Assembly: GCA_011523615.1 (NCBI GenBank)
Contig: WTGJ01000027.1
Coordinates: forward strand, 583,333-647,332
DNA: 64,000 nucleotides
Reading direction: 5' to 3'
Origin: Chloroflexota bacterium
GTDB lineage: Bacteria > Chloroflexota > Anaerolineae > Aggregatilineales > Phototrophicaceae
A program made the translations under genes and the position numbers. Below are positions 1-64,000 of the stretch, piece by piece. Position 1 is the first letter of the stretch; each line of letters begins with the position of its first letter. Below the pieces are notes generated by a model. That model was not told the DNA's origin. It did no database searches and was given only the letters and a program-made list of their open reading frames with translations.

Positions 1-1
1 G

Positions 2-1426
2 CATGGCAGAGTTTCGCGGGGCTTATGGACATGGCTGTTTCCTGATCTCCCGCAGGAAGAGATCCCCATCGATGCCATCACCAATGGCGTCCATCTGCAA
101 ACCTGGATCAGCGATGAGATGGCGGACTTATTCGATAATTACCTCCATCCTTCCTGGCGGGAGGAAGAGGATGATTTCGGGGTTTGGCAGCAGGTGGATC
201 GCATCCCCGATGGCGAGATATGGCGTGCCCGCAATCGCAATCGTTATCGCTTGGTATCTTTCGTTCGCGAAAGATACCGCAAACAACTGACGGCCAGGAA
301 CGCACCCACGTATGAAATTGCCGAAGCCAATGAGATCCTGGATCCCGAAGCATTAACGATCGGTTTTGCCCGCCGATTTGCCACGTACAAGCGCGCGACC
401 CTGCTGTTTCAAGACATCCAGCGGATCAAGAATATCCTCACTGATTCCGATCGGCCGCTGCAGATCATATTTGCTGGCAAAGCGCACCCGGCAGATATTC
501 CGGGGAAAGAGTTGATTCAATCCATCGTCAACATCACGCGGCAAGAAGGCCTGCAACATTCCGTCGTTTTTCTCGAAAATTACGACATGGATGTCGCCCG
601 TCACTTGGTGCAGGGGGTGGATGTTTGGCTCAATACGCCCCGCCGACCCAAAGAAGCTAGTGGCACGAGCGGCATGAAAGTGACGTTCAATGCCGGTCTG
701 AACTGCAGCATCTTGGATGGTTGGTGGGCCGAAGCCTATCAGGCTGGGCAGGGTTGGGCCATCGGTAAAGGAGAAGAATACCCAGAGGAACTCTGGCCAC
801 ACCAGGACTTTGTGGAAAGTCAGAATCTGTATCAAATCTTAGAAAAAGAACTCATCCCGGCATTTTACGACCGCGGCCGGGACCAACTGCCTGCTGAGTG
901 GCTCCGTATGGTCAAGGAATCGATCAAACATCACTCGCCTTATTTCAGCACCAGACGAATGGTCAAGGAATATCACAACAAGTTCTACATCCCCAGTCAC
1001 CACCGTGCCCGTGAATTGACGGGCAAAAACATCACGAACGGCCTGACCTATGTGGCCTGGCGGCACCGGATTGAGGAACTCTGGCGCAAAGTTGCCATCA
1101 ACCGGGTCTTGCTTCAGGAAGAACAAGTTCACGTAGGTGAAGAAGTTTCGGTTTTTGCCGAAGTGCAGTTGGGTTCTCTTTCACCTTTGGATGTCAGCGT
1201 ACAACTCTATTTCGGCAAAGTTTCTCCGGAAGGTTTGATCGATAATGGCAGCAGCGTAGTGCCCATGGAACCCATCAGCACCAACAAAAATGGCGTTTTC
1301 ATGTACAAGTCTGATCTCAGCTACCCCACTTCTGGAGAACATGGCGTCTCCGTTCGGGTATTGCCGCACCACGCCCACCTGCCCACTCCATACCAACCCA
1401 ACCTCATCACCTGGGCGAAGAGTTAG
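2..1426 (+). CDS. glgP: Alpha-glucan (glycogen/starch) phosphorylase, C-terminal part
   Basis: The frame is open from base 2, so the start lies before the window; 474 residues are visible. The enzyme releases glucose-1-phosphate from alpha-1,4-glucans in the cytoplasm. The visible part begins with HGRVSRGLW and ITNGVHLQTW, signatures of the short alpha-glucan phosphorylase family (TIGR02094 type). Further on it has the PLP-site segment RRPKEASGTSGMK, whose lysine should hold pyridoxal phosphate, followed by LDGWWAEAY. The C-terminal 100 residues look like the beta-rich tail of this family. The gene ends with TAG seven bases before the converging parvulin gene, leaving no room for a separate terminator. 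The family is clear; whether glycogen or maltodextrin is the true substrate cannot be read from the sequence. Confidence 0.95.
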   Translation, partial: HGRVSRGLWTWLFPDLPQEEIPIDAITNGVHLQTWISDEMADLFDNYLHPSWREEEDDFGVWQQVDRIPDGEIWRARNRNRYRLVSFVRERYRKQLTARNAPTYEIAEANEILDPEALTIGFARRFATYKRATLLFQDIQRIKNILTDSDRPLQIIFAGKAHPADIPGKELIQSIVNITRQEGLQHSVVFLENYDMDVARHLVQGVDVWLNTPRRPKEASGTSGMKVTFNAGLNCSILDGWWAEAYQAGQGWAIGKGEEYPEELWPHQDFVESQNLYQILEKELIPAFYDRGRDQLPAEWLRMVKESIKHHSPYFSTRRMVKEYHNKFYIPSHHRARELTGKNITNGLTYVAWRHRIEELWRKVAINRVLLQEEQVHVGEEVSVFAEVQLGSLSPLDVSVQLYFGKVSPEGLIDNGSSVVPMEPISTNKNGVFMYKSDLSYPTSGEHGVSVRVLPHHAHLPTPYQPNLITWAKS

Positions 1427-1433
1427 CCATTCC

Positions 1434-3425
1434 TCATTGCGGCGCGCCAGGCTCAAGGAAGTATGGATCCAACTCGGCCAATATCGAGGAAACATCACTG
1501 GGCAGTGGCTGCAGGGGGATGTACGCTTGCCATAGGTCACTGCGGTCATCCAACTGATGGATGGGCTCTTCTTGAAACCAGCGGCGTACTTGTAGATCCA
1601 ACATCTCATCCACTTCGAGCGGGTTGAGGAAACGAGTGCTGCGCTCTTCAATTCTGAAAATGAAATGACCCCATTCCGTCTCGATCGGGCCCACCAGGTC
1701 GCCCGGTTCAGCACTGAAGATGACTTCTTCGACCGCAAGCGGAAGCTCGCCCGGTAGAATGCTGCCACTCTTTGCACCTTGGGTGAAATGAGCCAACGTA
1801 TCGCCATCCTGCCCCCGGGCGCTAGGATCGAGGGAATGCTCGCGGGCCAATGGTGTGAATTCTTCTCCCGCGAGCAGACGAGTCAATATGGCGGCTGCTT
1901 CCTCATGTGAGCGGGCAGTGATGTGCCGCGCGCGTAGCGCAAATGCCTCATCCCGCAGATCCGTAACCTGCATCAGCAATGAAGCTCCTTCATAGGCGAA
2001 GGGACCCAAGATATCCCCCGTTTCACTCACGAATATCGCTTGGATGATTTCTTCGGGGAATCGTTCCGTGTCCGGCCGAAGGTAGCCGATGCTGCCCCCG
2101 CTGCGGATGGTCTCTGTCAACAAAGTGTGTTCCCGAACGAGCTGGGTAAAATCCGCACCTTCGCGCAAATCTTGTCGCAGTTGCTCTGCCAATTGGGTGG
2201 ATTCAACCAGTAAAAGGCGCAACTGTGCCAGAATGTTCCGCGGTCGTTCCGCTGTGATCTCAAAGATATGGTGACCAAAACGAGAAGCCAACGGCCCGAT
2301 CCGTTCGCCAACAGATGCCGCAAAAATCGCCTCTTCCAATTCCGGTAACAATTGCGAGCGAGTCAAGTAGCCAATCTCTCCACCACGGCTTGAAGTGAGC
2401 GGATCGGTAGAATGGACTCGAGCCAGCTCGGCAAAATCTGCTCCCGCGAGTAGCTCCAGGCGCAAAGCTTCGGCCTCTTCGTAACTGGCTACCTGAATGT
2501 GCCGCAATTTCAGTTGGGGAGCGGCTTCCATGGCCTGAGCAATGTGATGGCCCAGGTCCGTTTCGATGGGTCCGATCCACGAATCCAGCTCTGCTGCAAA
2601 CAGAGCCTGGTCCAACTCAGCAGGCAGAATGCCACGGGTGATGAAGCCCAATTCGCCGCTGTTGCCATAAGTCCCTTCATCCGCACCGAACTGTAGCATC
2701 ACAGTGGTGAACGCTTTCCCCGCCTGGAGCGCAGCCAGGGCAGCCGCCATGTCTGCTTCATGTTCGGTACGGATCTGACGGGCACGAACGACAGGAACCT
2801 CACTGATCGCTGGCAATTCCAAACGGACTGCATCCCTGAGCTCTGCAAACCAGATTTGTGCCCGGATTGAGTCCGCCAGTGCAGTTTCAGTGATGCCAGA
2901 GTAGAAGGTAGCTTCCTCGCTGAAATGAGAGCGCGCAGCCGCAAATTCCTCGGAATCTTGACATCCTCCGGCAGTAGACCAGGCGATCAATTCAGACCAG
3001 GCGGCCAACCAATCGCAATCATCCAGGTTGAATCCTCTTTCGTTGGCGGAGTGGCGGATGAATGCCTCACGGATCAACCGCAACCAGACCCAATCGGCAA
3101 ACTCATCCTCCTGCTGCAGGTGATTCACAATGGTGTACACCGTTTCGCGATGAGGGTTCTGCGGGTCGTCCCATTGCAATACGAACTCACCTTCCATTGC
3201 GACGAGCTGTGCCAAAGACCGCCAGAACAACCAGCGCTCAAATCGTACACGCGACCAAAAGTCACCCAACGTCACAATCTCTTCTCCGTATTGTGCGATG
3301 ACGGTACTCGCATGGAGATCATTGGGAGGCGGGTGGATGTAATAACCATCCTGGGCCAAGATCCCAGTCAAACCGATGAAGATCACCAACCACAGGCTTG
3401 GGTTGCGTTTCATAAAATGAGTCAC
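1434..3425 (-). CDS. Peptidyl-prolyl isomerase/foldase with four parvulin domains
   Basis: This is a 663-residue secreted or membrane-anchored foldase of the SurA/PrsA/PpiC type. A hydrophobic N-terminal segment (about residues 10-24) looks like a signal peptide or anchor. A SurA_N-like helical region follows, then four consecutive rotamase repeats at about 212-300, 305-393, 397-491 and 496-595. Each repeat has the pattern of a basic opening strand, an F..L...(H/S) helix, a GG.(I/L)G(Y/F) turn and a GP..(S/T).(F/W)GHHI-type end. Repeat III is the most divergent (QLRLLLVES where RHI is expected). The first start is a GTG seven bases after the upstream transglycosylase stop; an ATG four codons in (3413) is equally possible. 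It probably folds exported proteins and is co-transcribed with the lytic transglycosylase. Confidence 0.85.
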   Translation of the reverse strand: MTHFMKRNPSLWLVIFIGLTGILAQDGYYIHPPPNDLHASTVIAQYGEEIVTLGDFWSRVRFERWLFWRSLAQLVAMEGEFVLQWDDPQNPHRETVYTIVNHLQQEDEFADWVWLRLIREAFIRHSANERGFNLDDCDWLAAWSELIAWSTAGGCQDSEEFAAARSHFSEEATFYSGITETALADSIRAQIWFAELRDAVRLELPAISEVPVVRARQIRTEHEADMAAALAALQAGKAFTTVMLQFGADEGTYGNSGELGFITRGILPAELDQALFAAELDSWIGPIETDLGHHIAQAMEAAPQLKLRHIQVASYEEAEALRLELLAGADFAELARVHSTDPLTSSRGGEIGYLTRSQLLPELEEAIFAASVGERIGPLASRFGHHIFEITAERPRNILAQLRLLLVESTQLAEQLRQDLREGADFTQLVREHTLLTETIRSGGSIGYLRPDTERFPEEIIQAIFVSETGDILGPFAYEGASLLMQVTDLRDEAFALRARHITARSHEEAAAILTRLLAGEEFTPLAREHSLDPSARGQDGDTLAHFTQGAKSGSILPGELPLAVEEVIFSAEPGDLVGPIETEWGHFIFRIEERSTRFLNPLEVDEMLDLQVRRWFQEEPIHQLDDRSDLWQAYIPLQPLPSDVSSILAELDPYFLEPGAPQ

Positions 3426-3431
3426 CGAGCG

Positions 3432-5810
3432 TTAGTTCTCCCCATAGAGGCTGCGATAAATGAAATGTTGGGCGTAGATATTCTGGACGTATTTGCGAGT
3501 GCTGTCGATCGTGATCGTTGTGATGAAAGCTTCGGGGTCATCCCCGGCCAAAGCCAGCCAATCGGCAGCCCTGCCCGGTCCTGCGTTGTAACCAGCCAAG
3601 GCGGCAAAGGCATTCTGCTCAAAGGCGTCCAGTTGTTCCGCGAGGTAATATGTGCCAAATTCGATGCTCGCATAAGGGCGGAACAGATCGCTGTGTTCAT
3701 AGTCCGCCCAGGCGAGCCTACCAGCGATGTAATCTCCCGTACTCGGGATGACTTGGGTCAGGCCTTTTTCTCCCGCAGCAGCCGTTGCATTGGCATCGAA
3801 CAAGCTCTCTTGCCTGATCAGTGCAAACATCAACAACGGGTCAATGCCGCGCTGGTCGGTCGCTGTCAGGACCGGTTGCAAATAATATATGGGATAGCGC
3901 AGCCGGGCGATGTAGGGCGGTGCCTCCAATGTGCTGACGCCGGCAAGGCGAATCAGCTGAGCTGCGGCAACCAAAGAAGGGTAATAGACGGTTTTCTCGC
4001 TGAGAGCCACAGCCAACTGATAGGATTTCAGTGGATCGCCACCATTGGCATTGACCAGAGCCAAAAACTCATCCTGTGCTGCGGCGAACTCCCCCAAAGC
4101 CCACAATTCGTTTCCCCGCAAGTATCGTAAGTCGTTCTTCAATGGATCGGACAAGGGCCAAAGTGCGCCGCTCTGTGTCAAATCCCATCGCTCACGCAGC
4201 CACTTCTCCGCCTTCTCTCTTTCGCTTTCTACATGAAAGGTGAACACATAGCCCAAGGGTTTGCTGAAAGGTTCTCGCTCCGCCGCCAGATCCGTCGAGC
4301 GTGCGGCAAAATACCCATCTGGCGATGCGGTAGCGGCCATTGACCAAGCCAGATTCGGATCCCGCCCGCTCAATGAAGGGTGTTTGCCCAGCCATAACCA
4401 GGCTTCTGCCCGCAATTCGGCATTGGATGCTTCTGTCAACGACGAAAAAATCTCCGCTGCGTTATCCAGGTCCCCGCTCTTTACAGCAGCGGCGGCGGCC
4501 AGCGCCAGGCCACTTTCCGCTTGCTCGCTGTTGGGATACATCTGATGCAAACGCAAAAATACCTGTAGAGAAGCTGCCGTTTTACCGCTGGTGCCATACA
4601 AATACCCTGCTCGCCAAAGAGCTTCCGGCGCCGCAGATGCCAAATTGGGGTAGTCATCCGCAATGGACAAATACCGTTTGATGGCCGTGTCGATATTCCC
4701 GGCCAGAAAATGGGTGCGCCCTTGTTCCAACAGGGCCTCACCCAACCATTGGGAATGAGGATGCACGGCCGCCATGATCTGAAAGGTCAGCTGGGCGTTG
4801 GGAAAATCCCCCAATTCCCGCTGGCTGCGGCCGATCATGAGATATTGTTCTGCCGTGATCGTCTGACCGGATGTAATTTGCTCCAATGCGTTCAGCGCAC
4901 TGGCATAGTCTCCGCTGTGAAAACTGATCCTCGCCCGTGTTTCTCCCGGAATCTCGATACCATTTTGATTCAAAGCAACGATTGCCAAATAAGCATGGTA
5001 AGTTTCTGGATATTCGAGGGTGATCTTGCGCAATCGCTCGATTCCATCATCAAACAAACCATTTTCCAGGGTTGCGCTGGCGGCCAAATACTCCATTTCA
5101 GCGCGATAGGGTGCATTGCGGGCAACCGACAATATCTCATCATATTGTTGCACCGCCAGTAAGTATTCGCCGGCTTCCCAATGCAGACGGGCCAGCTTTT
5201 CTCGTAGGATGAGCTGTGGTATGAGAGAACGGTGGTGTTGCAATGCGAGGTGATAGAACTCGATCGCCTGTTCCCGCTCGTTCAAAGCCAACCGGGCGTC
5301 GGCAATTTTCTCCCATACGAAACTGGCCAATACACTGGATCCAGCGGCGAGATATCGTTCGTAATCGGCAATGGCGAGTTTCCATAATTCCAACGCGGAA
5401 GCTGCTTTGCCTCTCAGGTAATGAGCTTGTGCAATCCGGGCATCTGTCGGAAATTCAGCGATGAAGAGCGAAAGAGCGGTACGCGCAATCACATACTGAC
5501 CCATTTGATTGCCCACTTGACCCAAAGCGAATGCCGCATCTGCCCGCTGCTCCAGCGACAATACCGCTTTCGGTTGCTCCAATAACTCGTTGTAGATTTC
5601 GGCAGCGTTTTCGTAATAGCCCAATAGCACCCACTCACGAGCCTCTGCCAAAGCGGCGGCCGGGTCGATTTTTTGGGCGGGCTGAATCGTGGACGCCTGG
5701 GCGACGATTGGCACCTCGGAGGTGACCACGACGTACCTAACGGGGGCCGCTTCGATCACACTGCATCGAAAAGACAAAAGAGCCAAAATGAGGGGGAGAT
5801 ATCTATGCAT
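3432..5810 (-). CDS. slt: Soluble lytic murein transglycosylase with TPR-like superhelix
   Basis: The 792-residue protein cleaves peptidoglycan between MurNAc and GlcNAc outside the cytoplasmic membrane. It starts with a signal peptide (about residues 1-22), continues with roughly 550 residues of TPR-like helical repeats (YENAAEIYNELLEQ, AIKRYLSIADDYPNL and similar), and ends with an SLT catalytic domain from about residue 645. The catalytic glutamate is in IRQES (E668), followed by GEKGLTQVIPST and the AGYNAGPGR motif, all standard for the Slt70/MltC family. The ATG at 5810 is preceded by GGGGGAG-like purines on the minus strand. The stop lies just before the parvulin gene, so the two likely form one envelope-maintenance transcript. 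Domain calls are secure; the number of TPR units was not counted. Confidence 0.93.
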   Translation of the reverse strand: MHRYLPLILALLSFRCSVIEAAPVRYVVVTSEVPIVAQASTIQPAQKIDPAAALAEAREWVLLGYYENAAEIYNELLEQPKAVLSLEQRADAAFALGQVGNQMGQYVIARTALSLFIAEFPTDARIAQAHYLRGKAASALELWKLAIADYERYLAAGSSVLASFVWEKIADARLALNEREQAIEFYHLALQHHRSLIPQLILREKLARLHWEAGEYLLAVQQYDEILSVARNAPYRAEMEYLAASATLENGLFDDGIERLRKITLEYPETYHAYLAIVALNQNGIEIPGETRARISFHSGDYASALNALEQITSGQTITAEQYLMIGRSQRELGDFPNAQLTFQIMAAVHPHSQWLGEALLEQGRTHFLAGNIDTAIKRYLSIADDYPNLASAAPEALWRAGYLYGTSGKTAASLQVFLRLHQMYPNSEQAESGLALAAAAAVKSGDLDNAAEIFSSLTEASNAELRAEAWLWLGKHPSLSGRDPNLAWSMAATASPDGYFAARSTDLAAEREPFSKPLGYVFTFHVESEREKAEKWLRERWDLTQSGALWPLSDPLKNDLRYLRGNELWALGEFAAAQDEFLALVNANGGDPLKSYQLAVALSEKTVYYPSLVAAAQLIRLAGVSTLEAPPYIARLRYPIYYLQPVLTATDQRGIDPLLMFALIRQESLFDANATAAAGEKGLTQVIPSTGDYIAGRLAWADYEHSDLFRPYASIEFGTYYLAEQLDAFEQNAFAALAGYNAGPGRAADWLALAGDDPEAFITTITIDSTRKYVQNIYAQHFIYRSLYGEN

Positions 5811-5881
5811 CTAGGCCACGCGGACCTATGTCCCGTTCCAAAGCATTATGCGTTCGGTGCACAAAACCGTCAACCAAACCT

Positions 5882-6367
5882 TCACAGGGGTGGTTTCAGT
5901 TCTTCAGCCAACCAGGGAATGCCATAGCCGACGAGTAAATGTCCCGCCTCAGATAGCGCCTGACACATCTCTGTTGGATCCTGATAGGGCCACCAGTGTG
6001 TTTCCGCGGGCAAAATCAAGATAGAAAAGTCCCGAACGACCAACTCACTCAGCATGCAGCGCGTGGGGGCATCCTCGGGGCTTTTTCCTTGAGAATCTTC
6101 ATCGTCCTGGCGACCCAGAAAGACGGTGAATCTGGAAGCTGCATTCGGCGCCCATTCACTCGAGATATAGGTCAAGTTCTGGAATTCAATGTACAAATGA
6201 GGCTTTCCTCGTGGTTCTTTCTCGGTTTCCGGCGCCTTCAGATATACAAATTTACCCAAATTCTCCTGGATATCATTCATGTTTCTAATGTAACCGGCGG
6301 CCTGCAAAGCCTGGCCCAACACCAAATCGAGATACATCCCAAACTCTTGGTTCATTTCTGGGTTCAT
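5882..6367 (-). CDS. Uncharacterised 161-residue protein coupled to YyaL-like gene
   Basis: I do not recognise this protein. It is soluble-looking, with no signal peptide or membrane segment. It opens with an amphipathic helix ([16 protein letters not shown]). Alternating strands follow ([33 protein letters not shown]), and it ends in a helix with [13 protein letters not shown]. The pattern of a helix, a small beta sheet and a closing GIPWL motif is loosely like DUF4304-type small proteins, but I cannot confirm that. Its ATG overlaps the stop of the upstream DUF255/thioredoxin-domain gene as ATGA (6364-6367), so translation is probably coupled. The gene is intact and its codon use resembles its neighbours. 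Confidence 0.75.
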
Positions 6368-8415
6368 TGCAATTCAGCGAGCTGAGCTCGCAAAGCGGCC
6401 GGCTGGGTGACCGGTAAGCGACAATGAAAATTCTGACAAACATATGCCGTTGCTTTGCCGTCCAGCATGGTTCTGCCCTGCAACAAAGGGATTTCGCTGA
6501 TGGCTGCCGCCTCTTCGGAAGCCACCGCCCGGATCAGATTGGGTCGGTAGGTCTCATCCAGCACCGCGATCAACCACTGCGTTTCCTCTTGGCTGGGATC
6601 TCCGATGATGGCGACTTCTGCGATGCCATGCAGCAGCTGCTCCATGACGTTCAAACTCCCGGTAAAAGCCGCTGGATATTGGGTCACGGCGGAAAGGGTG
6701 AGGTTCAAGACGGCGGTCGCCGCCCGTTCCCATTCGGCATTTCCAGTGTAGGAAGATAACCGTAAAAGCTGTTTGGCAAAATGAGCGTTAGCCGAAGGGA
6801 AGGCGCCATCTTGAAAATTCCGGGAACGGGTCAACAAGGCTTCATGCATATCACCGGTATCGAAAAAACCACCCATTTCTGAGCTGAAATGCTGGATTAC
6901 ATATTCGGCCCAATCGCGTGCCTCAATGAACCAGACTTCGTCATGGGTCAGCTGATAGAGTTCAAGCAGGCCATCGATGAAACAGGCATAGTCTTCGAGA
7001 TAGGCGGGGATTTTGCTTACTCCCTGCCGATGGGTGCGCAATAGTCCCCCATTTTCCGCTTTCAGATCGTTGCGCATGAATTCGCCCGCTTTTCTGGCTG
7101 CCCACTGGTAGTCCATTCTGCCCAGTATGCGTGCGGCCTCGGCCAAGCTGGCGAGCATGAGACCATTCCAACTGGTGATGATCTTGTCATCCAAAAAAGG
7201 TGGCACTCGCGTCGCTCTTTCTTGAAATAGCAAGCTGCGAGCCTGGGCAAGTTTAATTTTCCATTCTGCTTCTCGTAGGATATGAAACTGGATGAATTCT
7301 TCTTCCCTCATGGGTAAGTGAAGGATGTTTTTACCTTCAAAGTTGCCTGTTTCCGTGACCCCCCAGAATGAACAGAACAATGCTGCATCATCATTCAACA
7401 AAGCTGCGATTTCCGCTCGCTCCCATACGAAAAATTTGCCCTCCACCCCTTCGCTGTCGGCATCGGTTGCTGAATAGAAGCCACCGTCAGGAGCCGTCAT
7501 TTCTCGCAATACATAATCGAAGATTTCATGTGCGATCTGAAGAAAGTAGCCGTCTCCGGTGCGTTGCCAAGCATGCAAATACAGCCGACTCAACTGCGCA
7601 TTGTCGTATAGCATCTTTTCAAAATGCGGCACCAGCCATTTTTCGTCCACACTGTAACGCGCAAAACCACCGCCCAATTGATCATAAATGCCGCCCCGCG
7701 CCATGCAATCCAACGTATGGCTCACTTGCTCCAAAAGCGAACTCTCTTGCTTGCTCAGCGATCGTCGCAAAAGGAATTCAAGCGTCATGGGCTGGGGGAA
7801 TTTTGGCGCCTGGCCAAAGCCACCATGCACGGGATCATATTCCGCGCTGACTTGTTGCTGTGCTTGTTGCAACACTGCTGCGGATATGGCTTCCGAACCA
7901 TCTGCGGCCGGTTTCAGATGATCGGCGCTGATCCAATGGGTCAACTGATCGGCGATTCTTTCGACCTCATCTCTTCTCTCACGATAGATTTTGGCTATGC
8001 CGGTCAACAACTGGCGAAAGGAAGGCATACCAAAGCGCGGTTCGAGGGGAAAATACGTCCCGCCATGAAAAGGGCGGCCATCCGGTAGCAAGAACACCGT
8101 CATGGGCCAACCACCGCCCTTGGTCAGGATCTGCACGGCAGACATATAGAGTGCATCGATATCAGGGCGCTCTTCTCGATCCACCTTGATGTTGACGAAG
8201 TGTTCATTCATCAAAGCGGCAGTTTCTTCATGTGCGAAACTCTCGTGCGCCATGACATGACACCAGTGGCAACTGCTGTAACCCACGCTGAGCAGGATCG
8301 GTTTATCGGCAGAAACAGCACTGGACAGTGCTTCTTCACCCCATGGGTACCAATGGACCGGGTTCTCCGCGTGCTGCAATAGATAGGGGCTGGTTTCGTC
8401 TGCCAGTCGATTCAT
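6364..8415 (-). CDS. yyaL: DUF255/YyaL (SSP411-type) thioredoxin-fold protein
   Basis: The 683-residue protein belongs to the widespread YyaL/spermatogenesis-associated protein 20 family. It has an N-terminal thioredoxin-like domain (about residues 1-165) with the conserved CHWC motif (C49, C52) and the family signature [13 protein letters not shown]. The [10 protein letters not shown] and [11 protein letters not shown] segments complete this domain. The rest is an alpha/alpha-barrel region resembling N-acylglucosamine 2-epimerase-type folds (AGLGG-like repeats such as [17 protein letters not shown] and LTSWNGLML). The biochemical role of the family is not established. The ATG at 8415 is preceded on the minus strand by GGATGGTGG. 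It is transcribed away from ftsH and followed by a coupled unknown gene. Confidence 0.93.
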
Positions 8416-8547
8416 GATCCACCATCCATCGCCATTGATTCCTCGCTGCCTGGTATTATTGCATGATTCTTACAAATCACCGCGGTTTCCATGCCAAAAT
8501 AATGCAGGAAATCGCTACAATAGGATCAGCCTATAGAAAGTAGCTCC

Positions 8548-10542
8548 ATGCATTTCTTCCAAGAAAAACCGAATCAGCCTGAATTTGATGGCGATAACCG
8601 CCCGCCCTCCCCGCCCGGTTGGCGGCGATGGGTATGGCCGATCGTGCTGGGTCTTTTTGCGCTGTGGTTTTTGCTACGGGTACCGGATTTGTTCAACGGT
8701 TTTCAGAATCCGAATTATTTATCCCTGGGTTATTCAGATTTCGTCAGCCAGGTTACGAGGAACAACATATCTTTCGTCAGCGTCCGCGGCGATGATTTGG
8801 AAGGGCGTTTGCGCAGCGCCATCGAATCTTCCGGCGCATTGTATTTCCGCTCGACCCGCCTGGAAGGGGCGGAAGATTCACTGATCGACTTGTTGAATGA
8901 ATACAATATACGCTACGAAATTGACCCTGTCGAAGTATCGCCCATCATTTCGGTCCTGATCGGCTGGGCGCCCATGCTCCTGATCTTCGGATTCTTGATC
9001 TGGACCGCCAGGCGAGCCCAGGGTCAAGCGGGCAACATCTTTGGCTTCGGCAGATCCGGCGCTCGTGAATACATGGCGGACCGGCCGCAAATCACCTTCA
9101 ACGACGTCGCGGGCCAGGAAGCATCCAAGAATGAGCTCTGTGAAGTGGTCGATTTTTTGAAAGAGCCCGCGAAATACATTTCATTGGGCGCCCGCATTCC
9201 CCGCGGTGTGTTGCTGGTGGGTCCGCCCGGGACGGGCAAAACCTTGCTGGCACGCGCGGTCGCCGGAGAGGCTAAAGTGGCTTTCTTCAGCCTGGCTGCT
9301 TCTGAATTCGTGGAGATGTTTGTCGGGGTGGGTGCCTCTCGGGTGCGTGACCTTTTCAACCGCGCGAAAAATGCAGCCCCCAGCATCGTTTTCATTGATG
9401 AAATCGACGCGGTCGGCAGGCAAAGGGGAGCTGGGCTGGGTGGCGGCAACGACGAGCGAGAGCAAACGCTCAATCAGCTGCTGGCGGAGATGGATGGCTT
9501 TGAGCAAGACGCAACCGTGATCGTGATGGCGGCTACCAACCGGCCGGATGTGCTGGATCCTGCTTTATTGCGTCCGGGTCGTTTTGATCGTCAAATCACG
9601 GTCGGCTTACCAGATAAATCGGGCCGCAATGACATCCTGGATATTCACACCCGCAGCAAACCGTTGAACAAGGATGTCCAGTTGGAGCGCATCGCCAGTG
9701 CAACCATCGGCTTTTCTGGTGCAGATCTAGCGAATCTAGCCAATGAAGCAGCGCTTTCTGCGGCACGAAATTCCAGGAAACGCATCAATATGCGCGATTT
9801 TACGGATGCCTACGATCGCATCGTGCTCGGTACCGAAAGTCCGCCATTGGCGAATGAGCAGGAAAGAAGGATTGTGGCCTACCACGAAGCGGGCCATGCG
9901 CTCACCGCGGTGTTCACGCCCGCAGCGGATCCCGTGCTCAAAGTGACCATCGTGCCCAGAGGTCAGGCTTTGGGCGTGACGGCATTGGCACCCGTCGATG
10001 AGAAACGCAATTATCCACGCGATTACTTGATGGCGCGAGTCCTGGTTGCCCTGGGCGGTCGGGTAGCGGAGGAGATTGCTTTGGGTGAAGTCACCACTGG
10101 CGCGGAACAAGATTTGCGGCAAGTGACCAGCCTGGTGCGGCGGATGGTCGCCAATTGGGGCATGAATGAGGATGTCGGCTTACTGAATTACGGCGACGAT
10201 GAGCGTCAACCATTCCTGGGCTATTCGCTATCCCAATCCCGCCCCTACAGTGAAGAAACCGCTTCGCGCATCGACAGCGAAGTGAAACGGATCGTGGATG
10301 ATGCTTACGAGCAAGCGCATGAAATCCTGGCGCAACACCGTGAAGAGCTGGATCTCCTGGCGCAAGAATTGCTGAATGAAGAAATCGTGGATGGTGAACG
10401 GGTATTGGAGATTGCGGGTGTGGACGCGGCTCACAAGCGCCCCAACGTCATCGCCTTCGCGAAAAATGCAGTGCCAGAAGAAGAAGAGGTGGCTCCGGCA
10501 GAAGCCACCCCCGATTCTCCTTCTGCAGAAGAAAGGCGCTGA
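8548..10542 (+). CDS. ftsH: ATP-dependent zinc metalloprotease FtsH
   Basis: FtsH is a membrane-anchored hexameric AAA+ protease that degrades misassembled membrane proteins and short-lived regulators. The 664-residue product has two transmembrane segments (about 27-46 and 131-152) bracketing an extracytoplasmic domain. The AAA module has Walker A GPPGTGKT (225-232), Walker [12 protein letters not shown] and the second region of homology [20 protein letters not shown]. The zinc protease motif HEAGH is at 446-450. The C-terminal tail is acidic (EEEEV...), as is common in this family. The gene ends three bases before the converging EF-G2-like gene. A TACAAT box at 8516-8521 could be its -10, without a good -35. 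Confidence 0.97.
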
Positions 10543-10545
10543 AGA

Positions 10546-12627
10546 TCAGACTTTGTTCTTTTCCGCGAGATTGAGGGTGATGATTTGATCCGTCAATTGG
10601 GCCGGGACTTTTTCGTAATGATCAAAACTCATTTCATAGTGTCCCCTACCCCCCGATAGCGAACGCAAATCCGTGCCATAGCGAAGCATTTCTGCGAGAG
10701 GGACTTTGGCGTGTACGATGGAACGATTGCCATCGTTTTCGATGCCCTGCACTCTGCCACGCCTCGTATTCAAGTCTCCCATTACATCGCCCAGCAAAGA
10801 TTCCGGCACGGTGATGCTCAGATCCATGATCGGTTCCAAGAGCACCGGGGCCGCGCTCTTGAAGGCGATCTTGAAACTCTCGCGACCGGCAATCTGAAAG
10901 GCGATATCTTTGGAATCAACCGGGTGCTCTTTACCGTCAAACACTTCTGCTTTGACGTTGACCACCGGGAACCCGGCAATGACGCCTTCCGGTAAGACCT
11001 GGCGAATGCCTTTTTCTATGGAAGGTAAGAATTGTTGGGAAATGGCACCCCCAAAGATATTGGTTTCATAGATGAAGGCTTCTTCTTCACTCGGGATGAC
11101 GCGCAAAGAAACCTCGCCGAACTGACCTGCGCCGCCGGTTTGTTTCTTGTGACGATACGTAGCCTGCGCTTCTTCTGTGATCGTTTCACGGTAAGGAACT
11201 TTGGGAATGTTCATATCCAGGGCCACCCCCAGTTTTTGTGCACGGGAGAGGGTGATCTGGATGTGTGTTTCCCCCATGCCTTCCAACCATGTCTGGCGAA
11301 CATCAGCGTTGTATCGCCAGCGCAGCGTTGGGTCAGAATTGCACAGGCTGTTCAACACGCTTCCCATTTTTGTGCTATCCGCCTGCGTTTTTGGTTCCAA
11401 TGCCACGATGTACAAAGGGTCCGGGAAGCTCGGTGAGCGGATTTGGAGCAAGCTTTCACGGTGGGAAAACGTATCATTGGTGAAGGTGTCGTTGAGTTTG
11501 GTCACAACACCGATATCTCCAGCGCACAAACGATCCATCGCAATCTGCTCTTTGCCCCGCATCACATACAAATTGCCGAAACGCTCTTCTTCTTCTCGGT
11601 TGGCATTGAAGTATCGCTGGTCGGCAGCCATATGGCCGGAAAAGACCCGCAAAAACGTCAAATTGCCTACGAACCGATCATTGATGGATTTGAAGACATA
11701 AGCGGCCAAAGGACCGTCGTCCGTCAATGGTGTGGGCAGGATTGGATCTTCATCGGTTGAATCTTCCGCCTGAGTGAGAATCCTGCGTCCTTCAGGACTG
11801 GGCACATAAGCGGCGATGGCTTCCAGCAAGGGAATGGTGCCAATATTGCTGGTTGCCCCGGTCACAAAGACGGGCACGACCGGAGAAGATGCATCTTTTG
11901 CCGCCAAGCGCATCCCGCTCCTGATCTCATCTTCGCTCAGGGTCTCTTCTTCGAAGTATTTCTCAATCAACGCATCATCTGCTTCCGCCGCTACTTCGAT
12001 GAGATTCAGCCTTGCTTCTTCCACCGCATCTTGCAGCTCGGCTGGCAATTCACTGCGTTCTGCGCCATCCCCCAAGTAAGCCTGTTGGGTGACCAGATTG
12101 ACCAATCCCTTAAAATCGGCTTCCTCACCCACGGGAAGGACCACGGGCACAAAATTCGCATCCGCAAAGGCTTCTCGCAGGCCGGATAAAGCCCGATCAA
12201 AATCCGCATTCTCCCGATCGAACTTGTTGATGTTGACCAAGATCGGGATCTGCTCTGCACGAGCCAATTCCCAGACCATTTCTGTTCCGACCTGCACGCC
12301 GGAAACGGCATCTACGATGATCAGGACGGCATCCGTTGCCCGAATTGCATTCTTCACATCGCCCTGAAAATCAGAGAAGCCGGGCGTATCCAATAAGTTG
12401 ATTTTCACATCACCGATTTCCACTGGAATCAATGACGTATTCAAAGATACGTTTCGCTCCTTTTCTTCGTCATCCCAATCAGAAACGGTGTTGCCTTGCT
12501 CAATGGTTCCCAATCGGTTGGTCGCGCCGGTGGCAAAAAGAAAAGCTTCACATAAAGAAGTCTTACCCGATCCCTGATGACCGACCACCGCGACATTTCT
12601 CAATGATTCTGTAGGATACACCTTCAT
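10546..12627 (-). CDS. fusA2: Elongation factor G-like GTPase (EF-G2 type)
   Basis: This 693-residue translational GTPase has the full EF-G domain order but belongs to the EF-G2 branch. Its P-loop is GHQGSGKT instead of the AHIDAGKT of translocating EF-G, switch I reads EKERNVSLNTS, and G3 and G4 are DTPGFSDF and NKFDRE. Domains II-V follow, with the domain IV/V segments GGRGHYEMSF and RRGRVQGIEN near the end. In other bacteria EF-G2 proteins bind ribosomes and GTP but their role is poorly defined; it is probably not the essential translocase. The start chosen is the ATG at 12627 (MKVYPTESLRN), because the frame upstream to 12717 lacks homology. It diverges from the Flp pilin gene. Confidence 0.9.
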   Translation of the reverse strand: MKVYPTESLRNVAVVGHQGSGKTSLCEAFLFATGATNRLGTIEQGNTVSDWDDEEKERNVSLNTSLIPVEIGDVKINLLDTPGFSDFQGDVKNAIRATDAVLIIVDAVSGVQVGTEMVWELARAEQIPILVNINKFDRENADFDRALSGLREAFADANFVPVVLPVGEEADFKGLVNLVTQQAYLGDGAERSELPAELQDAVEEARLNLIEVAAEADDALIEKYFEEETLSEDEIRSGMRLAAKDASSPVVPVFVTGATSNIGTIPLLEAIAAYVPSPEGRRILTQAEDSTDEDPILPTPLTDDGPLAAYVFKSINDRFVGNLTFLRVFSGHMAADQRYFNANREEEERFGNLYVMRGKEQIAMDRLCAGDIGVVTKLNDTFTNDTFSHRESLLQIRSPSFPDPLYIVALEPKTQADSTKMGSVLNSLCNSDPTLRWRYNADVRQTWLEGMGETHIQITLSRAQKLGVALDMNIPKVPYRETITEEAQATYRHKKQTGGAGQFGEVSLRVIPSEEEAFIYETNIFGGAISQQFLPSIEKGIRQVLPEGVIAGFPVVNVKAEVFDGKEHPVDSKDIAFQIAGRESFKIAFKSAAPVLLEPIMDLSITVPESLLGDVMGDLNTRRGRVQGIENDGNRSIVHAKVPLAEMLRYGTDLRSLSGGRGHYEMSFDHYEKVPAQLTDQIITLNLAEKNKV

Positions 12628-12737
12628 GAAACAGACTCTTTCTGAAAATCGTGAAGGGATTGTAAATACATCGTGGGCCTCATGCAAGGTTGGCGGAAGA
12701 GATCGCCTTCCGGCCACAGTTTGCCTACGGTCGCGGT

Positions 12738-12766
12738 TTGCCTGGCTTTGCTGGATATGCTAGCAT
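12738..12766 (+). promoter_or_regulatory. Candidate sigma-70-type promoter for the Flp pilin gene
   Basis: A -35-like TTGCCT (12738-12743) is followed after exactly 17 bases by TAGCAT (12761-12766), with a TG one base before the -10 (extended -10). Transcription would start near 12773, giving a leader of about 26 bases that holds the GGAG ribosome site of the pilin. Seen by eye only. Confidence 0.4.
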
Positions 12767-12798
12767 TCCTACCGTATGTCCATCGTGGAGAACCGGTC

Positions 12799-12936
12799 AT
12801 GACCGGAGATTCCGGGCAAGGCCTGATTGAATATATTTTGATCATCATTTTAATCATCGTTATGGGAATGATCATTTGGGCTTTACTGGGGCCAACGATC
12901 GAAGAGATCATTTCAAATGTAATCAATTCCATATAG
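12799..12936 (+). CDS. Flp-type (type IVb) pilin precursor, 45 residues
   Basis: This small protein is MTGDSG followed by QGLIEY and one long hydrophobic helix ending in TIEEIISNVINSI. It fits the Flp/Tad pilin plan: a very short leader ending in glycine, prepilin peptidase cleavage after that glycine, glutamate at mature position 5 and tyrosine at position 6. The mature form would be 39 residues, within the size range of Flp pilins. The ATG at 12799 has GGAG eight bases upstream; the open frame reaches further up but that part is unlike a pilin leader. No tad assembly genes (ATPase, TadB/C, prepilin peptidase) are in the window, so the assembly machinery would have to lie elsewhere. The next gene begins 31 bases downstream. 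Confidence 0.8.
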   Translation: MTGDSGQGLIEYILIIILIIVMGMIIWALLGPTIEEIISNVINSI

Positions 12937-12967
12937 TGGATATCCGTTTCTCTAGAAAGGTGACCTG

Positions 12968-15900
12968 ATGCAAACCAATGATTTTCTGTTTCGTGGAAAC
13001 CTGGAAGAGATTGATCCCGATGTCGCAGAATTGGTGCGCCTGGAAACGGCCCGACAGTCACAAACCCTCATCATGATCCCCTCAGAAAGCACCGTACCGG
13101 AGGCAGTGCGAGAAGCGGTCGGCTCTTCGTTTCACAATATCTATGCTGAGGGTTATCCGCTGGAAGCCACGCGGCGCCTTTCGCAAGCAGAGATATTGGA
13201 TTACGGCGCCAGACTGACGGAATACCGCCGCCGCTCTGATCTGCGCTATTACAAAGGGACGGAATACGCCAACATCGTCGAAGCCCTGGCTCGGCGTCGA
13301 GTGGCGGAATCTTTTGCTACCCAGGAGCACCCCGCAGATTCGCTCTATGTCAACGTCCAGCCGCTCTCCGGTGCCCCGGCGAACAGCGCGGTTTATACCG
13401 CTTTATTGGACGTGGGCGATACCGTCATGGGCATGGACCTCATCACCGGCGGTCACTTAACCCACGGCAGTCCGGTGAATCGCAGTGGCTTGCAATACCA
13501 CATCATCAGTTATGGATTGAATCCCGAAACCGAACGGCTGGATTACGAACAAATTCGTGAGCTGGCGCTAACCCACCGACCGAAGATGATCATTGCCGGT
13601 TATTCGAGTTACCCCTTCACACCGGATTGGCATCAATTTCGGGCCATCGCCGATGAAGTCGGGGCATTTCTCCTCGCCGATGTCGCCCATGTCGCCGGAT
13701 TGATCCTGGCTGATTTATACCCCAATCCGGTCGGCATCGCGGATGTCGTCACTTTCACCACGCACAAGTCTCTCCACGGCCCTCGTGGCGCTGTGGCGAT
13801 CACCCATCAACGAGCGCTGGCACGCAAGATCGATCGGGCGGTTTTTCCGGGGGAGCAAGGCGGGCCACATGTCAACAGCATCACTGCTTTAGCCGTCGCC
13901 ATGAGGATCGCTGCAACGCAGCAGTTCAAGGACTTGCAACAGCAGATTGTGGACAACGCCGCCACAATGGCGGATCGCTTGCGCGAGCGGGGGATTCGCA
14001 TCCCGCATGGCGGCACGAACACACACCTCTTCCTCGTGGATTGCAAGACACAAATCGGCGCTGATGGTACGGCGTTGAGCGGGGATATGGCGGCACGAAT
14101 CCTGGATTTGGTCGGCATCGTCGCCAATCGCCAGACCATCCCCGGCGACCGCAGCGCTTTGCGCCCTTCCGGTTTGCGTTTCGGGACGAATTGGATCAGC
14201 CAACGGGGCGCGAGGCGTGATGAAGTGCTCGGCATCGCCGATGTCATTGCCGACTTAATCACTGCTTCTCGGCCCTACAGTTTGACTGGCAGAATTCGGC
14301 GTCAGGCGCGGGCCAAGGTTGATTTTGAAACATTGCGAGATTGCCGCGACCGCATCAGAAGAATCGCGGCCAGTCTGGGGTCCGACACCCGATCCGAGCG
14401 CGTGGGTTATCCCCACAACAACGACCCTGCGGAAGTTGAGGCTGATTCCGTTTGTTTGCGCATCAGCGGTAAAACGGCCAGGGCCTTTTTGCATACCGTA
14501 TTGACCAGCAACGTAGCCGATTTGGAAGACGGACAGACTCAAGTCACCGCATTGAAGAGCTCATCTGGGGATGTGCTTGCTCGAGGATTATTGCAACGGC
14601 GAGGAGATGAATACGTCTTCCAAACGGATGAGAAGGGGTCGCTGACAACATTTTGGTTGCGTGCCCTCTCCGATAATTTGACCATCATGGATGAAACCGA
14701 TGTGTATGCCAATGCGCCGGGACCCGTCGTCATCGAGGAAATCACTGCTCCGGCAACCAAACTGCAAGCCAGTGGGCAGCCCTTCGCCGTGAAAGCATAT
14801 GGCATCGCAGCACCCTATACAGCCGACCTTCCCGAATTGCCCCGTTTTGCTTGGCAGGAAGAAGATAGCGACGAATGGATGGTCACGCCGATCCATCCAT
14901 TGCATCAACAAATCGGCGCGCGCATGGCGCCATTCGCTGGTTACGAAATGCCGCTTTGGTATTCATCGGTTGCCGATGAACATCGGGCAGTGCGCGAAAA
15001 CTGTGGCATTTTTGATGTCGCACACATGGGTGTGTATCGTTTCAAGGGTCCTGGCGCAGAGAGAACGCTGGATGCCTTGACCACCAATGATGTTCGACAG
15101 CTGCGCGTGGGGACTTCCCATTATACTTTTTTGCTCGATGTCGATGGTCAGCCTTTGGATGACCTCTTGATCTATCGTTTGGGCGCAGAAGAATTCTTAG
15201 CGGTGGTGAATGCCGCGAATGATGCCAAGAATTGGGCTTGGATCAACGCGGCGATCGCCGGTGAAGTGAGGATCGATGAAGCACACCCCAAGCGACGTTT
15301 GGAAAGCGGTCTTCAGACGGACTTGCAGGACCTCCGCGCCACAACGAGTGGATCCAGTCGTTTGGTGGATCTGGCCCTCCAGGGACCCAAAAGCAGAGAG
15401 CTTCTTCTCTCTCTCGGTACGGAGGAAGAAACCCGAAGACGATTGATGAAGTTGCCCTGGGCCGGCATCGCTCCCATGAGGCTGGGCGACTTCGAACTCT
15501 ACGTCTCTCGCACCGGTTATACCGGCGAGCGCATCGCCTACGAGTTGTTTGTGCACCCGGAACAGGCCAGCTCCCTGTTTCAGACGCTCCTGGAAGCCGG
15601 CGCTACTCCCTGTGGTTTGGCAGCGCGAGATAGTTTGCGCACCGAAGCCGGGCTACCGCTCTACGGGCAGGAACTGGCCGGCCCTTTGTCTTTAAACCCT
15701 GCGGATGCTGGGTTCAGTTCGTATGTAAAGCTCTACCAGCCATTTTTTGTGGGCAAGTCTGCATTCATCGCATCGGAGCAACGAAGGGATGCGAAAATCG
15801 TCCGCTTCCGCAGCCCTCAGCGGGGCATGAGGCCGGCCCATGGCGGGGATCCTCTCGTGGATGCCAGGGGGCGTGTGGTGGGCAACGTCACCAGCTGTAG

Positions 15901-16090
15901 CGTCATGCCGGATGGTCACTACCTCGGTCTGGCGTTTGTCAAGCAGGATGCCGCCAAGGTAGGAAGTACTTTGGGGGTCATCGCTGGCAGCGGCCGGGCG
16001 AAGAGCCAAAGCTTACAGGACTTGCGCCCGGGTACCCGCCTGACCATTCCGCAACCGGTGGAGATATTGAGGAGATTCCCGGCGCGGTAA
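12968..16090 (+). CDS. glyA-gcvT: Fused serine hydroxymethyltransferase and glycine-cleavage T protein
   Basis: This single 1040-residue frame joins two one-carbon enzymes. Residues about 10-470 are serine hydroxymethyltransferase (glycine + methylene-THF to serine), with SGAPANSAVY, ADVAHVAGL and the PLP lysine K267 in TTHKSLHGPRG. It carries roughly 20 extra residues between YAEGYP and RYYKG compared with usual GlyA. Residues about 490-580 resemble a degenerate GcvT N-terminal segment (ISGKTARAFLHTVLTSNV...). Residues about 638-1035 are a full aminomethyltransferase, with MAPFAGYEMPLWY, FDVAHMG, the DDLLIYR segment and SRTGYTGE. The ATG follows AAAGGTGA by about five bases. The fusion faces gcvPB, gcvPA and gcvH, which provide the other parts of the same pathway. 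The frame is uninterrupted, so the fusion is real rather than a missed stop. Confidence 0.93.
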   Translation: MQTNDFLFRGNLEEIDPDVAELVRLETARQSQTLIMIPSESTVPEAVREAVGSSFHNIYAEGYPLEATRRLSQAEILDYGARLTEYRRRSDLRYYKGTEYANIVEALARRRVAESFATQEHPADSLYVNVQPLSGAPANSAVYTALLDVGDTVMGMDLITGGHLTHGSPVNRSGLQYHIISYGLNPETERLDYEQIRELALTHRPKMIIAGYSSYPFTPDWHQFRAIADEVGAFLLADVAHVAGLILADLYPNPVGIADVVTFTTHKSLHGPRGAVAITHQRALARKIDRAVFPGEQGGPHVNSITALAVAMRIAATQQFKDLQQQIVDNAATMADRLRERGIRIPHGGTNTHLFLVDCKTQIGADGTALSGDMAARILDLVGIVANRQTIPGDRSALRPSGLRFGTNWISQRGARRDEVLGIADVIADLITASRPYSLTGRIRRQARAKVDFETLRDCRDRIRRIAASLGSDTRSERVGYPHNNDPAEVEADSVCLRISGKTARAFLHTVLTSNVADLEDGQTQVTALKSSSGDVLARGLLQRRGDEYVFQTDEKGSLTTFWLRALSDNLTIMDETDVYANAPGPVVIEEITAPATKLQASGQPFAVKAYGIAAPYTADLPELPRFAWQEEDSDEWMVTPIHPLHQQIGARMAPFAGYEMPLWYSSVADEHRAVRENCGIFDVAHMGVYRFKGPGAERTLDALTTNDVRQLRVGTSHYTFLLDVDGQPLDDLLIYRLGAEEFLAVVNAANDAKNWAWINAAIAGEVRIDEAHPKRRLESGLQTDLQDLRATTSGSSRLVDLALQGPKSRELLLSLGTEEETRRRLMKLPWAGIAPMRLGDFELYVSRTGYTGERIAYELFVHPEQASSLFQTLLEAGATPCGLAARDSLRTEAGLPLYGQELAGPLSLNPADAGFSSYVKLYQPFFVGKSAFIASEQRRDAKIVRFRSPQRGMRPAHGGDPLVDARGRVVGNVTSCSVMPDGHYLGLAFVKQDAAKVGSTLGVIAGSGRAKSQSLQDLRPGTRLTIPQPVEILRRFPAR

Positions 16091-16106
16091 AAGTACGCCC
16101 CTGGGT

Positions 16107-17597
16107 TCAGTTGCCTGCCGCTGCAGAGGGGGGTAAGGCCGGCTTACAGCACAGCACCAACTCTTTCGCAGCCTTCACTTCATCCAGGCGTTTGACGGGC
16201 ATGCGATGGGGGGCGGTCAAAAGCAGGTCGGGCTCCTCACGCGCTTCCCTGGCAATTTCCTTCATCGCATCAATGAAACGATCCAGCGTCGCTTTATCCT
16301 CACTCTCTGTGGGTTCGATCATGAGCGCTTCGGGTACGATGAGCGGGAAATAATTGGTCGGCGGATGAAAACCATAATCCATCAATCGCTTGGAAATGTC
16401 GAGGGCGTGGACTTCCTCTGCCCCTCGTATCTGTCCCGAAATGACACATTCATGGGCACACATTCTTGGATAAGGGATCAGGTAGGTATCTGCCAGATTC
16501 GCTCGGATGTAGTTGGCGTTGAGGACGGCGTGTTTGCTCACTTCATGCAAACCACTGGCGCCATAAATGCTCATATAGGCAAAAGCGCGGATGTGCATGC
16601 CAAAATTGCCGTGAAATGCCTTGAGGCGGCCAATGGAATGTTCCGGCATTTGCAAACTGTAGCGCGGGGCTTCCTCATCCTCATCGGCTCCTTCATCGAC
16701 GACCACGATCGGGCCCGGTAAAAAGGGCGCCAATTTTTCATTGACCGCGACGGGGCCGCTGCCCGGCCCACCACCACCGTGTGGCGTCGACATGGTCTTG
16801 TGCAAATTGTAGTGCATCACATCGAAACCGAGCTCGGCGGGTTTGACGACGCCCATCAAGGCATTCATGTTGGCGCCATCCATGTACATCAAACCACCAC
16901 AATTGTGGACGGCTTCGACGACTTCCAACACATGAGCTTCGAACAAACCCAAGGTGCTGGGGACTGTGATCATCATCCCCGCTACCTGGTCATTGCAGGC
17001 CGCACGGAGGGCGTTCAGGTCGACATCGCCATTCTCATCGGACGGTAACTCCACGGCACGATAACCCGCCATGGTGACGGTGGCAGGGTTGGTGCCATGC
17101 GCACTGTTGGGTACCAGGACGATGTCCCGTTGGGTATCCCCTCGCTGTTGATGATAGGCCCGAATCATGAGGATGCCGGCCAATTCGCCTTGCGCACCCG
17201 CCGCTGGTTGCAAGCTGACCGCTGTCATGCCACTGAGTTCGGCCAACCAATCCTGCAGTTGAAACATCAAAGCCAGCGCACCCTGGGAGCCTTCGTCGTC
17301 TGTGAGCGGGTGCAGGGCAGCCAAACCGGGCAATCGGGCCACATCTTCATTGAGCCTGGGGTTGTATTTCATCGTGCAGGAACCCAGTGGATATAGGTCC
17401 AAATCAATCGCGTGGTTCAATTGGCTCAAGCGCGTAAAATGCCGCACCACTTGCAACTCCCCCAGTTCGGGAAGAGCCAGGTCATCACGCAGCAGCGCTG
17501 CATCCATTTCGCTGAGTGGGACGTCCAGCTCTGGCAAGGTGATCCCTTTGCGATCGGGGACGCTCTTGTCATACAGGGTAGGTTCCAGCGCTTTCAT
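16107..17597 (-). CDS. gcvPB: Glycine dehydrogenase (decarboxylating) subunit 2
   Basis: The 496-residue protein is the PLP-carrying half of the two-subunit P protein, which decarboxylates glycine and passes the aminomethyl group to the lipoyl arm of GcvH. The PLP-site motif HYNLHKTMSTPHGGGGPGSG is intact, with the lysine after the histidine as cofactor ligand. SAHGTNPATVTMAGY and GEYDLNAL-like segments are also typical. Its ATG overlaps the gcvPA stop by four bases (17594-17597), indicating translational coupling and one-to-one subunit supply. The gene converges on the glyA-gcvT fusion with a 16-base gap. Confidence 0.96.
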   Translation of the reverse strand: MKALEPTLYDKSVPDRKGITLPELDVPLSEMDAALLRDDLALPELGELQVVRHFTRLSQLNHAIDLDLYPLGSCTMKYNPRLNEDVARLPGLAALHPLTDDEGSQGALALMFQLQDWLAELSGMTAVSLQPAAGAQGELAGILMIRAYHQQRGDTQRDIVLVPNSAHGTNPATVTMAGYRAVELPSDENGDVDLNALRAACNDQVAGMMITVPSTLGLFEAHVLEVVEAVHNCGGLMYMDGANMNALMGVVKPAELGFDVMHYNLHKTMSTPHGGGGPGSGPVAVNEKLAPFLPGPIVVVDEGADEDEEAPRYSLQMPEHSIGRLKAFHGNFGMHIRAFAYMSIYGASGLHEVSKHAVLNANYIRANLADTYLIPYPRMCAHECVISGQIRGAEEVHALDISKRLMDYGFHPPTNYFPLIVPEALMIEPTESEDKATLDRFIDAMKEIAREAREEPDLLLTAPHRMPVKRLDEVKAAKELVLCCKPALPPSAAAGN

Positions 17598-18940
17598 GCC
17601 CCCACCTCCGCCAATCGTTCGACGAATTCATCGATTTCTTCTTTGCGATTCATTTCCGTACAACAGACCAACATATGATCTGCCATTTCTGGAAAATCCT
17701 TGCCGAGATCATAACCACCAATGATGCCATGTTCGATCAGTGCTTCATTGATTTCTCTGACCGGACGAGGACAAATGAGCACAAATTCATGGAAAAACGG
17801 CGAGGATTGATTGACCTGATAACTGGGCAATTCTTGCAATTTCCGCGCCGCATAGTGGGCTTTCTGGTAACACAGCGTAGCCACCTGTCGTAAACCATGC
17901 TTACCCAGCGCCGCCAGATAGACGCAGGCAGCCAAAGACATCAAGCCCTGATTGGTGCAAATGTTACTGGTGGCTTTTTCGCGGCGGATGTCCTGTTCGC
18001 GCGGCCTCAAGGTCATCACGTAGGCCAACCTGCCATCTGCATCCTCCGTTTCGCCGATGATCCGCCCGGCGATGCGTCGGACATATTTTTGCTTGGTGGC
18101 AAAGTAACCCAGATATGGGCCGCCAAAACTCAGCGGTACTCCCAACGGTTGACCGTCTCCCACCACGATATCGGCCCCCAATTCGCCGGGTGACTTGAGC
18201 AATGCCAATGCGGTTGGGTTCGCAACCACGACGAAGAGAGCGCCGACGGAATGGGCTGCTTCCGCATAGGCAGCGATCGGCTCGATTTCACCGAAGAAAT
18301 TGGGGTAAGCGACGGCGAGCATCGCAGTATCTTCATCGAGCAATGCCAGCAGGCCCTGGTGGTCATTTCGTTCAACTGCACCGTCATCGCCATCGATTCG
18401 TACAGAACCTCCCTGATGGTAGGTGCGCACCACTGCTCGATATTGGGGGTGGATGTTGGGACTCAAGATGACTTTGTTCCGCCGGCCACGGGCTAGCGCC
18501 CTGGTCATGGTGACTGCTTCGGCCAGGCTGGTCGCACCGTCATAATGGCTGGCATTGGCCGCATCCATTCCGGTCAAAGCGCACATCATGCTTTGATATT
18601 CATAGGTGGCCTGGAGCGTTCCCTGGGTCATTTCCGGTTGATACGGCGTATAAGCGGTGAGGAATTCACCTCTTTGTATGAGATGATTGACGATGGGAGG
18701 AATGAAATGATGATACGCTCCTGCTCCGCGAAAGAGGGCAAAATCGGCCGCGCTTTCATTGGATTCCGCCAGGGCTGTCATGATTTCGGTGACTTCCAAC
18801 TGGCTTTGCGGCTCCGGTAAATCCAATGTGGGGAAGCGCAAGGCGGCCGGGACTGCATCAAACATGGCTTCCATGCTTTGGATGCCGATCGCGGCCAGCA
18901 TCTCCTGGCGTTCCGCTTCCGTATGGGGGATGTAAGACAT
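17594..18940 (-). CDS. gcvPA: Glycine dehydrogenase (decarboxylating) subunit 1
   Basis: This 448-residue protein is the non-PLP half of the split P protein. It has the family opening MSYIPHTEAERQEML and the segments FRGAGAYHHFIPP, YTPYQPEMTQGTLQ and NASHYDGATSLAEA that are standard for GcvPA, and ends with the RPVREINEAL...GYDLGKDFPE region. Length is as expected for the split form found in many Gram-positive, Thermotoga and Chloroflexota-type genomes. It sits four bases after the gcvH stop and overlaps gcvPB, so all three are surely one operon. Confidence 0.96.
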   Translation of the reverse strand: MSYIPHTEAERQEMLAAIGIQSMEAMFDAVPAALRFPTLDLPEPQSQLEVTEIMTALAESNESAADFALFRGAGAYHHFIPPIVNHLIQRGEFLTAYTPYQPEMTQGTLQATYEYQSMMCALTGMDAANASHYDGATSLAEAVTMTRALARGRRNKVILSPNIHPQYRAVVRTYHQGGSVRIDGDDGAVERNDHQGLLALLDEDTAMLAVAYPNFFGEIEPIAAYAEAAHSVGALFVVVANPTALALLKSPGELGADIVVGDGQPLGVPLSFGGPYLGYFATKQKYVRRIAGRIIGETEDADGRLAYVMTLRPREQDIRREKATSNICTNQGLMSLAACVYLAALGKHGLRQVATLCYQKAHYAARKLQELPSYQVNQSSPFFHEFVLICPRPVREINEALIEHGIIGGYDLGKDFPEMADHMLVCCTEMNRKEEIDEFVERLAEVGA

Positions 18941-18944
18941 CAGT

Positions 18945-19334
18945 TCAACGAGTTTCCAGGTAAGCGGCGTATTCCGCAGCGTTCATGAGCGCATCCAAAT
19001 TGCTGGCATCTTCGATGCTCATTTGGATGATCCAGCCCTTATCGTAGGGATCGGCATTCACGATCTCGGGTTCATCTTCCAATTGTTCATTCACCGCGGT
19101 CACCGTACCCTGGATATGGGCGTACAAATCAGAAGCAGCTTTTACAGATTCCACCATGCCGAAATTGTCATCCGGACCATAATCTTCACCCACTTCGGGC
19201 AATTCAAAATACACGATGTCATTCAACATATCTTGTGCATAATCCGTGATGCCGATGGTTGCCGTATCCCCCTCGATGCGCAGCCATTCATCAGTTTTGG
19301 CATACCGCAACTCTTCCGGCAAGTTGTAGACCAT
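18945..19334 (-). CDS. gcvH: Glycine cleavage system H protein
   Basis: GcvH is the lipoylated shuttle between the P, T and L proteins. The 129-residue product has the lipoyl-attachment motif VESVKAASD with K65 as the modified lysine, and the usual opening of LRYAKTDEWLRIEGDTATIGITDYAQ. The start at 19334 is chosen because a very strong GGGAGG lies about five bases upstream on the minus strand and it matches the normal protein length. The frame remains open to 19697 but that extension runs antisense to the SCO gene and resembles nothing. First gene of the gcvH-gcvPA-gcvPB operon. Confidence 0.97.
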   Translation of the reverse strand: MVYNLPEELRYAKTDEWLRIEGDTATIGITDYAQDMLNDIVYFELPEVGEDYGPDDNFGMVESVKAASDLYAHIQGTVTAVNEQLEDEPEIVNADPYDKGWIIQMSIEDASNLDALMNAAEYAAYLETR

Positions 19335-19360
19335 AGGTTCCCTCCCTGTTCTGGCTGGCA

Positions 19361-19389
19361 ATTGTAGCGAAACCGGCCTGCTGGTGCAA
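19361..19389 (-). promoter_or_regulatory. Candidate promoter of the gcvH-gcvPA-gcvPB operon
   Basis: On the minus strand TTGCAC (19389-19384) and TACAAT (19366-19361) are separated by exactly 17 bases. Transcription would begin near 19354, about 20 bases before the gcvH ATG at 19334 and just upstream of its strong GGGAGG site. The leader is far too short to contain a glycine riboswitch. Confidence 0.45.
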
Positions 19390-19424
19390 TGTAATCCTGC
19401 ATACCATAACCCATGAATCTTAAG

Positions 19425-19430
19425 TAGAAT
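19425..19430 (+). promoter_or_regulatory. Candidate -10 box of a leaderless SCO transcript
   Basis: TAGAAT at 19425-19430 lies seven bases before the SCO ATG (19438), so the predicted transcription start falls on or next to the start codon. No ribosome-binding purine run is present and no convincing -35 was found. Confidence 0.3.
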
Positions 19431-19437
19431 ATCTGCC

Positions 19438-20274
19438 ATGAAACAAGAAGATGAATCGAAGCCGTTCTGGAAACAACCCACCAATCTCATCTTTCTGCTC
19501 AGTCTGTTGATTGCTCTGCTAGCATTGGTAATCCTACGTTTCAGCGCGGAGCCATCCTCTGGCAATGGCGCCGAACCATCCGCAACCGATGCACAGGGAG
19601 GGACCGTCATCGCCATCGTATCCGGCACCCCCATACATGCCGATCCAGGTGTCAGCCGCGGTGCCATCGACGTCGAACCAGCCATCGTTCTGCCCAATTT
19701 CAGGCTGCATTCTGGACCGCAGCATGAAGTCCAACTCAGCGATTTCAGGGGGCGGTACGTTTTGCTGTTTTTTGGCTACACCCATTGCCCCGATGTCTGC
19801 CCACTGACGCTGGATGCGTTTCGCCGGATTCAGGATGCTTTGGCGGAGGAGCTGCAGGATGACATCGTCTTCCTGTTCGTGACTCTGGATCCCGAACGAG
19901 ATACGCCTGAACGTCTATCAGAGTACATTTCTGCACTTGACATCCCGATCGTGGCGCTGTGGGGAAACGAGGAAGAGATCGCCAACCTGGGCCAGCCATT
20001 TGGCCTGGAGTGGGACATCATCGGACCCAGTGAGACAGCGTCGATGCCGCGATCCGGCGAACATCAAACCCACATGGTTCAACATGAAGGGGATTATTTG
20101 ATCGATCATACTTCATCACGTTACCTGATCGATCCTGCGGGCCGGTTGATCCGCCGCTACCTGTACCACCCCGATCCGGGCACATCCGCAGCGTGGATGC
20201 TCGCCGATTTGTTGCCAATATTGCAAGGCATCAATCAAGATAGAAGCGCGGCAAACGCGCCGAGATGGCAGTGA
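19438..20274 (+). CDS. SCO1/SenC family copper chaperone, membrane-anchored
   Basis: The 278-residue protein has one N-terminal membrane anchor (about 16-34), a linker rich in Ser/Gly/Ala, then a thioredoxin-like SCO domain facing outward. The copper ligands are the CPDVC pair (C117, C121) and the distal histidine in IDHTSSRYLID (H224). LDPERDTPERL is also typical. SCO proteins deliver copper to the CuA site of cytochrome oxidase or act as thiol reductases. Just before the distal histidine there is a short His/Met-containing insert (EHQTHMVQHEGD) that might add copper affinity. The last 44 bases overlap the converging alanine racemase gene. No oxidase gene is nearby, but a copper-type ATPase is encoded at 25479. 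Confidence 0.92.
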   Translation: MKQEDESKPFWKQPTNLIFLLSLLIALLALVILRFSAEPSSGNGAEPSATDAQGGTVIAIVSGTPIHADPGVSRGAIDVEPAIVLPNFRLHSGPQHEVQLSDFRGRYVLLFFGYTHCPDVCPLTLDAFRRIQDALAEELQDDIVFLFVTLDPERDTPERLSEYISALDIPIVALWGNEEEIANLGQPFGLEWDIIGPSETASMPRSGEHQTHMVQHEGDYLIDHTSSRYLIDPAGRLIRRYLYHPDPGTSAAWMLADLLPILQGINQDRSAANAPRWQ

Positions 20275-21346
20275 CCACCTCGTAATTGATGGTCCCCAGC
20301 CAAGCTGCCACAGTCTCCGCCGAGATCTGCGCCTCCCCTTGCCTGCCCAGCAAAACAACTTCATCTTCCGGTTCAACTCTCAGGCCATCAGGAACTGCAA
20401 CGGTCGTTTTCTCCATGCTGATTCGGCCAATTATGGGGCATCGCTCACCCTTCCATAATACATACTGCGGGGCTGCCGGAGCTCTGCGGTAGCCATCGGC
20501 ATAACCCACCGGCAGGATCGCGATCCGCTCCGGACGGTCGGTCAGATAAGTCCGGCCATAGCCGACGGAATGACCTGCCGGAAGGTTTTTCACCTGAGCC
20601 ACGCGCGTCTTCCAGCGCAAAGCGGGTTGGAAACCGCGCAATAATGGCGCTGAATTCGTGGGTTCGAGGCCATACAAAGCGATCCCCACCCGAAATAAAT
20701 TGCCGAATTGGGGACCATGGCCCAACAAACCGGCTGAATTGGCGGCATGTATCCAAGAGAAAGTGAGGCCAATTTCCGTTGCTGTGGCCAACACTCGCTT
20801 CAAACTTTCGATTTGTTGGCTGGTGAATTCATCTTCTTCAGCGGCGCTCGCAAAATGCGTATAGATGCCTTGCGCGAGCAGTTTATCGCTCCGGACCAGT
20901 GCTTGCAGGACGGGTAAAGCCTGCTCCGGCAACACTCCCATCCTTCCCATGCCGGTGTCGATCTTCAGGTGGACGGACAATGTTTCACCAGCAACGATTG
21001 CCATTTCGTATCGCTGTAAGGTGGCGAGATCGAAAACAGACAGGATGAGCTCTTCTCTTACGGCCACTGGTACCAAAGCTGTGGGGCAATGACTGAGGAT
21101 CAGGATATCCTGCGCAATACCGGCGTCGCGCAACGCCAACGCTTCCTCCATGCTGGCGACTGCCAGGAGTGAAGCACCATGTTCTGCCGCAGTTTTGGCG
21201 ACCGGAATCGCCCCATGGCCGTAGCCATCTGCTTTCACCGCCGCAAGCCACTTGCGATCTTTACCGACCCGCTGCGTGATGTTTCGGGCGTTGTTTGCAA
21301 TCGCTCTGAGATCGATCTCCACCCAGGAGCGACTCAATGAAGTCAT
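20231..21346 (-). CDS. alr: Alanine racemase
   Basis: Alr interconverts L- and D-alanine for peptidoglycan synthesis in the cytoplasm. The 371-residue protein has the PLP lysine K38 in AAVKADGYGHG, the catalytic tyrosine Y263 in HSVGYGRTY, and the segment HLKIDTGMGRMG. The C-terminal barrel motif RISMEKTTVAVPD is also present, with SMEK where SMDQ is more common. The ATG at 21346 is preceded on the minus strand by GGAGG, 13 bases away, and by a TATACT -10 box that overlaps the divergent tgt -10 box. Its 3' end overlaps the SCO gene by 44 bases in antisense. Confidence 0.96.
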   Translation of the reverse strand: MTSLSRSWVEIDLRAIANNARNITQRVGKDRKWLAAVKADGYGHGAIPVAKTAAEHGASLLAVASMEEALALRDAGIAQDILILSHCPTALVPVAVREELILSVFDLATLQRYEMAIVAGETLSVHLKIDTGMGRMGVLPEQALPVLQALVRSDKLLAQGIYTHFASAAEEDEFTSQQIESLKRVLATATEIGLTFSWIHAANSAGLLGHGPQFGNLFRVGIALYGLEPTNSAPLLRGFQPALRWKTRVAQVKNLPAGHSVGYGRTYLTDRPERIAILPVGYADGYRRAPAAPQYVLWKGERCPIIGRISMEKTTVAVPDGLRVEPEDEVVLLGRQGEAQISAETVAAWLGTINYEVVTAISARLPRFYLD

Positions 21347-21351
21347 GATCG

Positions 21352-21382
21352 TTCACATCCTCCATTCCATGAGCAGTATAAT
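21352..21382. promoter_or_regulatory. Overlapping divergent -10 boxes between alr and tgt
   Basis: On the plus strand TATAAT (21377-21382) lies seven bases before the tgt ATG at 21390, with a TTCACA -35-like box at 21352-21357 (19-base spacing). On the minus strand TATACT (21380-21375) lies upstream of alr. The two hexamers share four bases. For tgt this predicts a leaderless mRNA; no ribosome site is seen before its ATG. Confidence 0.45.
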
Positions 21383-21389
21383 CCACGGG

Positions 21390-22535
21390 ATGCCCACCCG
21401 ATCTGATCCGCCCTTCAAAATCATCGCCACTGATGGGGATGCTCGTGCAGGAGTGCTGTATACCCCACACGGGGAGATACCGACACCGGTTTTCGCACCC
21501 GTCGGCACCCTGGGGACGGTCAAGGCGCTCACGACCCAACAGCTCCAGCAAGACATCGGTGCGACGCTGATCCTGGCCAACGCTTATCACTTGCACCTTC
21601 GACCCGGCGCAGAGTTGGTTGCCGAAATGGGTGGCTTGCATCATTTCATGTCCTGGCCGCGGCCGATCCTTACCGATTCCGGCGGCTTCCAAATCTTCAG
21701 TTTGGCCCATGATGCAGAGATCGATGACGCCGGCGCCACTTTTCGCAGTCACATTGATGGCAGCCTGGTCCGCCTCTCGCCAGAAGATTCCATTCGGATC
21801 CAACAGCGATTGGGGGCAGATATCATCATGTGTCTGGATGAATGCAGCATCCCCAACGAGCGTGAAAGGGTAGCCATTGCCAAGAATCGAACCACGGTCT
21901 GGGCCCGCATCTGCCGCGAGATGCATCCTGACGATGATGAACAGTTGCTCTTCGGCATCGTGCAAGGAGGAATTTACGAAGATTTGCGTCAACAATCTGT
22001 CAGTGAGTTAAATGAAATCGGTTTTCCGGGTTATGCAATTGGTGGTTTGGCTGTAGGCGAGACCAAAGCCGAAATGCATGGCGTTTTGGAGATTACCCTG
22101 CCTCTGTTACCGCGAGAGAAGCCCAGATACTTGATGGGGGTGGGAACGCCCGAGGATTTGCTGAAAGGAGTACGCCGCGGGATCGACATCTTCGATTGTG
22201 TGCTACCGACGCGATTGGCACGGCATGGCTCGGTGCTGACGGAAAAAGGTCGACTGAATCTGCGCAACCGCGATTTTCGCAGCGATGAAACGTCGATTTC
22301 CGCATCATGTGCTTGTACCACGTGTCGGCAACACAGCCGAGCGTACTTGAGGCACCTGATTGTGAGCCGAGAATTACTCGCCCATACCTTGCTCAGCATC
22401 CACAACGTGCATTTCCTGATCCAACATATGAATCAAATCCGGCAGGCGATTGCAGACGGTAATTTTGCCTCATATGCCCGTTCTTTTCTCGCAAATTACA
22501 CGCAATCAAACAATGCCTCGTCCTTACGCGAATAA
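21390..22535 (+). CDS. tgt: tRNA-guanine(34) transglycosylase
   Basis: Tgt exchanges guanine-34 for preQ1 in tRNAs with GUN anticodons, a step of queuosine synthesis. The 381-residue protein has the nucleophile/base region [12 protein letters not shown], the GGLAVGE motif, the FDCVLPTR aspartate segment, and the zinc site [17 protein letters not shown]...H. The start at 21390 ([21 protein letters not shown]) aligns best with the family; ATGs at 21345 and 21369 would add residues without homology. It is followed after 31 bases by uvrA. The epoxyqueuosine reductase gene queG, the last step of the same pathway, is at 28817-29989. Confidence 0.95.
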
Positions 22536-22566
22536 ATTCACTAAAATGGTAGGTGAAACGGAAGAA

Positions 22567-25482
22567 ATGGATCGCTGCGTGCAAGAGAACATCATCATTC
22601 GGGGAGCGCGCGAACACAATTTAAAGAACATCGATGTCGATATTCCCCGCAACCAATTGGTGGTGATCACCGGCCTCTCGGGTTCCGGAAAATCTTCCCT
22701 CGCCTTTGACACGATCTTTGCGGAGGGGCAGCGCCGTTACGTCGAAAGCCTCAGTGCCTATGCGCGTCAATTTTTGGGGCAAATGGAAAAGCCCGATGTG
22801 GACCAGATCGAAGGTCTGAGCCCTGCCGTATCCATCGATCAAAAGGGTGTCAGCAAAAACCCGCGATCTACGGTGGGGACGGTCACCGAGATTTATGACT
22901 ACTTGCGTTTGCTCTACGCCAGAATAGGTATCCCACACTGCCCAAGCTGCGGTGTGGTCGTTTCCGCACAGAGCGCCCAACAAATGGTCGATGAATTGCT
23001 GCAGCTGGCAGCAGGCAGCCGCTTGCTGATTTTGGCCCCGGTCGTGCGTGACAAAAAAGGGCATCACCATCAGGTGATCAAAGCATTGAGAGAAGGGGGT
23101 TACGTCCGCGCGCGTATCGATGGTGAGGTCGTCTCCTTGGATGCGGAAATCGAATTGGATCGCTATGTCATCCACAATATCGAAGCGGTGGTGGACCGAC
23201 TGGTGGTGAGGAGCAGAACCGATGATGAGTTTGCTGAATATGAAACCCGTTTGACTGACGCCATCGAGACGGCACTGAAGCTCGGAGATGGAGTGCTTTT
23301 GGTCCAAGCAGCCGAAAACGAGGGAGTCGAACGCGATATCCTGTTCAGCGAACATCTGGCTTGCCCCCACGGCCATGGCTCTTTTCCTGAATTGGAGCCG
23401 CGCATATTCAGTTTCAATACGCCGCGGGGTGCCTGTCCGAATTGTCAGGGCCTGGGTTTCCAATTGGTGCTGGATCCTGAAATCATCATCCCCGATCCAA
23501 CGCGCAGTTTGAACGAAGGCGCGATTAAGGCCAACGGATGGTCGGTGGAAGATCATCGTGGTTGGACCTATAGCATTTTGCAAGTGCTCGCCTCACACTG
23601 TGGCTTTTCACTGGATACCCCGTTCCAAGACTTGACCGAAAAACAGCAGCAAACCATCCTCTGGGGGATTCAGGAAAACAAACGCCTGGAAATCACTTAT
23701 ACCGATAGCCAGGGCATCGAACGCAGTTATGGCGCACGTTATGAAGGGGTGATGAATAATTTGCTGCGGCGGTATGAACAAACCGAATCAGACGCCATCC
23801 GGATGATCATCGAAAATTACATGACGAAAGTCAACTGTCCCGAATGCGCAGGCAAACGCCTGCGGCCCGAAGCCCTGGCAGTTAAAGTTGCCGGTTTGCC
23901 CATCCATGATGTGACCATAATTCCCGTGAATCAACTGCGTGACTGGATCGATCGCCTCCAGGGTGATGTACATGCAGAAGGTGAACTGTCCGAACGTGAT
24001 TTAACGATTGCAAAGCAAATCCTCCGTGAAATCGATGCGCGGGTTACCTTTCTATATGACGTGGGTCTGGGCTACTTGACGCTGTCTCGTAGCTCCAGCT
24101 CGCTCAGCGGTGGTGAAGCGCAGCGCATTCGATTGGCGACCCAAATCGGCAGCCGCCTGACCGGGGTATTGTACGTTTTGGATGAACCTTCGATCGGTTT
24201 GCACCAACGGGATAATGCACGATTGCTGCGGACTTTGAAGGAACTGCGTGACCTGGGCAATACGGTCCTGGTAGTGGAACATGATGAAGAGATGATGCGC
24301 CATGCGGATTGGTTGATCGATATGGGGCCAGGTGCGGGGGAACACGGCGGTGAAATTGTTGCTTGCGGCACACCCGCGATGATCATGGAGGAAAGCGAGA
24401 GCCTGACCGGAGATTTTCTTTCCGGCCGCTTTCATATTGAAATGCCCCATCAGAGACGAAATGGCAATGGCAATTGCTTGACGGTCGTAGGTGCGAAGGC
24501 AAACAATTTGAAGCGGATCCAGGTGGATTTCCCCCTGGGTAAGCTCATCTGCATCAGCGGCGTGAGTGGGAGCGGAAAAAGTACACTTTTGCTGGATGTG
24601 CTATACCTGGGTCTGAGGCAGCTCCTTCATGGCAGCCGCGAGCAACCGGGCGAACATGATGAAATCCGCGGTCACGAACAAATCGACAAAGTGATTCACA
24701 TCGACCAGAGTCCCATTGGCCGCACGCCGAGGAGCAATCCGACAACCTACACCAAAATGTTCGATGAAATCCGGCGTTTGTTTGCGGAATTGCCAGAGAG
24801 CAAAATTCGCGGTTACAAAGCTGGCCGTTACAGTTTCAATGTGAAGGGTGGCCGCTGCGAACACTGTCAGGGCCAGGGCCAGATCAAAATTGAAATGCAA
24901 TTCATGCCAGACATATTCGTTCAATGCGATGTTTGTAAAGGAACCCGATACAACCGAGAAACCCTGCAGGTACGGTTCAAAGAGCGGAACATTGCGGATA
25001 TACTACAGCTGACGGTCAGTGAAGCGCTGGAACATTTCGCAAACATCCCCAGAATCGTGAATAAATTGACTACTCTTCAGGCAGTGGGCTTGGGATACAT
25101 CCGACTGGGCCAACCGGCCAACACCTTGAGCGGTGGGGAAGCCCAACGAGTGAAACTCAGCCGTGAACTCAGCAAGCGCGCGACGGGACAAACGCTCTAT
25201 ATTTTGGATGAACCTTCTACCGGACTGCATGCCGTCGACGTGAGCAAGTTGATCGATGTATTGCAACAACTGGTGGATCAAGGGAACACGGTGGTGATCA
25301 TCGAGCACAATTTGGATATCCTGAAAGTGGCAGACCACATCATCGATCTGGGGCCGGAAGGTGGGGATGCAGGTGGCCAAATCATCGCCGCGGGTACACC
25401 CGAGCAAATCGCCCGACAAAAGGCTAGCCATACGGCTCATTTCTTGGAGCCCATCTTTCAAATGAACGGAGTCAGGGCTTGA
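22567..25482 (+). CDS. uvrA: Excinuclease ABC subunit A
   Basis: UvrA recognises bulky DNA damage and loads UvrB in nucleotide excision repair. The 971-residue protein has two ABC ATPase cores: Walker [11 protein letters not shown] near the start and [10 protein letters not shown] in the second half, each with an LSGGEAQR signature. Zinc sites are present at CPSCG, at CPHGH...CPNC (second ligand pair altered, as in actinobacterial UvrA) and at CEHCQG...CDVCKG. The start at 22567 ([20 protein letters not shown]) matches the usual N-terminus; ATGs at 22513 and 22546 are alternatives, and AGGTGA at 22549 is the only plausible ribosome site. The stop overlaps the copA start. Confidence 0.96.
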
Positions 25483-27902
25483 AGACCATTGATTTGCCCA
25501 TCCGCGGGATGCACTGTGCTGGTTGCGTCAGCACCGTGGAAAGGTCGCTGGCTGAAGCCCCCGGGGTGCGAGAAGTGAACGTCAATCTGGCCAACGAACG
25601 CGCCACCGTTCAACTCGTGGATGATGCTTTCGATCTCTCGCTGTTGATCCAGCGAATCGAAAAAACAGGGTACGGAGTCATCTTTGAAGAGCTGAAATTT
25701 CCCTTCACGCCCAATGGGTCATCGCAAACAGAGCTGGATCAAATCAAAGCAGAAAAACCGGAAATCCTGGATATTTCGGTAGATCCACAAAATCAACTGG
25801 TCACCGTCACCGCTCTACCCGATCGGGTGAATGGCGAATGGTTGCGTCGACAATTGACGGAAGTGGGTTTCGACTTGATTCCGCTCAAGCAAGCAGCGGC
25901 TACCAGTGAACCCACAGAGCAACAGGCCAGAGAGGAGATCATCGGCAAACAAGGTAGGCTGGTGCGAATGGGGGTGGTGTTGACCGTGCCGCTGATCGTC
26001 CTCAGTATGTTGCTTCATTTCATCGCCATTGAACTTTCGAGCCAGCAAAGACTCGCCCAACACTTGCTCTTTTTCCTGTTGGCGACCCCGGTTCAAGTGA
26101 TGTTGGGGCGCGAATACTTGCGGGGTGCCGTTACTTCGCTGCGCAATCGGAGCGCCAACATGGATGTCCTGGTCGCGATGGGTTCCTATGTGGCGTATCT
26201 CTTCAGCGTCTGCGTCAGTTTGGGTTTGTGGTTCGGCTTCTCGGATTGGTTGGGCCATCGAGAGTATTATGAGACGGCGGCCGCGATCCTCACGCTCATC
26301 ACCCTGGGGAAATATTTGGAAGCCCATGCACGGGGGCAGACCAGCGCTGTGGTCCAGCGGCTCATGAAACGCAGCCCGCAAACTGCCTGGTTGCTCGCCG
26401 ATGAAGAGTTGATCGAAGTGCCGGTTTCCTCTGTCCAAGCAGGTGACGATGTGGTCGTTCCGCCGGGCACGATCATACCGGTCGACGGTACCATCCTGGA
26501 AGGGGCCACGACGATCGATCAATCTACCTTCACCGGAGAAAGTCATCCGCAAGAAGCATCCGCAGGAGACGAAGTCATCGGTGGCACGATCAACCAATAT
26601 GGCCGGATCACCATCCGTGCCGCAAAAGTGGGGCAGGAAAGTGCGTTCGCACAATTGATTCGCTTGGTTGAACAGGCACAAGGAAGCAAACCACCGATCC
26701 AGCACATGGCCGACCGCATCGCCAAGGTGTTTGTGCCGCTAGTGTTGGCCCTGGCTCTGCTGACATTCGTCTATTGGATCAGTGCTGCGGCGTCTTTGAA
26801 CACAGCCATCATCCACGCGATTGCGGTTCTAGTGATTGCCTGCCCCTGCGCGCTCGGCCTGGCGACGCCAACGGCAACGATCGTGGGCATCGGTTTGGGA
26901 GCTGAGAACGGGGTGTTGTTCCGGAACAGCGCTTCCCTGGAAATGGGCAGCAAGATCAAAGCGATCGTCTTCGACAAAACAGGCACCATCACCCATGGGC
27001 GACCTGAAGTGACCACGACGCACCCACTGAAAAATGCATCCGCCGAACGTTTGCTCTTTCTCGCCGCGAGTGCGTCTACTGCCAATGAACACCCGCTGGC
27101 CCAAGCGATCGTTCGAGAAGCAAAGCATCGGGGGATCCAAATCGCGCAACCCAGTGATGTGCAACTGCAGTCGGGTATGGGGATCCAAGCACGGGTGGCT
27201 GAACATCAGGTGCTACTGGGTAACGAAACTTTCATGCAAGAAAATGAGATCGATTGCCGTGATTTGGCGAAGGGACTGGCAGAATTGCAGGAGCAAGGGG
27301 CGAGCTGGGTCATCATCGCCGTGGACGGCAGGGCAGCTGGCGTTTTTGGCGTTGCCGATACCATCCGCGACAGTGCAATGGCTACCATCCGTCATTTCAA
27401 CCAACACGGCATTGAGACCATTTTGCTGAGTGGAGACAATGAAACTGCCTCGCAAAGCATCGGCAATAGGGTCGGCGTGAAGCGGATCATCGCCAACGTC
27501 TTGCCTGCAGAAAAAACGACCGTAATTCAAGAACTGCAGCAATCTGGTCAACAAGTTGCGATGGTCGGCGATGGCATCAACGATGCACCGGCGCTGGTGC
27601 AGGCGAATTGGGGCATCGCCATGAGTTCTGGTTCAGACATCGCGGTGGAAGCGGCCGACGTCACCATCATGAGCGGAGACTTGAACCAGGTGGTCAAGGC
27701 TTTGGCGATCAGCAAACTGACTCTCAAAACCATACAGCAAAATCTTTTCTGGGCCTTCATCTATAACGTCATCCTCATCCCAGTGGCCATGATGGGTTGG
27801 TTGCAACCGATCTTTGCCGCAGCGGCGATGGCCGCTTCTTCCTTGTTCGTTGTGGGCAATTCCTTGCGCATCCGACACAGCAGAAGGTGGGCACGACCAT
27901 GA
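25479..27902 (+). CDS. copA: Copper-type P1B ATPase (CopA family)
   Basis: The 807-residue pump exports Cu(I) across the cytoplasmic membrane. It opens with a heavy-metal-binding domain with GMHCAGC (C13, C16). A second HMA-like fold at about residues 90-140 has lost its CxxC pair. Eight membrane helices are expected; the CPC motif (C455-C457) sits in the metal channel. DKTGT (phosphorylated D499), the HP segment NEHPLAQA and [10 protein letters not shown] are intact. Translation probably starts at TTG 25479, which overlaps the uvrA stop as TTGA and has GGAG seven bases upstream. Downstream it overlaps the phosphodiesterase gene. Copper rather than silver is inferred from the CPC motif and family similarity. 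Confidence 0.94.
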
Positions 27903-28852
27903 AGTTGTTTCGCATTCTCCTGCGCATCATCGTTACCCTTGCCGTCGTATGCGTAGTGGTTTATCTCTATTTCGCCATGACCTTTCAACCTTTGCAAACC
28001 ATCCCGTATTATCAGAATCAGGTGCTCACTCAAGTCATCGCGCACCAGGGAGGTCTGGGGGAACGCCCGGCCAATACGATGCTGGCCTTTGACTGGGCAG
28101 AAGAGATCGGGGTGGATGCCTTTGAACTCGATGTTCATATGACCCACGATGGGGTATTGGTCGTGATCCATGATGATACGGTCAATCGAACTACGGATGG
28201 CTCTGGCCCCATCCGAGAGATGAATTATTCTCAAATCAAAGAGCTGGACGCAGGTTACACTTTTGAGGCCGTATCTGAATCGGGTGAGGTGGAGTTCCCT
28301 TACCGCGGCCAAGGGGCAACCATACCGACTCTGGAAGAGGTGCTGACCCAACACCCATCGATGCGCATCTTGTTGGAAATCAAGCCAGATGACATCCAAG
28401 TGGCCGAGGCAGTTTGTCAAATCCTCCGCACGCATGAAGCGACCGAGCGCGTGATTGTTTCCTCGTTCCATGGAAATCCGATTCGACATTTCCGTACGAT
28501 TTGTCCGGAAGTGGGAACCAGCGCTACCGAAAATGAAGTCATGCTATTTTTCCTGCTGAATCGTTTGGGCCTGGAGAGATTGCTGCGACCCGCCTACAAC
28601 TCCTTTGCCCTGCCCCTGGATGCCAGTCTTCCCTTGATCGGTGAATTTCAGCTGATCACGGATCGCTTGGTGCGGGGCGCCTCTTTACTGAATGTGCCGG
28701 TCGAAGTATGGACGGTGAATGAAGATGACGAACTGCGATACTTGCTGAATTTGGGCGTCTCCGGGATCATCACAGATTACCCCACGAAATTGTTGGCATT
28801 CCGCAGTGAGCTGGCATCACGCAGTGAACTGGTGAGTGCCGGCACGGAATAG
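27899..28852 (+). CDS. Membrane-anchored glycerophosphodiester phosphodiesterase
   Basis: The 317-residue protein has one N-terminal membrane helix (about residues 5-28) followed by a GDPD TIM barrel. It should hydrolyse glycerophosphodiesters to an alcohol and glycerol-3-phosphate, probably outside the membrane. Family motifs are ERPANTMLAF, FELDVHMTHDG and VVIHDDTVNRTTDG, with LLEIKPD and PVEVWTVNE later. The first catalytic motif reads HQGG instead of the usual HRGG. The ATG overlaps the copA stop (ATGA), so it closes the tgt-uvrA-copA-gdpD cluster. The 3' end overlaps queG by 36 bases in antisense. Confidence 0.9.
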   Translation: MKLFRILLRIIVTLAVVCVVVYLYFAMTFQPLQTIPYYQNQVLTQVIAHQGGLGERPANTMLAFDWAEEIGVDAFELDVHMTHDGVLVVIHDDTVNRTTDGSGPIREMNYSQIKELDAGYTFEAVSESGEVEFPYRGQGATIPTLEEVLTQHPSMRILLEIKPDDIQVAEAVCQILRTHEATERVIVSSFHGNPIRHFRTICPEVGTSATENEVMLFFLLNRLGLERLLRPAYNSFALPLDASLPLIGEFQLITDRLVRGASLLNVPVEVWTVNEDDELRYLLNLGVSGIITDYPTKLLAFRSELASRSELVSAGTE

Positions 28853-29989
28853 TTGCCGGATCTCCCGGCGCACTTCTCCATCTCCTTCATTCGCGAGTCT
28901 CCTGCGCAAAAGCGAATGTACATTTTCCCCCAGGATGCGCACCAGAGCCCAGGCAGCGTGCCCTCTCACGATGGGCCAATCCGAATCCAACAGCCGTTCC
29001 AACGGTGTGAGGGCAAGCTCATCGCCCCAATTGCCGGCTGCGATGATGGCGTTGCGCAGCAATCTTGGGTAACCCAGGCGCCAGAGCACGGTACCCTGGT
29101 AACGCGACCGAAACTCCTCTTCGCTCAATGATAGGAGGTCGAGCAAGCGGGGAGCTGCACGATCCAGCATTTCGGCTTGAAACACAGTTTCGGCTTCGCT
29201 GCTGGCAAAGCGCTGGAAGGGGCAAACTTCCTGGCACACATCACAACCAAAGATCCAATTGCCCATTTTTTCCCTCAGTTCACGCGGGAGCCAACCTTTA
29301 TGCTCGATCGTCAAGTAACTGATGCAAAGGCGAGCATCCAGAACATAGGGCTCCGGGAACGCTTGGGTGGGGCAAGCTTGCAAACAACGCTGGCAACTGC
29401 CGCACATGGAGACCGGAGCCGGCGGATCATATTCATCAAACTCCAAGGTCGTCAGGATGACCCCCAGGAAGAAGTTGCCCCCTTTTCGGGGATGGATCAG
29501 CATGGTGTTTTTGCCGATGAAACCCAAACCGGCGAGCTGTCCATGGCTTCTCTCCAATAACGCGCCGGTATCGACATATACCTTCCAATCCTGACAGCGA
29601 CGACGAGCGGCGATGCCCGTCAATTCAGCCGTCAACCGCTTCAATCTCTCCTGCATGACGGCATGGTAATCTGCCCCCCAGGCGTAGGCTGCGATCCTGC
29701 CGCGAGCCGGATTCCTCAACTCAGCGCTCCAGCGATGGGAGCGGCTCGCCCAGGCATAATCCATGCCCACCACAACCAAAGAACGCACTCCCGAAAGAAT
29801 CTGATTCAAGTCCATCCTTCGCTGGATGCGATCGTTTCGCGCCAGATACTGCATCTCGCCATACATGTGCGCATTCAACCAATGGATGTACGCCTGTAAA
29901 TTGGGCGAGGGTTCGGCTGTGGTAATTCCCACCAAATTGAAACCGGCGCGGAGGGCACTTTCTTTCCACAGTGAGTGAGATGCCTTCAT
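28817..29989 (-). CDS. queG: Epoxyqueuosine reductase
   Basis: QueG reduces epoxyqueuosine to queuosine in tRNA, using cobalamin and two 4Fe-4S clusters. The 390-residue protein has the N-terminal cobalamin-binding region (GADYHAVMQERLKRL), the ferredoxin-like cluster motifs CGSCQRCLQACPTQAF and CDVCQEVCPFQ, and a C-terminal HEAT-like tail (about 80 residues). The start at 29989 has GGAG seven bases upstream on the minus strand; the frame nine codons further up is unlikely. B12 dependence links it to the B12-using mutase system further along the window, though only by cofactor. Tgt of the same pathway is encoded at 21390. Confidence 0.95.
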   Translation of the reverse strand: MKASHSLWKESALRAGFNLVGITTAEPSPNLQAYIHWLNAHMYGEMQYLARNDRIQRRMDLNQILSGVRSLVVVGMDYAWASRSHRWSAELRNPARGRIAAYAWGADYHAVMQERLKRLTAELTGIAARRRCQDWKVYVDTGALLERSHGQLAGLGFIGKNTMLIHPRKGGNFFLGVILTTLEFDEYDPPAPVSMCGSCQRCLQACPTQAFPEPYVLDARLCISYLTIEHKGWLPRELREKMGNWIFGCDVCQEVCPFQRFASSEAETVFQAEMLDRAAPRLLDLLSLSEEEFRSRYQGTVLWRLGYPRLLRNAIIAAGNWGDELALTPLERLLDSDWPIVRGHAAWALVRILGENVHSLLRRRLANEGDGEVRREIRQLFRAGTHQFTA

Positions 29990-30057
29990 CAGATGCTCCG
30001 GGTTGCTTGGATCCATTGATAATACGCTAAACTCCGAATCAACCCTAACCTAGGAAT

Positions 30058-30867
30058 ATGGTCATCGTAGACAGACCGATCGACACAAAATCGCTGAGCC
30101 AACAGCGATACAGTCAATTGGCGCAGCGTTATGTCCAAAGTGCCACGCACGCAGCCGGCGAAGATCTGGAACGACTCTTCACTATGGGAGATCCGCAACC
30201 AGAGTGGCATGTGCTGGACGTGGCCACTGGAGGCGGGCATACCGCGCTGAGATTCGCCCCTCACGTCGCTCACATGACCGTGAGCGATTTTTCCTCATCG
30301 ATGTTGGCTGCCGCCGAAAAGCACTTGCGTTCGCAAAACATCACCAACGCAGAGTATCAGCTCGCCGATGCCGAAAGCTTGCCCTTCCCGGATGAAACGT
30401 ACGATCTGGTCACCTGCCGATTGGCCACCCACCACTTTCCGAACCCATTCCGCTTCGTCGCTGAGGCTCATCGGGTGTTGAAGAGAGGCAAGTACCTTCT
30501 CATACAAGATCATTATGCGCCAGAAGATGCCCAGACAGCGGAATACTTGGATGCTTTCGAGAGCTTGCGGGACCCGAGCCATGGACGCACCATTCCGGAA
30601 AGTGAATGGATTCAAGGATTCAGCCAGGCGGGTTTCACCGTAGTTGCGAAAGAAACCCTCTTGAAACGTCATGATTTATCCTCTTGGGCCAAACGACAAG
30701 ATTGCAGCGATGAAGTGATCTGCCGTCTGGACGTGATGCTCACCCGCGGCCCCAAAGCGGCAATCCAGTGGTATCAGCCGCGATCCTTGGGGAGTCAAGA
30801 AGCCAGCTTTGCCAACCCCAACCTCATCATCAAAGGGCAAAAGCATCAGCCGGTGGATGCAATGTGA
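30058..30867 (+). CDS. Class I SAM-dependent methyltransferase (UbiE-like)
   Basis: The 269-residue soluble protein has a Rossmann methyltransferase fold. Motif I is VLDVATGGGHTALRFA, motif II has the acidic VSDFSSSML, motif III is ADAESLPFPDETYDLVTCR, and HRVLKRGKYLLIQD follows. This is the Methyltransf_11/UbiE style, often small-molecule or quinone methylation; the substrate cannot be told. The ATG at 30058 has AGGA only a few bases before it. It is transcribed away from queG and its 3' end overlaps the converging glycosyltransferase gene by 22 bases. Confidence 0.85.
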   Translation: MVIVDRPIDTKSLSQQRYSQLAQRYVQSATHAAGEDLERLFTMGDPQPEWHVLDVATGGGHTALRFAPHVAHMTVSDFSSSMLAAAEKHLRSQNITNAEYQLADAESLPFPDETYDLVTCRLATHHFPNPFRFVAEAHRVLKRGKYLLIQDHYAPEDAQTAEYLDAFESLRDPSHGRTIPESEWIQGFSQAGFTVVAKETLLKRHDLSSWAKRQDCSDEVICRLDVMLTRGPKAAIQWYQPRSLGSQEASFANPNLIIKGQKHQPVDAM

Positions 30868-32087
30868 GCCAAGGTTTCCGCCGCCTTGATCGGCCCGCCG
30901 AGAGCTTGCATTTCTCCGGCAAATAAGCGGCAATTTTCTCGCACGGAAGGATCGTTCAGCAAAGCATTGGCAGCGTCAAACAACTTGCCTTGCTGAACGT
31001 CATGTGCGCTCAAATGCAGGCCCACCTTCGCTTGTGTGACGCGCTTCGCTTGCACTCTCTGGTCTGCCACCTGAGGGAGCACGATCTGCGGAATGCCATG
31101 CAGCAATAAGGCATGCGTCGTCCCCATCCCGCCATGCTGAATGGCCAGGCTGATTCGGGGCAGGATGTGGCGAAAGGGAACCCACTGCAAGAGATGCGTT
31201 CGGGGTGGTAAGGAGGAAAGCAGCGCTTGCTTTTCCGCGGCGGAAAGGGGCAGATTCCCCAGGGTGATGATGGGCACGCAGCCGGCCCGGTTGACTGCCT
31301 GCGCTGCTCTGGAATAAAGCCTCAGATTTCCTTTGAATGTGGTACCCAGCGTGATGAGTGCCAGTGGGTTTTCTTCAGGGATGTCTTGCAGCCATTTGAG
31401 GCGAGAATTTTTATGGGCGGGTGAGATCAGCCCACCACAATACACATTTTGCGGCAGCAATTTTGCTGCATCGGCCAGATACCAACGCTTCGTGAAATAG
31501 CTCAAGTGAAGTTCCTGACTCTGGACGCTGGGCGTAGCACCTCCCGAAAAGTTGCGCCCAACAACTCCAAATCGTGCACACAGCTGGTTCAGCCGATCCG
31601 CACTCTCTTCCGCCAGCTCCATTTGGATCGGTTGCAAGTATTCCCTTGCCAACGGTCGCATCGCCGGCATCCCAGCAACGACAAATCGAACGGCCAATGC
31701 TTCGGCAGCCAGGGCAGCTGCCGGCAAAAAAGGCTCGCTGATGATGGCATCCGGCGGGCCAGATTCCTTCGCACATTGGAGAAGTGCTTCACAACCTGCC
31801 TCAACTTGATCTACGGTCAACCAGGTATCGAGCGCTCTGGTATAGCGCAGCTTCAACGCTGCCGCAGGATCATAAGACGAGAGGGCCAACGGCGGTGGCC
31901 AATGCCAGCCAGTTTGCGGGAGGGGATGAAAGGGGACTGGGGAAGCACGAAACAGGCCAGCGATTTCAGGGCCGCTCAACCACCTGACTCGATGCCCGGT
32001 TCTCTTCAATTGTTCGGCAGTCAAATACATCCCTCCCCAATCCGTATGACTGCGCATCGGGGCAGAGACGAACCAAAAATTAGCCAT
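30846..32087 (-). CDS. GT1-family glycosyltransferase (UGT/MGT-like)
   Basis: The 413-residue protein has the GT-B layout of macrolide/sterol glycosyltransferases. Its N-terminal half is variable (MANFWFVSAPMRSHTDWGG), and the C-terminal nucleotide-sugar half has LLQWVPFRHILPRISLAIQHGGMGTTH followed by GIPQIVLPQVADQ. These match the donor-site HGG.GT and P...DQ motifs of GT1 enzymes. The likely product is a glycosylated lipid, carotenoid or secondary metabolite; the acceptor is unknown. Its ATG overlaps the end of the epimerase gene by eight bases, so the two are co-translated despite unrelated apparent roles. No strong ribosome site is visible. Confidence 0.87.
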   Translation of the reverse strand: MANFWFVSAPMRSHTDWGGMYLTAEQLKRTGHRVRWLSGPEIAGLFRASPVPFHPLPQTGWHWPPPLALSSYDPAAALKLRYTRALDTWLTVDQVEAGCEALLQCAKESGPPDAIISEPFLPAAALAAEALAVRFVVAGMPAMRPLAREYLQPIQMELAEESADRLNQLCARFGVVGRNFSGGATPSVQSQELHLSYFTKRWYLADAAKLLPQNVYCGGLISPAHKNSRLKWLQDIPEENPLALITLGTTFKGNLRLYSRAAQAVNRAGCVPIITLGNLPLSAAEKQALLSSLPPRTHLLQWVPFRHILPRISLAIQHGGMGTTHALLLHGIPQIVLPQVADQRVQAKRVTQAKVGLHLSAHDVQQGKLFDAANALLNDPSVRENCRLFAGEMQALGGPIKAAETLAHIASTG

Positions 32088-32490
32088 CGGCCGGCTGAAT
32101 CGTTTCGTATATTTCCAACAGAACGCCACCGGTACTCTTGGGATGCACGAAGAAATACCGGGTGCCATCCTCATGCACTTGCACCGCATCCTGAACGAGT
32201 TGGACTTTAGCCTCGGTCAACTGGATATGCAGTTGCTCAATGTTTTCCACTTCCAGACAAACATGATGCAGCTTCGTGCCGGGATGATGGACCTGGCGAG
32301 CGACAGGACTTTCCTCGTGGATCGGTTGTACGAGCTCAAGCCAAGCATCGCCCACCGCCAAAAAGGCAACCTCCACCCCTTCCCGATGGACCACCTTCCT
32401 CTCTTTTTCTGGCAGTCCCAGGATGTCTCGCCAAAAGGGAATGGAAGCCTCTAAATCTTGCGTGAGGATGGCGATATGGTGCAGTTTCAA
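32080..32490 (-). CDS. mce: Methylmalonyl-CoA epimerase
   Basis: The 136-residue VOC-family enzyme converts (S)- to (R)-methylmalonyl-CoA for the mutase. It has two beta-alpha-beta-beta-beta modules: KLHHIAILTQDLEASIPFW opens the first and KLHHVCLEVENIEQL the second. Metal ligands expected are the histidine of HHIAI, the second HHVC histidine and the glutamate in VLLEIYE. The best start is TTG at 32490 (protein MKLHHIAIL), with GGAG ten bases upstream. An open extension to 32850 runs antisense to the acyl-CoA dehydrogenase and is rejected. It diverges from the dehydrogenase gene and belongs functionally to the propionate genes at 35587-40876. Confidence 0.93.
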   Translation of the reverse strand: MKLHHIAILTQDLEASIPFWRDILGLPEKERKVVHREGVEVAFLAVGDAWLELVQPIHEESPVARQVHHPGTKLHHVCLEVENIEQLHIQLTEAKVQLVQDAVQVHEDGTRYFFVHPKSTGGVLLEIYETIQPADG

Positions 32491-32525
32491 GGTAGGTTCA
32501 CTCCGCAACTTCCCGTACTTGCATC

Positions 32526-32534
32526 TGTTATAAT
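32526..32534 (+). promoter_or_regulatory. Extended -10 promoter of the acyl-CoA dehydrogenase operon
   Basis: TGTTATAAT (TG, one base, then perfect TATAAT at 32529-32534) lies about 47 bases before the dehydrogenase ATG. The identical nonamer occurs at 41888 and, inverted, at 53152-53144. On the opposite strand the same bases read TATAAC upstream of mce. Confidence 0.6.
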
Positions 32535-32580
32535 GTATCTTGCCACAAACGCGAGAGAATCCCAGCGTATAAAGCATGAA

Positions 32581-33765
32581 ATGTTGATGGACAAAGCACA
32601 GCTTGATTATGGCTTGACCGCCGAACACTTGCAGCTGCAACGCATCGTTCGCGATTTTGCGACCCGTGAGATCGCGCCCATCGCCGAAAAGCTGGATGAA
32701 ACCGGTGAATTTCCACTCGAGACGATCCAAAAAGCCGGTGCACTGGGTTTGATGGGCATCGAAGTGCCGGAGGAGTACGGTGGCGCGGAGCTGGATACCC
32801 TGGCCTATGCACTGACCATGATCGAAATTGCGCGGGCCGATGTGAGCCACTCCACCATCATCAGCGTGAACAACTCGCTATTTTGTCACGGCATCCTGGC
32901 ATTTGGCACGGAAGAGCAGAAACAGCGCTTTCTGGCACCGGTCGCCTCCGGAACTGCCATTGGTGCCTACAGCCTGACCGAACCGATGTCCGGAAGCGAT
33001 GCCGGAAACATGTCCAGTAGAGCGGAACTCAATGACGCTGGCTCTCATTACATCATCAATGGACGCAAGAGTTGGGTTACCAGCGGACCAGTGGCGGATT
33101 ATGCCGTTCTGTTCACCATGACGGATGCGAACAAAAAGCAAAAAGGAATATCGGCATTCATCATCGACTTGCAGCAGGACGGCTGCATACGGGGCAAAGT
33201 TGAACCCAAACTGGGGATCAGAGCCAGCGCTACCAGCGAATTGCTCTTTGAAAACTACGCTTGTCCGGTGGAAAACATGCTGGGAACTCCAGGACAGGGT
33301 TTTCAAATTGCCATGACGGTATTGGATGCGGGTAGGATTGGCATCGCCGCTCAGGCTCTGGGTGTCGCAGAAGCGGCATATGAGGCCAGCCTTTCCTATG
33401 CCCGAGAACGTCATGCTTTTGGCCAACCCATCGGCAGTTTTCAGATGATCCAGCATAAAGTGGCCGAAATGAAGATGCGCATCGAAGCCAGCCGCTTGCT
33501 GGTGTTCCATGCGGCGCGGGCCAAAATGGCCGCAAAGGAACATGGACAACGCTATACCACGGTAGCGAGCATCGCCAAATTGCATGCCAGCGAGACGGCG
33601 ATGTACGTGACGGATGAGACGCTGCAGATCCATGGTGGCATGGGTTATAGCAAAGAATTGCCAGTGGAACGCTATTATCGAGACGCTCGGATCACCCGCA
33701 TCTATGAAGGTACGAGCGAGATCCAACGGATGGTCATCGCAAGGAACGAATTGGGGTTGCGATAA
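32581..33765 (+). CDS. Acyl-CoA dehydrogenase (short/medium-chain type)
   Basis: This FAD enzyme introduces the alpha-beta double bond in acyl-CoA, passing electrons to ETF. The 394-residue protein has AYSLTEPMSGSDAG and WVTSGPVADY for FAD binding, GFQIAMTVLDAGRIGIAAQALG in the helical domain, and the catalytic base E376 in RIYEGTSEIQ. Overall it resembles butyryl-CoA dehydrogenase. The start is ATG 32581 or 32587; the longer open frame upstream covers the promoter and is rejected. It is followed after 11 bases by the quinone-reductase-like gene and then by the CYTH and mutase genes, so it may feed odd-chain or branched acyl groups into the propionyl-CoA route. Confidence 0.94.
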   Translation: MLMDKAQLDYGLTAEHLQLQRIVRDFATREIAPIAEKLDETGEFPLETIQKAGALGLMGIEVPEEYGGAELDTLAYALTMIEIARADVSHSTIISVNNSLFCHGILAFGTEEQKQRFLAPVASGTAIGAYSLTEPMSGSDAGNMSSRAELNDAGSHYIINGRKSWVTSGPVADYAVLFTMTDANKKQKGISAFIIDLQQDGCIRGKVEPKLGIRASATSELLFENYACPVENMLGTPGQGFQIAMTVLDAGRIGIAAQALGVAEAAYEASLSYARERHAFGQPIGSFQMIQHKVAEMKMRIEASRLLVFHAARAKMAAKEHGQRYTTVASIAKLHASETAMYVTDETLQIHGGMGYSKELPVERYYRDARITRIYEGTSEIQRMVIARNELGLR

Positions 33766-33776
33766 AGGTGGTGGAG

Positions 33777-34808
33777 ATGCGCGCGGCAGTCTTAAATGAA
33801 CATGGTGGCTTGGATGTCATCGAGTACCGAGAGGATTTGCCCATCCCCGAACCTAGTTTCGGTGAGGTCCGAATCAGAGTGAAAGCAGCTGCGTTGAATC
33901 GTTTGGACTTGTTCGTCCGGCAAGGTTGGCGAGGTTTGCAACTGAATTTCCCCCATGTCATCGCTGCTGATGGTGCAGGCGTCGTCGACTCCTTAGGGGA
34001 TGGCGTCCATACGGTTGCTGTGGGGGATCGAGTTTGCGTCGATCCCACCATCGTCCCTCCTGATTCCCCTGCTCTGGATACCGGCATGGAAAACCAATCG
34101 CGCATTGCCATTCTCGGTGAGCATCACCCCGGCCTGGCTGCGGAATACGCCGTGGTCCCAGCGCGCAATGTGCTACATCTGCCCGATCATGTGGAATTTG
34201 GTGAAGCCGCTGCCGCAGGTTTGGTCTTCGTCACGGCTTGGCATTCACTCATCACACGGGGTGCTTTGCGCGCGGGAGAAAGTGTGTTGGTGGTCGGTGC
34301 GGGAGGGGGCGTGAACAGCGCGAGCATACAAATCGCCCGCTTGGCTGGCGCGAGAGTCTACGCCATCGGTAGCGACGCAGCTCGTTGTGATCTGGCAACT
34401 CAGCTCGGCGCTCATGTGGTGATCAATCGTGCAGAGACTCCCGGATGGGCCAGAGAAATACAGACCATGACCGGGCGACGAGGGGTCGACATTGTCGTCG
34501 ATAACGTGGGGGCGGAAACCTTATCGGACAGCATGCGAGCGGCACGAATTGGTGGCCGGATTCTGATTGTGGGGGGAACCAGCGGCTATGATTTCCGTCT
34601 CAATGTCGCTTTGCTCTTCTCACGCCATCTGACGCTCATCGGCAGCACGATGGGGCCGCACCAGGATTATCGGAACGTGATGAATTTGGTGTTTGATGGC
34701 TCATTGAAAGCCGTGATTGGTGAGCGCTTTCCTCTCGCTCAGGCGCGCCTTGCGCAAAAAACGCTTGAAGAAGCTACCGTACCGGGCAAGATCGTATTGG
34801 ACATATGA
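33777..34808 (+). CDS. Zinc-binding-type alcohol dehydrogenase/quinone reductase (MDR family)
   Basis: The 343-residue NAD(P)H-dependent MDR protein has the N-terminal GroES-like fold (MRAAVLNEHGG...AAALNRLDLFVRQGW) and a Rossmann domain with VLVVGAGGGVNSASIQIARLAGA. It lacks the obvious GHE zinc motif at the catalytic position (VIAADGAG stands there) and most resembles quinone oxidoreductase or crotonyl-CoA reductase-like members. The ATG at 33777 follows GGTGGTGGAG closely; a GTG at 33768 is the alternative. It lies between the acyl-CoA dehydrogenase and the CYTH gene, suggesting a role in enoyl- or acyl-CoA handling, but the substrate is not known. Confidence 0.87.
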   Translation: MRAAVLNEHGGLDVIEYREDLPIPEPSFGEVRIRVKAAALNRLDLFVRQGWRGLQLNFPHVIAADGAGVVDSLGDGVHTVAVGDRVCVDPTIVPPDSPALDTGMENQSRIAILGEHHPGLAAEYAVVPARNVLHLPDHVEFGEAAAAGLVFVTAWHSLITRGALRAGESVLVVGAGGGVNSASIQIARLAGARVYAIGSDAARCDLATQLGAHVVINRAETPGWAREIQTMTGRRGVDIVVDNVGAETLSDSMRAARIGGRILIVGGTSGYDFRLNVALLFSRHLTLIGSTMGPHQDYRNVMNLVFDGSLKAVIGERFPLAQARLAQKTLEEATVPGKIVLDI

Positions 34809-34848
34809 ACCGTCCATGACCATGGCATCCGCGCGACCAGGAGAAAGC

Positions 34849-34890
34849 ATGAAGTTGAGCCAACTGCATCGCTCCAGGGGGACAGGGTAG
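34849..34890 (+). other. Ribosome site and 13-codon frame cut off by an in-frame amber codon
   Basis: AGGAGA (34839-34844) stands four bases before an ATG at 34849. The frame reads 13 codons (MKLSQLHRSRGTG) and meets TAG at 34888-34890. It is in the same reading frame as the CYTH gene, whose only later start, TTG at 34894, is one codon beyond the stop. It may be a leader peptide that couples translation by re-initiation, a decayed N-terminus, or a sequencing error. Confidence 0.5.
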
Positions 34891-34893
34891 GTT

Positions 34894-35544
34894 TTGAGCC
34901 CGCATCAAGCCCTGTCGGCAACGGACACCGAGACTGAGATCAAACTGTGGGTGCCTGATCTTTCCCCAATCGAAGCTCGACTGAGAGAGGCAGGAGCGAG
35001 GTTGAGGCAAGAACGCAGCCATGAAATCAATCTGCGTTTCGACCATCCCGAGCTACACCTATTGGATCGACGCGCCGTACTCAGATTGCGAAAAGATCAA
35101 ATCAACACTCTGACTTACAAGGACGATGCCCGCATCCAGGAAGGGATCATTAGCCGCTATGAGTTGGAGACCGAAGTAGCGAGTTTCGAAATCACGAGCC
35201 AGTTGCTGCAAAAACTGGGCTTTTTCATCAGCGACCGTTATGAAAAATATCGCACCGCATTCCAGTTGGATCAGACAGAGATCGTGCTGGATGAACTTCC
35301 GTTTGGCAATTTCGTTGAAATAGAAGGCTTTCACGATGACATCAAGAAAGCGATGGGGCGCCTGGAATTATCCCAAGCCACGCCCGTGAACTGCAGCTAT
35401 CTGCATTTGTTTCATCTCAGTCGACTTTGGTTAGAGAGAGAGCGGAACATCCATCTCGAGGAATTCAGCTTCCAAGGTTTTGCCGGTATTACTCTGCCGA
35501 TCGAGCATCTCTTACAAAGTGACCAGGAACGACCCCTCGAATGA
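34894..35544 (+). CDS. CYTH-domain protein (triphosphate tunnel metalloenzyme family)
   Basis: The 216-residue protein has a CYTH domain, a beta-barrel that binds triphosphates such as polyphosphate, ATP or thiamine triphosphate with divalent metal. The signature ExExK is present as ETEIKLW near the N-terminus, followed by charged strands (INLRFD, AVLRLRKD, LTYKDD, RYELETEV, KYRTAFQLDQTEIVLDELPFGNFVEIEG). It is most like class IV adenylate cyclase (CyaB)-type CYTH proteins. The C-terminal 60 residues beyond the domain are unassigned. Start is apparently TTG 34894, just after an in-frame TAG. A CHAD-domain gene, a frequent CYTH partner, lies 5 kb away at 40882. The last codons overlap a 25-codon ATGA-linked frame (35541-35615). 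Confidence 0.85.
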   Translation: MSPHQALSATDTETEIKLWVPDLSPIEARLREAGARLRQERSHEINLRFDHPELHLLDRRAVLRLRKDQINTLTYKDDARIQEGIISRYELETEVASFEITSQLLQKLGFFISDRYEKYRTAFQLDQTEIVLDELPFGNFVEIEGFHDDIKKAMGRLELSQATPVNCSYLHLFHLSRLWLERERNIHLEEFSFQGFAGITLPIEHLLQSDQERPLE

Positions 35545-35586
35545 ATCAGGAAATCAACTTTCGTTTGGGTTCAGCCAGCGGCGGTT

Positions 35587-37173
35587 ATGAAGAGCAAACG
35601 GATCCACGAACGTAAAGAGCGGTACGCTACTTCATCAGCGATCGATCTCCACCCTCATTATTCGGTGTCTGAAGGTGATGAAATCCCCGGAGAGTACCCC
35701 TTTACGCGAGGGATTCACCGGAAGATGTACCGCAGTCGGCTGTGGACGATGCGTCAGTATGCGGGTTTCGGCAGCGCGGCAGAAACGAACGAGCGCTTTC
35801 GATTTTTGTTGGAAAAGGGGCAGAGCGGCCTCAGCGTGGCTTTTGACTTGCCGACGCAGATCGGTTACGACGCAGACCATCCATTGGCCGAAGGTGAAGT
35901 GGGGAAAGTAGGCGTCAGCATCTGCAGTTTGCAGGATATGGAAGCGCTGTTTGCGGGCATCCCACTCAACAAAGTTTCGACCAGCATGACCATCAACGCT
36001 CCCGCCGCCATCCTATTGGCGATGTACATCGCATGTGGCAAGCGACAAGGGGTGGAAGAACGTGAGCTGCGGGGCACGGTGCAAAACGACATCCTCAAAG
36101 AATACATCGCCCGGGGAACGTACATCTTCCCACCGGAACCATCGATGCGCTTGATCACGGATTTGATGGCCCATTGTCAGCGGCATATCCCCCATTGGAA
36201 CACGTTGAGCGTCAGCGGTTATCACATCCGGGAAGCGGGCAGCAGCGCGGTACAAGAAGTCGCCTTCACTCTGGCGAACGCCATCGCCTATGTGCAGGCA
36301 GCGCTCGCTGCCGGTTTGAAGATCGATGATTTCGCGCCGCAAATTTCCTTCTTCTTCAACGCACACAACCACCTGTGGGAAGAGGTGGCCAAGTTTCGCG
36401 CCGCCCGGCGCATCTGGGCAAAAACCATGAAGGAACGCTTCGCTGCGAAAGAACCGCGCAGTCTGATGCTGCGCTTCCATACGCAAACCGGCGGCAGCAC
36501 CCTCACCGCCCAACAACCCGAAAACAATGTCGTTCGCGTCACATTGCAGGCCCTCGCTGCCATCCTGGGTGGGACGCAATCGTTGCACACCAACAGCATG
36601 GATGAGGCTTTGGGCTTACCCACGGTGAAAGCGGCGCAGATCGCCCTGCGGACGCAACAGATCCTGGCCCATGAGAGTGGCGTAGCAGATATCGTCGATC
36701 CCCTCGGCGGCAGCCCATTGATCGAAACCCTCACCGATCAAATGGAACGTCTCGCACAAGAATACATCCGCCAGATCGATGAATTGGGCGGTTCCTTATC
36801 CGCCATTGAATCTGGGTGGCTGCAAAATGAAATCTTGAACCATGCTTACCGAACGCAACGCTCCGTCGAAAGCGGCGAAACCCTGATCGTCGGGGTCAAT
36901 GCTTATCAACAAGAAGCAGAGGAAGTAATACCTACCCTAAGATCGGATCCAGAATTTGAGCAGCATCAGCGATCGGCATTGGCTCAATTGCGGGCCCAGC
37001 GCGATACAGAGAAGGCCTCCGCTACACAGGACCGTTTGCTGAAAGCCGCAAAATCCAACGAAAACTTGATGCCATTTCTGATCGATTGTGTGGAACACTA
37101 TGTCACCATTGGTGAGATCTGTCAGACGCTGCGCAACGTTTTTGGTGAATTCCAGGCTCACGAGATTCACTGA
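35587..37173 (+). CDS. mcmA1: Methylmalonyl-CoA mutase, catalytic (large) subunit
   Basis: The 528-residue TIM-barrel subunit rearranges (R)-methylmalonyl-CoA to succinyl-CoA. Its B12 domain is on a separate protein, encoded at 57945. Substrate residues of true methylmalonyl-CoA mutases are present: the tyrosine in WTMRQYAGF (Y58), the arginine in PPEPSMRL and the YH pair in SGYHIREAG. The [18 protein letters not shown] and [10 protein letters not shown] segments are also canonical. The N-terminus lacks the roughly 30-residue helical segment present in the second mutase (41922). The ATG at 35587 has no clear ribosome site and lies 42 bases after the CYTH stop; in-frame readthrough upstream reaches only that stop. 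It probably ends the operon that begins with the acyl-CoA dehydrogenase. Confidence 0.94.
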
Positions 37174-37195
37174 CGATTGACCGGTTGCCGGGCCA

Positions 37196-37224
37196 TTGGA
37201 ATATCGGAGGCAGCGGTCTATAAT
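37196..37224 (+). promoter_or_regulatory. Promoter of the acyl-CoA carboxylase operon
   Basis: TTGGAA (37196-37201) and a perfect TATAAT (37219-37224) are separated by exactly 17 bases. Transcription would begin near 37231, giving a leader of about 50 bases to the ATG at 37284 of the carboxyltransferase gene. Confidence 0.6.
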
Positions 37225-37283
37225 TAGCGCCTGATAATTCGTAGGGATTGCCGCTTCAGGATGGATTTTCGTGGAGAAATATG

Positions 37284-38834
37284 ATGCCACCGAATGCCAA
37301 TCTGGATGAGCTGCGCAAGAGGCGCGCGGAAAGCCGCTCCGGCGGTGGTCAAACACGCATCGACAAACAACACAGTCAAGGAAAAAATACCGCATATGAG
37401 CGGTTGGATATCTTGCTGGATCCCGGCAGCTTCCGCGAGATTGACGCATTCGTCCATCACCGGGCGCGTCACTTCGGCATGGATGAACGCCGCTATCCTG
37501 GCGACAGCGTCGTAACCGGATGGGGCACCATAGATGGTCGCTTGGTTTATGTTTTTTCCCAGGATTTTACCGTCGTAGGCGGTACCTTGAGCGAAGTACA
37601 CGCTGAAAAAATCTGCAAAATCATGGATTTGGCGATGAAAACAGGCGCGCCGGTGATCGGCCTGAACGACAGCGGGGGCGCCCGCATCCAGGAGGGGGTG
37701 GAAAGCCTGGCCGGTTACGCCGACATTTTCTTGAAGAATACCCTCTCCAGCGGGGTCATCCCACAGATCAGCGTCATCATGGGTCCTTGCGCCGGTGGCG
37801 CCGTCTATAGCCCGGCTTTGACTGATTTCACCGTGATGGTGGATGGTACCAGCTACATGTTCATCACGGGACCCGATGTGGTGAAACAAGTATTGAATGA
37901 AGAGGTGTCCTTTGAAGAGCTGGGGGGCGCCAGTGTGCATTCTTCACGCAGCGGCGTTTGTCATCTGGTGGCGATTGATGAAACCCAGTCTTTGCTGCTG
38001 GTCAGAGAATTGCTCTCGTTCCTTCCCCAGAATAATCTGGAGGACCCGCCGATCGCCGCGACGAGTGACGATCCATTGCGAACGGAAGCCAGTTTGGATG
38101 AGATCATTCCGGAGAACCCCAATCGCCCGTATGATATGAAGCATATCATCCAGCAAATCGTGGATGATGGAGTATTGTTCGAGATTCACGAGAATTATGC
38201 GCCCAATATCATATGTGGCTTTGCGCGGTTGGGTGGCTACAGCGTAGGGATTGTGGCGAATCAACCGATGGTGCTGGCCGGCGTCCTGGATATCGCCGCC
38301 AGCGAAAAAGCCGCTCGCTTCATCCGCACCTGTGATGCCTTCAATGTCCCCATCGTCACGTTTGTAGACGTTCCAGGTTACCTACCCGGTACCGATCAAG
38401 AACACAATGGCATCATCTTATCCGGTGCAAAACTGCTGTTTGCCTATTGTGAAGCGACAGTGCCCAAATTGACCATCACGACGCGCAAATCGTATGGCGG
38501 GGCATACTGCGTAATGAGCAGCAAACACATCCGCGGTGATTTGAATCTCGCCTGGCCATCCGCTGAAATCGCCGTCATGGGTCCTGAAGGGGCGGTGGAG
38601 ATCATCTACCGCAGAGAGTTGAAAGAAGCGAAAGATGCCAATGCCAAGAAATCGCGCCTGGCCGAAGAATACCGAGCGAAATTCGCCAATCCCTACATCG
38701 CTGCCGAACGAGGATTCATCGATGACGTCATCGAACCCAGAGATTCCCGCCCCCGCCTGATCAACGCCTTGCAAGTGTTGCAAAACAAACGAGATCAGAA
38801 TCCAGCGAAGAAGCATGGCAACATTCCACTGTAG
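37284..38834 (+). CDS. pccB: Propionyl-CoA/acyl-CoA carboxylase, carboxyltransferase subunit
   Basis: This 516-residue protein transfers the carboxyl group from biotin to an acyl-CoA. It has two crotonase-like halves: the N-terminal half with [30 protein letters not shown] and VFITGP-like MFITGPDVV, and the C-terminal half with [18 protein letters not shown] and [15 protein letters not shown]. These match PccB/methylmalonyl-CoA decarboxylase alpha subunits rather than AccA/AccD. GGAG lies seven bases before ATG 37284 (an ATG at 37281 is adjacent). Neighbours encoding biotin carboxylase and biotin carrier complete a three-gene carboxylase, and the mutase next door makes propionyl-CoA the likely substrate. 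Confidence 0.95.
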
Positions 38835-38840
38835 ATTCTG

Positions 38841-40367
38841 ATGCCCAAATCAATACCGACACATGTACACAAATTGTTGGTTGCGAACCGCGGAGAAATT
38901 GCGGTACGCATCATCCGCGCAGCAAGAGATTTGGGCATCCCTACTGTTGCAGTTTTCTCCGATGTAGATCGATCGGCCCTGCATGTCCGCTACGCCGATG
39001 AGGCAGCCTACATCGGCAAACCGCAGCCGAGCGAAAGCTACCTCAACAAAGAAAAACTGATCGATGTCGCGCGCCAGACGAACGCCGATGCCGTCCATCC
39101 GGGTTACGGCTTTCTCGCAGAGAATGCGGAATTCGCGCAAATGGTGATCGATGCGGGCATCACCTGGGTCGGGCCTTCGCCAGATGCCATCGCCATCATG
39201 GGCGATAAAGAAGCGGCGAGAAACGCCGTGAGCAAACGTGGCATCCCCCTCATCCCTGGCACGGAAGCCGGTTTGAGCGATGAAGAGCTGCTGAACGCAG
39301 CCGAGCAGATCGGTTATCCCATCCTGGCCAAGGCGGTCGCGGGCGGTGGTGGTAAAGGGATGCGCGCCATCCACCGCAAAGAAGATTTTCTGAACATCCT
39401 CGATCTGGCCAGACGAGAAGCGGAAAGTGCCTTTGGCAATGGAGCAATCTACCTCGAAAAGTTGCTCGAAGGTGCACGCCACATCGAGATACAAATTTTG
39501 GCCGATCATCACGGAAACACCATCCATCTGGGCGAGCGCGAATGCTCCATCCAGAGGCGTCATCAAAAATTGGTGGAAGAAGCACCAAGCGTATTTGTCG
39601 ATCAAGACTTGCGTCATCGCATGGGTGAGATGGCGGTTGCGGCCGCCGAGGCGGTGGCTTACGTCAATGCCGGTACGGTGGAATGCCTGGTCGATCGGGA
39701 GAAAAATTTCTACTTCCTGGAAATGAATACGCGCTTGCAAGTGGAACACCCGGTGACGGAACTGGTCACTGGGATGGACTTGGCTCGCGAGCAGATTCGC
39801 ATCGCACGGGGCCGGCGCATGACGCGCAGAACCAGCGTGCTCCATCCTCAAGGCTGGGCCATCGAATGCCGGATCAATGCGGAAGACCCGCATCAAAATT
39901 TCATGCCCTCTACGGGTCAGATCCGGACCATGATCACGCCCACGGGCCCAGGGGTACGAGTCGATACGGGTGTGTATGCCGGTTCGGAGATCACACCCTA
40001 CTACGATAGCTTGATTTCCAAGCTGATCACCTGGGGGGAGACCCGCAATGAAGCGCTCCTGCGCATGAGACGCGCCCTTTCCGAGTATTCCATCGTTGGT
40101 TTGAAACACAACATCCCCTTCCACATCAATCTCATGAACAGCATCAGTTTCATTGCGGGCCAGTTCGACACCAATTTCGTCGAACAACGGTTCAGCATGA
40201 CCACCTATGAGGGCCAGCCCAGCTCGATCGAACTGGAGACGGCAGCGATTGCGGCCACTTTGTATGCACACCGCAAGCGGCAACTCTCGGCGCAGGTGGT
40301 AGCGCCGGCAAAACGTGACACCAGCAATTGGAAATGGGTGGGGCGTTGGGAACGCATGCAGCGATGA
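38841..40367 (+). CDS. pccA: Biotin carboxylase subunit of acyl-CoA carboxylase
   Basis: The 508-residue ATP-grasp enzyme carboxylates biotin on the carrier protein. The N-terminal KLLVANRGEIAVRIIRAA, the glycine-rich loop AVAGGGGKGMRAI, ERECSIQRRHQKLVEEAPS and the NTRLQVEHPVTE motif are all standard. About 50 residues follow the core domain, ending in a Trp-rich WKWVGRWERM tail, and no biotinyl domain is fused. It starts seven bases after pccB and its stop overlaps the biotin carrier start (ATGA at 40364-40367). Confidence 0.96.
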   Translation: MPKSIPTHVHKLLVANRGEIAVRIIRAARDLGIPTVAVFSDVDRSALHVRYADEAAYIGKPQPSESYLNKEKLIDVARQTNADAVHPGYGFLAENAEFAQMVIDAGITWVGPSPDAIAIMGDKEAARNAVSKRGIPLIPGTEAGLSDEELLNAAEQIGYPILAKAVAGGGGKGMRAIHRKEDFLNILDLARREAESAFGNGAIYLEKLLEGARHIEIQILADHHGNTIHLGERECSIQRRHQKLVEEAPSVFVDQDLRHRMGEMAVAAAEAVAYVNAGTVECLVDREKNFYFLEMNTRLQVEHPVTELVTGMDLAREQIRIARGRRMTRRTSVLHPQGWAIECRINAEDPHQNFMPSTGQIRTMITPTGPGVRVDTGVYAGSEITPYYDSLISKLITWGETRNEALLRMRRALSEYSIVGLKHNIPFHINLMNSISFIAGQFDTNFVEQRFSMTTYEGQPSSIELETAAIAATLYAHRKRQLSAQVVAPAKRDTSNWKWVGRWERMQR

Positions 40368-40876
40368 TTCGAATCACCAAGTACAGCACCATCGTAAATG
40401 GGCAAACGTATGAGATTGAAATCTTTAAAGATGGTTTGCTCAAAGTGAATGGGGAAGAACGTTCCGTCGATTTTCACAATCTGAGCCCATCGGTGTATTC
40501 CGTCCTTACCAACCACCGTTCGTATTTGGCCATCATTGGTGAAGAGAGCGGCCCGATGATCGACATCCAACTCAATGGGAGATTGTACAGCACCGAAGTC
40601 TATGACGAACGTTCGTTATTGATGGATCAAAGAAAGGGAGTCAGACAGGCTGCTTCCGGAGAAGTGAAATCGCCGATGCCCGGCCTGATCGTGAGGATCC
40701 CGGTGAATGTCGAGCAAGAAGTACATTCAGGTGACACCTTGATCGTTCTGGAATCGATGAAGATGCAGAATGAACTGAAATCGCCGATTCAGGGAGTGGT
40801 CCGCGCTTTGCATTGTCAGGAAGGCGATACAGTAGAAAAGGGTGCCTTATTGGTCGCAATCGACGCGATCAGATGA
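40364..40876 (+). CDS. Biotin carboxyl carrier protein of acyl-CoA carboxylase
   Basis: The 170-residue protein has an N-terminal beta-rich region (MIRITKYSTIVNGQTYEIEI) that probably links to the carboxyltransferase, a short spacer, and a C-terminal biotinyl domain (about 97-170). The biotin-accepting lysine is K133 in ESMKM, and SPMPGLIVRI is the other family landmark. Its ATG overlaps the biotin carboxylase stop, so the three carboxylase genes are one transcript. The converging CHAD gene ends six bases beyond. Confidence 0.95.
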   Translation: MIRITKYSTIVNGQTYEIEIFKDGLLKVNGEERSVDFHNLSPSVYSVLTNHRSYLAIIGEESGPMIDIQLNGRLYSTEVYDERSLLMDQRKGVRQAASGEVKSPMPGLIVRIPVNVEQEVHSGDTLIVLESMKMQNELKSPIQGVVRALHCQEGDTVEKGALLVAIDAIR

Positions 40877-40881
40877 ACCCG

Positions 40882-41829
40882 TCAACGCAATACCAGGAGC
40901 GCGTCTGAGAGGTTTCGTTGCCCTCGCCGTGAATTCAACCGGCTCCAGTCGGCGGAAAATTCCAGGCGAGCTCGCTGTTCTTGCTGTCGAAAATAGTCGA
41001 GTAAATCTCTCTTTGCATCATGTCCCTTCAAGATGCGGGCCAGCGGTTTCCGCTTCCATAAGCCGCGCGCCATTTCGATATCATTCAAGGCACCCAGGCT
41101 GCCCTGTATCATCCTCAAATCAGAAATGTAGCGCTGGGCCGTGCTACCCAAGACCGGAGAAAACTGGGTTAGGATGTAACGCAAGCGCTTCACCTCAATG
41201 CGCAATCGGTGGAAGGCTTGTTCATCGCCCTCCTCAATCGAGCCTTGGTATGATTTGACCATCGCCAACTGTTGGTAGATCACGATCGGCAACACGTGAC
41301 GCATTATCAACAGGCGAACTTTCTTTTTTCGTTTTCTCATCGCAGGCTCTATTGCATAATCATGGATTCCCCGCAGAGTTTTGCGGTAACCTTTGCTCTT
41401 TAAGTATTTCCGAACCAGCCGTTGTTGTAATTTTCTTCGCTTGCTCACTCTCTCCGAAATTGCGCCCAGCAGCTCGGTAGCATGAGGAGACGCACTCCCG
41501 AATGCATCCACTACATCCATGAAAACATCCAGGTTCCTGACTGGAGCCAGTTCTCTACCCAGCCGCTGAATCCCATCCCGGATCCCGACGACTTGGCTCT
41601 GATCATAGTAATCCCACAGCAGCCGGATGGCGCTGCGGATCCTACGGCAAGAAACGCGCATATGATGCACCGCATCCGGATCCTTGCCGCTAGCCACGCC
41701 ACCTTCACATGCCAGCAATCCGGTGAATTCCACCACCAGGACTTTGTGCGCTGCCACAGACATCGTATCATCCTCATGAAGTGGGGTTACGTGTTCTTCA
41801 ATCTTTGCCAGCCACTCATTGGAATTCAT
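40882..41829 (-). CDS. CHAD-domain protein
   Basis: The 315-residue protein is an all-helical CHAD domain rich in conserved histidines and arginines. It has DAVHHMRVSCRRIRSAIRLL in the first half and AFHRLRIEVKRLRYILTQF in the second, the two matching helical repeats of the family. CHAD domains bind inorganic polyphosphate, often at polyphosphate granules, and are frequently fused to or next to CYTH domains. Here the CYTH gene is about 5 kb away on the other strand, with mutase and carboxylase genes between. A TACAAT box on the minus strand precedes the ATG. It diverges from the second mutase gene. Confidence 0.88.
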   Translation of the reverse strand: MNSNEWLAKIEEHVTPLHEDDTMSVAAHKVLVVEFTGLLACEGGVASGKDPDAVHHMRVSCRRIRSAIRLLWDYYDQSQVVGIRDGIQRLGRELAPVRNLDVFMDVVDAFGSASPHATELLGAISERVSKRRKLQQRLVRKYLKSKGYRKTLRGIHDYAIEPAMRKRKKKVRLLIMRHVLPIVIYQQLAMVKSYQGSIEEGDEQAFHRLRIEVKRLRYILTQFSPVLGSTAQRYISDLRMIQGSLGALNDIEMARGLWKRKPLARILKGHDAKRDLLDYFRQQEQRARLEFSADWSRLNSRRGQRNLSDALLVLR

Positions 41830-41887
41830 CAGGAGTTTCTCACTCTATGCGATTCCATTGTAACGAAAAGATGAGGCAATCGTTGCG

Positions 41888-41896
41888 TGTTATAAT
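41888..41896 (+). promoter_or_regulatory. Extended -10 promoter of the second mutase gene
   Basis: TGTTATAAT at 41888-41896 is identical to the element at 32526. The predicted start near 41903 leaves a short leader of about 19 bases carrying AGAGGG eight bases before ATG 41922. The reverse strand reads TATAAC toward the CHAD gene. Confidence 0.6.
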
Positions 41897-41921
41897 TCAC
41901 AATCGGTAAGAGGGTAAATCG

Positions 41922-43607
41922 ATGAAAAATCAAGTGCTTGATTCCGATCCAGCGCAAGCGAATACTCGGAAGAAACGATGGGAAGAAACCACCCTGAAAG
42001 ACAGTTTGGAACAATTTCCAGAAAGAAACCAGCCATTTCTTTCTCAATCCAGTGATGTCATTGAACGACTATATGTACCACAAGAAATCGACTCCACCTA
42101 CGAAACCGAGCTCGGCTTTCCAGGCGAATACCCTTACACCCGTGGCATTCACGCCACCGGCTATCGGGGTAAACCCTGGACCATGAGGATCTTCGCGGGA
42201 TTTGGTTCGGCGGAAGAAACCAACGAGCGCTTCAAGTACTTGCTCCAGCAAGGCAATATGGGCCTTTCCGTGGCCTTTGACCTGGCGACTTTGATGGGCT
42301 TCGATACCGATTCACCCGAAGCCATCGGGGAATATGGCAAGTGCGGCGTCGCCATCAGTTCGCTGCAAGATATGGAAATACTCTTCGCTGACATCCCGCT
42401 GGGAGAGATCACCACCAGCATGACCATCAACAGTCCGGCTGCACCCATTTGGGCTTTTTACATCGCTGCCGCGGAAAAACAAGGATGGGATCGGCAGGAT
42501 TTGCGAGGAACACTACAGAATGACATCCTGAAAGAGTTCATTGCCCAAAAAGAATTCGTATTTCCCCCCGAACCTTCGATGCGTCTCGTGACGGACACCA
42601 TCCAATTTGCCAGTCAAGAAATGCCGCAATGGAATTCGATCAGCATCAGCGGCTATCACATCCGTGAAGCAGGCAGCACCGCCTTGCAAGAGTTGGCTTT
42701 TACGATCGCCAATGGCCTGGAATACACCCGTTGGGCACTGGCCCGTGGTTTGCATATCGACGATTTCGCGCCCAGATTGAGCTTTTTTTTCAATGCCCAC
42801 AACGACTTATTCGAAGAAATCGCCAAATATCGGGCGGCGCGGCGCATTTGGGCCCGCCTGATGCGCAACACCTTTGGTGCGGAGAATCCTCGCTCGTGGT
42901 TAATGCGCTTCCATACGCAAACGGCAGGAGTTAGCCTCACCGCCCAACAGCCGGAAGTGAATGTCGTCCGCGTCGCTTTGCAGGCACTGGCCGCCGTGCT
43001 GGGTGGCACACAATCGCTGCATACCAATAGCATGGATGAGGCGCTCGCTCTACCCAGTGAAAAAGCGGTGACCATCGCCATGCGCACACAACAAGTTTTA
43101 TTGGAAGAAAGCGGCGTTGCCCATACCATTGACCCGTTGGGTGGAAGTTATTATCTGGAATCACTCACGAATCGCATGGAAGCCGGGGTCTACGAATACC
43201 TGCGACAGATCGAGGAAATTGGCGGCGTATTGCCGGCGATAGAAAATGGTTTCTTCCAACAGGAGATCGCCCACGCGAGCTACCGCCACCAGAGGGAACT
43301 GGATGAAAAGCAACGGCATATCGTGGGAGTCAATCAGCATGTCATCGATGCCCCTTTAGAGATCCCAATTTTGGCAATGGACGAAGCAGGATTCCGCAGA
43401 CAGTGTGCGAGACTGCAACAATTGAGAATGGAACGAGATAATGAAAACACTGCCTCCGCCCTCCAGGCGGTGAAAACCGCTTGCGAACAGCAACGCAACG
43501 TGATGCCAGCGTTGATTCAGGCTGCTTATGCCGATGCAACTCTGGGAGAAATCATGGCCGTAATGCGGGAAGTCTTTGGCGAATATCAGGAGCCAATTGC
43601 AATTTAA
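41922..43607 (+). CDS. Second acyl-CoA mutase large subunit (methylmalonyl-CoA mutase-like)
   Basis: The 561-residue protein is a paralogue of the mutase at 35587 and keeps the TIM-barrel landmarks [17 protein letters not shown] and [10 protein letters not shown]. The key substrate tyrosine is replaced by phenylalanine, F91 in WTMRIFAGF, preceded by isoleucine where glutamine is usual. In isobutyryl-CoA mutases phenylalanine occupies this site, but those also lose the carboxylate-binding arginine, which is kept here. Substrate is therefore uncertain. It has the full N-terminal helix ([19 protein letters not shown]) that the first copy lacks, and no B12 domain of its own. The stop overlaps the SDR start (TAATG). 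Confidence 0.9.
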
Positions 43608-44395
43608 TGAAATTACCGCGCGTCGCCTTGATCACCGGTGCTTCCAGTGGCATCGGCAAAGAAACCGCAATCGCTCTATTGCAACATGGAGTGAATGTCG
43701 CGGGTACCTCACGAAAAATAGCAAGCCTACAACCACTCTCTATCCTCGCCGAAGATTTTCCCGGAGACTTTCTTGCTTTGCAGGCTGATGTCCGTTCATC
43801 CGCAGCGATGCAAGATGCCGTCAACCAATTGCTGGAACGCTTTGGGCAACTGGATTTTCTCATTGCCAATGCAGGGATCGGTCACACCGGAGGCTTGATG
43901 GAAGCCAGCGAATCCGACATCCAACAGTTGCTGCAAACGAATATCGATGGCGTGATCCACAGCGTCAGAGCGGCTGTTCCCGCGATGCGCCAAAACATCG
44001 ACGGCGGCCATATCATGATCGTTTCCTCGGTGGTCGCACCGATGACCCTCCCCTACTCCGCGCTGTATGCTGCCAGCAAGGCAGCTGTTTCCAGCCTGGC
44101 GCGCTCCTTGTACCACGAGCTGAAAGAGGATCGAATCCACGTGAGTGATTTTCTGCTCGGCAGAACGGAGACGAATTTCATCGCCAATCGCCTGGGGCAA
44201 GCCCGCAGCCAGCAAGCCAGAATGCTCCCGGCCATGAGTGCCGAGACCGTAGGAAGAACCATTTTGGGTCTGTTGGAGAAGAAGCCTCGCAGTTTCGTGG
44301 CCCGCCCATTCGATCGCCTGTTGTTGATGGTCAATCGCATTTTGCCGGATTTCGTTGCCAGGAGGGCTTTACGACACTATGGCGGCAAAAACTAA
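43607..44395 (+). CDS. Short-chain dehydrogenase/reductase
   Basis: This 262-residue classical SDR has the cofactor motif TGASSGIG (10-17), NAG in LIANAGIG, the serine of IVSSVV, and the catalytic Y154-x-x-x-K158 (YAASK). Residues after the first strand (GTSRK) suggest NADPH preference. The start ATG shares a base with the mutase stop, so it is translationally coupled to the second mutase and may act on the same acyl-derived compound, though this is only positional. The alternative longer frame from 43481 overlaps the mutase and is rejected. Confidence 0.9.
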   Translation: MKLPRVALITGASSGIGKETAIALLQHGVNVAGTSRKIASLQPLSILAEDFPGDFLALQADVRSSAAMQDAVNQLLERFGQLDFLIANAGIGHTGGLMEASESDIQQLLQTNIDGVIHSVRAAVPAMRQNIDGGHIMIVSSVVAPMTLPYSALYAASKAAVSSLARSLYHELKEDRIHVSDFLLGRTETNFIANRLGQARSQQARMLPAMSAETVGRTILGLLEKKPRSFVARPFDRLLLMVNRILPDFVARRALRHYGGKN

Positions 44396-44876
44396 AGAGC
44401 CAAAACTCCACTCGCTGCGCTTGCTGAGATCCAAGTCAATCCCGTATCAGCTTCACTCATACCCAGAAACGTTGATCCAGGCAGCCGAGGTGGCGGATCA
44501 TTTGGGGATCAAAGGGCACAATATGTATAAGACTCTCGTGGCCAGTGGTTCAGATCCGGCAAAACCATTGATCGCCCTCATTCCCATCCGAGATACTCTG
44601 AACCTCAAGCAGCTGGCTGCCGTCATGCAACAGAAACGAGTGCGAATGCTCACTCAAGGACAAGCGGAGAAGATCACTGGGATGAAGAAAGGTGGCATCA
44701 GTGCACTTGCCTTACTACAGCGCAAATGGCCCGTATTCCTGGATTCGAGTGCCCGCCAATGGGAGACACTGATCTTGAATGCCGGTCGGCGTGGGGTACA
44801 AATTGAGCTGAAAACGGCTGATTTCATACATCTCGTAGCGCCGATCCTCGCTCACCTGACTCTGCCCAGGTCATAG
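44379..44876 (+). CDS. ybaK: Cys-tRNA(Pro)/aminoacyl-tRNA deacylase, YbaK family
   Basis: The 165-residue protein belongs to the YbaK/EbsC editing enzymes that hydrolyse misacylated Cys-tRNA(Pro). It has the family segments MYKTLVASG with the key lysine, LIALIPIRDTLNLKQLA and ITGMKKGGISALAL. The start at 44379 overlaps the SDR gene by 17 bases; GGAGG is present about 13 bases upstream, rather far. The 3' end overlaps the converging dnaE gene by six bases. Confidence 0.9.
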   Translation: MAAKTKEPKLHSLRLLRSKSIPYQLHSYPETLIQAAEVADHLGIKGHNMYKTLVASGSDPAKPLIALIPIRDTLNLKQLAAVMQQKRVRMLTQGQAEKITGMKKGGISALALLQRKWPVFLDSSARQWETLILNAGRRGVQIELKTADFIHLVAPILAHLTLPRS

Positions 44877-47800
44877 CTCCTGCTTCTCTACCACGCGAAC
44901 ATTGCCCTGCCCCAAGTATTGCCGAAGCTCCAGTAATAATTCATCGCAAATCTGCGTCTGTACCCCTGAAAACTTCAATTCTCGCTGCTGATCGCCCCAA
45001 TCCAACTGAATCTTGAAAGGATCCTGACCGGGGTAACTGAGCAAGATCTGATTGATTTTCCGCAATCGGGTTTCATTGAGGGTAGCATCCTCTGTCAGTT
45101 GCATATTGACGATGAGACCCGGATGATCTCGTTGAGTTACCGAACGTTCTTGCCGGACATCTTCCCGAGCATTCTCGAAACGATCATCGTCATTCTCGAG
45201 GATGGTGAGGTCTCTACGGATCGAATCCACGATGATTTGCGCATCTCTGCTTTGTGACGCAGCTGGATCTTCCGCATCATCACGCTGGCTTCCGTTGCTG
45301 ACTCCTCGGCCATCTTCAAAGCGACCGGTCACCATGACGATATCGCCCACATTCAATGGGTTCGTAGATTCACGGTATTGATGGACCAGCTGCTGCCAGC
45401 TTCTGGGAAAAATGACCAATTCGATCATCTCCGCAGTCTCATGCCAACATTCCAGCTGCATCACACACATGGTCTGTTCGTTTCTCGTTAAGATGCGCCT
45501 CAGGGATAGGATTTCACCGGCCACCCGAACATCCTGACCGCGAACCCCGCTGCGAAACAGATCGAAGATGACATTGGGCTGAGTTTGTTCAATTGCGGAA
45601 AGATAGCGCTCCACAGGTCGACCGGTTACGTAAACGCCGAGCAGTTCTTTTTCCCAGTGCAGCAATTGTCTTTGCTCAATGGCTGGCACATCTTTGGGCT
45701 CGAACAAGATATTCATTTCAGCGTTCGTTTCACCGAACAGGCTGGTTTGCCCCGTTTCAGCATCACGGTGATGTGAGCTGCTCAGCTGGAGCATCGCTTC
45801 GATCGAGGCCAACAATGCCGCTCGATCGCCGAAAACGTCCATTGCCCCAACCCGGATCAAGCTTTCTAAGGCTCGCTTCGCAACTTGCCGGAGATCCACC
45901 CGCTTGCAAAAATCCGTTAGATTCTCAAAAACCGTTTCGCCTCTTCCGCTAAGAATCCCTTGCAAACTCGCTGCGCTCACATTCTTTACGGCGGATAAAC
46001 CAAAACGCACCCGGCGCTCTTTGCCATTGGGCTCGCCTTGGATGTCAAAATCGAAAGCACTCTGGTTGATATCCGGCGGGAGAACTTCAATGCCTCTTTG
46101 CTTGCATTCAAACATCAGTTGGGAAATCTTATCCTGATCATTGCGATGAACCGAAAGCATGGCCGTCATGAATTCATAGGGATAGTTGGTTTTGAGAAAT
46201 GCGGTCTGCATGGTGATCACCGCATAATCGGCGGCATGTGCTTTATTGAACCCGTAATTCGCGAAGAACTCGATATCGGCGAAAACCTTGGCTGAAGTCG
46301 CCTCATCGATGCCGTTTTGTGGGCCGCGCTCGAGAAAATTATTGCGGTGCAATCGCAACTCCGCTTCATCTTTCTTGGAGATCGCTTTGCGCATCAAATC
46401 GGCTTCACCGGGCTCGTAACCGAACAACTCACTGGCGATTTGGATGATCTGTTCCTGGAAAACCATGATGCCAAACGTTTCTGCCAAAAAAGGTTTCATT
46501 TTTTCATGGTGATACGTAATGGGTTCATTGCCATGCATCCTGGCGTTGTAGGTGGGGATGTAATCCATCGGGCCCGGGCGATACAGTGCGATGGCAGCTA
46601 CGATATGCTCGAAGCGGGTGGGACGCATGCCGCGCAACATCTGCTGCATCCCTTCGCTTTCAATCTGAAACATCCCCACCGTTTCACCGCGACCGATCGC
46701 TTCAAATGTGCGCCGCAGTTTCTCATCCTCACCCTCCTCTCCCGTCGGGCGGATGGGGATGTCATTGATGTCATAAGCCCGAGCGTGGTGTTTCTGGATC
46801 AACTCACAGGTCTTCCTCATGATGGTGAGGGTGGAGAGGCCCAGGAAATCAATTTTCAACAGGCCGATCGATTCACAGGTCTCCATGGAAAACTGAGTCA
46901 CGGCTTTCAGCGCGCCACCGCTCGGATCCTTGCCAGCGATGCGATGCAATGGCAAGTACTCAACGAGCGGTTTATCCGCAACGATGACGCCAGCAGCGTG
47001 AGTCGATACATGCCTGCTGACCCCTTGCAAGGATGCCGCAGTATCCAGCACTTGCCTCACCGTATCTTCATTTTGATAGAGCGTTTTTAACTCGGGAGTG
47101 CGCTCGATGTATTCATGGATGGGTCGTTGTCGTATCTCTTGCGGGATCAACCTGGCCGAACGATCCACCAGGGAAGCGGGTGCATCCAACACACGCCCTA
47201 CGTCTCGAACTGCCGCGCGCGCGCCCAACGTCCCAAACGTAATGATGGCCGCGACTCGGTCTTCGCCATACTTGTTGGCGGTGTAGGCGATCATTTCGCC
47301 CCGCCGGTCATCCGGAAAATCCAGGTCGATATCGGGCATGGTCACCCGAGCTGGGTTTAAGAAACGTTCAAAAAGCAAGCCATGTTCGATGGGGTTGATG
47401 TTGGTGATGCCCAGGACATAAGCGACCAGGCTGCTGTTGCCAGAACCACGTACATTCCACCAGATATCCGCATGCTGGGCAAACTCACATAAATCCCAGA
47501 CGAGTAAGAAGTATGATGCAAAGCCCATTCGTAAGATGGTTTCCAGCTCGTAATTCAAGCGGTTGCGATATTTCTCATCCTGGGCATGGCGCCCAAACCG
47601 CCATTCCATCCCTAAGTCGCATAAGTATCTCAGGTATCTTTCTTCGTCATAGCCCGGCGGGACCGAGAACTCTGGCAGGTGGTAACCGGTATGATCCAAG
47701 TTGACGGCACAACTTTCTGCGACTTGCAACGTGTTGTGGAGGGCATCCGGGACTTCACCGAACATGCGCCACATCTCTGCCGGAGTGGCCAGGTGATAAC

Positions 47801-48533
47801 TGGCATCCGACATCCGGAGACGATTGCTCTGCATTTTCAGGGTACTGGTTTGGATGCACATGAGCGAATCATGGGCGTCATGATCCTCGCGACGAACGTA
47901 ATGAACATCGTTGGTGGCCAATAAGCGGAGCCCCTTACGGCCACGACTTTCGTCGATCAACCACTGGTTGACTCGTTGGAGTTGATCAATCTCGTGGTGC
48001 TGCAACTCCAGGTAGAAATCATCGTGGCCAAATACATCGCCATACCAGGCCAAAGTCCGACGCGCCTCTTCTTCTTGGCCGTTGAGGATCAACTGGGGGA
48101 TTTCACCGGCCAAACAGCTGCTCGTGGCAATCAAGCCTTCTGCGTATTGCGTCAATACCTCGCGATCGATTCGTGGGTGGTAAAAATGACCCTCCAATTG
48201 GGCGATGCTGGCCAAACGCAGCAGATTCTGATAGCCCACTTGGTTCTTCGCGAGCAACAGCAGATGCGCTGCCTTGCGATCGAGGGTGGGATCACGATCT
48301 TGCCTTCCTCTTGGCGCAACATAGGCTTCCATACCGATGATCGGATGGAGATTCGCCGATTTGCACGCTCGATAAAAGTCGATGACGCCATACATGGCAC
48401 CATGATCCGTGATGGCCAATGCCGGCATCCCCAAATCCACCGTTCGCTGGACCAATTGGTCGATCTTGCTCAGGCCATCCAATAACGAAAACTCACTGTG
48501 CACATGAAGATGGACAAAACTCTTGCTTTTCAT
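44871..48533 (-). CDS. dnaE: DNA polymerase III subunit alpha
   Basis: This is the replicative C-family polymerase, 1220 residues. It has an N-terminal PHP domain (FVHLHVHSEFSLLDGL, ALAITDHGAMYG, HPIIGMEAYVA), the palm with catalytic aspartates in PDIDLDFPDDR (D401, D403), GRGETVGMFQIE and GYNKAHAADYAV-type finger residues, helix-hairpin-helix repeats, and a C-terminal OB-fold (VRVAGEILSLRRI). About 65 residues rich in Asp/Glu/Arg/Ser (around the TGRFEDGRG...QRDDAEDP segment) appear to be an insert near the OB domain. The ATG at 48533 has GGAGG four to five bases upstream; the frame seven codons earlier is unlikely. Confidence 0.97.
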   Translation of the reverse strand: MKSKSFVHLHVHSEFSLLDGLSKIDQLVQRTVDLGMPALAITDHGAMYGVIDFYRACKSANLHPIIGMEAYVAPRGRQDRDPTLDRKAAHLLLLAKNQVGYQNLLRLASIAQLEGHFYHPRIDREVLTQYAEGLIATSSCLAGEIPQLILNGQEEEARRTLAWYGDVFGHDDFYLELQHHEIDQLQRVNQWLIDESRGRKGLRLLATNDVHYVRREDHDAHDSLMCIQTSTLKMQSNRLRMSDASYHLATPAEMWRMFGEVPDALHNTLQVAESCAVNLDHTGYHLPEFSVPPGYDEERYLRYLCDLGMEWRFGRHAQDEKYRNRLNYELETILRMGFASYFLLVWDLCEFAQHADIWWNVRGSGNSSLVAYVLGITNINPIEHGLLFERFLNPARVTMPDIDLDFPDDRRGEMIAYTANKYGEDRVAAIITFGTLGARAAVRDVGRVLDAPASLVDRSARLIPQEIRQRPIHEYIERTPELKTLYQNEDTVRQVLDTAASLQGVSRHVSTHAAGVIVADKPLVEYLPLHRIAGKDPSGGALKAVTQFSMETCESIGLLKIDFLGLSTLTIMRKTCELIQKHHARAYDINDIPIRPTGEEGEDEKLRRTFEAIGRGETVGMFQIESEGMQQMLRGMRPTRFEHIVAAIALYRPGPMDYIPTYNARMHGNEPITYHHEKMKPFLAETFGIMVFQEQIIQIASELFGYEPGEADLMRKAISKKDEAELRLHRNNFLERGPQNGIDEATSAKVFADIEFFANYGFNKAHAADYAVITMQTAFLKTNYPYEFMTAMLSVHRNDQDKISQLMFECKQRGIEVLPPDINQSAFDFDIQGEPNGKERRVRFGLSAVKNVSAASLQGILSGRGETVFENLTDFCKRVDLRQVAKRALESLIRVGAMDVFGDRAALLASIEAMLQLSSSHHRDAETGQTSLFGETNAEMNILFEPKDVPAIEQRQLLHWEKELLGVYVTGRPVERYLSAIEQTQPNVIFDLFRSGVRGQDVRVAGEILSLRRILTRNEQTMCVMQLECWHETAEMIELVIFPRSWQQLVHQYRESTNPLNVGDIVMVTGRFEDGRGVSNGSQRDDAEDPAASQSRDAQIIVDSIRRDLTILENDDDRFENAREDVRQERSVTQRDHPGLIVNMQLTEDATLNETRLRKINQILLSYPGQDPFKIQLDWGDQQRELKFSGVQTQICDELLLELRQYLGQGNVRVVEKQEL

Positions 48534-48600
48534 AGCCCTCCGCGTCATCGGCATCAGGATACCGTTGAGGCATAGGATAGAGCTTGGGCTGACCTTTCGC

Positions 48601-48606
48601 TATGAT
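48601..48606 (+). promoter_or_regulatory. Candidate -10 box of a leaderless mutM transcript
   Basis: TATGAT at 48601-48606 ends seven bases before the A of the ATG at 48613, exactly the usual distance from -10 box to transcription start. No convincing -35 box is present at the right distance. Confidence 0.3.
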
Positions 48607-48612
48607 TCATTC

Positions 48613-49431
48613 ATGCCAGAACTTCCTGAAGTCGAAAGTGTGATCCGTGGATTGCGGGATGATCTCATCGGGCGTCAGTTGCTGGGCTTGGAATGCCATT
48701 GGGAAAGGACGTTGCAAAATTGCAGCCCTGCCACCTTCGATGAAAGGATTCAGGGCCGTGTAGTGTCGAAACTCTCTCGTAGAGGAAAGTACATCGTCAT
48801 CCATACCGACCAAAGCGCCCTCGTGATCCATCTCCGCATGACGGGGAGGCTCTATCTGGCGCGGGCCGGGGAAAAGTTGGCGGCAGATCGATGGCTGCGA
48901 GTGAGCTTTTTATTGGATGACGGTTGGCAACTGCGCTTCTCTGATTTGCGCAAGTTTGGGCGAATTGCTCTCGTAGATGATCTGCCTTCACACTTCGCTC
49001 ACTTGGGTCCTGAACCCTTAAGCGAAGATTTCGACCTCAAAGGATGGAAAAGGATCTGTAAAGCGCGGAAAAAATCGATCAAGACCCTATTATTGGATCA
49101 AAGAATTGTCGCAGGCATCGGCAATATCTATGCGGATGAAGCGTGTTTTCTTGCCGGCATAAATCCGGCTCGTCCGGCCAATTCTCTCACGGATGCAGAA
49201 GTCTCTCGATTGCATCGCAGCATTCGCGATGTGCTTCAGTACGCCATTCAATACGAAGGGTCAAGTTTTCAGTGGTATCGGAAACCCGATGGTAGTGGAG
49301 GCAATTTACAAGAACATTTCTACGTATTCAATCGAGCCAATGAATGCTGTCGGAGCTGTACGAAAGCCATTGTGAAGATCCGCCACCATGGCCGGGGCAC
49401 ACATTTTTGCCCGCATTGTCAACCCATCTGA
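48613..49431 (+). CDS. mutM: Formamidopyrimidine-DNA glycosylase
   Basis: MutM/Fpg removes 8-oxoguanine and FapyG from DNA and nicks the backbone. The 272-residue protein begins with the catalytic PELPEVE motif directly after Met, which fixes the start at 48613. It has the H2TH region (VAGIGNIYADEACFLAGINP) and ends in a zinc finger with CRSC...CPHC around the reading-head arginine HHGRGTHFCP. No ribosome site is visible; a TATGAT box at 48601-48606 places the predicted transcription start on the ATG itself. It diverges from dnaE. Confidence 0.96.
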   Translation: MPELPEVESVIRGLRDDLIGRQLLGLECHWERTLQNCSPATFDERIQGRVVSKLSRRGKYIVIHTDQSALVIHLRMTGRLYLARAGEKLAADRWLRVSFLLDDGWQLRFSDLRKFGRIALVDDLPSHFAHLGPEPLSEDFDLKGWKRICKARKKSIKTLLLDQRIVAGIGNIYADEACFLAGINPARPANSLTDAEVSRLHRSIRDVLQYAIQYEGSSFQWYRKPDGSGGNLQEHFYVFNRANECCRSCTKAIVKIRHHGRGTHFCPHCQPI

Positions 49432-49446
49432 AATAGGAGCATCCGC

Positions 49447-50307
49447 TCAACCATTCACCCAACGTTCGTTCAGCGTTTGCAAAACAAATTTGTCTTCCTG
49501 GATGCTTGCCCGACAGACCGGACGATTCACATCGTGCGGGAAAACAATGATCGCCTGGTGTTCGATCGCCCAATTTCGCCAGGTTTTTTTGTTTTCCAGC
49601 GAATGTAAGGGCTCTACATCGTACGCAGCCATCCAGGCCAAGTTTTCAAAGTGAACGGCGAGGCTAGCCAAATCACATACAAAAACCAGATGTTCTTCAC
49701 CATCGCTGATTCTCACGCACATATGACCGGGGGTATGGCCGCGGGTGACGATCCCTTCGACGCCCGGTAGGATTTCTGCATCCCCATCGAGTAGGGTTAA
49801 CAAGCCTTGATCCATGAGCGGGCGGTAATTCTCTTCGTTATAGGTTGCTCGGGTACGCTCGTTGGGTTGCATTGCGTCTTGATACTCGCGTTCTTGGACG
49901 AAATACGTTGCGTTCGGAAAACTGACTGCCAGCCGACCCTGTTCATCCAGTTTTGTATTGCCACCGGCGTGGTCTGAATGCAAGTGCGTACAAATCACTG
50001 TATCCACATCGTGGGGCTGAAGACCCAGCGTCTGCAACGTCTCGATCAAGCCACCGGCTGAGCGATCGACTCTCCAGAGATTCTGCATTTTGGGTGGCAT
50101 CTTGTAACCCAGCCCGGTATCGATGAGTGCCACATGGCCATATCCTCGCAGCAGCAGACAAGTTGAAGAAAATGGCACCAGGTTATCTTCATCGGCCGGC
50201 AAATGCTTTTGCCAAAGCGCTTTAGGAACCAAGCCAAAAGCACCGCCGCCATCCAACCTCAACCAGCAATCATTGATCAAATCCACTTGCCAATTGCCGA
50301 TTTGCAT
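49447..50307 (-). CDS. MBL-fold hydrolase, YtnP/lactonase-like
   Basis: This 286-residue metallo-beta-lactamase-fold enzyme has the metal motif THLHSDHAGG (H108, H110, D112, H113) and the further ligands in RGHTPGHM, VCDLA and PHD. The N-terminal DGGGAFGLVPKALWQK pattern is that of YtnP-type hydrolases, some of which open N-acyl-homoserine lactones. The true substrate is unknown, and in this organism a lactone-quenching role is only a guess. Start ATG 50307 (MQIGNWQVD) is nine bases after the secA stop, and GGAG inside the secA end can serve as its ribosome site, so it is probably co-transcribed with secA. Confidence 0.88.
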   Translation of the reverse strand: MQIGNWQVDLINDCWLRLDGGGAFGLVPKALWQKHLPADEDNLVPFSSTCLLLRGYGHVALIDTGLGYKMPPKMQNLWRVDRSAGGLIETLQTLGLQPHDVDTVICTHLHSDHAGGNTKLDEQGRLAVSFPNATYFVQEREYQDAMQPNERTRATYNEENYRPLMDQGLLTLLDGDAEILPGVEGIVTRGHTPGHMCVRISDGEEHLVFVCDLASLAVHFENLAWMAAYDVEPLHSLENKKTWRNWAIEHQAIIVFPHDVNRPVCRASIQEDKFVLQTLNERWVNG

Positions 50308-50315
50308 CGCTTCGA

Positions 50316-53117
50316 TCACTCCGCAGTGATTTTCATCTTTTGCTGGTCTGCTCGATCTTGTCTCATATGACATTGCTTGTATTTTTTACCACTTCCGCAC
50401 CAGCACGGATCGTTCCGACCCAGTTTTCGATTCACACGCACCGGCTCAGGTGTCGCCGCTCCCGAACCGTTGCTGACGTTGGGGTGAAGGGCACGGATCT
50501 TCCGCAGTTGCGGTATGGCCACATTGACTTGCACCAAGAAGATGTTCCTCAACGCCTGTTGATGAACTGCTTCTTGCATTTCGCGGAACATGGAAAAGGC
50601 TTCTCGTTGATACTCAACCAATGGATCCCTTTGCGCAATCGCCATCAGACCGATGCCTTCACGCAAAATATCGAGATCGGTCAAATGCTGCTGCCAGTTT
50701 TGGTCAATGGCGCGCAACATGACGATGCGTTCCGCTTTCGTCATCATCCCGGGTTCATGCTCATCCAAAAGCGCAGCCTTGGATTCGTAGACCTGATGCC
50801 CCACTTCAATCAAATATTCGGTGGCTTGACCCGATGGCAGATTGGCCAGACTCTCTTCTGTCACTTGCGGAGGGACCGGGAAGACCGATAAGAGCGAACG
50901 ATACAAGGCTTGGAAATCGATATCCTCATAACGTTCACTCACATCGAACTGACTCTGAACCGTCATCTCAATGGCTTGATCCAACCATTCCAGATAGGTC
51001 CTCCGCAAGCGAAGCTCCTGGAGTACTTCCAAGCGCTGCCCGTAGATCACGGTACGTTGTTTGTTCACGACATCGTCATAATCCAGCACGCGTTTGCGGA
51101 TGTCGAAATTGTGTCCTTCGACGCGGATCTGGGCCTGTTCCAAGGATCTGGTGATCAAACGATGCTCAAGCGGTTGATCATCATCCGTATTCGCCCATTT
51201 CATAAAATTGCGCACGCGATCACCGGCGAATCGGCGAAACAGCTCATCTTCCAAACTCAGGAAGAAACGCGTCTCACCCGGGTCCCCCTGTCTGCCGGAA
51301 CGTCCGCGGAGCTGATTGTCTATTCTACGCGCTTCATGCCTCTCTGTACCCAAGACATACAGCCCGCCGGCTTGCAAAATTTTCTCCTTCGCCGCAAGAC
51401 ATTCCGCTTCTGCTTCCTGCACAGATGCATTCCACTCGGTCGCCTTGATTTGACTCACATCTTTTTTGGCTTTGCGCAGCCGTTCACGGGCAATGCCTTC
51501 TGGATTACCGCCCAACAAAATATCCACGCCGCGCCCGGCCATATTGGTAGCGATGGTGACGGCGCCGACACTACCGGCTTGCGCGATGATGGTGGCTTCT
51601 CGCTCATGCTGCTTCGCATTCAGGATATTGTGGGGAATCCCCTCGCGTTTCAAGCGACGCCCCAACGACTCAGATGTCTCGATGGCCACAGTACCGACCA
51701 GGACCGGTTGACCTTTTTCATGCCTTTCCCGAATCTCACGGACCACAGCATGCCACTTTGCTTCCAAAGTCATGTAAATGAAATCGGGCTGATCGATGCG
51801 AATGACCGGTTCATGGGTGGGGATCGCAACGGTTTCCAATTCGTAGATTTTTTCGAATTCCTCCGATTCCGTCAGGGCTGTACCCGTCATTCCTGCCAAT
51901 TTTTCGTACATGCGAAAGTAGTTTTGGAAGGTGATCGTAGCCAAGGTCATGTTTTCTCGGCGGATTTGCAAACCCTCTTTGGCTTCGATGGCTTGGTGCA
52001 GTCCCTCAGAAAATCGTCGGCCATACATCAGACGACCGGTAAAATCATCGACGATGATCACCTGGCGGTTTTGGACGACATATTCTACATCGCGTTGGTA
52101 CAGCGTCTCGGCTCGCAGACAGTTATCCAGGTATGGAATCATCCGTGAATTGTCGGGATGATAGAGTTGCTCGATACCCAACATCTGTTCCACTTTTAGG
52201 ACACCCGCTTCGGTCAAGTACACATTCCGATCTTGTTCGTCGATGATGAAATCACCATCGGGTTCCCGTTCCTCATCTTCCACACTTTCCGTACTGCTGC
52301 GTTTCAGCTTTTTCACAATGCGTGCGAAGGTGCGGTAATCATCCGCTGGAGCATCCGCACTGCCGGAAATGATCAGCGGAGTACGAGCTTCATCGATCAG
52401 GATGTTGTCCACTTCGTCGACGATGGCGAAGTTCAAGCGGCCTTTTTGCACCATTTGCTCCGGCGCATACACCATATTGTCCCGTAAATAATCGAAACCA
52501 AATTCATTGTTGGTGCCATAGGTAACATCGCAGTCGTATGCTTCCTGTCGGCTGATGGGTTTGAGGAATTGGAAGCGGTCATCATCGGATGTGTGATCGG
52601 GATCGAAACGATACGAACCGGCATCACCACTGGGGCCGGCATTCTGAATCACCGCTGCACTCAAACCCAGAACGTGATAAATCGGCCCCATGCTTTGCAG
52701 ACCTACTTTGCTGAGATAATCGTTGGGCGTCACCAAATGCGTGCCTTTTCCGGCCAGGGCATTCAAGAACAACGGCAGGGTAGCCACGAGGGTCTTTCCC
52801 TCACCGGTTTTCATTTCCGCGATTTTGCCCGAATGCAAGACCATCCCGCCGATCAGTTGGACGTCATAATGACGCAAGCCGATGGTTCTTACGGCTGCCT
52901 CACGCACCAGGGCAAATGCTTCCACCAGCAATTCATCCAAGGTCTCACCTTGTTCAAACCGTTGTTTCAAACGCTCCGCTGCGGTGCGTAGACCCTGGTC
53001 AGTCTCTTTCTGAAGCGCTGGTTCCCATTCATTGATCTGATCGACGATGGTACGAAACTCAGCCAACTGCTTCGCAATGGGATCACCCAGGATTCGTTTC
53101 GTTATACCTTTGAGCAT
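50316..53117 (-). CDS. secA: Preprotein translocase ATPase SecA
   Basis: SecA drives protein export through SecYEG. The 933-residue protein has Walker A TGEGKT (104-109), VDEVDNILIDEARTPLIISG for the DEAD-type Walker B region, the preprotein cross-linking domain, AGRGVDILLGGNPEG, the QLRGRSGRQGDPG motif VI, and a C-terminal zinc-binding tail CWCGSGKKYKQCH that binds SecB/phospholipid. An acidic/serine insert (SSTESVEDEEREPDGD) lies in the PPXD. The ATG at 53117 has no strong purine run; a TGTTATAAT extended -10 lies 27-35 bases upstream. Confidence 0.97.
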   Translation of the reverse strand: MLKGITKRILGDPIAKQLAEFRTIVDQINEWEPALQKETDQGLRTAAERLKQRFEQGETLDELLVEAFALVREAAVRTIGLRHYDVQLIGGMVLHSGKIAEMKTGEGKTLVATLPLFLNALAGKGTHLVTPNDYLSKVGLQSMGPIYHVLGLSAAVIQNAGPSGDAGSYRFDPDHTSDDDRFQFLKPISRQEAYDCDVTYGTNNEFGFDYLRDNMVYAPEQMVQKGRLNFAIVDEVDNILIDEARTPLIISGSADAPADDYRTFARIVKKLKRSSTESVEDEEREPDGDFIIDEQDRNVYLTEAGVLKVEQMLGIEQLYHPDNSRMIPYLDNCLRAETLYQRDVEYVVQNRQVIIVDDFTGRLMYGRRFSEGLHQAIEAKEGLQIRRENMTLATITFQNYFRMYEKLAGMTGTALTESEEFEKIYELETVAIPTHEPVIRIDQPDFIYMTLEAKWHAVVREIRERHEKGQPVLVGTVAIETSESLGRRLKREGIPHNILNAKQHEREATIIAQAGSVGAVTIATNMAGRGVDILLGGNPEGIARERLRKAKKDVSQIKATEWNASVQEAEAECLAAKEKILQAGGLYVLGTERHEARRIDNQLRGRSGRQGDPGETRFFLSLEDELFRRFAGDRVRNFMKWANTDDDQPLEHRLITRSLEQAQIRVEGHNFDIRKRVLDYDDVVNKQRTVIYGQRLEVLQELRLRRTYLEWLDQAIEMTVQSQFDVSERYEDIDFQALYRSLLSVFPVPPQVTEESLANLPSGQATEYLIEVGHQVYESKAALLDEHEPGMMTKAERIVMLRAIDQNWQQHLTDLDILREGIGLMAIAQRDPLVEYQREAFSMFREMQEAVHQQALRNIFLVQVNVAIPQLRKIRALHPNVSNGSGAATPEPVRVNRKLGRNDPCWCGSGKKYKQCHMRQDRADQQKMKITAE

Positions 53118-53143
53118 CTGTTATATTCAAAATTATCTGCTCG

Positions 53144-53152
53144 ATTATAACA
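53144..53152 (-). promoter_or_regulatory. Extended -10 promoter of secA, readable on both strands
   Basis: On the minus strand TGTTATAAT (53152-53144) gives a predicted start near 53137, about 20 bases before the secA ATG. On the plus strand the same bases contain TATAAC (53146-53151), upstream of the aldo/keto reductase gene. Confidence 0.55.
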
Positions 53153-53187
53153 TAATGATGTTTCACTGGGACTGAGGAAACAATCGC

Positions 53188-54153
53188 ATGAAATACAATT
53201 CATTGGGTAAAACAGAATTGGTCGTCAGCCGCATTTGCCTGGGTACGATGACATTCGGTTGGACATCGGATGAGCGAACGAGTCTAGCAATTCTGGACCA
53301 TGCATACGAAGCGGGCATCAACTTTCTGGACACCGCGGACATCTATTCCAGCTGGGCAGAAGGCCACAAGGGCGGAGAATCAGAGACCATCATTGGTCGG
53401 TGGCTGAAGGAAAAGCCTCGGGAAAAGGTGATCCTCGCCACCAAAGTTCGCGGCCGGATGTGGCAGGGTGATGATGGTGAAGGCTTGAGTGCACCGCACA
53501 TCACTCGCGCGATTGAAGGTAGCTTACGGAGGTTGCAAACCGATTATGTAGACCTCTACCAAACCCATTGGCCTGATGAACACACGGCTCAAGAAGAAAC
53601 AGCGATTGCTTTGGACGCGTTGGTTCGCGCTGGCAAAGTGCGCTTCCTCGGCTGCAGCAATTACACCGCGCAATATCTCCAAAGCGCCAATGAGCTATGC
53701 GAACAACGAGGACTGGCTCGTTTCGACACCTTACAACCCAACTATAGTCTGCTGAAAAGGAAGGAATACGAGGAAGAACTCGCAGAATACTGTGTTACTG
53801 AAAACATAGGCGTGATCCCTTACAGTCCATTGGCGGCAGGGTTCTTGACCGGCAAATATACGCGCAAAAACCCGCAACCTGATAGCACTCGTCAAACCAG
53901 CAAACTCATCCAGAGCCTGAAGGATGCTGAAGCTGCATATGTGGTGTTGGATGCCCTGAGAGAAATCGCCCATGAATGCAATGCCCCCGTGTCTCAGATT
54001 GCCTTGGCCTGGTTGTTGGCGCGGCCACAGATTGATTCAGCGATCATCGGTGCACGTACTATCGAGCAATTGGAACAGAATTTGGGTGCGACGGAGGTAA
54101 CATTGTCTGATGCTGCGCTCACACAGCTGAATGCCTTGAGTCAATCCTTCTGA
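53188..54153 (+). CDS. Aldo/keto reductase
   Basis: The 321-residue NADPH-dependent TIM-barrel reductase has the AKR landmarks: FLDTADIYS with catalytic Asp/Tyr, LATKVRGRM with the lysine, YVDLYQTHWPD with the histidine, LGCSNYTAQYL, and the cofactor segment IIGARTIEQLEQNL. It resembles the AKR11/YajO-type general stress aldo/keto reductases, and its substrate is unknown. The ATG follows GAGGAAAC by about eight bases. It shares its upstream region with secA on the opposite strand and is followed after 27 bases by an acyl-CoA ligase. Confidence 0.93.
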   Translation: MKYNSLGKTELVVSRICLGTMTFGWTSDERTSLAILDHAYEAGINFLDTADIYSSWAEGHKGGESETIIGRWLKEKPREKVILATKVRGRMWQGDDGEGLSAPHITRAIEGSLRRLQTDYVDLYQTHWPDEHTAQEETAIALDALVRAGKVRFLGCSNYTAQYLQSANELCEQRGLARFDTLQPNYSLLKRKEYEEELAEYCVTENIGVIPYSPLAAGFLTGKYTRKNPQPDSTRQTSKLIQSLKDAEAAYVVLDALREIAHECNAPVSQIALAWLLARPQIDSAIIGARTIEQLEQNLGATEVTLSDAALTQLNALSQSF

Positions 54154-54180
54154 ATTCCGGTTCTCATCGAGGGGGCAAAC

Positions 54181-55794
54181 ATGCAAGGCCTGATGATGGA
54201 TGTTCCGCTGACGTTGAAGCTGTTCATGTTGCGTGCGGCTCAATACTTCCCCAACAAGGAAATCGTGACCCGACGCCAGCAGGATTACCATCGTTACGAC
54301 TATCGAACCTGGTATCAGCGAGTACAACGATTGGCTGGTGGATTGCGAAGCCTGAACATCCAGAAAGGGGACCGCGTCGGCACCCTGGCCTGGAATACTC
54401 ATCGGCACTTGGAATTGTACTTTGCCGTCCCTTGCATGGGAGCCGTGTTGCATACGCTGAATCTACGTTTACCGGATGATGAGTTGGTGTACATCATCAA
54501 CCACGCTGGCGATCGCGTCATTTTCGTGGATGACAGCCTGCTTCCGCTCCTCGTTCGCATCCGCGAGCGATTGCAGACGGTGGAGCACGTCATATGGATG
54601 AGCGATCAACCCAACAGTGAAACGCCACCGGAAACATTGAATTATGAAACATTGCTCTCAGCGGAAGTACCCGTATTTGACTGGCCAGAGATCGAAGAGA
54701 CCGCTGCGCTCGCCATGTGTTACACCTCAGGAACGACGGGGTTGCCAAAGGGGGTCGTTTATTCTCATCGGGCGATCGTCCTGCATACTTTCGCTGCGGC
54801 CCTCAAAGACGCTTTGGGGATCGGGGAAGCAGATGTCGTGATGCCCGTAGTGCCCATGTTCCATGCATTGACCTGGGGGATCCCTTTTGTCGCCACCATG
54901 CTGGGTTGCAAGCAAGTGTTTCCCGGTCGTTACCTACAACCGGAAAGCATCGCCCAAATCCTGGAAGATGAGCAGGTTACGATTTCAGGAGGGGTGCCGA
55001 GCATCTGGTTGCCGTTGCAGGAAATCCTTTCGAACGGGGAATATGATCTCTCTCATCTGCGAACGATGCCTGTCGGCGGTTCGGCTGCACCACGTTCGTT
55101 GATCGAAGCGTATGAGCGCATGGGGATCCAAATCATTCATGCATGGGGGATGACCGAAACCAGCCCCTTGGGGACGATTTCCAGGATCAAGAGTGATTTG
55201 GCACGCCTGTCGGAAGAAGAACAGTTGCGCATCCGTTCGAAGCAAGGTCTGCCCGTTCCCGGGATCGAGCTGAGAGGCATCGATGAGCAGGGGCTTGAAA
55301 TCCCCTGGGACGGAAAAACCATGGGGGAGCTGCAAGTCAGAGGGCCATGGGTGATACAGGCATATTTCCAGGACGAACGCAACGATGAATCCTTCACTGA
55401 AGATGGTTGGTTCCGTACTGGCGATGTCATCACGATCGACGGCGAAGGCTACATTCAGATTGTCGACCGAACCAAAGATTTGGTGAAGAGTGGTGGAGAA
55501 TGGATTTCTTCGCTGGATCTCGAAAATGCCATCATGTCCCATCCGGAAGTTGTGGAAGCAGCCGTCATCGCCATCCCGCATGTGCGCTGGCAAGAACGCC
55601 CGCTCGCCGTTGTGGTCGTCAAGGGTTCGCCACCCCACCGTGAAGAAATCTTCGCCATCTTGCGCGAACGTTTTGCCAAATGGCAGTTGCCGGATGATAT
55701 CGTTTATGTAGACGAGATACCGAAAACGAGCGTGGGTAAATTCGATAAGAAGATGTTACGAGCACAATTTGCCAAACATCGAGTCGATGTTTAG
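54181..55794 (+). CDS. Fatty acyl-CoA ligase (AMP-forming)
   Basis: The 537-residue enzyme activates a carboxylic acid with ATP and CoA. The AMP-loop is YTSGTTGLPKGVVYSHR, followed by the A5 motif WGMTETSPLGT, the A7 DGWFRTGDV aspartate, DRTKDLVKSGGEWIS with the hinge, and the C-terminal catalytic lysine region KTSVGKFDKK. The SGGEWISSLDLE and PMFHALTWG segments place it with medium/long-chain fatty acid and DmdB/AlkK-type ligases. A GAGGGGG ribosome site lies five bases before ATG 54181. It could supply acyl-CoA to the dehydrogenase and mutase genes of this window. It converges on the PRPP synthetase gene with a five-base gap. Confidence 0.93.
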   Translation: MQGLMMDVPLTLKLFMLRAAQYFPNKEIVTRRQQDYHRYDYRTWYQRVQRLAGGLRSLNIQKGDRVGTLAWNTHRHLELYFAVPCMGAVLHTLNLRLPDDELVYIINHAGDRVIFVDDSLLPLLVRIRERLQTVEHVIWMSDQPNSETPPETLNYETLLSAEVPVFDWPEIEETAALAMCYTSGTTGLPKGVVYSHRAIVLHTFAAALKDALGIGEADVVMPVVPMFHALTWGIPFVATMLGCKQVFPGRYLQPESIAQILEDEQVTISGGVPSIWLPLQEILSNGEYDLSHLRTMPVGGSAAPRSLIEAYERMGIQIIHAWGMTETSPLGTISRIKSDLARLSEEEQLRIRSKQGLPVPGIELRGIDEQGLEIPWDGKTMGELQVRGPWVIQAYFQDERNDESFTEDGWFRTGDVITIDGEGYIQIVDRTKDLVKSGGEWISSLDLENAIMSHPEVVEAAVIAIPHVRWQERPLAVVVVKGSPPHREEIFAILRERFAKWQLPDDIVYVDEIPKTSVGKFDKKMLRAQFAKHRVDV

Positions 55795-55799
55795 TTCAC

Positions 55800-56867
55800 T
55801 CATTCGTTGAACAACTCACCGACACTTCGCCCCTCGTGAGAGCGGCGGATCACTTCACCGAGCAAGGGGGCAATGGACAGCACCGTCATATTGGGCAACA
55901 AGCGCTCGGGGGCTACCTCCAGAGTGTTGGTGGTGATGATCTCCTTGATTTCAAGATCCGCCAACCTCTGCATGCTGCCGGGCGCGAACACCGGATGCGT
56001 GAAGGCCAGGTAGATATCGCGCGCGCCGTGCTCCCGAACCGTATGCACCGCACTGGCCACGCTGCCTCCCGTCACCAGCTCGTCATCGACCAATAGGACG
56101 TTTTTGCCACGCACGTCACCGATGATCGATAGGGCATGGGGCTGATCTGCATTATCGATGCGTCGTTTTTCCACAATCGCCATCGGGGTATTGAGCGATT
56201 CTGCCCAATTGCGCGTCTTTTTTGCAAAGCCCAAATCAGTAGCCACCACCACCAGGTTGGGATATTGCTGAGCTTTCACATAATCGCACAACAAATGAAA
56301 GGCCGTCAAGGTATCGCCAGGGATGTGAAAGAAGCCTTGGATTTGCCCGGCGTGCAAGTCAATGGTCATGTAACGGTCGGCGCCCGCCACTTCGATCATC
56401 TCTGCCAATAAACGTGCGGCTATGCCCACACGAGGTTGGTCTTTCTTATCAGATCGGGTATAGGTCAAGTAGGGAACCACGATGGTGGTACGCCACGCGA
56501 AATCTCGTTTGATCGTGTCCAATAAGAGCAGCATTTCCATGATGTGATCGTGGATGGGAGAAGCACAGGACTGAATCAGATATACATCTTGCCCGCGCAC
56601 ACTTTCATTCAGTTTGAAAAATAGATTCTCATTGGAGAAAATGTACTTCTCATATCTTCCCAAGGACAAATTCAAATATTCGCTGATCTCTTTGGCAAGA
56701 TTGGGCGAGGATGAACCACTGAAAATGCGTATGCCAGCACCGAATCGCGGATCGTTTTGAGAGCCTTGCATTGCCAAATGGACATCCGTTTTGGCCAATT
56801 TCGTGCCCGGGATTCTGATCGGCGTTTCGGTCATCTTACTGGGGGATTCCAGTGGCAGTTCCCTCAC
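55800..56867 (-). CDS. prs: Ribose-phosphate pyrophosphokinase
   Basis: The enzyme makes PRPP from ribose-5-phosphate and ATP. The 355-residue protein is about 40 longer than typical bacterial Prs. It has the two PRTase-like halves with RIFSGSSSPNLA, FKLNESVRGQDVYLIQ, the divergent ATP-loop YTRSDKKDQPRVGIAARLL, the metal-site histidine in TIDLHAGQIQGFF and the PRPP loop LLVDDELVTGGS. The first start is GTG at 56867, which overlaps the meaB stop as GTGA and has AGGAGGTGGAG just upstream; an internal ATG at 56834 is less well placed. Being last in an operon with the B12 mutase subunit and meaB is unusual. Confidence 0.93.
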   Translation of the reverse strand: MRELPLESPSKMTETPIRIPGTKLAKTDVHLAMQGSQNDPRFGAGIRIFSGSSSPNLAKEISEYLNLSLGRYEKYIFSNENLFFKLNESVRGQDVYLIQSCASPIHDHIMEMLLLLDTIKRDFAWRTTIVVPYLTYTRSDKKDQPRVGIAARLLAEMIEVAGADRYMTIDLHAGQIQGFFHIPGDTLTAFHLLCDYVKAQQYPNLVVVATDLGFAKKTRNWAESLNTPMAIVEKRRIDNADQPHALSIIGDVRGKNVLLVDDELVTGGSVASAVHTVREHGARDIYLAFTHPVFAPGSMQRLADLEIKEIITTNTLEVAPERLLPNMTVLSIAPLLGEVIRRSHEGRSVGELFNE

Positions 56868-57940
56868 CGTGCTCCACCTCCTTTATGGGTTCCAGTCAAC
56901 GCCGTCGATGATTCCAAAACTTCCGCTAGCGTGTGATTCAGGAGTTCATCCACGGCTGTGAATGGGTCGATGCTCCCTTCAGCCAATCGATCCACCTGTT
57001 GCTGGAAGGCCTGCCCGTTCATATGCCAGCGAAACCGTTCCAGCCATTGGTTTTCCAACCGTTCCTTCAATTCTTGAGCCAGTTGCCTTCGGTTCCAATC
57101 TACCATATGGTTCGCGACTTGCAGATATTCAATGTGAGATTTTACGAGCTGCCAGAGTTCTTCGACTCCATCACCTTCCCTGGCGACAGTTTGGATGATC
57201 GGTGGAATCCAAACTGCAGCATCGCCGGGTTTCTTTTCTGCCGTCATGTTCACACCGTGATCGCCCGTATGATGTGTGATCCCATCTGCTTCCATTCGTG
57301 ATGAGCCCAAAGCCAACATTTGCTGCAGGCTTCTCAAGGTTTGTGCTGCCCCGGGGCGATCCGCTTTGTTCAAGACCACGATATCTGCGATTTCCAGCAA
57401 GCCTGCTTTGATGGCCTGGACTTCGTCGCCCAAGCCGGGAGCTTCGACGACGATTGTCGTATGGGCCAGCTGGGCCACGTCTACTTCACTTTGTCCCGTG
57501 CCAACCGTTTCCAACAAGATATACGGAAAGCCTGCGGCATCCAGGACGCGAATCGCATCCCGCGTGGCATTTGCCAAGCCACCGAGTTTTCCACGGCTGG
57601 CCATGCTGCGGATGTACACTCCTGCATCGCCTGCGTGTTCCTGCATGCGAACGCGATCGCCCATGATCGCCCCGCCGGTGATGGGGCTGGAAGGGTCAAT
57701 GGCGAGAATGGCCACCGGCTCTCCTTCAGCACGGATGACTTTGACCCACTCATTGACGAGAGTGCTTTTACCCGTTCCCGGCGCACCCGTGATCCCTATG
57801 ATTCGTGCATTGCCTGTGGCTGGAAAGATGCTGGCAATGATCTCTCTGGCCCTTTCATCATGATTCTCGATCCGAGTGAGTGCCCGTGCCAAAGCCGGCC
57901 GGTCACCTTCGAGTAGCGATCGAGTCAATTGGGCAACCAT
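56864..57940 (-). CDS. meaB: Methylmalonyl-CoA mutase-associated GTPase MeaB
   Basis: MeaB is the G3E-type GTPase chaperone that protects and repairs methylmalonyl-CoA mutase and gates B12 loading. The 358-residue protein has the P-loop GAPGTGKST, the DPSSP and GDRVRM segments, the switch region ETVGTGQSEVDVA, the base-recognition NKAD and a C-terminal helical dimerisation arm. It begins four bases after the B12-subunit stop and overlaps the prs start. Its position directly beside the B12-binding subunit confirms its partner. Confidence 0.96.
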   Translation of the reverse strand: MVAQLTRSLLEGDRPALARALTRIENHDERAREIIASIFPATGNARIIGITGAPGTGKSTLVNEWVKVIRAEGEPVAILAIDPSSPITGGAIMGDRVRMQEHAGDAGVYIRSMASRGKLGGLANATRDAIRVLDAAGFPYILLETVGTGQSEVDVAQLAHTTIVVEAPGLGDEVQAIKAGLLEIADIVVLNKADRPGAAQTLRSLQQMLALGSSRMEADGITHHTGDHGVNMTAEKKPGDAAVWIPPIIQTVAREGDGVEELWQLVKSHIEYLQVANHMVDWNRRQLAQELKERLENQWLERFRWHMNGQAFQQQVDRLAEGSIDPFTAVDELLNHTLAEVLESSTALTGTHKGGGAR

Positions 57941-57944
57941 TCGA

Positions 57945-58352
57945 TCACTGCTTGGATTTGCTTACGATTGTTTCAATTTCAGACACGATCGCATCCGCCC
58001 GAGTGCCCGGCCCGAATATGCTTGCGACACCATATGCTTGCATGGATTCGTAATCGTCTTGCGGGATGATCCCCCCCAGCAGCAGCGGAATAGCTTCCAG
58101 ACCGCACTCGTTCATTTTTTCCCGGATTCTGGGCACCAGGGACGTATGGGCACCACTCAAGATGCTCAAGCCTACCAGATCCACATCTTCTTGTAAGGCT
58201 GCTTCAGCGATCATCTCTGGTGTTTGCCTCAATCCCGTGTAAATCACCTCCATACCGGCGTCCCGCAACATCCGGGCAATGACCTTCGCCCCACGGTCGT
58301 GGCCATCCAGACCTGGTTTGGCGATCAAAATGCGAACTGGATGTTTGCTCAT
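57945..58352 (-). CDS. mcmA2: Methylmalonyl-CoA mutase B12-binding (small) subunit
   Basis: The 135-residue Rossmann-like subunit binds adenosylcobalamin base-off/His-on. The cobalamin motif DxHxxG is DGHDRG (D16, H18, G21), with the later [11 protein letters not shown] and [25 protein letters not shown] segments normal for the family. It pairs with the separate catalytic subunits encoded at 35587 and probably 41922, since no other B12 subunit is in the window. The start at 58352 has AAGGA about eight bases upstream; an ATG at 58361 is the alternative. First gene of the operon with meaB and prs. Confidence 0.95.
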
Positions 58353-58377
58353 CCGTAGCATCCTTGACTCAATGGTA

Positions 58378-58386
58378 CTATAGCAA
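58378..58386 (-). promoter_or_regulatory. Extended -10 promoter of the mcmA2-meaB-prs operon
   Basis: TGCTATAGT on the minus strand (58386-58378) is TG, one base, then TATAGT. The predicted start is near 58371, giving a leader of about 20 bases before ATG 58352. No good -35 was found. Confidence 0.4.
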
Positions 58387-58512
58387 ATTTCTGGCAGCAT
58401 TCATCCACCAAAGCGTATCACGCAGTGGCAACGGCGCCCGTATTGCTATTGTGCAAGCCAATAATTGCCTAGGAAACTCGCTGAGAATCAGCGATTGAGC
58501 CGGCCAGTCATA

Positions 58513-58848
58513 TCAACCCAGGCTCACGTGTTCAGAAAGCTCCTGAAGGATCTTATCTTTGGGTTTAAAACCGGTAATTCGATGGACATCTTCACCATTC
58601 TTGAACAAGATGAGCGTGGGAATGCCGCGAACTCCATACTGGGTGACCAATTCATAATTCTGGTCTGCATCCAGTTTGCCCACACGCAATACATCCCCTT
58701 TTTCGAAGGCGATTTGTTCTACGATGGGCGCAATCGCTTTGCAGGGCTGGCACCATTCCGCCCAAAAATCTACCAGCACCGGGATACTCGAATCGATCAC
58801 TTGCTCTTGGAAATTTTCAGTAGTCGCTTCGAAGGTAGAACCAGCCAT
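58513..58848 (-). CDS. trxA: Thioredoxin with CQPC active site
   Basis: This 111-residue cytoplasmic thiol-disulfide reductant has a complete thioredoxin fold: VLVDFWAEWC, the redox pair C33 and C36, VGKLDADQNYELVTQYGVRGIPT with the cis-proline, and LILFKNGEDVHRITG. The active site reads WCQPCK instead of the near-universal WCGPCK, which should change redox potential or partner choice. The ATG at 58848 has AGGAGG eight to nine bases upstream on the minus strand. It diverges from the hrcA heat-shock operon, and the 244-base region between them has only weak promoter-like boxes. Confidence 0.95.
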   Translation of the reverse strand: MAGSTFEATTENFQEQVIDSSIPVLVDFWAEWCQPCKAIAPIVEQIAFEKGDVLRVGKLDADQNYELVTQYGVRGIPTLILFKNGEDVHRITGFKPKDKILQELSEHVSLG

Positions 58849-59092
58849 CTGATCAGGCCTCCTGTATGACTCAAACATGACTAACCTAGCATATCTTTCG
58901 CGGATTTTCCAGCACTTCGGTCAATTCTCACCGCAAACCGGCTCTCTACGATATTTCCCAGACGCAACGTCACAGGCAAACTATACTGGCTTATTGCTGG
59001 TCTACTATCAGAAATTGCTTAACATTCACCATCCATTTTGACGCTTCAGCCAACGATTGCTATCATCGCACTACGTTTTCAGAGTACAGCCG

Positions 59093-60157
59093 ATGACTGC
59101 TCCTGAGCCTAACACTCAGGCATTTCCCTCATTAACCCTGCGCCAAGAGCAGATCTTATCTGCACTGATTCGTGCTTATTGTGAGCATCCGGAAGCGATC
59201 AGTTCACAGCTCCTCTCTGATCGTTTCAATTTCAACGTCAGTGCCGCGACGATCCGCAACGAGATGTCAGTTTTGGAACAGCACGGTTACATCGTCGCCC
59301 CACACCCATCTGCCGGTCGCATCCCCACGGAAAAAGGCTACCGTTATTTTGTCAGCAGCCTCCCGGAAGAAAACGCCTTGCTCCCACAAGAGCAAAGACA
59401 GATCGAGCGCAAGTTTCGCAGTGTCCCCTCTCAGAGCGAAGCCTGGTTGCAATTGGCGGCCAGCATGCTCGCGAGTCACGCCAACGCTGCTTCTTTGGTC
59501 ACCCCGCCGACATCGCTCGACGCCCGTTTGAAACACGTACAATTGATTTCCATCCACGAGCATTCCGTATTGTTTGTATTGGTTACGCAACAAGGCAGCG
59601 TTCACCAAAGGATGGTTACATTTGCGGAAACCCTCACCCAAGGGAATTTGAGTCAAATCGCCGCGATGGTCAATCAGGAATGTTCGGGGCACTCCGCCCG
59701 CTTGATCCGCATCAAAGCGACCAGTATGCCGTCTTTGCAGCGAGACATCTTGGAGATGATCGCCGAGTTGTTGGATCAAGAGGCCAATCATGTCCGGGTG
59801 GTATATCGTGGCGGACTGCACGAAATCCTCAATTCTTTCCCCGATCAAGAAGGAAGCCAGCAAGCATTGCGTGTTTTGGAAGAGGAGGCGATCCTCAACT
59901 GGATATTGGGTGAATTCGCCCAATCTCAGGTGAATGAAGTGAAGGTGATCATAGCCAGCGAGGGTCGCCTGGAGGTTCTGAATCGAATCTCGCTCGTATT
60001 ATCCCAGTATGGCTTGCCGGACCAGGCCGTGGGAACCGTTGGCATACTTGGCCCCACGCACCTGAATTACAGCAAAGCGATCAGCACGGTCCGCTACATC
60101 TCAGAACAATTGACCGAATTGTTGGAAGAACTGTATCAAGGAAATGCTCCCGCTTAA
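59093..60157 (+). CDS. hrcA: Heat-inducible transcription repressor HrcA
   Basis: HrcA represses chaperone genes and is released on heat stress when GroEL is busy. The 354-residue protein has the N-terminal winged-helix (LTLRQEQILSALIRAYCEHP, VSAATIRNEMSVLEQHGYI, HPSAGRIPTEKGYRYFV) and a GAF-like effector part, ending with ILGPTHLNYSKAISTVRYISEQL. It heads hrcA-grpE-dnaK-dnaJ. No CIRCE operator (TTAGCACTC-N9-GAGTGCTAA) is visible upstream. A TATACT box at 58982-58987 could be a -10, leaving a leader of about 100 bases. The start at 59093 lacks a clear ribosome site. Confidence 0.94.
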   Translation: MTAPEPNTQAFPSLTLRQEQILSALIRAYCEHPEAISSQLLSDRFNFNVSAATIRNEMSVLEQHGYIVAPHPSAGRIPTEKGYRYFVSSLPEENALLPQEQRQIERKFRSVPSQSEAWLQLAASMLASHANAASLVTPPTSLDARLKHVQLISIHEHSVLFVLVTQQGSVHQRMVTFAETLTQGNLSQIAAMVNQECSGHSARLIRIKATSMPSLQRDILEMIAELLDQEANHVRVVYRGGLHEILNSFPDQEGSQQALRVLEEEAILNWILGEFAQSQVNEVKVIIASEGRLEVLNRISLVLSQYGLPDQAVGTVGILGPTHLNYSKAISTVRYISEQLTELLEELYQGNAPA

Positions 60158-60169
60158 ATGTTAACATTT
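60156..60169 (+). promoter_or_regulatory. Perfect 14-base palindrome between hrcA and grpE
   Basis: AAATGTTAACATTT is its own reverse complement and overlaps the hrcA stop codon. Its central TTAACATT also occurs once upstream of hrcA (59019-59026). It could be an operator for this heat-shock operon in place of CIRCE, or chance. Confidence 0.35.
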
Positions 60170-60235
60170 CGCTATCAGTTTGCCTTTACACTGGGGACGG
60201 ATCAACAGCGTGCATTGGACGAGGATTGAGTAGGA

Positions 60236-60826
60236 ATGGTGCTCTCAGAGAACGAAACCGAACGACTGGAGGATGAATCTGAACCCAACGGTGAGGAATC
60301 CTCGGAGAATGCTGCGAGCGATCCCTCTGCAGAGCAAGCGGAACCAAATGCAGAAGTTGAACCAGGGATCAACTTGCTCGAGGCTTTGATGAGCGCTCAG
60401 AAAGAAGCAGCAGAATATAAAGACGGCTGGCAACGGGAAAGAGCGGACTATAGCAATTATCGCAAGAGAGTGGAACGGCAGCATGAAGCGACATTGCAAG
60501 ATGTCACTTTAGGTGTGTTTGAGAAAATCCTGCCGCTGTTTGACGATTTGGAGCGGGCCAGTGTGAACATCCCGCAAGAATATGTGGCTGCTCCCTGGTA
60601 TGAAGGTATCGCGCTGATCCAACGCAAAATGGAACAGTTGCTCACCGAATATGAAATAGAAATTGTCGATCCACTTGGTACTGAGTTCGACCCAAACATC
60701 CACGAAGCAATTGGCATCGAAATCTCAGAGGAATTCGACAGCAACCAGGTGTCGGAAACCATCCAAAGAGGATATATCTGCAATGGCCGTCTCATCCGAC
60801 CGGCCTTGGTGAAAGTAGCAAAATAG
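60236..60826 (+). CDS. grpE: Nucleotide exchange factor GrpE
   Basis: GrpE speeds ADP release from DnaK. The 196-residue protein has an acidic, disordered N-terminus rich in Glu/Ser/Asn (about residues 1-45), a long helix ([25 protein letters not shown]), then [14 protein letters not shown] and the C-terminal beta domain with [16 protein letters not shown] and [21 protein letters not shown]. These are canonical. GAGGA ten bases upstream is the likely ribosome site for ATG 60236. It lies between hrcA and dnaK in the heat-shock operon. Confidence 0.96.
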
Positions 60827-60858
60827 AAATTACAAGGAACAACAAAGGAGTTCACTTC

Positions 60859-62781
60859 ATGGGAAGAATCATCGGCATTGATTTAGGCACAACCAATTCT
60901 GCGGTCGCCGTGATGGAAGGTGGCGAGCCGGTCGTGATCCCTTCGCAAGAAGGCGGTCGTGTCATCCCTTCGGTTGTCGCCATCAATGCAAAAACGGGTG
61001 AACGCTTAGTGGGCAAAGTCGCCCGAAACCAGGCAGTGGTCAACCCGGAAAACACCATCTTTTCGGTCAAACGCTTCATGGGCAGGAAATTCAAAGATGC
61101 CGAAGTGCAGAATTCGATCCGTCGCGTTCCCTACAAAGTAAAAGCCGCCCAAAATGGTGATGTAAGAGTAGTGATGGCCGACCGCGATTATAGCCCACCC
61201 GAAATCTCGGCGATGATCCTGCAAAAAATCAAAGCAGATGCCGAAGCGTATTTGGGTGAAACGGTAGATCGCGCAGTCATTACGGTGCCTGCATATTTCA
61301 ACGATACCCAACGGAATGCGACGAAAGACGCCGGTAAAATCGCCGGCCTGGATGTGCTGCGCATCATCAATGAACCCACCGCTTCCAGCCTTGCCTATGG
61401 TCTGGATGAAAACAAAAACGAAATCATTGCCGTCTACGATCTGGGCGGTGGGACTTTCGATATCTCCATTCTGGATGTAGGAGACGGAGTTTTCCAGGTT
61501 CGCAGCACCAATGGTGATACCTATTTGGGTGGTGACGATTTTGACGAAGCCATCATCGATTGGCTGGCCGATGAGTTTAAGAAAGAACAGGGCATTGATC
61601 TGCGAGAAGACCGCCAAGCCTTGCAAAGACTGAAAGAAGCAGCTGAAAAAGCCAAGATCGAGCTTTCTACAACCCTGACCTCAGAGATCAACTTACCCTT
61701 CATCACTGCCGATGCGAGTGGGCCCAAACACTTAACCATGAACTTGAGCCGGGCCAAACTGGAAAGCATGGTGGCTCACCTGGTCGAGCAATCGATCGAT
61801 CCCTGTCGTCAAGCCCTCAAGGATGCGGATCTGGATGCGAGTTCGATCCATTCGGTGATCCTCGTCGGTGGCATGACGCGCATGCCGGCCATTCAGGAAG
61901 CAGTGAAGAGCTTTTTCGGCAAAGAGCCCATCAAGAGTGTCAATCCCGATGAAGTCGTAGCGCAAGGAGCGGCCATTCAAGCAGGCGTTTTGGCTGGCGA
62001 TGTCAAAGACATTTTGCTCCTGGATGTAACCCCGCTCACGTTAAGCGTGGAGACACTGGGCGGTGTCGCGACTGCGATGATCGAACGCAATACCACCATT
62101 CCCACGCACAAAACGCAGGTATATTCCACCGCTGCCGATAACCAAACCAGCGTCGAAATTCACATCGTCCAGGGTGAGCGGCCCATGGCGGCAAACAACA
62201 AATCTCTGGGCAAGTTCATGCTGGATGGCATTCCACCCGCACCCAGGGGAATGCCACAAATCGAAGTGACCTTTGACATTGACGCCAATGGCATACTGAA
62301 TGTAAGCGCCAAAGACTCAGCCACTGAACGCGAGCAAAGCATCACGATCACGGCCAGCAGTGGCTTGAGTGATGATGAAGTCGATCGCATGGTAAAAGAA
62401 GCAGAGAAATTCGCGACTGAAGATGCAAAGAGCCGCGAAGCAGCTGAAATCAACAACCAGGCAGAGGCGGCCATATTCACCGCAGAGAAAACATTGCGCG
62501 ATTTTGGCGATAAACTGCCAGATGAGGCTAAGGAAGAAACCCAGGAAAAGATCACCGCAGTGCGTACGGCACAAACCGCGGCAGACTTGGGCGCATTGAG
62601 CCAGGCGACTGAGGCACTGGTAGACTACGTGCAATCACTGGGAGCACAGATGTACCAGCATGCCCCGGAAGAAGGAATGGATGGCAGTGGTGACGCAACT
62701 GATTCCACCGCCAATGGCGAGAGCAATACCAAAGCTGAAGAAGAAGATGATGTCGTAGATGCGGAATTCACAGAAACTTGA
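60859..62781 (+). CDS. dnaK: Molecular chaperone DnaK (Hsp70)
   Basis: This 640-residue ATP-dependent chaperone has the N-terminal ATPase lobe [18 protein letters not shown], the [20 protein letters not shown] and [14 protein letters not shown] phosphate motifs, [13 protein letters not shown]-like segment [13 protein letters not shown], the linker [12 protein letters not shown], a substrate-binding beta domain and a C-terminal helical lid ending in an acidic [11 protein letters not shown] tail. AGGAG lies eight bases before the ATG. grpE ends 32 bases upstream and dnaJ follows after a 73-base gap containing a 14-codon mini-frame. Confidence 0.98.
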
Positions 62782-62791
62782 TGGAGGCAGC

Positions 62792-62836
62792 ATGAACTCC
62801 AACGGCTGCGCCAGTTTGCCTTCATCAGAAGATTGA
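62792..62836 (+). other. 14-codon mini-frame with strong ribosome site between dnaK and dnaJ
   Basis: GGAGG (62783-62787) precedes ATG 62792; the frame reads MNSNGCASLPSSED and stops at TGA 62834-62836. It is in the same frame as dnaJ, whose ATG is 18 bases after the stop and has only weak purines before it. It may set dnaJ translation by termination-reinitiation, or be chance. Confidence 0.4.
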
Positions 62837-62854
62837 ACCAGCAGAAAGCGCACC

Positions 62855-64000
62855 ATGGCTCGTGATTACTATGAGGTGCTCGGCGTAGCACGCTCAGCAT
62901 CAAAAGAAGAGATCAAGAACGCCTTTCGCAAGCGAGCGCGGCGATATCACCCGGATGTGAATCCTTCGCCGGACGCGGAAGAACGTTTCAAAGAACTGAA
63001 TGAAGCTTTTGCCGTATTGAATGACGATCAAAAAAAAGCCCGTTATGACCACTTTGGCCATGCAGGTGTAGAAGGTTTCGCCAGGAACGCGAGAGCGGCT
63101 GGCTTCGGTGGTTTGGAAGACATACTAGATGACTTGTTCCAGAATTTCAGTGGCTTCAGCCGAACGCGCGCCGCCCATGGTCCTCGCCCTGGCAATGATC
63201 GCCGCCTGGACATTGCCATCGACTTTGAGGATGCGGTATCTGGAGTGGACATCCACCAGGATTTTGAACGATTGGAAATTTGTGATCATTGCGAAGGGAT
63301 TGGCGCAGCCAAAGGCACAAAAGCCATTCGCTGCACAGAATGCAACGGCTCCGGCGAGATCCGGCACGTGCAAAACACGTTCTTGGGTTCTATGGTGCGG
63401 GCCGTAACATGCAGTGTATGCCACGGCAGCGGTCAGTTGATCCCTAATCCCTGCAGATCTTGTCGAGGCCAGGGGCGTACCTTGACACAGGTGAGCAAGA
63501 CTTTTTCCATTCCTGGTGGTGTGTATGACGGGACCAAGATTCAGTTTCGCGGCGATGGAGACGTGGGTGAACCCGGCGCAGCGAGAGGCAATCTGTATCT
63601 CGTGGTTCGGGTCCGGAAGCACAAGTATTTCAAACGGGAAGATAGCGATATCATTCTCGACATACAGCTGAACGTCGCTCAGGCAGCGCTCGGTGATCAG
63701 ATCCTAGTGCCGGTCGTTGGTGGAGATGAAGTCGAGATATCCGTTCCAGCGGGGACGCAAACGGGCAAATCGTTTCGTATGCGCGGGCACGGTTTCCCAA
63801 GGCTGAGAACAGACGGAACCAGCAGCGGCCGGGGCGACCAAATCGTGTACGTTCAGGTACAAGTCCCCACGCAGTTAACCGAAGACCAACGAGAGCTCTT
63901 TCAACAATTGTCTCAATCGCTTGGCAAAAATGTGCAACCTCAACAGAACGGTCGCGGCTTTTTTGACCGGATGAAAGAGTTCATCACCGGGGAAAACAGC
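62855..64000 (+). CDS. dnaJ: Molecular chaperone DnaJ, 3' end beyond the window
   Basis: DnaJ stimulates DnaK ATP hydrolysis and presents clients. The 382 visible residues contain the J domain ([19 protein letters not shown] with HPD in RYHPDVNP), a short Gly/Phe region, the zinc-binding region with four CxxCxGxG-type repeats ([32 protein letters not shown]), and the C-terminal substrate domains ([26 protein letters not shown]). The first zinc repeat has isoleucine for the usual last small residue but keeps both cysteines. The frame is still open at 64000; given the usual length near 380, only a short tail is missing. Confidence 0.96.

Follow-up and report, generated by a model that had tools for sequence, protein, structure and literature searches.

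A gene in a 64,000-nucleotide stretch of DNA (the window) from a Chloroflexota bacterium of the Anaerolineae type probably encodes a bifunctional one-carbon enzyme. Serine hydroxymethyltransferase (SHMT) was joined in it to the T-protein of the glycine cleavage system (GcvT). The segment between the two parts is a trimmed tandem duplicate of GcvT (GcvT'), which probably acts as a structural spacer or as a docking module. We infer both enzyme activities, the structural role of the middle and any kinetic advantage of the fusion from comparisons of sequences and predicted folds.

Fusion gene and its enzyme parts

The fusion gene occupied positions 12968-16090 of the forward strand, and all of its features lie on that strand. 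It was a single open frame of 1040 amino acids with an ATG start and no internal stop. A ribosome-binding-like AAAGGTGA was located immediately 5' of the frame start. The preliminary description had reported an uninterrupted 1040-codon SHMT/GcvT frame, and this was confirmed. The same frame was open in many independent genomes, which ruled out an assembly artefact or a missed stop. The three-part layout proposed there was also recovered, with SHMT at residues 1-440 (12968-14287), a half GcvT at about 494-592 (14447-14743) and a complete GcvT at 638-1040 (14879-16087). The order of the parts was kept in relatives.

The SHMT part matched PF00464 with an E-value of 4e-119 and 398 bits (curated cut-off 27), and NF000586 with 421 bits (curated cut-off 335). 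In the alignment, the active-site residues S39, Y59, E61, Y94, Y95, S134, H163, D238, H241, K267 and R404 were kept. The PLP lysine, Glu53, Tyr51/60/61, His122, Asp197, His200 and Arg357 were all found in the window SHMT by the membership test. K267 (13766-13768), which had been named as the PLP Schiff-base lysine, aligned to Lys226 of the B. stearothermophilus enzyme, in 78 of 78 members of the clade. Active-site residues were kept in both enzyme parts of the fusion, apart from the tetrahydrofolate (THF)-contacting Asn341 of SHMT, which was replaced by Gln389. Gln was present at this site in 11 of 78 fused-type members and Asn in 67 of 78; the position is a conserved THF contact and no strict defining residue, and Gln is a conservative change.

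The stretch between YAEGYP and RYY (residues 65-92, 13160-13243) was 28 residues long in all 78 fused-type SHMTs, compared with 1-2 residues in 12 of 12 Chloroflexota GlyA sequences. The insert noted earlier after YAEGYP was therefore real, but it comprised about 27 extra residues and not about 20. The GTNWIS segment, described as altered from the usual GTPA, was unusual in part only. The W was a trait of the clade (77/78), and P was the usual residue (68/78) where the window had Asn, which made the Asn of GTNW an individual oddity within the clade. In the SHMT tree, the fused-type sequences formed a clade of their own (100), on a long branch away from Chloroflexota GlyA; this tree and the GcvT tree discussed below were quick searches with SH-aLRT support only, without bootstraps.

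The C-terminal GcvT matched the Pfam GCV_T model with an E-value of 1.4e-76, covering profile positions 2-251 of 255. Alignment to 1yx2, 1woo and 3a8i showed that D731-D732 (15158-15163) and the RTGYTGE block, with E854 at 15527-15529, were kept, and the folate-binding domain was complete. The barrel matched GCV_T_C (PF08669) weakly, with 21.8 bits where the cut-off was 25.9, and the region aligned through to T-protein structures.

Genome context and distribution

A search of the window genome, which was 94% complete, detected a single SHMT and a single GcvT; a YgfZ-like protein was the only other match. A separate glyA had been raised as a question in the preliminary description, and the fusion was the sole SHMT detected. 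Lipoamide dehydrogenase and FolD were also encoded in this genome. The remaining glycine cleavage genes were located next to the fusion on the reverse strand. They were the convergent neighbour gcvPB (16107-17597; NF003346, 1.3e-211), gcvPA (17594-18940; NF001696, 3e-182) and gcvH (18945-19697; NF002270, 9e-49, residues 124-248), where the GcvH part corresponded to the last ~127 codons of the ORF. The TTG start called for this gcvH ORF was about 120 codons too early. In one relative (L055), the fusion, gcvH, gcvPA and gcvPB lay head to tail in one co-directional run, and gcvH adjoined the fusion in two others (L082 and L083). No glycine riboswitch or other RNA regulator was matched by Rfam near the fusion and its neighbour genes. 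On the other side, the fusion gene was adjoined by a gene for a divergent EF-G of the NF009381 subfamily (10546-12717, reverse strand), and the same neighbour was seen in relatives L010, L012, L013, L014, L015 and L057. Elsewhere in the genome (G000:C19:433223-436093, outside the window), folD and the gene for a 324-aa YgfZ-like protein of the GcvT fold lay ~1.5 kb apart on opposite strands.

The same gene order, which the preliminary description had suggested looking for in related genomes, was common there. In the window's family, 57 of 61 sampled genomes had an SHMT match in an open frame of at least 1042 codons. The four exceptions had a 429-aa frame (G544), a frame of 819 (G559), two pieces (G521) and a fragment (G547). 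Across the class, about half of 298 genomes had a fused-type match as judged from E-values, and the fusion was also present in further Chloroflexota families. One order-level relative without a fused match (G565) had a stand-alone 372-aa GcvT instead. A contig scan with window-specific peptides found one relative. Among plasmid records, none matched at least 80% of the query, and glyA and gcvT were separate genes in those listed. At one locus (L100/L104, G417:C66), a 1042-codon frame ending in GcvT-type sequence had a 247-codon neighbour, in which another GcvT-like match was found. Its product is possibly a sarcosine-oxidase or demethylase-like enzyme.

Homology of the middle segment

The middle segment gave a separate match when PF01571 was searched against the window's genome (profile 51-137, E 1.4e-5). 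The same profile positions were matched in most of 40 related genomes, and each of 13 short middles searched on its own was detected, at positions about 51-138. In hhalign, the short-middle profile matched the fused GcvT profile with a probability of 98.7-99 and E-values of 3e-16 to 7e-18; 20 column-shuffled profiles and one reversed middle profile gave a probability of about 2 or less. The top structural relatives of the short-middle profile were aminomethyltransferases (1yx2, E 1.4e-11). A stand-alone model of residues 486-592 was of moderate confidence (pLDDT 68, pTM 0.63) and showed a strand-helix-three strands-helix layout. Foldseek placed GcvT structures first, the best being 1yx2 (E 2.6e-5, TM 0.68), and it also listed MnmE chains (9hiq) as weak matches (TM 0.51, rmsd 5 Å or more). 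A full-length model built from two sequences was uninformative (pLDDT 31). The GcvT-like character claimed for the middle was thus upheld by profile, sequence and predicted fold, including the fold of residues 490-580 on which the claim had been made to depend. A chance resemblance was ruled out by the profile comparison, the shuffled controls, the Pfam matches of the 13 members and the fold search.

The absence of the catalytic DD, also pointed out earlier, was verified. A538-R539 (14579-14584) occupied the position of the DD of GcvT and of long GcvT', and the folate domain was incomplete by profile and alignment. The middle segment is homologous to GcvT and is no GcvT enzyme. Its most constant motif, WLRxLSDGY..(F)D, was conserved in all forms and differed from any GcvT catalytic site. 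In the window, it began as WLRALSD (residues 563-569, 14654-14674).

Duplication and trimming of the middle segment

A graded series of middles was found among the relatives. Some genes had about 1200 codons and encoded SHMT, a near-complete GcvT' folate domain with the catalytic DD, and then GcvT. In L078, which is outside the window's class and is represented by a second copy (L101) in the SHMT tree, the middle covered GcvT profile positions 1-299 with the DD. In L048, L049, L073, L074, L075 and L077, it covered roughly 36-296, all with the DD. In intermediate relatives, the linker measured 228-291 residues and contained the first half together with the closing KPYFIG motif; several still had the DD. 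In the short forms, the linker was 186-226 residues long (200 in the window) and the DD was lost; most kept a KPYFIG-like stretch just before GcvT. L057 was long by linker length, yet its expanded linker had no full GcvT', and it was counted as short. The window linker (residues 593-637, 14744-14878) contained KAYGIA (14792-14809), a decayed form of KPYFIG, the motif with which the GcvT' folate domain of long forms closes. The second half of the folate domain, including the RTGYTGE block, was deleted. Because the first half and the KPYFIG-like end were recognisable and the interior was gone, this meant internal deletion and no domain growth.

In the GcvT tree, nine full-length middles formed one clade (99), which joined the fused and split GcvTs (100). 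GcvT' was sister to fused GcvT (100), apart from stand-alone GcvT. Since the full-length middles grouped with the fused GcvTs, the middle is a tandem duplicate of fused GcvT. Full and reduced forms were interleaved in the SHMT tree. Reduction of the middle took 5 changes by plain parsimony, or 9 reductions when losses alone were allowed and regrowth was barred. These results indicated that a tandem GcvT duplicate was repeatedly trimmed to the same core. The earlier idea that the middle was a relic was correct, as some relatives carry the duplicate at full length. The series documents with unusual clarity how a duplicated enzyme domain was cut repeatedly to the same non-catalytic core. In L051 (G162, 2100-5706), a long-form gene was broken inside GcvT' into two frames, of 661 and 558 codons, that overlap. 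The split may be genuine or may come from a sequencing error.

Selection on the middle segment was seen in eight close members of a related genus, where SHMT had a dN/dS of 0.023. The middle (0.08) was close to GcvT (0.079), and the linker that follows the middle reached 0.22; the values are those of the related genus and not of the window's own. The short middle core is under purifying selection in that genus, and the earlier label "degenerate" was misleading. In another family (f9), the gene was split exactly between the middle and GcvT, and the middle stayed on the SHMT protein. SHMT-middle and GcvT were separate in members L038-L044 and L080, the two frames overlapping slightly in several genomes, and in G073 they were located on different contigs. 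The middle is probably a structural or docking module on the SHMT side and no folate-holding relic.

Discussion

T-protein converts the aminomethyl-lipoyl group of GcvH to methylene-THF, and SHMT joins methylene-THF to a second glycine to give serine. In the proposed mechanism, the C-terminal T-protein would take the aminomethyl group from lipoyl-GcvH and release 5,10-methylene-THF and ammonia, and the N-terminal SHMT would combine methylene-THF with a second glycine into serine, or work in the reverse direction. One polypeptide would then hold the second half of the conversion of 2 glycine to serine, CO2 and NH3, and such coupled turnover is likely. The tandem GcvT duplicate would have arisen at the base of the fusion clade, and its middle copy would have lost catalysis and most of the folate pocket before becoming a spacer or docking module of the SHMT side. 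Joining SHMT and GcvT would raise the local concentration and could permit transfer without release. The channelling put forward in the preliminary description is plausible, and the fusion may allow the two reactions to proceed in close co-operation. The covalent linkage is dispensable, because the gene is split in f9. A more specialised proposal is a dedicated glycine-to-serine synthase, in which methylene-THF is handed from T-protein to SHMT and the trimmed duplicate and the SHMT insert form the docking or channel surface. We put it forward as a tentative and rather doubtful extension. If it were true, a GcvT copy that was once catalytic would have been turned, repeatedly, into a building element of the protein.

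The role of the middle can be read in two other ways. The preliminary description had suggested that it holds THF, which was unsupported because the folate domain was reduced to its first half, with the DD lost and the RTGYTGE half deleted. A folate-binding role could still be pictured if the middle paired with its counterpart on an adjacent SHMT subunit, in the manner of the half-size N-terminal domain of MnmE/TrmE, and either stored folate or carried it from one active site to the other. This fits with SHMT as an obligate dimer or tetramer, with the half GcvT fold of the middle and the MnmE chains in its Foldseek list, and with the purifying selection on its core. However, the short forms lost both the DD position and the remainder of the folate domain, the conserved positions belong to the WLRxLSDGY motif with no known folate contacts, and the MnmE matches were weak. 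We regard such a role as unlikely. It is comparably improbable that the middle is a non-functional leftover retained merely for continuity of the reading frame. Its recurrent shrinkage and loss of the DD would be expected of a leftover, as would the faster change that it showed, compared with SHMT, from family to family. Against this, the middle was more constrained than the adjoining linker in the related genus, the same ~100-residue core survived several independent deletions, and it was kept in split genomes, where loss from the C-terminus would be simple.

The SHMT part might itself have become a related PLP aldolase or transaldolase that acts on another substrate. Its long branch to GlyA, the insert beside the active site, GTPW for GTPA, a replacement of His92 by Leu and a distant match to fluorothreonine transaldolase point in this direction. 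We consider this very improbable, since the catalytic residues were all kept, the NF000586 score exceeded the curated cut-off, and the protein was the sole SHMT in its genome, joined to GcvT and adjoining gcvP/gcvH. The bifunctional SHMT-GcvT enzyme with a structural middle is the reading that we prefer.

During glycine cleavage, free methylene-THF breaks down to formaldehyde (PMC7227101). Whether SHMT receives methylene-THF directly from the glycine cleavage system is of importance to photorespiration and to engineered reductive glycine pathways. A natural fusion makes this question directly testable when, as here, no other copy of either enzyme is detected in the cell, and the split relatives are ready-made controls.

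No description of an SHMT-T-protein fusion was found in the open-access literature, subscription papers being mostly outside the search, and the architecture may already be present, without comment, in automated annotation. The multifunctional folate enzymes DHFR-TS, FTCD and MTHFD1 likewise hold consecutive folate-dependent steps on one chain, but the joining of SHMT to T-protein was unmatched in the open-access literature searched. The fusion adds to this group, and its fossil domain is unusual. Compared with GlyA, the SHMT part fits the same family profile and has the main residues for PLP and substrate, and differs in the 27-residue insert, GTPW/GTNW for GTPA, the fusion to GcvT and a clade of its own. 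The C-terminal part has the DD and RTGYTGE of a complete glycine cleavage T-protein (PF01571 and PF08669). In contrast to that protein, it is fused behind SHMT, its barrel matches the model weakly, and it is preceded by an internally deleted duplicate. The GcvT fold is also re-used without aminomethyl transfer in YgfZ/Iba57 and in the N-domain of MnmE, which has a half-size version of it. Here, the re-used fold is a lineage-specific duplicate within the same polypeptide, with several stages of its reduction preserved.
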